In this document: piece by piece, positions 1-21,594 of the stretch
How positions within the stretch are numbered: the stretch's first letter is position 1
Layout of the letters: each line of letters opens with the position of its first letter
DNA from: a virus
Direction: 5' to 3' (one strand)
DNA length: 21,594 nucleotides
Virus record (IMG/VR): IMGVR_UViG_3300027963_000381
Location: 1 to 21,594 of that record
Position numbers and translations under genes: made by a program
Notes under the pieces: generated by a model
The model's database searches: none
Told to the model about the DNA's origin: nothing
What the model saw: the letters and a program-made list of their open reading frames with translations, nothing else

Positions 1-20
1 AAAATGGCAAAATAATAAAC

Positions 21-695
21 ATGCCAAAAAAAGAAGAATTATGGTCTCCTAATGATAACTGGATAAAAAATTCTTTTGGTACTGATGAAAATAGAAAAAT
101 ATTCGTTATTGAAAATGAGAATGGCGATCCAGTGCAAGTTTCAATTGCATTATTTAATGATCCAAAATCAATAAAAAATATTGGAGTTGAAGCTGGAACT
201 TTTGTTTATATTACAAGCATCGTAACGGCGGAGGAATATAAAGGCAAAGGTTTTCTAGGTCAAATGTTTAATAAAATATTAACTTACACTGAAAATCCAA
301 AAAGAAATTATAAACTACCTTTCAAATATGCAACTTCAATTACTCAGACCCCTTGTTTAATTAATGGAGAAGTAATTAATGAGGTAATCAATCTTGATGT
401 TTATGCTAATTTATGGCTTGATAGATTAGAGAATAATAAAATACAAATTAGATTTCAAGATATCAACAATTCAAGCAATCAGTATGGCAGAGAAGTATTT
501 GATTTAAAAGATTTTCTTAATAATAATGAGATTAAAAGAAAAGAAATAAGTGATTTAATTCATAGCAAAAAAGAAGAAGCTAAGAGTGAAAATTGCTTTG
601 TTCGTGGTTTATATCTAATCGCTGAAGAGCCGAAGAATTACATTGAAACTAAAGCTTTTAAAAAGATAAAACAAGATAAATTTTTACAAAAATAA
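21..695 (+). CDS. GNAT-like acetyltransferase domain protein
   Basis: 224 residues. The N-terminal half has the look of a GNAT acyl-CoA N-acyltransferase: a strand ending DPVQVSIALF (residues 36-45), a strand FVYITSIVTA (61-70), then a glycine-rich turn and helix, YKGKGFLGQMFNKIL (73-87). That turn resembles GNAT motif A (Q/R-x-x-G-x-G/A), which binds the acetyl-CoA pyrophosphate, although the last Gly/Ala is replaced by Leu. The C-terminal ~130 residues are Lys/Asn/Glu-rich and I do not recognise them. The GNAT call rests on one motif and its strand context; substrate is unknown. It is the first complete gene in the window; the few bases before it probably end an upstream gene on the same strand. 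Confidence 0.55.
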   Translation: MPKKEELWSPNDNWIKNSFGTDENRKIFVIENENGDPVQVSIALFNDPKSIKNIGVEAGTFVYITSIVTAEEYKGKGFLGQMFNKILTYTENPKRNYKLPFKYATSITQTPCLINGEVINEVINLDVYANLWLDRLENNKIQIRFQDINNSSNQYGREVFDLKDFLNNNEIKRKEISDLIHSKKEEAKSENCFVRGLYLIAEEPKNYIETKAFKKIKQDKFLQK

Positions 696-710
696 TATGA
701 AAGAAGCTTT

Positions 711-866
711 ATGCTAAATAAAATAAAAAAGTTTTTCTGTGATCATGAGTATAAAAAAACTAATATTTGCATTATAAATGCAAGATTAGAATGTATCAAA
801 TGTGAAAAAGCAGTAATAGTAAATCTTATTACAAGTAAAAAAAAATATAAAAGAAATAAATCATGA
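711..866 (+). CDS. Small Cys/His protein, possible zinc ribbon
   Basis: 51-residue ORF starting at ATG 711, preceded by a GAAAGAAG stretch that could serve as a weak ribosome binding site. Its TGA overlaps the ATG of the next gene (ATGA, 863-866), which supports translational coupling and makes this a real gene. The protein reads FFCDHEYKK near the N-terminus and LECIKCEK in the middle: C10, H12, then C28 and C31 as a CxxC pair. This spacing recalls small phage zinc-ribbon-like proteins of the DUF1660 type (C-x-H ... C-x-x-C). The rest is Lys-rich. Function unknown; metal binding is inferred from the residues only. Confidence 0.7.
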   Translation: MLNKIKKFFCDHEYKKTNICIINARLECIKCEKAVIVNLITSKKKYKRNKS

Positions 867-1402
867 TAAAAACTTTTATAAAAACAGGCGACATTAGAGC
901 TGAATTTGATTTTTGTAATAATCTTTATTCAATAGCTCATGCTAAAGTTAGCGAGGGTAGTTTTGAAGTTGAGTTTAGAGAAATAAAACAATCTAAAACT
1001 TATTTGCAACTAAAGGGCATTCACAAGCTTTGTGAAATTTATGGTGCTTATATGACTGAAGCTCTTGGTTGTAAAGTTAATTCTGAAAATGCTAAGGAAA
1101 GCCTTAAATATATAATTGGCTACACTAGACTTGCAAATGAAGATGAAGCTTTTGCTGAAGCTTGTAGACAACGAAGACAACAAGAATTAAGTGTAGGCAA
1201 AATGAAATTAAAAGATTTTCAAAATTTAGTAGCAGTCTTAAAAGCTCATTATCAAGTTCCAGCTTCATTTGCTGATGCAACTCTTAAAGAAATGCAGGAG
1301 CTAATTGAAAAAGTCCACGAGCTAGGAAGGGATCGAGGTTGGCACGATTTAGTTTTAACTAACCAAGAAATGCAAGCAATGATTAATTATTATAAATCTT
1401 AA
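863..1402 (+). CDS. NinB-like recombination protein (putative)
   Basis: 179 residues. The middle carries SKTYLQLKGIHKLCEIYGAYM (residues 44-64), in the position where NinB/Orf proteins of lambdoid phages have a basic 'K-R-T-xx-Q-N-xx-W' helix. The C-terminus has MQELIEKVHELGRDRGWHD (144-162), close in pattern to the NinB ending 'LIELIYAFGAERGV'. Lambda NinB/Orf binds ssDNA and SSB and helps load the phage recombinase; an SSB-like gene lies about 1.9 kb downstream on the same strand. It overlaps the preceding small gene by 4 bases. The match is by eye, and the insert between the two conserved parts is longer than in the ~140-residue family members, so the call is tentative. Confidence 0.45.
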   Translation: MIKTFIKTGDIRAEFDFCNNLYSIAHAKVSEGSFEVEFREIKQSKTYLQLKGIHKLCEIYGAYMTEALGCKVNSENAKESLKYIIGYTRLANEDEAFAEACRQRRQQELSVGKMKLKDFQNLVAVLKAHYQVPASFADATLKEMQELIEKVHELGRDRGWHDLVLTNQEMQAMINYYKS

Positions 1403-1406
1403 AATT

Positions 1407-1622
1407 ATGAAACACGAACTTATGAAATATTTAGTTGTAATAACTATAATAACTACTCTTATTGCTCAACTATATTGTGGTTGGTTAATAATTGCTGAAA
1501 TTGAATTTCAAAAAGGATCTGCAAATCTTTTTGGCTTTTTGCTTGGAATAGTATTTTATGGAACTGCACAAAATGTAGTAAAAACTTTGCAAGCTTTTTT
1601 TAAAGGATTATTTTTAAAATAA
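1407..1622 (+). CDS. Small membrane protein, two helices
   Basis: 71 residues with two strongly hydrophobic segments, about residues 7-29 and 40-58, separated by a short polar loop (EIEFQKGSAN). It starts 5 nt after the previous stop and ends just before a promoter-like region. Lysine residues at both ends fit the positive-inside rule for a hairpin with both termini in the cytoplasm. No family recognised. It is one of several tiny two-helix proteins on this strand; a holin-like or host-membrane role is possible but unsupported. Confidence 0.6.
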   Translation: MKHELMKYLVVITIITTLIAQLYCGWLIIAEIEFQKGSANLFGFLLGIVFYGTAQNVVKTLQAFFKGLFLK

Positions 1623-1626
1623 CCCC

Positions 1627-1659
1627 TTGACTATTAATTATTATTCATTAATTTATAAT
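1627..1659 (+). promoter_or_regulatory. Possible sigma70-type promoter before dUTPase
   Basis: The 72-nt gap before the dUTPase gene holds TTGACT (1627-1632) and a perfect TATAAT (1654-1659). The spacing between them is 21 nt, longer than the usual 16-18, so either the TATAAT uses a weaker -35 or this is chance in AT-rich DNA. Its position, in one of the few real intergenic gaps on this strand, favours a regulatory role. Confidence 0.3.
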
Positions 1660-1694
1660 GATAATCTAATTATAACTAACTTTAAATTTAAAAA

Positions 1695-2141
1695 ATGCAA
1701 ACTAAAACAATTTTACTAAGAAATGCAAAAGAAATTTACAACGGTAAATTCTATGCAACAGCTAACTCCGCAGGCTTTGATTTGCGATATGTTGGTATTG
1801 AACCACTAATAATTCCTGCTGGCGAAAATAAACTAGTGCCAACAGGCTTAAAAATGGAAATACAAGAAGGTTTTTATCTTGCAATACATCCTAGAAGCGG
1901 TCTATCTGTTAAGCATAACATCACACTAGGCAATGCTGTTGGTGTTGTTGACAGCGATTTTAGAGGAGAAATACAAGCTATTATTCACAATGCTGGTAAA
2001 GATAAATTTGTTATTCACGAAGGCGACAGAATCGCACAAGCATTATTAATGAAACACGAAAAAGTCAGATTTGATTTTGTTGATGAAATCAACGAAACTG
2101 AACGAGGCGAAGGCGGTTTTGGATCAACTGGAACTAATTAA
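1695..2141 (+). CDS. dut: dUTP diphosphatase (dUTPase)
   Basis: 148-residue homotrimeric-type dUTPase with all five family motifs in order: I, AGFDLR (26-31); II, PRSGLS (66-71); III, GVVDSDFRGE (83-92) with the catalytic Asp86; IV, GDRIAQ (110-115); V, the Gly-rich C-terminal lid RGEGGFGSTG (137-146). It hydrolyses dUTP to dUMP and pyrophosphate, keeping uracil out of the phage's AT-rich DNA and supplying dUMP for dTMP synthesis. Length is normal for the family and nothing essential is missing. No Shine-Dalgarno is seen; the start sits behind an A/T-only leader. The next gene begins 3 nt after the stop. Confidence 0.96.
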   Translation: MQTKTILLRNAKEIYNGKFYATANSAGFDLRYVGIEPLIIPAGENKLVPTGLKMEIQEGFYLAIHPRSGLSVKHNITLGNAVGVVDSDFRGEIQAIIHNAGKDKFVIHEGDRIAQALLMKHEKVRFDFVDEINETERGEGGFGSTGTN

Positions 2142-2144
2142 ACT

Positions 2145-2390
2145 ATGAAATACGAACTGACTACAACTTTTATCGAACATAACGGTAAAAAACTTTATCA
2201 AATAAAAGCATTAAAAGACTTTGGTGATGTTTATGCTGGAGAATTAGGTGGATACATTGAAAAAGAGAGTAATTTAAGTCAAGAGGGCGATTGCTGGGTT
2301 TATGGCAATGCTAAAGTTTATGGCAATGCTAGAATTTTTGACGATGCTAAAGTTTGTGGCAATACTCAATTTAATTCCATTAACAAATAA
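2145..2390 (+). CDS. Hexapeptide-repeat (left-handed beta-helix) protein, short form
   Basis: 81 residues. After a conserved-looking N-terminus (LYQIKALKDFGDVYAGELGGYIEKESNLSQEG, cited as residues 17-48), the protein turns into hexapeptide-like repeats: VYGNAKVYGNARIFDDAKVCGN (about 52-73). This is the start of a left-handed parallel beta-helix as found in a widespread phage/prophage family. Those proteins usually continue through many more turns, so this copy is short, either a minimal version or a truncated one. Function is not known in the family; proteins with such folds often trimerise. It is packed between dut and a membrane protein with 3-nt gaps. Confidence 0.7.
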   Translation: MKYELTTTFIEHNGKKLYQIKALKDFGDVYAGELGGYIEKESNLSQEGDCWVYGNAKVYGNARIFDDAKVCGNTQFNSINK

Positions 2391-2393
2391 CTT

Positions 2394-2594
2394 ATGAAAA
2401 AATACACTCTTCTATATATTGCAATAATCTATATTCTATACGGCTTGCAAGTAATCATCAATGATGAAATCAACCCACTTTATTTTGATTTATCAATATA
2501 TCACAATCTTTTTTTAGTCCACGAAATATTCTTTGGATTCGCTATTATTAACTATATTTTTAAAGAAAATGTTATCGACAATTCAACAAATTAA
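2394..2594 (+). CDS. Small membrane protein
   Basis: 66 residues with two hydrophobic segments, about 4-22 (YTLLYIAIIYILYGLQVII) and 39-57 (LFLVHEIFFGFAIINYIF). It begins 3 nt after the preceding stop. Its 3' end overlaps the next gene by 26 nt. No family recognised. Confidence 0.5.
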   Translation: MKKYTLLYIAIIYILYGLQVIINDEINPLYFDLSIYHNLFLVHEIFFGFAIINYIFKENVIDNSTN

Positions 2595-2955
2595 CAAAAT
2601 AAATGATGATAAAGAAATCTATAAAGATTTTGTGAATAGTCATTCTGAAAAAGGAATTACAACTAAATTTTTAGTTTCAAAACACAAAATAGGCAAACAT
2701 TACATAAGAAGATGTAAAGCTTATGTGAGGGGCAGACAATTATTAGACTATTCTCACGAAACTTTTCCTCAGCCTCACTCAAGTGCATCTTTTGAGAAAT
2801 TTAAAAAAGAAATAGATAGATTAATTTCGAGTGGCGAAAGAATAGTGGTAAATAGAATTGCTAAAGCAACAAACACAGACCACGAAACAATTAGATGTTG
2901 TCTTTGCTACTATGCGGGATTGTATAATGATCTCAATTGGATAAAATTTAATTAA
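2569..2955 (+). CDS. Unknown protein with HTH-like segments
   Basis: I place the start at ATG 2569 (128 residues) rather than at an upstream TTG, because this leaves only a short overlap with the preceding gene. The protein is basic. Segment GITTKFLVSKHKIGKHYIRRCKAY (about residues 29-52) has the spacing of a helix-turn-helix with a basic recognition helix, and a second segment, IVVNRIAKATNTDHETIRCCL, looks similar. Both could contact DNA, possibly as a small regulator. It sits next to the SSB-like gene. I do not recognise a family and the HTH call is by pattern only. Confidence 0.5.
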   Translation: MLSTIQQINKINDDKEIYKDFVNSHSEKGITTKFLVSKHKIGKHYIRRCKAYVRGRQLLDYSHETFPQPHSSASFEKFKKEIDRLISSGERIVVNRIAKATNTDHETIRCCLCYYAGLYNDLNWIKFN

Positions 2956-2974
2956 TAATTAACAACTTAAAATA

Positions 2975-3259
2975 ATGAAATGCATGATACAAGAATTTAA
3001 TTTTTTTTCGGATTATCTTCGTTTTATAATTTTTGTTGTGGCTCAATTCGGAGCGGTGTTTTTAGCATATGCAATTTTTGATAAGATTATGTTTGATTAT
3101 AAGTCTCAAGCAGGCTTTAAAATATTTTTATACGCTATTAGCAATGCTTTAATATTTATCGCAATTTATGCAATAATTCACTATTTAACAACTAGTGCAT
3201 TTGTTCTAGCAAATAATAGACTAGATCAATCTTTAGCAACAATTAACAACAACAAATAA
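2975..3259 (+). CDS. Small membrane protein, two helices
   Basis: 94 residues with two hydrophobic helices, about 15-37 (RFIIFVVAQFGAVFLAYAIF) and 49-70 (IFLYAISNALIFIAIYAIIH), and a polar C-terminus rich in Asn. The next gene begins 1 nt after its stop. No family recognised. It belongs to the group of small membrane proteins carried on this strand. Confidence 0.55.
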   Translation: MKCMIQEFNFFSDYLRFIIFVVAQFGAVFLAYAIFDKIMFDYKSQAGFKIFLYAISNALIFIAIYAIIHYLTTSAFVLANNRLDQSLATINNNK

Positions 3260-3260
3260 A

Positions 3261-3638
3261 ATGACTTACAAAATAGCAAAACTTTTTGAAAATAACAAAC
3301 TTACAGATAAATTTAATCTAAAAGAACATGATAAGGTATTTACAGGCAGAATACAGATTTCTAACAAAATAAAAGACAAGTGGGTAAATAAAGCAATGTC
3401 TTTTGTTTTTTTTAAAAATAGCGATTTAAATACTGTTAATTTTTTTAAGAATTATGACGGCTCTTCCTTTCGAATGGATTTTGACTTAACTCTTGATAAA
3501 ATGCCAAATAGCGAGGAACTTTACTTCAAAATTATTATTAAAAAAACTTGGAAAGAAGTTGACAAACATTCAATAGAAAAAAGTAATGGTTATGCACCAG
3601 AAAACAATTATTTTAGCGAAGACAATATACCCTTTTAA
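3261..3638 (+). CDS. Putative single-stranded DNA-binding protein with SSB-type acidic tip
   Basis: 125 residues ending in SEDNIPF. This closely matches the acidic, Pro-Phe C-terminal tip of bacterial SSB (DDDIPF), the site that recruits recombination and replication partners. Before it lies an Asn/Tyr-rich linker (about 108-118). The N-terminal ~100 residues alternate hydrophobic and polar in a beta-rich manner with several aromatics (FTGRIQISNKI, AMSFVFF, YFKIIIKKTW), consistent with an OB fold, but they lack a clear SSB signature. Role inferred: coating ssDNA during phage replication and exposing the tip to partners such as the NinB-like protein. Confident on the tip, moderate on the fold. 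Confidence 0.6.
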   Translation: MTYKIAKLFENNKLTDKFNLKEHDKVFTGRIQISNKIKDKWVNKAMSFVFFKNSDLNTVNFFKNYDGSSFRMDFDLTLDKMPNSEELYFKIIIKKTWKEVDKHSIEKSNGYAPENNYFSEDNIPF

Positions 3639-3639
3639 A

Positions 3640-4179
3640 ATGGTTTTTATTCCTTTCACTTTATTAATAATTCTATCTTGCTCCACTGCCCTTGCTAATA
3701 TCGGACATATTGGCATTGGCACTGGAGTGTTATATACCAATACTAAAACAGATTATGTCAATGAATTTGAGGAAATCACAAGCCCTAAATTAATGTTAAA
3801 TTTAAGTTATGTTAAAACTTTTGATAAATTTGTTCTCAATACTTCAACAAATAGGATTGGTAATAATGCAAGAATTAGGGCGATCCTTAATAACAAAAAA
3901 GAGTTTCAAGTTAAATCTACTTCTAATATTGATACTCTTGCTCTTGGTTATCAAATTGGCAAAATAACACCTTATTTATTAGTTGGCAATGTTGACACAA
4001 AGCAAGAAATAAGATATAAGGGCAAAACTGTTAAAAAAGATAATGAAACGGCTTTAATTTGGGGAACAGCCCTATCTTATCGCTTTTACAATCAAACTAT
4101 ATCAATCAATCTAATAGCACCGTCAAAACCTCTTAATTTAAAATATGCGGTTGGCTTTGGATATAACTTTTATATATAA
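3640..4179 (+). CDS. Secreted outer-membrane beta-barrel-like protein
   Basis: Start placed at ATG 3640, 1 nt after the previous stop, because it gives a clean signal peptide: MVFIPFTLLIILSCSTALA, cleaved before NIG. An earlier in-frame start would bury this under 18 residues of frame-shifted SSB-like sequence. The mature ~160 residues alternate in beta-strand fashion: VLYTNTKTDY, LMLNLSYVKTF, TLALGYQIGKITPYLLVG, ALIWGTALSYRF, and finally KYAVGFGYNFYI, which ends in the aromatic/hydrophobic pattern used as the BAM recognition signal. It looks like a small 8-strand outer-membrane barrel, as in phage Lom- or OmpX-like proteins. A surface-altering or superinfection-exclusion role is inference. 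Confidence 0.65.
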   Translation: MVFIPFTLLIILSCSTALANIGHIGIGTGVLYTNTKTDYVNEFEEITSPKLMLNLSYVKTFDKFVLNTSTNRIGNNARIRAILNNKKEFQVKSTSNIDTLALGYQIGKITPYLLVGNVDTKQEIRYKGKTVKKDNETALIWGTALSYRFYNQTISINLIAPSKPLNLKYAVGFGYNFYI

Positions 4180-4379
4180 TGACAAACAAAACAGCAATTA
4201 AAATTATTCTTAGTGTATTAATCTTTTTTTATCTTAGCATAGGCTTTGTTAATCTTGATTTTAACTTTATGAACTGGAATAAACTAGAAAGATTTTTTCT
4301 AGTTGCTTGGTGGATTCTTTGGTCTTGTATTTTACTTATGGCAACTACTGAGGATAATGAAAATGAAACTGATAATTAA
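4179..4379 (+). CDS. Small membrane protein, two helices
   Basis: 66 residues; its ATG overlaps the last base of the preceding stop codon. Hydrophobic segments at about 6-25 (IKIILSVLIFFYLSIGFVNL) and 39-55 (FFLVAWWILWSCILLMA), followed by an acidic tail (TEDNENETDN). No family recognised. Translation is probably coupled to the beta-barrel gene upstream. Confidence 0.55.
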   Translation: MTNKTAIKIILSVLIFFYLSIGFVNLDFNFMNWNKLERFFLVAWWILWSCILLMATTEDNENETDN

Positions 4380-4566
4380 AAAAATAGAAAAATATCTTAT
4401 TGATTATGTCGCACAAACTAAAATAATGAACTCAACTTCTTTGGAGAGGAACTCAAAATCATTAATAATTGAATGTGAAGCAGAATTGCTAAAGTTAATG
4501 AGAAATAGAGAGATAGCACTCAAGACAATTAAAAGACTTAAGAATCAACTTAAAATCAACAACTAA
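4363..4566 (+). CDS. Small helical protein
   Basis: I choose ATG 4363 (67 residues), 8 nt after an AGGA at 4351-4354; a closer ATG at 4357 leaves only 2 nt and a TTG further upstream runs deep into the previous gene. The protein is Lys/Ile/Leu/Glu-rich, largely helical, with heptad-like hydrophobics (LLKLMRNREIALKTIKRLKNQL), suggesting a coiled coil. It overlaps the 3' end of the preceding membrane-protein gene by 17 nt. No family recognised. Confidence 0.5.
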   Translation: MKLIIKKIEKYLIDYVAQTKIMNSTSLERNSKSLIIECEAELLKLMRNREIALKTIKRLKNQLKINN

Positions 4567-4571
4567 AAATT

Positions 4572-4829
4572 ATGAAAACATTAAAAAATCTTAAAATATT
4601 AATCCCATTAATATTAACAACTTGTTGCTCTTGCGAACCAATAGACAGAATAGTTCGAGATGAATGTTTAAACAGAGAGATTTTTAAAGAATGCTTGAAC
4701 TCTCTCCCAGCTGGACCAACTACAACACATTACAACGATTGGGATGAGGTTGTGAAAGCTTGCGAACGAGTTTCTCACAGGCAAAGCCACAGAAAAAGAT
4801 CGGTAGTTAAAATAGAATGTTCTTTATAA
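4572..4829 (+). CDS. Secreted Cys-rich phage protein, possible lipoprotein
   Basis: 85 residues. MKTLKNLKILIPLILTTCCSC forms an N-terminal signal sequence ending in three cysteines, so lipid modification is possible though the lipobox is not canonical. The mature part has a conserved-looking core: RDECLNREIFKECLNSLPAGP, then YNDWDEVVKACE, and a closing KIEC. The paired Cys residues (DEC, KEC, KAC, IEC) suggest disulfides in the periplasm. From memory this pattern (EC..FKECL..LPAGP...YNDWDEVV..C) occurs in hypothetical proteins of many phages, with no assigned function. It is the last gene before the large non-coding region. Confidence 0.65.
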   Translation: MKTLKNLKILIPLILTTCCSCEPIDRIVRDECLNREIFKECLNSLPAGPTTTHYNDWDEVVKACERVSHRQSHRKRSVVKIECSL

Positions 4830-4835
4830 TAATTC

Positions 4836-4863
4836 TTGACAACTAATATAATCAATATATCAT
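4836..4863 (+). promoter_or_regulatory. Promoter driving the large non-coding RNA
   Basis: A perfect -35 box TTGACA (4836-4841) is followed after 16 nt by TATCAT (4858-4863), a 5/6 match to the -10 consensus. It starts 7 nt after the stop of the preceding gene and would begin transcription at about 4870, immediately before the first hairpin (4876-4896). This is the best sigma70-type promoter I found in the window, which implies host RNA polymerase makes the RNA. Confidence 0.6.
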
Positions 4864-5051
4864 TATTAAAACTTAGCACTGGGTTTAGATGAGTGCAGAA
4901 ATACTAGATAACAAAGTTAAGCTAGTCAAATTGCCTGAAAGGGCTTCAATCATAAAGCGGTTAAGTCTAGATAATTATATTTAATGCTAGACCTCTGGAA
5001 CGAGCAAGTCAACCTACCATCATCGCTTTGGTAAGTTTCAAGGGTTGACAA

Positions 5052-5076
5052 CAGTTAGCCTTCTGTAAAAAGGCAA
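5052..5076 (+). repeat. Duplicated hairpin element, copy 1 (inside the ncRNA)
   Basis: A 25-nt sequence occurring identically at 5423-5447. It contains the hairpin GCCTT-CTGTAAA-AAGGC preceded by CAGTTA. No compensatory differences exist between the copies, so the primary sequence as well as the stem seems to matter. It may be a repeated binding or RNA-RNA contact module of the large RNA. Confidence 0.85.
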
Positions 5077-5422
5077 ATCGGCTCGGTTAAAGAAGAGAGC
5101 AGAAAAACAGTAGAAAGTTAGCAACTATACTGTTAGTTGGGTTAAAAACCAACGAAATAGGGTATCAATCACTCGGAGGCTGGGAGATTCGTCTGGTTTA
5201 GCAACTAAGTGCCTGACGATGAAAAAGAGTGGCGAGACTTGATAAGTATTGTAGATCCTCACGAAAGCGTTGTGGGTATTGAAGTTTTCAGCCGACCGCA
5301 AGTTGGTGCGAGAAAAAGGTAGGTTTATTTATGCTAGTGCTAACAAAACATAAATAACGCTATTATTAAATGAAGCTTAATTTACAATTACCCGCCAAGA
5401 CAATAGGGTTGCATGTTTTGGT

Positions 5423-5447
5423 CAGTTAGCCTTCTGTAAAAAGGCAA
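5423..5447 (+). repeat. Duplicated hairpin element, copy 2 (inside the ncRNA)
   Basis: Exact copy of 5052-5076, 371 nt downstream and close to the presumed 3' end of the RNA. Its right half plus the next bases (AGGCAATTT, 5442-5450) is also a perfect 9-nt complement of AAATTGCCT at 4928-4936, so this copy could alternatively pair with the 5' part of the RNA; copy 1 matches that segment at only 6 bases. Confidence 0.85.
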
Positions 5448-5505
5448 TTTCAGTAGTCGACAATTAGTCGATAATTCAAATTATTAACAAACTAAAACTA
5501 AAATT

Positions 5506-5576
5506 ATGATAAACTTAGGGCAGATTTAAAAGCTCAATATCCCGATTTATTGCTTTATTCTCAACATAATGATTGA
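5506..5576 (+). pseudogene. Possible frameshifted remnant of a small ORF
   Basis: Between the ncRNA and the methyltransferase gene, one frame reads KLRADLKAQYPDLLLYSQHND and stops at TGA 5574-5576, a protein-like composition. It has no in-frame ATG: the only ATG (5506) lies in another frame and meets a stop after seven codons. A one- or two-base indel just after the ATG would restore a small protein. It could be gene decay, a sequence error or chance; the rest of 5472-5595 holds nothing I can identify. Confidence 0.25.
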
Positions 5577-5595
5577 CTTGTAATTTTACTATAAT

Positions 5596-6327
5596 ATGTC
5601 AAAGCAAGAGTTTCTTAACGGTAGAATAACTTTATACAATGCCGATTGCCTTGACTTTATGGCAAATATGCAAAATAAAGTCGATTTAATATTAACAGAC
5701 CCGCCTTATTTAATTTTAAATACTCAGGCTGGTGGTAAAAGCGAATTGAGTAAAAGTATTCAATCAATGAATACAGAAATCAAAAATAGCAATTTAGTAA
5801 GCGGTTTTGATTATAAAACAATATTAAATGAGTTTTTAAGAATAGGAAATAATAATATTTATATATGGTGCAATAAAGCTCAAATTCCTATATATTTTGA
5901 TTTTTTTTGCAAAAAAGATTTTTCTTTTGACATTATAAAATGGGTAAAAACAAATGCCACTCCTCTTTTTGACAATAAATATTTAAGTGATACTGAATAT
6001 TGCTTATACTTTCGTAAAAACGCTTATTGCAAACTTAATTCTTACAAGGATGCATCAACATTATTTTTACATCCAATAAATCAAAAAGATAAACAGCAAT
6101 ATAAACATCCTACAATTAAACCCCTTTCAATAATTTCCAAATTATTGCGAAATTCTAGTCAAGAAAATGAGCTTGTTTTTGATGGTTTTTTAGGGAGCGG
6201 AACTACCGCGGTCGCTTGCATTAAAAATAATAGGCGGTTTATAGGCTGTGAATTGGATAACCAGTATTTTGATTTATCGTGCAAAAGAATTGAAGAAGAA
6301 TTAAAACAAGAAGATTTATTTAACTAA
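5596..6327 (+). CDS. DNA N6-adenine methyltransferase, beta class
   Basis: 243 residues. Motif IV DPPY (35-38) precedes a target-recognition region, then a motif X-like KHPTIKP, then the SAM-binding motif I FDGFLGSGTT (195-204) and GCELD. This order (IV - TRD - X - I) defines beta-class amino-methyltransferases, and DPPY favours N6-adenine over N4-cytosine. It transfers methyl from S-adenosylmethionine to phage or host DNA. No restriction endonuclease is adjacent, so it is an orphan enzyme, most likely protecting phage DNA from host restriction or marking it for regulation. It is the last + strand gene before the convergent junction and lies 124 nt downstream of the ncRNA. No Shine-Dalgarno is visible. 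Confidence 0.92.
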   Translation: MSKQEFLNGRITLYNADCLDFMANMQNKVDLILTDPPYLILNTQAGGKSELSKSIQSMNTEIKNSNLVSGFDYKTILNEFLRIGNNNIYIWCNKAQIPIYFDFFCKKDFSFDIIKWVKTNATPLFDNKYLSDTEYCLYFRKNAYCKLNSYKDASTLFLHPINQKDKQQYKHPTIKPLSIISKLLRNSSQENELVFDGFLGSGTTAVACIKNNRRFIGCELDNQYFDLSCKRIEEELKQEDLFN

Positions 6328-6423
6328 ATAAAAAACAGTCCATATAAAGTTCTTGACTTGTTATTTTAGATAGTTAACTTTTCCTCAAGTCTAGTTTCAT
6401 AATCTAGGTTTGTTAATGGCTGG

Positions 6424-6466
6424 TAGGGCTTAGACCTGAAATTGTATTCAGACTAACTAAGCCCTA
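6424..6466. terminator. Long hairpin at the convergent junction, probable bidirectional terminator
   Basis: TAGGGCTTAG (6424-6433) pairs perfectly with CTAAGCCCTA (6457-6466), 10 bp, and an inner stem CTGAA/TTCAG (6436-6440/6447-6451) stacks inside it. It lies between the end of the + strand methyltransferase (6327) and the end of the - strand M15 peptidase (6472), exactly where two converging transcripts must stop. The flanking T-runs are weak on both sides, so termination efficiency is uncertain. The rest of 6328-6471 shows a TTGACT (6353-6358) without a good -10. Confidence 0.6.
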
Positions 6467-6471
6467 TTAGT

Positions 6472-6987
6472 TTATATAGCCTTAAAAACTCTTTTACCAA
6501 GCTTAGCATCATATAAATAAGTTCCAAACATATTTCTGTTATTTTGTAGCTTGCAAGAAAAATGTATCCAAGTTTCCTCAACCAACATTTGATCCACTTC
6601 AAATTTAGCTTCTTTTACAGCTCTTAAAATATCCCCTAATCTAATATTTTCTAACTCAGGAGAATAAAAATCACAAGCTTGCAATTGCATATGTTGGCTT
6701 TTTTGACTGCCACCCACTAAGTTATTGATTTTAGGGCTTCTATAAGCAGAATTAATTACAATAGTTATTTCTTCGCCTATTTTGTTTTTATAAATATCGT
6801 TTAACAAGCCCCTGAGCTTCTGCATTTGATTCGCAAGGTGAATCCCATTTAAAAGCATTTCTTGATGGTTAGGTTGCTTTAAAAACTCTTCTAAGTTGTT
6901 AATTTTATGTTTATCGCCAGTTTTTGATTTAAAAAAATCAAGAGGCTTAAAGTTTTTTGTTTGTAAATTTTCTATTGTGTAAGTCAT
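6472..6987 (-). CDS. Endolysin-like M15 family peptidase
   Basis: 171 residues. The core VINSAYRSPKINNLVGGSQ (78-95) followed by SQHMQLQACDF (97-107) is the Peptidase M15 signature: His99 and Asp106 (H-x6-D) plus His142 in TWIHFS (139-144) are the expected zinc ligands, with Glu137/138 near the catalytic position. Such enzymes cut peptide cross-links in peptidoglycan (D-Ala-D-Ala carboxypeptidase or L-Ala-D-Glu endopeptidase type). No signal peptide is visible, so it would need a holin. It is the last gene of the - strand late block, overlapping the preceding membrane-protein gene by 4 nt, and stands next to spanin and holin-like genes. An unusual point is Leu where most members have Gly in the H-x-x-G-x-A-x-D segment. 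Confidence 0.88.
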   Translation of the reverse strand: MTYTIENLQTKNFKPLDFFKSKTGDKHKINNLEEFLKQPNHQEMLLNGIHLANQMQKLRGLLNDIYKNKIGEEITIVINSAYRSPKINNLVGGSQKSQHMQLQACDFYSPELENIRLGDILRAVKEAKFEVDQMLVEETWIHFSCKLQNNRNMFGTYLYDAKLGKRVFKAI

Positions 6988-7508
6988 TTAATAAAAGAAG
7001 TTATTGGTTGTAAAACACTAAAAGCTTCGTGCTTGCCAAGTAGTGCTAAAATAAAAAATATTAGTGCAATTACAATAAAAGCAATAAAATAAAATATATG
7101 CTTCATTTTATTATCATCAACTTTTGTTAAAATTTCAACAATAATATTATTGTCTTTTTTCTCTTTTTCCATAATTCTTTTGCTGTTACTCATTGCTAAA
7201 TATAATTTAGAAATTGCTAAAATATTAAAGATTGCATTTAAAGTCTCGTTTAAATTCCATAAATTATCTTCTGCAGCTAATTTTTCTCCAAGCCCTTTAT
7301 CTAGCCAGTGAAATTCTAGAAATATATAATTAATACAGATAATTAACAATAGAATTGATAATTTATTTATTGTTGATTTTTTATAAGTAATTGATATTAC
7401 CGCATTTTTATATTTTATAATTTTAATTATTAGTGAAATAATAAAAAGTAAGCTAATGCAAGAAAAAATTAACGGCGATGTTTTTAGTAATAAATCAAAT
7501 CTTTTCAT
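6984..7508 (-). CDS. Multi-spanning membrane protein in the lysis region
   Basis: 174 residues with hydrophobic helices at about 11-32, 48-66 and 137-157, and a possible weaker one at 88-106. A charged stretch (NSKRIMEKEKKDNN) precedes the last helix. It overlaps the M15 peptidase gene downstream and the Rz1-like gene upstream by 4 nt each, so all three are probably translated together. No family recognised; a holin or antiholin role is possible from position alone. Confidence 0.6.
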   Translation of the reverse strand: MKRFDLLLKTSPLIFSCISLLFIISLIIKIIKYKNAVISITYKKSTINKLSILLLIICINYIFLEFHWLDKGLGEKLAAEDNLWNLNETLNAIFNILAISKLYLAMSNSKRIMEKEKKDNNIIVEILTKVDDNKMKHIFYFIAFIVIALIFFILALLGKHEAFSVLQPITSFIK

Positions 7509-7729
7509 TTCTCAATACAAATTGCTTGATATTCGATTTCAGCTCTTGCAAGATAAATAACAAGTTCATTAGATATCAATTCTTCGTATGGCTCTTCAGA
7601 CATAGGCAAGGGCTTGAGCCAGCTACAAAGATTGTTTTTATAACTACTTATTACGAGTTCTTGCTTTTTTGACGAGCAATTTTGCATTAGTAGCATTATC
7701 AATATCAATATTTCTTTGTAATATTTCAT
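7505..7729 (-). CDS. Rz1-like outer spanin lipoprotein
   Basis: Start placed at ATG 7729 (74 residues); an upstream in-frame TTG at 7753 adds only eight basic residues. MKYYKEILILIMLLMQNCSS is a signal sequence whose Cys18 would be lipidated, though Met-Gln-Asn before it is a poor lipobox. The mature part, CSWLKPLPMSEEPYEEL ... EIEYQAIC, resembles the C-W-x-x-P ... C pattern of phage Rz1-like proteins. Much of the gene lies inside the 3' half of the upstream i-spanin gene in another frame, the classic Rz/Rz1 overlap. It would sit in the outer membrane and, with its partner, fuse the two membranes in the last step of lysis. Confidence 0.7.
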   Translation of the reverse strand: MKYYKEILILIMLLMQNCSSKKQELVISSYKNNLCSWLKPLPMSEEPYEELISNELVIYLARAEIEYQAICIEK

Positions 7730-7862
7730 TTTGTATTTTTTGATTTTCCTCAAATTGTTTTACTTGAATTTTAAGTTTATCAGCATCTCCGATTTTCTTA
7801 GCGATAAATAAGCCAAAAATAAAAGATACACTGCCGATGATTAGATTAATTATTTTCAACAT
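7644..7862 (-). CDS. Rz-like inner spanin
   Basis: 72 residues: a single N-terminal membrane helix (about 4-24, IINLIIGSVSFIFGLFIAKKI) followed by a charged helical, coiled-coil-like region (DADKLKIQVKQFEENQKIQNEILQRNIDID), which is the i-spanin layout. The out-of-frame Rz1-like gene starts inside it, confirming the pairing. It would be anchored in the inner membrane with its coil crossing the periplasm. It is shorter than lambda Rz (~150 residues) but fits small two-component spanins. It overlaps the holin-like gene upstream by 17 nt. Confidence 0.72.
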   Translation of the reverse strand: MLKIINLIIGSVSFIFGLFIAKKIGDADKLKIQVKQFEENQKIQNEILQRNIDIDNATNAKLLVKKARTRNK

Positions 7863-8109
7863 TTTTCTTTTTGTTTTTAAAGTAGCTTTTAAAGATTGAG
7901 TTTATCATTTCTAATGTAATAAATCCACCAATAAAACAATTATAAATTAAAAAATAGCTTAATATTTCAGGTATGAGCTCAGGCGAAGAAGTAGAGACTT
8001 TTTGTATTGCATAGAAAAATCCAGCAATAGAAGCTAAGGAGCTAATAATAAATACAAATCTTTTAGATGAGTATTTGCCGTTTTTACCTTCAATTAATTT
8101 TTTAATCAT
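7846..8109 (-). CDS. Holin-like small membrane protein
   Basis: 87 residues with two hydrophobic helices (about 17-36 and 47-68), a positively charged N-terminus (MIKKLIEGKNGKYSSKR) and a very basic C-terminal tail (FKSYFKNKKKNVENN). This is the typical build of a class II holin, with both ends in the cytoplasm. The gene lies directly upstream of the spanin pair and shares 1 nt with the gene before it. Family not recognised, so holin is an inference from topology and position. Confidence 0.55.
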   Translation of the reverse strand: MIKKLIEGKNGKYSSKRFVFIISSLASIAGFFYAIQKVSTSSPELIPEILSYFLIYNCFIGGFITLEMINSIFKSYFKNKKKNVENN

Positions 8110-8507
8110 TATTTTTTTTCAATAGAGTTAAATATGCGGTTAAGCATTGTTATTATTGTGCCTTCTTGCTTAGAATTAATTCTATTTTCAGTCTCAATTA
8201 CTGCTACTCTTGTGTGGAGTGCATTATAATCAGTTCGTAAAACTTTTATTTCTTCTACTGCTTCTTTTTGAGATTTTTCTATTGTGTCAACTTTATTAAC
8301 TAAATTTTCAGTATTTTTAAAAATTGCTTGGCTTCGAGCTTCTTTAAGTTCAAATTTTTCAACTCTTGCTTTATTCCATTTTAACAAATATTTAACTATA
8401 AAAATTAAAATAAAACTAAAAAGTATTATATATTGCGGGATATTATCAAATATTCTGGTTAACAGTTGTGGAGCGATTGCTTTTGTAAATAACTCTAATA
8501 ATTCCAT
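8109..8507 (-). CDS. Membrane-anchored coiled-coil protein in the lysis region
   Basis: 132 residues: one hydrophobic helix (about 25-44, PQYIILFSFILIFIVKYLL), then a long charged helical region with heptad character (NTENLVNKVDTIEKSQKEAVEEIKVLRTDYNALHTRV) to the end. It starts behind a strong AAGGAG ribosome binding site about 9 nt from its ATG, one of the few clear ones here. It could be a second membrane component of lysis, but it is also close to the small virion/lysis accessory proteins of many podoviruses. No family recognised. Confidence 0.55.
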   Translation of the reverse strand: MELLELFTKAIAPQLLTRIFDNIPQYIILFSFILIFIVKYLLKWNKARVEKFELKEARSQAIFKNTENLVNKVDTIEKSQKEAVEEIKVLRTDYNALHTRVAVIETENRINSKQEGTIITMLNRIFNSIEKK

Positions 8508-9265
8508 TAATGCAGACTCCTTGCCATTTTTTCTAATATATTTTTAGCAACTTCGCCGTCGCATTTATTTGTTATGTATTTGTAATGTTGCATTTTAGCA
8601 ATCCAAAATCCGTGGATTATATCATCAACATTGTTATCAGCTACTAATAGCATTGCAATTGAGGTTGTCGGATGATTAGATTTATCAATAATACCCTCTA
8701 ATATTTTATTATCTTTGTATTTTCCGAATGCAAAATTAATCGCCATATTTTCTTTTTCAGTTTTTCCTTTCGCACAATTATTAATTTCATTGCAATAAAA
8801 AGCTTCTGCGGTCTCTTTTTTATTGGCATATTTAACAAACTTTAGCAAAGAATTATTAGCTTCGTGAACTGTTGCTTTAGAATAATAGGGATTATATTTA
8901 GCAATATTGGGAATATATAACTCGGTTAAATCTTTTTGCTGTATAGCATCTGAAGCTCTTTCTTCGAATTTAGGAGAAGGTATTTTTGCATCTAAAATCA
9001 TTCTTACATCTTCAAAATAATAGGTTTTTGTTGATTTCTCAAGAATAGCCCAGCCAGTAGTGTAACCCTCTCCGCAGTCTTTTGAAAGTGTTTTTTTCAT
9101 AAAATCTTGAATACTAACAACTTTATTATCATATTTAGCATATCTAAATCTAAGCTTTAGATCTTCATCATAACTTTTATTAAAAAAATTATTAAGTAAA
9201 GTCAAAACAAAGATAATAAAACAATATAGACCAATATTAATAATAGCTGTTTTTATAAATTTCAT
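8507..9265 (-). CDS. Unknown membrane-anchored protein
   Basis: 252 residues with a single N-terminal hydrophobic helix (about 5-28, KTAIINIGLYCFIIFVLTLLNNFF), which is a membrane anchor or uncleaved signal, and a soluble 220-residue remainder containing five cysteines (CGEGYTTGWAI, FYCNEINNCAKG, NKCDGEVAK). The Cys content suggests a periplasmic domain with disulfides. It shares 1 nt with each neighbour, between the NlpC/P60-like enzyme and the lysis genes. I do not recognise the family. Confidence 0.6.
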   Translation of the reverse strand: MKFIKTAIINIGLYCFIIFVLTLLNNFFNKSYDEDLKLRFRYAKYDNKVVSIQDFMKKTLSKDCGEGYTTGWAILEKSTKTYYFEDVRMILDAKIPSPKFEERASDAIQQKDLTELYIPNIAKYNPYYSKATVHEANNSLLKFVKYANKKETAEAFYCNEINNCAKGKTEKENMAINFAFGKYKDNKILEGIIDKSNHPTTSIAMLLVADNNVDDIIHGFWIAKMQHYKYITNKCDGEVAKNILEKMARSLH

Positions 9266-9882
9266 TATTCAGTAATTTTATAAATATTTGAGATATAATC
9301 AAAAGCAGAAAGCTCAGAAGGACTAGGTAAAGTGTCTTTAATGTTAAGACCAATGCCAATTTGATTAAGTGCTGTGTGAACCGCTCCAGAGCAATAATTA
9401 TCTTTGTTTTTATCTTTTACTTTAAATATTTTTGCAAAAAACCCGACTGAGCTAATTGCACTTTTAATTGAATATTTTTCTGTTAATTTAAAATAAGTGT
9501 CTAATGTGTAATTTTGAATTGGAACTAAATTATATTTAAGTTCAAGTAAATAAAACTCAATATTTTTTCCAAATAAATGGCTTGTTGTTTTGCTGTTTTT
9601 AAGAGTTGTGTATTTATCATCGTTATATTGAATAATAATTTTATTATTAGTTCTGCCCGTCGCTGTTAATTGCTCGCCAAAATTAAATGAAGTTTCATTA
9701 TTTTTTCTCTCAATATTATAACAAATGCCAATATGCTGTATTTCCAGCCTATTTTTATTTTTTGTAAATATTCCAATAACTTTTGCAACAATGTAATACC
9801 ACGGCTTATAATGAAAGCCAATCATATCGCCATTTTTTAGATTATTGTATAAATATTCAATATTAATTTGCTCTGTTTTCAT
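9265..9882 (-). CDS. Permuted NlpC/P60 (YiiX/YaeF-like) papain-fold enzyme
   Basis: 205 residues. The N-terminal part has NGDMIGFHYKPWYY (17-30) then IQHIGICY (48-55), giving His50 within a beta-strand; the C-terminal part has NYCSGAVHTALNQIGIG (162-178), giving Cys164 at a helix start, followed by PSPSELSAFD. His before Cys is the reversed order seen in circularly permuted NlpC/P60 proteins (YiiX/YaeF group), where Cys and His form the catalytic pair. Family members act as amidases, peptidases or acyltransferases. In this place, between tail-fibre and lysis genes, a peptidoglycan-cutting or virion-associated role is possible. Catalytic residues are present, substrate unknown. It overlaps the DUF4376-like gene upstream by 4 nt. 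Confidence 0.7.
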   Translation of the reverse strand: MKTEQINIEYLYNNLKNGDMIGFHYKPWYYIVAKVIGIFTKNKNRLEIQHIGICYNIERKNNETSFNFGEQLTATGRTNNKIIIQYNDDKYTTLKNSKTTSHLFGKNIEFYLLELKYNLVPIQNYTLDTYFKLTEKYSIKSAISSVGFFAKIFKVKDKNKDNYCSGAVHTALNQIGIGLNIKDTLPSPSELSAFDYISNIYKITE

Positions 9883-10403
9883 TGTGTGATTTCTATAATT
9901 TGATTAGCAAGATAATTAATTTTAAAATCATAATTCTCTAAGTCTTGTAAATTAGTTATTGCACTAATTTTAGTTTTATGAGTTAATTTAGTTACATAAT
10001 TTTTATTAACTACTGCCATTAATTTTGCATAAATTATTTTTAAATTATTTAATAAAATAAACTCAGCTTTGCCGTTTTGAAAAAAAAGAAATCCCGCTTT
10101 GTCAATAGGTATTAAACCGCATTCAATTCCGTTTCTATTAGCATCAATTTGCTCTACTAATATATTTCTTGCATCTGGTAAACTAGAATAAATAAATAAA
10201 TTTTTAGAAGTTTTAATTGTTAAATTTCTAATTTCATCGCTATCGTGATAATTATCTAAATCAACAAGCTTTTTATTTTTAGCTTTTTTAAGCAAATATT
10301 CTTCTTGCTCTGCTTTGTTTGCTAAAGTAGCTTCATAATCAGCAAATATAATATCGCTTTCAAAAAATACTTTTTTATTGTCAATAATGTTATAGTATAT
10401 CAT
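9879..10403 (-). CDS. DUF4376-like tail-fibre-associated protein
   Basis: 174 residues. The segment LIPIDKAGFLFFQNGKAEFILLNNLKIIYAKLMAVVNKNYVTKLTHKTKISAITNLQDLENYDF (cited as residues 97-160) follows the DUF4376 pattern: a short beta part, a helix, then a 'LxxIxNLxDLxNYD' end. Genes of this type usually sit just after a tail fibre gene, as here, and may be fibre assembly factors or minor tail parts. The start is preceded by AGGA 7 nt upstream. Match is by memory and moderate; function inferred from position. Confidence 0.5.
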   Translation of the reverse strand: MIYYNIIDNKKVFFESDIIFADYEATLANKAEQEEYLLKKAKNKKLVDLDNYHDSDEIRNLTIKTSKNLFIYSSLPDARNILVEQIDANRNGIECGLIPIDKAGFLFFQNGKAEFILLNNLKIIYAKLMAVVNKNYVTKLTHKTKISAITNLQDLENYDFKINYLANQIIEITQ

Positions 10404-10404
10404 T

Positions 10405-11748
10405 TTAATTCCTAATTTTGATTGATTTTATTTTACAAGTTTGATTCCCGACACCCGCACCAATACCGAAATTCTTCCAATATATCTTTCCATCTGAAGT
10501 ATAAACTGAGCCACCCCCAGTAGTTAGAAAACCGTTGTTTGTACCAATTAAAACAGTGTCATTTGGGTCCGATGATGAATGTTCACTTCCATAAACGGCT
10601 AAATCTGAAACACCAAGACCAGTTGTTTGAAGATAAGTTCTTACAACAAACTCCAAAGATTCCGTTGTGCTTACAATAATAGCATTGCCACTTCCTGCAG
10701 TAGAATTAAAAACTTCAATTGATTCTCCAGCTCCCAAAACAATCTTTTTATCATTTACATCCCATTTTGAAGCTACAATATTACTAGATGCATTTGTGCG
10801 AATTAAAGCATAATCTAATAACCCTAAATTTGTATAGCCACTAGGAATGGTTGGTGATAAATAAGAGACTGAAAAAACAATATCGTAAGCTAGGGTTGAG
10901 TTGTTTTGCACTACATAAGTTCTGTAAAATGTATTAGCCGCTCTCGCTCCAGTGTCAAGACCATTAGCACCCGAACCCGCAGTCCATACTCCGCTTGATT
11001 GAATTTTTTTAGTAATTGCAGGTAAATAAATTTGATTGCCCGCTGATGTTGTATAAGTTCCAGCTCCAAAATTTATTATATCGTTTGGAGATGCGACATT
11101 ATTTGCAATAGTTATCGGGTTGTTAAGATAAGTTAAGCCTTGAGTTGTAGTGGTAGCCTTTGTTAAATTTGTTAAATTATAAAAAGCTTTTTCAGGATTT
11201 AACACAATCCAAGCATCATTTGTAGAGTTTCTTTTAAAATCATAAATGCCATTAATTAATAAATCACTAGCTTCAACCGCAATTTCTGTTTTTGTAGCAC
11301 TTAGTTTTTTAATAACTGCTGTTGTTGTAGGACTAGTAATCGAACTTACTTGCAGATAAGGAGTTGTTGTTAAATTAGTTGCACTTATTTTAGCAGTAAA
11401 TTGTTGTGTTGCTGTGTAAGCTGTAATTGCTGGTGATGGTGCCAGTGTGTAAGCATCAGCGGTTCCTCCTGTAGTCCCTAAGTATTGAAATTGGTTATCT
11501 TGGACTTGACCAACATTAATAACATCGGTTCTTGCCGTTCCATTGCCTAAGCCCGTGATTTTATTACTGTTAAAAGGGATATTGGCTGTGATAGTAGTTT
11601 GTCCATCTTTTGTAATGCAATTAGATAAGCCTGTCGCCATTCCATCAAGCTCTGCATCAAATCTTGATGCTGTAATTGGTACTCCGTTTACTTTGTCAGT
11701 TACCCAATTGTAAATTCTTAAAAAAGTTCCTGTTCCATTAAATGCCAT
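10405..11748 (-). CDS. Tail fibre protein
   Basis: 447 residues. The N-terminus, with PITASRFDAELDGMATGLSN (24-43), CITKDGQTTITANIPFNSNK and ITGLGNGTARTDVINVGQVQ, is the well-known virion-binding start of podovirus tail fibres and tailspikes. The middle and end are Thr/Ser/Asn/Gly-rich with alternating strand-like segments and a beta-rich tip (GSGANGLDTGARAANTFYRTYVV; GLLDYALIRTNASSNIVASK), which would bind the host receptor. No enzymatic signature seen. The C-terminal part is where host-range variation is expected. The DUF4376-like gene follows 1 nt downstream. Confidence 0.88.
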   Translation of the reverse strand: MAFNGTGTFLRIYNWVTDKVNGVPITASRFDAELDGMATGLSNCITKDGQTTITANIPFNSNKITGLGNGTARTDVINVGQVQDNQFQYLGTTGGTADAYTLAPSPAITAYTATQQFTAKISATNLTTTPYLQVSSITSPTTTAVIKKLSATKTEIAVEASDLLINGIYDFKRNSTNDAWIVLNPEKAFYNLTNLTKATTTTQGLTYLNNPITIANNVASPNDIINFGAGTYTTSAGNQIYLPAITKKIQSSGVWTAGSGANGLDTGARAANTFYRTYVVQNNSTLAYDIVFSVSYLSPTIPSGYTNLGLLDYALIRTNASSNIVASKWDVNDKKIVLGAGESIEVFNSTAGSGNAIIVSTTESLEFVVRTYLQTTGLGVSDLAVYGSEHSSSDPNDTVLIGTNNGFLTTGGGSVYTSDGKIYWKNFGIGAGVGNQTCKIKSIKIRN

Positions 11749-11752
11749 ATAT

Positions 11753-13471
11753 TTATTTATTAATTGTTTGTGTCAATATGTTAGTTAAAACATAATCTCT
11801 AGTTTTAGCTGGTAATTTTTGAACTACCTTACTTGCAATTTGTGGCTCTTGTCCTTGTATTAATTTTAAAACATCATCAACTTGCCCTCTTGCAGATAAT
11901 TTTTGAGCTTGTCTTGCAACTGTGCCCACTAGTGCAGTTAATCCACCAGTTCCACCGCCAATTAATATTGAACCAATTGGTAAAGCCGAATTTCCAGCAT
12001 TTCTACCGCTTCCAATGTCAAAACCAAATTTGCCAACAGCTTTCATTAAACCCTCCGCGGTTGAGTTAGTCTTAGCTCTTTTTAAAGCCTCAACTTCAGC
12101 TGGTAAGAATCCCCTTAAATTTTTTGGATTATTAACGAAGTTTTGTAAAAGTGTTTTAATGCGGTTTGGATCGCCATCGGCTTTTTTTACAATGTTTGTA
12201 ATAGCATCAAATTTGCGGTATCTTGACCATTCACCCCTTGCGGCATCTAAAAGTTTTACAGATTCAGATTTACCAGAGCCAATTAAATAATTAGGCTTTA
12301 AGTTTTCAACTACATCATCCATTTTATTTATTGCAATATTTGCCTTGAAAGCGTCAGCATTCATCTTGCCAGAAATGTCTGTGTTTTTCTTAACAACATC
12401 ACCTAAAAGTTGTCTATATTGGTCTAGTTCTTCTAAGCCAATCTTACCGTTTTTCTCTTTCGCTAAACCTTTTAGGTCATCTAAAATCCCCATAGTATCG
12501 CCGTGCAATCTTTGATTCATAATTCCCGAATCTTTTAATGATTCGTCAATTTGTTTAAAAATTGTTCCTGTTGCGCTTGGTCTTAAAACCGCATCAGACT
12601 CACGCATTGCCTTATAAATTTGGCTTGAATTATCTTTAATTGCTTCGCTAATAGAATCTAATGTTTCAACAGGCTTAGAAGTAAAGCCTGCAATAGTTTC
12701 TGTTGGTCTTGCTTTGTATCCAGCTAAAACATCTTTACCCAATTGAACAACGGAAGTTTTAACATTACTTGCAATTTTACCAGCAATTCCTAATCCACCA
12801 CCAATAACTGCACCAGTTGCCCCACTTTTTACGGCTTGAATACTTCTATTTTCTAAGCCAGCTTCTTCTTGCGGTGATAATGCTCCTGATGCAAAACCAC
12901 TAACCGCACCGCCAGTAGCTAAGCCAGCAACTTTACCTGCGACTTGTGCTACTTTTGCACCAGTTCCAACACCAGTAGTTAAATAGGGCACTGCTTCGCC
13001 TATTGCAATTCCTGTTTTTTGTGCGAGTGGAAGTTCTGCTTGCAATTCCTTTGTTTGCTTAACTTCATTTGCTAATCTATTACCTATAGTATTCATCTTA
13101 AGATTATCGCCATAATATATTCTCTCAATTAAACGAGCGGCTTTTTCGCCAACATCGGTAGCGGCTTGAAATGCACCAATAGCGGCGTTTCCTAAGCCAG
13201 TATTTATGCCCCTTCCTACATTTTCAACAGTACTAAGACCAGCTATACCTTGAGTTGCTGGTAAATTTTCTTTTAAATAAGCTTGTTTTTTAGCAATCTG
13301 CGATAATTCTTCAGGCGATTGCATAGGTTGAGCTTGCGGTTGCATTTCTTGTTGTCCGCCAAATTCGGGACTACCCATTACAAAACTTTCAATTTCTTGA
13401 GGGGTGGCACCTTGAGGAACTTCTATATCAGCTATTTTTCCATTAGGTAATTGAACTGTTGCTATTGGCAT
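11753..13471 (-). CDS. Ejection-type internal virion protein
   Basis: 572 residues. The N-terminus, MPIATVQLPNGKIADIEVPQ followed by GATPQEIESFV, is a short beta-grasp-like motif often found at the front of podovirus internal/DNA-ejection proteins. Residues ~65-240 are Ala/Gly-rich with long hydrophobic runs (VGTGAKVAQVAGKVAGLATG; GATGAVIGGGLGIAGKIAS), fitting a membrane-penetrating part; the rest is helical and charged. It likely leaves the capsid with DNA to span the periplasm. It overlaps the next upstream structural gene by 1 nt. No peptidoglycan hydrolase motif seen. Confidence 0.68.
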   Translation of the reverse strand: MPIATVQLPNGKIADIEVPQGATPQEIESFVMGSPEFGGQQEMQPQAQPMQSPEELSQIAKKQAYLKENLPATQGIAGLSTVENVGRGINTGLGNAAIGAFQAATDVGEKAARLIERIYYGDNLKMNTIGNRLANEVKQTKELQAELPLAQKTGIAIGEAVPYLTTGVGTGAKVAQVAGKVAGLATGGAVSGFASGALSPQEEAGLENRSIQAVKSGATGAVIGGGLGIAGKIASNVKTSVVQLGKDVLAGYKARPTETIAGFTSKPVETLDSISEAIKDNSSQIYKAMRESDAVLRPSATGTIFKQIDESLKDSGIMNQRLHGDTMGILDDLKGLAKEKNGKIGLEELDQYRQLLGDVVKKNTDISGKMNADAFKANIAINKMDDVVENLKPNYLIGSGKSESVKLLDAARGEWSRYRKFDAITNIVKKADGDPNRIKTLLQNFVNNPKNLRGFLPAEVEALKRAKTNSTAEGLMKAVGKFGFDIGSGRNAGNSALPIGSILIGGGTGGLTALVGTVARQAQKLSARGQVDDVLKLIQGQEPQIASKVVQKLPAKTRDYVLTNILTQTINK

Positions 13472-14499
13472 TATTTATCTCTTATATTTAAAATTTTAAA
13501 GGCATTTTTTCGGGCATTTTGTTGCGACATAGCTGATTGACCGTTTGTTGCCTGTTGAGTTGGTGTTGCTCCTCTACCTTGCCCTATTTCTTCTTTAGCT
13601 GTTGCAAAAAATTCATTCATTCTATTTATCTTAGAGTTAATAGTATCGTTACTATCAAGAGCACTTGGTGCAAAAGTTTTTAAAGCTCTTTTTACTTCTG
13701 CTTCTGGCACAGCCGCACCCGATTCTAAACGAAGCCTAGCATTTATTGCATTAAATAAAGTTGAATTTTCTTGACGACCTCCAGCCAAGCTAAAAGGGAC
13801 ATCCATACTAGCAAGTTTTCTTCTATTGAAAGAGCCGTCTGAATTTGTGATTAAATTTTTAAATCGGTTAATATCTTGCTCTCCTTGCTTAATTAAAGCA
13901 ACTTTACCCGCCGATTCTGCACTTAATTTGCTTGCTGGTCCACCAGGTATTGCTACTAAATTTCCGTCTGCTTGAAATCTATAGCCTGCTGGAGCTTTTT
14001 CTGCTCCTTTTCCATCTGCTCCTTTTCCAGAAGATTCGCTTCTAATTTTTCCAGCTTCAGCTATTAATTTATTTTGTTGCAATTTTTCAGTTGTTAAACC
14101 TAATTGGCTTTTTTGTAAATCAACTTGAGATTGTTGTAATTTTAATTGAGTTGCGGGGTCATTTTTAGCCATATCTCGATTAATAAAAGCACCAATAATA
14201 CTTGCTCCACTTTCAGGTGTAGTCATTGAAGCTATAGCATTTGCAGATTCTGGTGTATAGCCATTTGATGTTAATAATGAACTTAATTGCTGTTGACGAC
14301 CAACCTCTCTTTCAGCAATATCTTTTCTTGCTCTATTTTGAGACCAAGCACCAATACCAGCGGTTGCAATTTGAGCGACTGCAACACCAATTCCACCTTG
14401 AGGGTCAAAACCTTGACCGCTTATCGCCCTGTTGGTAATATCTTCACCTGTTTGGACTTCTTGTAATAATTGTGCTAATGGTTTTCTATTAACTGCCAT
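13471..14499 (-). CDS. Internal virion / DNA-ejection protein (putative)
   Basis: 342 residues, Gln/Ala/Ser-rich and mostly helical: AQIATAGIGAWSQNRARKD (41-59) then coiled sections such as LKLQQSQVDLQKSQLGLTTEKLQ and a low-complexity GKGADGKGAEKAPAGYRFQADG linker. Composition and place between the S74-domain protein and the 572-residue ejection protein match P22 gp7/gp20-type internal proteins. It begins behind a strong AGGAGG ribosome binding site. I recognise no catalytic motif. Confidence 0.6.
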   Translation of the reverse strand: MAVNRKPLAQLLQEVQTGEDITNRAISGQGFDPQGGIGVAVAQIATAGIGAWSQNRARKDIAEREVGRQQQLSSLLTSNGYTPESANAIASMTTPESGASIIGAFINRDMAKNDPATQLKLQQSQVDLQKSQLGLTTEKLQQNKLIAEAGKIRSESSGKGADGKGAEKAPAGYRFQADGNLVAIPGGPASKLSAESAGKVALIKQGEQDINRFKNLITNSDGSFNRRKLASMDVPFSLAGGRQENSTLFNAINARLRLESGAAVPEAEVKRALKTFAPSALDSNDTINSKINRMNEFFATAKEEIGQGRGATPTQQATNGQSAMSQQNARKNAFKILNIRDK

Positions 14500-15569
14500 T
14501 ATTTAACCCTCCTAAATTCAACATCAATTTGTGAATAATCTACTTTTAAGGTACCATCCTTCTCTTGAATAACAGCGGAAGGGTGGTTTTCTAATAAGTC
14601 CTGAGCCATTGCACCAGAATATCTGAATTGACCGTGTTCTTTATTCTTATAGTCAAATTCGTAAATGGGTATTCCGCTTGGTGAAGTTCCAGTGTGCTCT
14701 ATGTTTTCTTTTAAAGTTATATCAGAAAACGCTTTAATTCCTGCCCCTCCTAATGATCCAACTGCCCCAATTAAAGCACTATTCCGTTGCATGCTTCTAT
14801 TTTTTTGAGCTTGTGAACCCATAAATGATAATTGTTGATTTTGCAGTCCTTGTTGTTGAGCAAAGCCAGCCAAATCAATGCCGTTATAATTTGGCTGATA
14901 ACCACCAAACGAAGTGCCAGCCCCTACTTGAGACCTGCCAAGCAAAGCAGATATTTCGTTAAATCTTGATTGCCTTACTTGTTCGCCAGTAGCAATACTA
15001 GCTTGCGATAAATCGGTATATTGACGAGCAATTGAATCGTCTAATCGATTCATAGCCGAATTATATTGTTCAGAACCCATAGGAATTCCTTGATCTGCTA
15101 ATTGTTGAGCTAAATCTTTTTTTTGTGATTGAACAATAGGATCAATTTGAGCTTTTCCTCTTTGAAAAGTTGCATCTTGAATTGCTTGTCCACTATTTGA
15201 AAAATCACCACTTAAAGAACCGCTTAATTGACCCGCTAAACTTTCTTGTCTTAATCTTTCAGCTTTTGTAAAATCGCTTTCATTTAATCTTACACTATTT
15301 GTCAACGGATCATAAATTTGTGAGCCTTCTGGTGTGTAAATATTAGGATTGTTTAAAAGTAAATCTTTTTTTTGTTCAGGCGAAAGACTTTCAAAAAGAT
15401 TTGCAGTTGTAATATCTTGTTGCGTAGGTACAAATGCAGTTCCATCAGCATTTTTTCTATCTTCAAATAAACCTTTTTTATTTCCAACAATACCTCTACC
15501 TGTCCCTAAAAAATTATTGCCAAGACCTCCTAAATTTAATGCTTTTTTAAAAAATTTTCCAAATGCCAT
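14499..15569 (-). CDS. Virion structural protein with C-terminal S74 chaperone domain
   Basis: 356 residues. From residue 282 the protein reads SDITLKENI, then GIPIYEFDYKN, FRYSGAMAQDLLENHPSAVI and KVDYSQIDV: the start and core of the Peptidase S74 intramolecular chaperone/auto-protease domain, with Ser282 and Lys287 where the Ser-Lys dyad is expected. In other phages this domain drives trimer folding of fibres and may be cut off. Residues 1-280 are Gln/Gly/Ser-rich and unlike a fibre, more like a podovirus tail or internal protein. It shares a base with its downstream neighbour, and the stabilisation protein lies 7 nt upstream. The domain is short, ending just after the conserved part. Confidence 0.72.
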   Translation of the reverse strand: MAFGKFFKKALNLGGLGNNFLGTGRGIVGNKKGLFEDRKNADGTAFVPTQQDITTANLFESLSPEQKKDLLLNNPNIYTPEGSQIYDPLTNSVRLNESDFTKAERLRQESLAGQLSGSLSGDFSNSGQAIQDATFQRGKAQIDPIVQSQKKDLAQQLADQGIPMGSEQYNSAMNRLDDSIARQYTDLSQASIATGEQVRQSRFNEISALLGRSQVGAGTSFGGYQPNYNGIDLAGFAQQQGLQNQQLSFMGSQAQKNRSMQRNSALIGAVGSLGGAGIKAFSDITLKENIEHTGTSPSGIPIYEFDYKNKEHGQFRYSGAMAQDLLENHPSAVIQEKDGTLKVDYSQIDVEFRRVK

Positions 15570-15576
15570 ATTTTCC

Positions 15577-17097
15577 TTAAATTATATTACTAACACTTAC
15601 ACTATAATCGGTCCTATACCAATTAATTTGTTGTCCGTTTATACTTGCCTTTATTCTCATCCCAAGGTCTACACCTTGTCCTGATGAATAAATTAATTCG
15701 TTTCTTGTTAATCCTTCAGCACTCCACAAAGCAACATCCCATAAAGCCACATCCCAAAAAGACCCAACTCCAACTGATGATGAATTTTGTGAAGTTAAAC
15801 CTCTACCATAATCAAAGTTGACTATTGAATTTATTGCTATAGTGCCGTCTAATTTTAGAGTGTTTCGATAGCTATTTACTACTTTTTCTTGTGGACTTCC
15901 TAAATTATTATAAGCGGATTGAATATCGCAAACAATATTTGCTCCGTTGTCATTGTAGCCATCATCGGCTTTAAATATTTTGCCACTCCCACCAAAATAT
16001 AGATTGTTATTAAACATTCCCCAAGTGGAAGCATTCATCCCCGTAAATTTACAAGCCGCGCCAGTAATTGTGTTTAAAATATATTGGTGATAAATTGTGT
16101 TTGTTGCTACTGGAACATTAATTAAAAGCCAACCACCTTTTGGATACATTGCAACTTCCCAGCCATAATTTGAACTATAGTTATTAACAGACTCTATTGC
16201 TACACCAGATAATTTACTTCTCTGTGTAACTGAACCATCATTTTTAAATACTTCACTAAAAAATACAAAATCTTGATCCGTAATAATCATAATATCACCA
16301 GCAACTTTTTTGGCTCCTCTTATTGCTATTGGACGACCTATTTTGTAAGTTCCAAGCAATGCCCAGCTTGAAGGATCGGAGCCTTGATACAAAAGAACAT
16401 CGCCACTTGACATTAAAAATACTGCATAATCATCAACACCATTACCACCATCTAAATTCCAAGTCATCATTGAAACAAGATTGCCTCCAAAGGGTGCAAC
16501 TCTAGACAATTGAAATTTAGTAAAAACACCACCAATTGCATTTGTTGCTCCATACCAAACATCTTGTGCGTTTGAGTTCCAGACATAAACTCTATTCTTA
16601 TGAATATTTATGCCGTTTAATTCATTGACTGTTAATCCACTTCCGCTTATAGTAGAAGCTGTTAAGGTTGTGCCATCAAATGTTTGAGGTGTATCAGCAC
16701 CATTAACCATTATTAAATAAGCATTAAAATTCACCCATTGAAATCTTGCATTTGTAAATCCGCTACCAATGTTTATAATACTTGCGGGATTTGTAATATC
16801 ATTTATGGTGCTCCCATTAGCGCAAATAAATTTTCTAACTGTGTTAGCATTATATTCCATTAAAGTCTCAACATAACCAGATAAACCAGTTGCATATTGA
16901 GTAAATCCTTTTCTAGTTGAAACAGAACCTTGACCGGGAAACCAATTTTCCATAATTACAGCATCAGTTGGTTCCATTAGGCTTTCACTATCTTTAGTGT
17001 TTAACCCACCAGAAGGCGAAGGGACATTTACTCTTAAAGCTTGTCCGTTTCTTTCTTGATCCAATGATGGATATGATTTACCTAATGTTAATACCAT
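15577..17097 (-). CDS. Tail/head stabilisation protein (beta-propeller type)
   Basis: 506 residues. The N-terminus, SPSGGLNTKDSESLMEPTDA then VIMENWFPGQGSVSTRKGF, is the hallmark of podovirus 'stabilisation' or tail-tube B-like proteins, followed by repeated blade-like units (ICANGSTINDI, YLIMVNGADTPQTFDG, VYVWNSNAQDVWYG, VFLMSSGDVLLYQGSD, NNLYFGGSGKIF). Near the end FWDVALWDVALW is a duplicated WDVA pair also seen in relatives. It would plug the head-tail connector and close the portal channel. It starts directly after the connector gene. Confidence 0.82.
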   Translation of the reverse strand: MVLTLGKSYPSLDQERNGQALRVNVPSPSGGLNTKDSESLMEPTDAVIMENWFPGQGSVSTRKGFTQYATGLSGYVETLMEYNANTVRKFICANGSTINDITNPASIINIGSGFTNARFQWVNFNAYLIMVNGADTPQTFDGTTLTASTISGSGLTVNELNGINIHKNRVYVWNSNAQDVWYGATNAIGGVFTKFQLSRVAPFGGNLVSMMTWNLDGGNGVDDYAVFLMSSGDVLLYQGSDPSSWALLGTYKIGRPIAIRGAKKVAGDIMIITDQDFVFFSEVFKNDGSVTQRSKLSGVAIESVNNYSSNYGWEVAMYPKGGWLLINVPVATNTIYHQYILNTITGAACKFTGMNASTWGMFNNNLYFGGSGKIFKADDGYNDNGANIVCDIQSAYNNLGSPQEKVVNSYRNTLKLDGTIAINSIVNFDYGRGLTSQNSSSVGVGSFWDVALWDVALWSAEGLTRNELIYSSGQGVDLGMRIKASINGQQINWYRTDYSVSVSNII

Positions 17098-17793
17098 TTA
17101 TGGAGTAATTGTCGCTGGATAACCAACTTTAATATTGTTGTCGTAATAATAATGCTTAATAGTTCTTCTTGCTCCGTTTGTCCTAACTCTTTCAACTGCT
17201 GCATTATCAGCAATTTTTTTTTCTTCAGCATAAGGGCGACCTTGATTTTTTAACCATCTCCAAGTTGCATCTAACCTTACAATATGTGCGTCAATAGCGG
17301 GGACATCAGTATCAGCTAACCATTCAGTTTGACCAGTTCCGCTTGAACTTAAAATAACATGATTGCTAATATATTCGTAAATATGTGTTTCAATAGCGGC
17401 AGGTGTAGGAAACAATAAAACATGATTTGCTCTAATTCTAGAATATTCAAAACCAGTTCCACCAGTAATACCTTGATTTTTTAAAATTCTCCATTCTTCA
17501 GGAGTAACTGGAATTGCTACTGGGTGTTGTGTGGTGGTATTCCAAAAAGTTCCATTTATAAATCTGTCAAAATCTTCAGGTAAATTATAGGAAACTTGCG
17601 AAACTACAGTGTTAAATGTTTTTTCTTTTTGCAATTCTTGCCAATTATAAGCCCGTGCCAATTCAGTAATTGACACGGTCATTACTTCTAAAATTTGTTT
17701 TGCAACATCTTCAACATTGCCAATTATGGCATTTGGAACATTGCCAGCTTTAGTTTCTTTTAAAATTGATTGTGAAATTGTTAAAAGACTCAT
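17098..17793 (-). CDS. Head-tail connector protein (P22 gp4 / T7 gp11-like)
   Basis: 231 residues. The pattern ITELARAYNWQELQKEKTFN (42-61), YNLPEDFDRFINGTFWN, FPTPAAIETHIYEYIS and, in the last third, DVPAIDAHIVRLDATWRWLKNQGRPYAEE is typical of tail-tube A / gp4-like connectors: N-terminal helix bundle, beta part, then the helix with R-W-L/K-x-x-G-x-x-Y. It would attach below the portal ring and link head to tail. It overlaps the LEM-tailed head gene by 1 nt and is followed immediately by the stabilisation protein gene. Confidence 0.8.
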   Translation of the reverse strand: MSLLTISQSILKETKAGNVPNAIIGNVEDVAKQILEVMTVSITELARAYNWQELQKEKTFNTVVSQVSYNLPEDFDRFINGTFWNTTTQHPVAIPVTPEEWRILKNQGITGGTGFEYSRIRANHVLLFPTPAAIETHIYEYISNHVILSSSGTGQTEWLADTDVPAIDAHIVRLDATWRWLKNQGRPYAEEKKIADNAAVERVRTNGARRTIKHYYYDNNIKVGYPATITP

Positions 17794-18266
17794 TATTTAT
17801 TTTTAAGTAAATTTAATAAAACTTCTTTTGAAGCATTCCCTTTATATTCAATTCCTAAATTATCCAATTCAATTTTTAATTCAGAAGCGGTTCTTTTATC
17901 TTCTTCTTCATTTTCTAAATTTGCAACAGAAATTGTGTTAGCTTTTAATGATTCAATTTCAGCTCTTAATTTAGTTAATTCGGCTTCAGGATCAGGCTTG
18001 CCATCTTTTTGTAATGCAAGATATTTTTTGTAAGCATTTTTATATAAATCTTTTTCGTGAATAAATGTTTTTTCGCCACCTTGATCGTAAATAGCTCTTT
18101 CAATGGCTTTTCTAATACAAACTGTATTTGGATCATTAGGAATTGTAATATGAACCCAAAGGTCATAACCTTTAGTAATTTCGTTTTTTTTATCAAAAAA
18201 AGCTATTAATAAACCTTGATCTGATACTAATTGGTTTGGACTTACATTTAAAACTAGATTTGTCAT
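17793..18266 (-). CDS. Head protein with C-terminal LEM/HeH-like domain
   Basis: 157 residues. The last ~33 residues, TASELKIELDNLGIEYKGNA followed by SKEVLLNLL, form a helix-extended-helix (HeH/LEM, Rho-N-like) motif often fused to small phage head proteins. The middle is a Lys/Glu-rich coil (PEAELTKLRAEIESLKANT). The N-terminal ~85 residues (VSDQGLLIAFFDKKNEITKG; WVHITIPNDPNTVCIRKAI) are unrecognised. Placed between decoration and connector genes, it is probably a minor head or head-completion protein. A terminator-like hairpin lies just upstream. Confidence 0.6.
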   Translation of the reverse strand: MTNLVLNVSPNQLVSDQGLLIAFFDKKNEITKGYDLWVHITIPNDPNTVCIRKAIERAIYDQGGEKTFIHEKDLYKNAYKKYLALQKDGKPDPEAELTKLRAEIESLKANTISVANLENEEEDKRTASELKIELDNLGIEYKGNASKEVLLNLLKNK

Positions 18267-18293
18267 ATTTTTTATTTAATTATTAAAAGATTA

Positions 18294-18318
18294 TGGAGGG
18301 ATGTTTTAAGTCCCTCCA
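18294..18318 (-). terminator. Hairpin after capsid and decoration genes
   Basis: TGGAGGG (18294-18300) pairs with CCCTCCA (18312-18318), 7 GC-rich bp with an 11-nt loop, unusual in this AT-rich DNA. On the - strand it follows the decoration gene stop and precedes ATAATCTTTTAATAA. It is likely a partial terminator or 3'-protecting stem that lets capsid genes be expressed more than the tail genes beyond. Confidence 0.55.
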
Positions 18319-18330
18319 AATTAACTGTAA

Positions 18331-18834
18331 TTAAGCAGCTAAACCATCATCAACAAATGGATAAGCTATTTCAAGCTCAGCCAAACCAGTTGAAGGGGTA
18401 TCAATCGCAGAAGCACCTTTGCACTTCTTGATTCTATCGCCAGCAACAATAGCATCATCAATAGATCCAGCAGTAGCAGTTCCATAGCAATTTGCATTAT
18501 CTGCAAAACTAGCAAGAACTTTACCTACAGCTTTACCGTAGATTTGATACCAACCAAAGCTAGAGGCAACATTGGCGGACATTGCAAAAGCAACATCACC
18601 AATATCATTAGCGGCTAATAACGAAGTTGAAAAATCATCTTGGTTAAAAAGGACACAGGAACCAATAACGGTTGAAGCAACACCTTTTAAGTAAATGAAT
18701 TCACCTTCACCGTAATTAGTAGATGCGGTGTCAACAGCCTTAACTCTAGTGCCTAATGGCAAAAGTTGAGTTGTTGAAGTATCGGCAATAGCTTGTGGAA
18801 TTACAAAGCCATTGTTAGGAGCAAAATTAGACAT
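18331..18834 (-). CDS. Head decoration / capsid accessory protein
   Basis: 167 residues, Ala/Gly/Val-rich with a beta-barrel look: LLPLGTRVKAVDTASTNYGE (24-43), EFIYLKGVASTVIGSCVLF, DIGDVAFAMSANVASSFGWY, QIYGKAVGKVLASFADNA, AGDRIKKCKG. This arrangement immediately after the major capsid gene is that of decoration or capsid-stabilising proteins of podoviruses with this capsid type. No signal or membrane segment. It is separated from the capsid gene by 27 nt and lacks a Shine-Dalgarno. Confidence 0.68.
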   Translation of the reverse strand: MSNFAPNNGFVIPQAIADTSTTQLLPLGTRVKAVDTASTNYGEGEFIYLKGVASTVIGSCVLFNQDDFSTSLLAANDIGDVAFAMSANVASSFGWYQIYGKAVGKVLASFADNANCYGTATAGSIDDAIVAGDRIKKCKGASAIDTPSTGLAELEIAYPFVDDGLAA

Positions 18835-18861
18835 ATTTTTATATTTTATTTAAATTATTAA

Positions 18862-19824
18862 TTAAGCGTGCATTACACCGTGAACTCTTGCATTATCAAT
18901 AGTCATGTTTCCGATCATAGTCATTGGAATTACATAAGCTGGTTGATTGTAAGGACGAGTCGCTTCTCCAGTAGTAAACAAAGATTTACCTAAATATTCT
19001 AGGAAAATGTGATTTGTATTAATAAAATATGCATGAGAAGCAGGGCATTCAGGATCATAGAATACATCGCTTGATTTATATTTTAAATTATCAAAACCCA
19101 TCGCTCCAATTTTATCAGAACTAATTCTTTGAATTGTTTGAGTTGCAGTTTCAAAAAAGCTAAAATATACACTATCGGCGGCAATCATATCAGGAAGTTC
19201 GCCCATTTGAGCTTGGCATCTTAAATATAAAGCATTAAAAGCTTGCAAAATAGTGGTAGCAGAAGCCGTTACTGATTCAACTGAAAAATCATATAATTTA
19301 TTTTGCCAGAAAGAATAATTAGCTCTGTTAATTTGCCCTACTGTTCCTGAAGTTGGAGCATCAGAAATTAACAATTGTAAACCGCCAATATCTTTACCGC
19401 CAGAACCAGTTCCGTCAGCATAGATTGAAGTTCCAACTTGATTTGACAATGAAGCTTGAAGAACTTTCATTTTTTCAGCCAACAAGTCAACGATTTGTTC
19501 TTTACCAGCATTTTGTGCATACTCTAAATCAGTCATGGTAACAGTACCAGTAAGGATTTTTTGAGCGAAAGTTGCGGTAGAAATTACATCTTGAGGAGTT
19601 GTATTGTAAGTGTCATACTCGCCTTGATATTGAACAGTCCCGTTAGTTGCATAACTAATCTTTTTTTGAAAAGTAGCGCCACCTGATTTTTTTATGATAT
19701 TTCCTTTAGATTTTAATTTTTCGAGTAAAGGATGGTTATTGGTCACATTATCAATAATAGTTGGAGCATAATTGTCCAGCGTGGTAGTGAGTAATTGACC
19801 AATACTTGTATTTGGATTAGGCAT
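18862..19824 (-). CDS. Major capsid protein
   Basis: 320 residues, HK97-fold type by family resemblance. Diagnostic stretches include LLEKLKSKGNIIKKSGGATF (33-52), YQGEYDTYNTTPQDVISTATF, EYAQNAGKEQIVDLLAEKMK, SIYADGTGSGGKDIGGLQLL, SDAPTSGTVGQINRANYSFW and PASHAYFINTNHIFLEYLG, ending in GNMTIDNARVHGVMHA. This matches capsid proteins I remember from podoviruses of alpha- and betaproteobacteria. It builds the icosahedral shell, guided by the scaffold encoded 47 nt upstream. The leader is purely A/T with no Shine-Dalgarno, despite the high expression a capsid gene needs. Confidence 0.88.
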   Translation of the reverse strand: MPNPNTSIGQLLTTTLDNYAPTIIDNVTNNHPLLEKLKSKGNIIKKSGGATFQKKISYATNGTVQYQGEYDTYNTTPQDVISTATFAQKILTGTVTMTDLEYAQNAGKEQIVDLLAEKMKVLQASLSNQVGTSIYADGTGSGGKDIGGLQLLISDAPTSGTVGQINRANYSFWQNKLYDFSVESVTASATTILQAFNALYLRCQAQMGELPDMIAADSVYFSFFETATQTIQRISSDKIGAMGFDNLKYKSSDVFYDPECPASHAYFINTNHIFLEYLGKSLFTTGEATRPYNQPAYVIPMTMIGNMTIDNARVHGVMHA

Positions 19825-19871
19825 TATTTAAATAATTAAAGTTATAAAAAATTTTTATAAATATTAGTTTT

Positions 19872-20843
19872 TTACAACGCTCCAGCAAAATGTTTAGAAA
19901 CAATATCTTCAAGTAAAGCTCTTGGACTAGCGGGGGCAACATTCACACTTGAAGTTCTTCCCGAGAATTTTTTAAGCCTTTTGGCTTTTTCTAATTCCTC
20001 TTTTCGCTTTTCCGTGATTTTTCTAGCAATTTCAATATCTCTCAATTCTACAAGCTCATCATCAAGCATTATTGCTTTTTGATAGGCTTTTTCAAGAGTT
20101 AAATCAGGATTATATAGCGGATGTCCTTCAATATAGAAAGCCGCCATATTTCCTCTAACTCTTTCAAAGTGAGGATATTTAATCTCACCGTTACTATCTT
20201 TAGCCAACTTAAATTGCTCGATTTCTCTTGCATTTACATTAGCAGTTTCTTCTTGTTTCTGTCTTTCAATCTGGGCGAGTCTAGACTCAATATTTTTGTA
20301 ATGGTTGTCTCTAGCTATCTCTTCAGGAGTGCGATAATCGTACTCATCTTGAACAGGTTCTATTAGATCGTTTAAATTAAGATTGTTATATTTTGCTAAA
20401 TCTTTGATTGCTTGAAGTGGATTCTTTTTTAAAGACTCATCAAAAATCTTATAATTAGCCATCTCTTTTTTTGTATTCCCTAATTCAAGTCTAACTTGGT
20501 CCTCTCTAGCACGCAATATTTTGCCTGCCTCTATAACTCTAGCTTGTGTTTCGGGGTCTTTTATCAATTCAACGGCTTCCCTAAACTCTCGTGGTTGCCC
20601 GCTAAGAGTTTTTTTTAGGTCAATACCCTTGTCAATATTCTCTTTTATTTCTTCTTCTAATTTTTCTAATTCCTCTGATTCTTCTTGTGTATTTTCAGTT
20701 GGCTCTAATTCTTTTTGTGTATTATCTTCAATTTCTTGCTCCACTTCTTCCTTTACTTCTTCCTTTATTTCTTCAATTGGATTTTTTGAATCTTCAATTT
20801 TTCCAACACTTTCTAGTAATTTTTCTCTTAAAATATCGTTCAT
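19872..20843 (-). CDS. Scaffolding protein
   Basis: 323 residues, immediately before the major capsid gene. Residues ~15-75 are extremely Glu/Lys-rich (EEIKEEVKEEVEQEIEDN, EELEKLEEEIKENIDKG), followed by helical, charged sequence throughout, a helix ending in a basic patch (RKITEKRKEELEKAKRLKKF) and a short C-terminal tail. Acidic, helical, coiled-coil proteins in this position guide procapsid assembly and are then released; the basic C-terminal part usually binds the capsid protein. Low sequence identity is normal for scaffolds, so the call rests on composition and order. Confidence 0.75.
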   Translation of the reverse strand: MNDILREKLLESVGKIEDSKNPIEEIKEEVKEEVEQEIEDNTQKELEPTENTQEESEELEKLEEEIKENIDKGIDLKKTLSGQPREFREAVELIKDPETQARVIEAGKILRAREDQVRLELGNTKKEMANYKIFDESLKKNPLQAIKDLAKYNNLNLNDLIEPVQDEYDYRTPEEIARDNHYKNIESRLAQIERQKQEETANVNAREIEQFKLAKDSNGEIKYPHFERVRGNMAAFYIEGHPLYNPDLTLEKAYQKAIMLDDELVELRDIEIARKITEKRKEELEKAKRLKKFSGRTSSVNVAPASPRALLEDIVSKHFAGAL

Positions 20844-20882
20844 AAATTATTTTTTTGTTAATAAAACATATATTATAAAAAC

Positions 20883-20910
20883 AGAATAGAAATTAATAAA
20901 TAATAGTCAA
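20883..20910 (-). promoter_or_regulatory. Possible promoter before scaffold/capsid genes
   Basis: In the 75-nt gap upstream of the scaffold gene the - strand reads TTGACT (complement of 20905-20910), 16 nt, then TATTCT (complement of 20883-20888), a 4/6 -10 match. It may raise capsid-gene transcription; in DNA this AT-rich the -10 is weak evidence. Confidence 0.3.
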
Positions 20911-20918
20911 ATATTTTT

Positions 20919-21149
20919 TTAATAATCTTTAATGTGGCAACCAGCTCTTTTAATAGAAGATAAATAATCTTGTTTATTTGTGTAAACTTTATTGTCTAAG
21001 TGGCTTTGAATACCACCTTTATCTCTAATATATTGGTCAATTGTCGGATCTTTTCCAAGGACATTTTTTTTTGATGTACCCGTTGAATAATTATCAATTT
21101 CAATCCAATGGGCTTTGCCGTCAACATAAGTTAGTCTTTTAGTAGTCAT
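20919..21149 (-). CDS. Small conserved-looking phage protein, unknown
   Basis: 76 residues: RLTYVDGKAHWIEIDNYST near the N-terminus, a middle DPTIDQYIRDKGGIQSHLDNKVYTNKQDYLSSIKRAGC and a closing HIKDY. The last part (TNKQDYLSSIKRAGCHIKDY) looks like a short 'labelled loop' seen in FmdB-like/putative regulatory zinc proteins with the Cys ligands lost, but this is weak. It abuts the following DUF6321-like gene (stop at 21150, start at 21149), pointing to one operon. Function unknown. Confidence 0.6.
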   Translation of the reverse strand: MTTKRLTYVDGKAHWIEIDNYSTGTSKKNVLGKDPTIDQYIRDKGGIQSHLDNKVYTNKQDYLSSIKRAGCHIKDY

Positions 21150-21416
21150 TTAACAATCCCATTTTTTTAAAGCTAACGCCTTTCTTGTAGGCTTGCCGTT
21201 TTTTTTCATTGGTCCTTCAACTCCAGACATTCTGGCGCAAAAAGATTTCCTACGATTCGCATCGGTAGGGCTTTTTTTTGCTTGTTTTGCACTAACTGGT
21301 GGCTTTAAATTGCTTCCAGTAGCATTATTATATTTTGCTCTGCCCTTTGCGGTTAATCCACCCGAAGGAGATTTATCGCCTTTGCTTAGACTTAAGTTTA
21401 CAGTTTTTTTTGGCAT
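21150..21416 (-). CDS. DUF6321-like small basic phage protein
   Basis: 88 residues, very basic. SPSGGLTAKGRAKYNNATGS (17-36) and RRKSFCARMSGVEGPMKKNG then KPTRKALALKKWDC are conserved blocks of a small protein found in many phages of marine and other alphaproteobacteria, usually before the structural genes (DUF6321, name from memory). No function is known; the charge suggests nucleic-acid contact, perhaps in packaging. It lies 2 nt downstream of another tiny conserved gene. Confidence 0.68.
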   Translation of the reverse strand: MPKKTVNLSLSKGDKSPSGGLTAKGRAKYNNATGSNLKPPVSAKQAKKSPTDANRRKSFCARMSGVEGPMKKNGKPTRKALALKKWDC

Positions 21417-21418
21417 GT

Positions 21419-21562
21419 TTATTTTTTGGCAGTTTTTTTAGCGTCTTTAAAATCTTTAGCAGAAGGTACTCCTTTTGCTCCTGCTTTTTTCATTTTTTCG
21501 CCAGAGCCTGCTTTTATTCTTTCTTTTTTAGCAGCAATATTAGCGTATAAACCTTTTTTCAT
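21419..21562 (-). CDS. Small basic phage protein (KGLYANI family)
   Basis: 47 residues, starting at the ATG complementary to 21560-21562 and stopping at 21419. It reads MKKGLYANIAAKKERIKAGS then GEKMKKAGAKGVPSAKDFKD and ends in KKTAKK. This closely matches a short Lys-rich protein ('KGLYANI.AK..RI..GSGE.M') that accompanies the DUF6321-like gene in many phages. It is 17 Lys of 47, so DNA binding is plausible, but no role is established. The gap to the next gene is 2 nt. Nothing further can be called in 21563-21594. Confidence 0.75.
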   Translation of the reverse strand: MKKGLYANIAAKKERIKAGSGEKMKKAGAKGVPSAKDFKDAKKTAKK

Positions 21563-21594
21563 AATTGATTAAATTTTATTTTTAAAAAAAATTA

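Follow-up and report, generated by a model that had tools for sequence, protein, structure and literature searches.

A candidate phage non-coding RNA locus, probably made of two structured modules bordered by a repeated 25-nt pseudoknot

Introduction

Two small stable RNAs of unknown function, C and D, are encoded in the tRNA cluster of phage T4, inside the phage tRNA operon. ROOL and GOLLD are phage RNAs that occur near tRNA islands and whose function is likewise unknown (PMC12286853). Structure is also found in phage mRNA leaders; the gene 32 leader of T-even phages carries a pseudoknot 67 nt upstream of the start codon, which binds gp32 (PMC3014915). The locus described here lies in a 21.6-kb IMG/VR phage contig (21,594 nt, analysed at full length and called the window) that encodes an SU10-like adaptor and phage head and tail genes. 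A first-pass annotation had proposed a new giant RNA of about 600 nt in its gene-free stretch, either of a new class or a divergent member of GOLLD or ROOL. A new structured phage RNA was indeed found; however, the single giant molecule gave way to two tandem modules that also occur separately. Relatives of the locus sit in tRNA islands (L029, L030, L034, L064 and L086), whereas the window itself has no tRNA. Because ROOL and GOLLD are also tRNA-island phage RNAs of unknown function, the RNAs of the window would represent the same kind of biology.

Results

Gene-free gap and promoter

With ORFs of at least 80 aa taken as the gene set, the gap at 4830-5595 measured 766 nt and the next-largest gaps 292 and 260 nt, in agreement with the earlier remark that it is the only long gene-free stretch. 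It is flanked by a small gene ending at 4829 and an N6/N4 methyltransferase gene starting at 5596. No plus-strand ORF of at least 40 aa overlapped the gap, and the sole ORF within it was one of 58 aa on the minus strand. Homologues of the region showed indels and compensatory stem changes without a kept reading frame, which bears out the non-coding character assumed at first. The gap was also richer in G+C (0.389) than the window (0.315) and the flanking genes (0.28-0.30), as had been stated; 3.3% of all 607-nt windows equalled it. The promoter recognised in the first-pass annotation was present (Table 1) on the strand common to both neighbour genes. When the upstream stretch was shuffled 500 times, 3 shuffles equalled its score; the predicted transcription start lies near 4870. 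At the far end of the gap (5448-5580), 3' of the second copy of the element T described below, we noted a short hairpin (TCGAC-AATTA-GTCGA) and, near 5506, an ATG that opens 7 codons only; DKLRADLKAQYPDLLLYSQHND is read in another frame and may be left over from a gene formerly preceded by T.

When the window was searched with Rfam 15, nothing was found at gathering thresholds and one chance miRNA match appeared at E<=10; the GOLLD and ROOL models were negative at both levels, and the idea of a divergent member of either family was abandoned. Among the relatives, tRNAs were the only Rfam matches of significance, again without GOLLD or ROOL. A group I or II intron or known ribozyme was rejected for want of an Rfam model match, and a tRNA or tmRNA because neither ARAGORN nor Rfam gave one. 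A homologue search with the methyltransferase retrieved relatives of the enzyme, none of them with the RNA. Similar DNA in isolated phages (INPHARED) was limited to chance matches of ~30 nt for the window, the T loci had none there, and none was found in E. coli genomes. No description of these RNAs was found in the open-access literature.

Folding z-scores were -1.44 for the whole region, -0.83 for RNA1 and -0.84 for RNA2, and the hairpin count by itself was not above chance, indicating that hairpins counted by eye would not alone prove an RNA. The evidence for structure is the homologues, not the folding energy: the earlier step from many hairpins to a structured RNA held through covariation and failed as an argument from hairpin number or stability.

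Table 1. Positions of features in the window
Feature	Position	Strand	Remark
Sigma70-type promoter TTGACA-16-TATCAT	4836..4863	+	11/12 consensus matches; kept in syntenic L035
End motif A of RNA1, hairpin GCAC-(TGGGTTTAGATGA)-GTGC	4876..4896	+	24-25 nt before core
RNA1 conserved core	4901..5049	+	17 relatives; core about 150 nt; whole RNA1 about 4870-5049
RNA1 P2	4903-4907/4922-4926	+	
RNA1 P3 with GAAA tetraloop	4933-4944; tetraloop 4937-4940	+	
AAGCG	4955..4959	+	possible pseudoknot partner of CGCUU 5024-5028; alternative to lower P4
RNA1 P4	4957-4970/4987-5005	+	short and long forms among relatives
RNA1 P5 GTCAACC/GGTTGAC	5008-5014/5043-5049	+	6/7 pairs compensated
RNA1 P6	5016-5019/5029-5032	+	encloses invariant loop UCAUCGCUU, 5020-5028
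T copy 1, H-type pseudoknot CAG-TTA-GCCTT-CTG-TAAA-AAGGC-AA	5052..5076	+	
RNA2, second module	5077..5422	+	about 345 nt; one relative, L086:790-1184
RNA2 end motif A, GCTC-(GGTTAAAGAAGA)-GAGC	5081..5100	+	
RNA2 hairpin CAGTA-GAAAGTTAGCAACTA-TACTG	5108..5132	+	L086: CGGTT...AACCG, same loop; 2 compensatory changes
RNA2 AT-rich hairpin	5320..5362	+	AGTGCTAACAA identical in L086, flanking stem sequence differs
RNA2 3' hairpin CCAAGACA...TGTTTTGG	5395..5421	+	L086: CTAGAA...TTCTAG
T copy 2	5423..5447	+	identical to copy 1

RNA1

Relatives of RNA1 were gathered by pattern scans of IMG/VR and 84,980 species genomes, together with model searches. Of the 17 recovered, 15 were loci in IMG/VR, and the other two lay on separate contigs (L035, L036) of a single MAG titled Rickettsiales bacterium. 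All scored 139-182 bits with model R1, and nothing fell between there and 18 bits; weak R1 matches (E 0.26-0.53) were disregarded. RNA1 was present in 1 of 344 genomes of the Rickettsiales order, a rarity that is as expected for a phage element.

Five helices were supported by the alignment, in which 96.4% of cells were paired over 32 consensus pairs. The covariation that had been asked of homologues was found, 16 of the 32 pairs being double-changed while none of 500 shuffles reached the paired-cell or the double-change value. The covariation score was 0.467, compared with 0.193 in shuffled alignments (0/500) and at most 0.118 in slid ones, and it collapsed when partners were slid by one column; the shuffle tests overstate this significance because the relatives are partly close kin. 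The GAAA tetraloop and the seven-pair stem at 5008/5043 picked out by eye both exist, the latter being P5, which reads GCCCTAG/CTAGGGC and other variants in relatives. P6 flipped from ACCA/TGGT to AGGT/ACCT while its loop stayed invariant. The segments AAGCG and CGCUU were invariant in all alignment rows and could pair as a pseudoknot. The predicted RNA1 fold is strongly supported by covariation in several phages, and on these comparisons RNA1 is a previously undescribed RNA family, carried by phages or prophages at 18 loci or more, of which several lie inside tRNA clusters.

At the paired positions of RNA1, G-U cells numbered 35 and A-C cells 5, indicating that the plus-strand RNA is the conserved molecule. 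This ratio also speaks against a DNA-level element, namely a site of recombination or replication whose hairpins would act in the DNA itself. Such a site could draw on the identical 25-bp repeats that flank RNA2 and could recombine, and on the apparent exchange of modules between phages; however, the co-orientation with promoters and ORFs and the position of T at +1 of late mRNAs (below) leave it very improbable.

Promoter-like boxes ended exactly 6 nt upstream of the first RNA1 base in six relatives (L024, L028, L031, L032, L033 and L036), and this fixed position of the -10 box indicates that RNA1 is its own transcription unit. The six promoters scored modestly in A+T-rich DNA (20-286 of 500 shuffles as good), but chance would not be expected to give all of them the same spacing, although some of the loci are close kin. 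RNA1 stood alone behind its own promoter, without T, in L024, L028 and L031-L033; the window and L035 have hairpin A inserted between promoter and core. The neighbours of RNA1 ranged from tRNA clusters (L029, L030, L034) to several unrelated small ORFs and other RNA modules, a variety that speaks against cis regulation.

RNA2

No relative of RNA2 was present among the first loci collected. One was found in L086, a 140-kb phage contig, where it occurs without RNA1. No third true member emerged from two pattern scans, the second of which matched L086 only; L107 was rejected as a chance pattern match inside coding-like sequence. The stems noted by eye at 5106/5128, 5325/5349 and 5395/5414 do exist, and hairpins of altered sequence are retained at these places in L086. 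In L086 the loop GAAAGUUAGCAACUA sits on a stem compensated from CAGUA/UACUG to CGGUU/AACCG; also kept are the A hairpin, the segments GGUGCGA, AGUGCUAACAA and ACCCGC...AAUAGGG, and the sequence-changed 3' hairpin, followed by T. Folding of the two-sequence alignment gave 15 double-changed pairs. Support for the RNA2 structure, resting on two sequences, is moderate, and by this comparison RNA2 belongs to a second, rarer RNA family. ACCC (5390-5393) may pair with GGGT (5406-5409) across the 3' hairpin as a pseudoknot.

Conversely, the relatives of RNA1 had no RNA2, including the syntenic L035; RNA1, T and then an ORF followed one another in L035, L036 and others. The ORF of L035 comes directly after A-RNA1-T, suggesting either a gain of the RNA2 cassette at the repeat T in the window lineage or its loss in the other. 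These separate occurrences, and the lack of a match to the Rfam GOLLD and ROOL models, make it unlikely that both modules and both T copies form one ornate GOLLD/ROOL-like RNA of about 580 nt, even though they share one promoter and strand with no terminator between the modules, the identical T copies could interact, and the relatives lie in tRNA islands, as GOLLD and ROOL do (PMC12286853). Since RNA1 and RNA2 occur apart and T stands between them, the GOLLD/ROOL-like size and ornateness that had been suggested do not hold. Copies within one promoter unit could nevertheless act as one molecule.

Element T

The 25-nt sequence CAGTTAGCCTTCTGTAAAAAGGCAA occurred twice in the window, at 5052 and 5423. 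Pairing of CAG, 5' of the stem, with CUG of the loop makes it an H-type pseudoknot with a 3-bp stem 1, loop UUA, a 5-bp stem 2 and loop UAAA. All cells were paired (100%) in 10 distinct rows, and 4 of 8 pairs were double-changed. Stem 1 flipped once, from CAG/CTG to CTG/CAG in L059, and stem 2 varied freely across unrelated phages (GCC/GGC, GAG/CTC, CAG/CTG, CAA/TTG, AGGGG/CCCC). Five sites from a relaxed scan (L069, L071, L079, L084 and L089) lacked a complementary stem and were discarded as chance.

Thirteen T contexts had a TAAATA box, and in 12 of them T began exactly 6 nt past it; T4-like loci with this spacing are L070, L073, L078, L080, L085, L087, L090, L091, L094, L101, L103 and L106. 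As the box is of late type, T would stand at the very 5' terminus of a late mRNA; the label T4-like used for these phages rests on this late-promoter-like box and not on phylogeny. A start codon followed T at about 20-31 nt in about half of the loci. In T4-like loci it usually lay 21-31 nt after T, and in Rickettsiales-type loci T stood 20-27 nt before start codons, or before tRNAs or the next RNA module. The regular distance argues for a cis role of T at least. Judged by its position, T fits 5'-end protection or translation control, and antitermination in long untranslated operons is possible. The next ORF in T4-like loci mostly encodes a small protein that looked phasin-like by eye, with no Pfam or clear PHROG match.

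The start-codon distance could also mean that RNA1, RNA2 and T together form a riboswitch-like leader regulating the downstream genes, either the methyltransferase or a lost small ORF, and the invariant segments of RNA1, which allow two mutually exclusive pairings (lower P4 or AAGCG/CGCUU), could be its switch. However, what follows RNA1 is unrelated between phages or consists of other RNAs, RNA1 also stands alone with its own promoter and no T, and the window methyltransferase starts 148 nt past T copy 2 with only the 7-codon ORF between them. We therefore consider a cis-acting leader improbable for the locus as a whole.

Border motifs and arrays

The stems of hairpin A co-varied around a constant loop (GCCT/AGGC, GCAC/GTGC, TGCC/GGCA, ACTC/GAGT, GCTC/GAGC), and a 4-bp stem was present at 34 of 434 loop matches compared with 7 of 389 in the control. 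The recurrent unit was [A]-24 nt-[core]-about 150 nt-[T]. Besides A and T there was a third kind of border, motif B (CAGCTCGGAAAGACGGCAAC / CAGCTGGGAAAGACCGCAC), which appeared as a small hairpin with a GAAAGA loop and one compensated pair; it ended modules just before hairpin A in ten loci (L023, L025, L029, L030, L038, L041, L048, L052, L054 and L058).

Of 77 loci with T or RNA1, 31 had A or B and 22 had an ARAGORN tRNA nearby, the remainder being mostly T alone. Many T loci strung together RNA modules, tRNAs, small ORFs and odd tRNA-like units that have end motifs in common. L064, in a genome of the Rickettsiales order, read promoter, tRNA-Asn, tRNA-like units, A-module-B, T, small ORF, T, tRNA-Gln; L086 read tRNAs, A-module, A-RNA2-T, A-module, A-module-T; and L034 read three tRNAs, A-module, A-RNA1-T. 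The window holds a reduced array of this kind, with two modules in the order promoter, A-RNA1-T, A-RNA2-T.

Other units were seen in the arrays. tRNA-like units with large extra segments lay in L022 (2036-2145, minus strand), in L026 3' of RNA1, and in L037, L039 and L064; that of L022 scored 49.6 bits as a tRNA, carries an insert of ~49 nt in its anticodon region and was not called by ARAGORN. A further recurrent module, unrelated to RNA1 and RNA2, had an outer stem like ACAAAGC/GCTTTGT with AATCGTGAGG inside (L051, L057, L086 around 1790-1860, and L032/L033 3' of RNA1). A short A-module-T unit with the T variant GTTAGTCCTTCTG was common to L036 (1042-1150, minus strand) and L041 (10466-10574, minus strand). 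Its presence in a Rickettsiales MAG contig and in a different phage contig is a sign of module exchange. The hosts would be Rickettsiales, judging from a MAG with that title and a second genome of the order, in which the phage contigs may be mis-binned.

Discussion

Plus-strand RNA structure, module independence, transcription signals, the T pseudoknot and the modular arrays were all established by computation. We favour the reading that 4836-5447 is probably a phage non-coding RNA locus with two independent, trans-acting structured RNA modules and T as border or 5'-end element. The sigma70-type promoter would transcribe RNA1 and RNA2 in tandem, each with hairpin A at its start and the pseudoknot T after it, and the transcript would be processed into separate RNAs. 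The stand-alone promoters, unrelated neighbours and conserved fold argue that the modules act in trans, presumably as stable folded RNAs. Protein binding is a common role for structured RNAs of this type, and the modules most likely bind a host or phage protein, for example as decoy or inhibitor; no partner protein or target of RNA1 or RNA2 was found. T would mark the borders as the folded 5' end of the downstream part, serving protection after processing, tuning of the translation of the next ORF, or both.

More tentatively, a group of phages, some infecting Rickettsiales, may carry arrays of RNA cassettes bordered by A, B and T and filled with interchangeable structured RNAs, tRNA-likes, tRNAs and mini-ORFs. 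If so, the arrays would let a phage transcribe, cut and exchange modules, amounting to an RNA effector toolkit against the host. Two RNA families and a leader pseudoknot of 25 nt, none of them in Rfam 15, are added by the locus, which also indicates that tRNA-island phage RNAs can be modular strings and not necessarily giant single molecules. Through the repeated borders, which provide covariance models, predicted 5' ends and a promoter at a fixed 6 nt upstream, the function of phage tRNA-island RNAs becomes directly testable in small constructs.

Comparison with known systems

ROOL, a phage and prophage RNA of about 600-660 nt, resembles the RNAs of the window and their relatives in being phage-borne, structured and often near tRNA islands (PMC12286853). 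It differs in that its Rfam model gave no match at E<=10 and in that two separately occurring modules are found here instead of a single RNA of ~600 nt with multiple pseudoknots; a further mark of ROOL is its RNA-only oligomeric nanocage. GOLLD shares with the window RNAs the phage origin and the combination of a conserved and a variable part, and with their relatives the tRNA-island association. However, it too was without an Rfam match, RNA1 measures only about 150-200 nt, and the variable part consists here of other RNA modules. Where GOLLD has a conserved 3' region and a variable 5' region that includes a tRNA, the RNA1 core stands alone with variability on both sides. RNAs C and D of T4, a different type of phage, are likened to the window RNAs by description only. 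The gene 32 leader pseudoknot is, like T, of the H-type and placed in a phage mRNA leader (PMC3014915). No single-stranded DNA-binding protein was recognised among the listed proteins downstream of T, and T differs in its 25-nt length, its 3- and 5-bp stems and its location at +1 of late mRNAs or between RNA modules. What marks a gene 32-type leader, an H-type pseudoknot with covarying stems in an mRNA leader, was nevertheless found in T.
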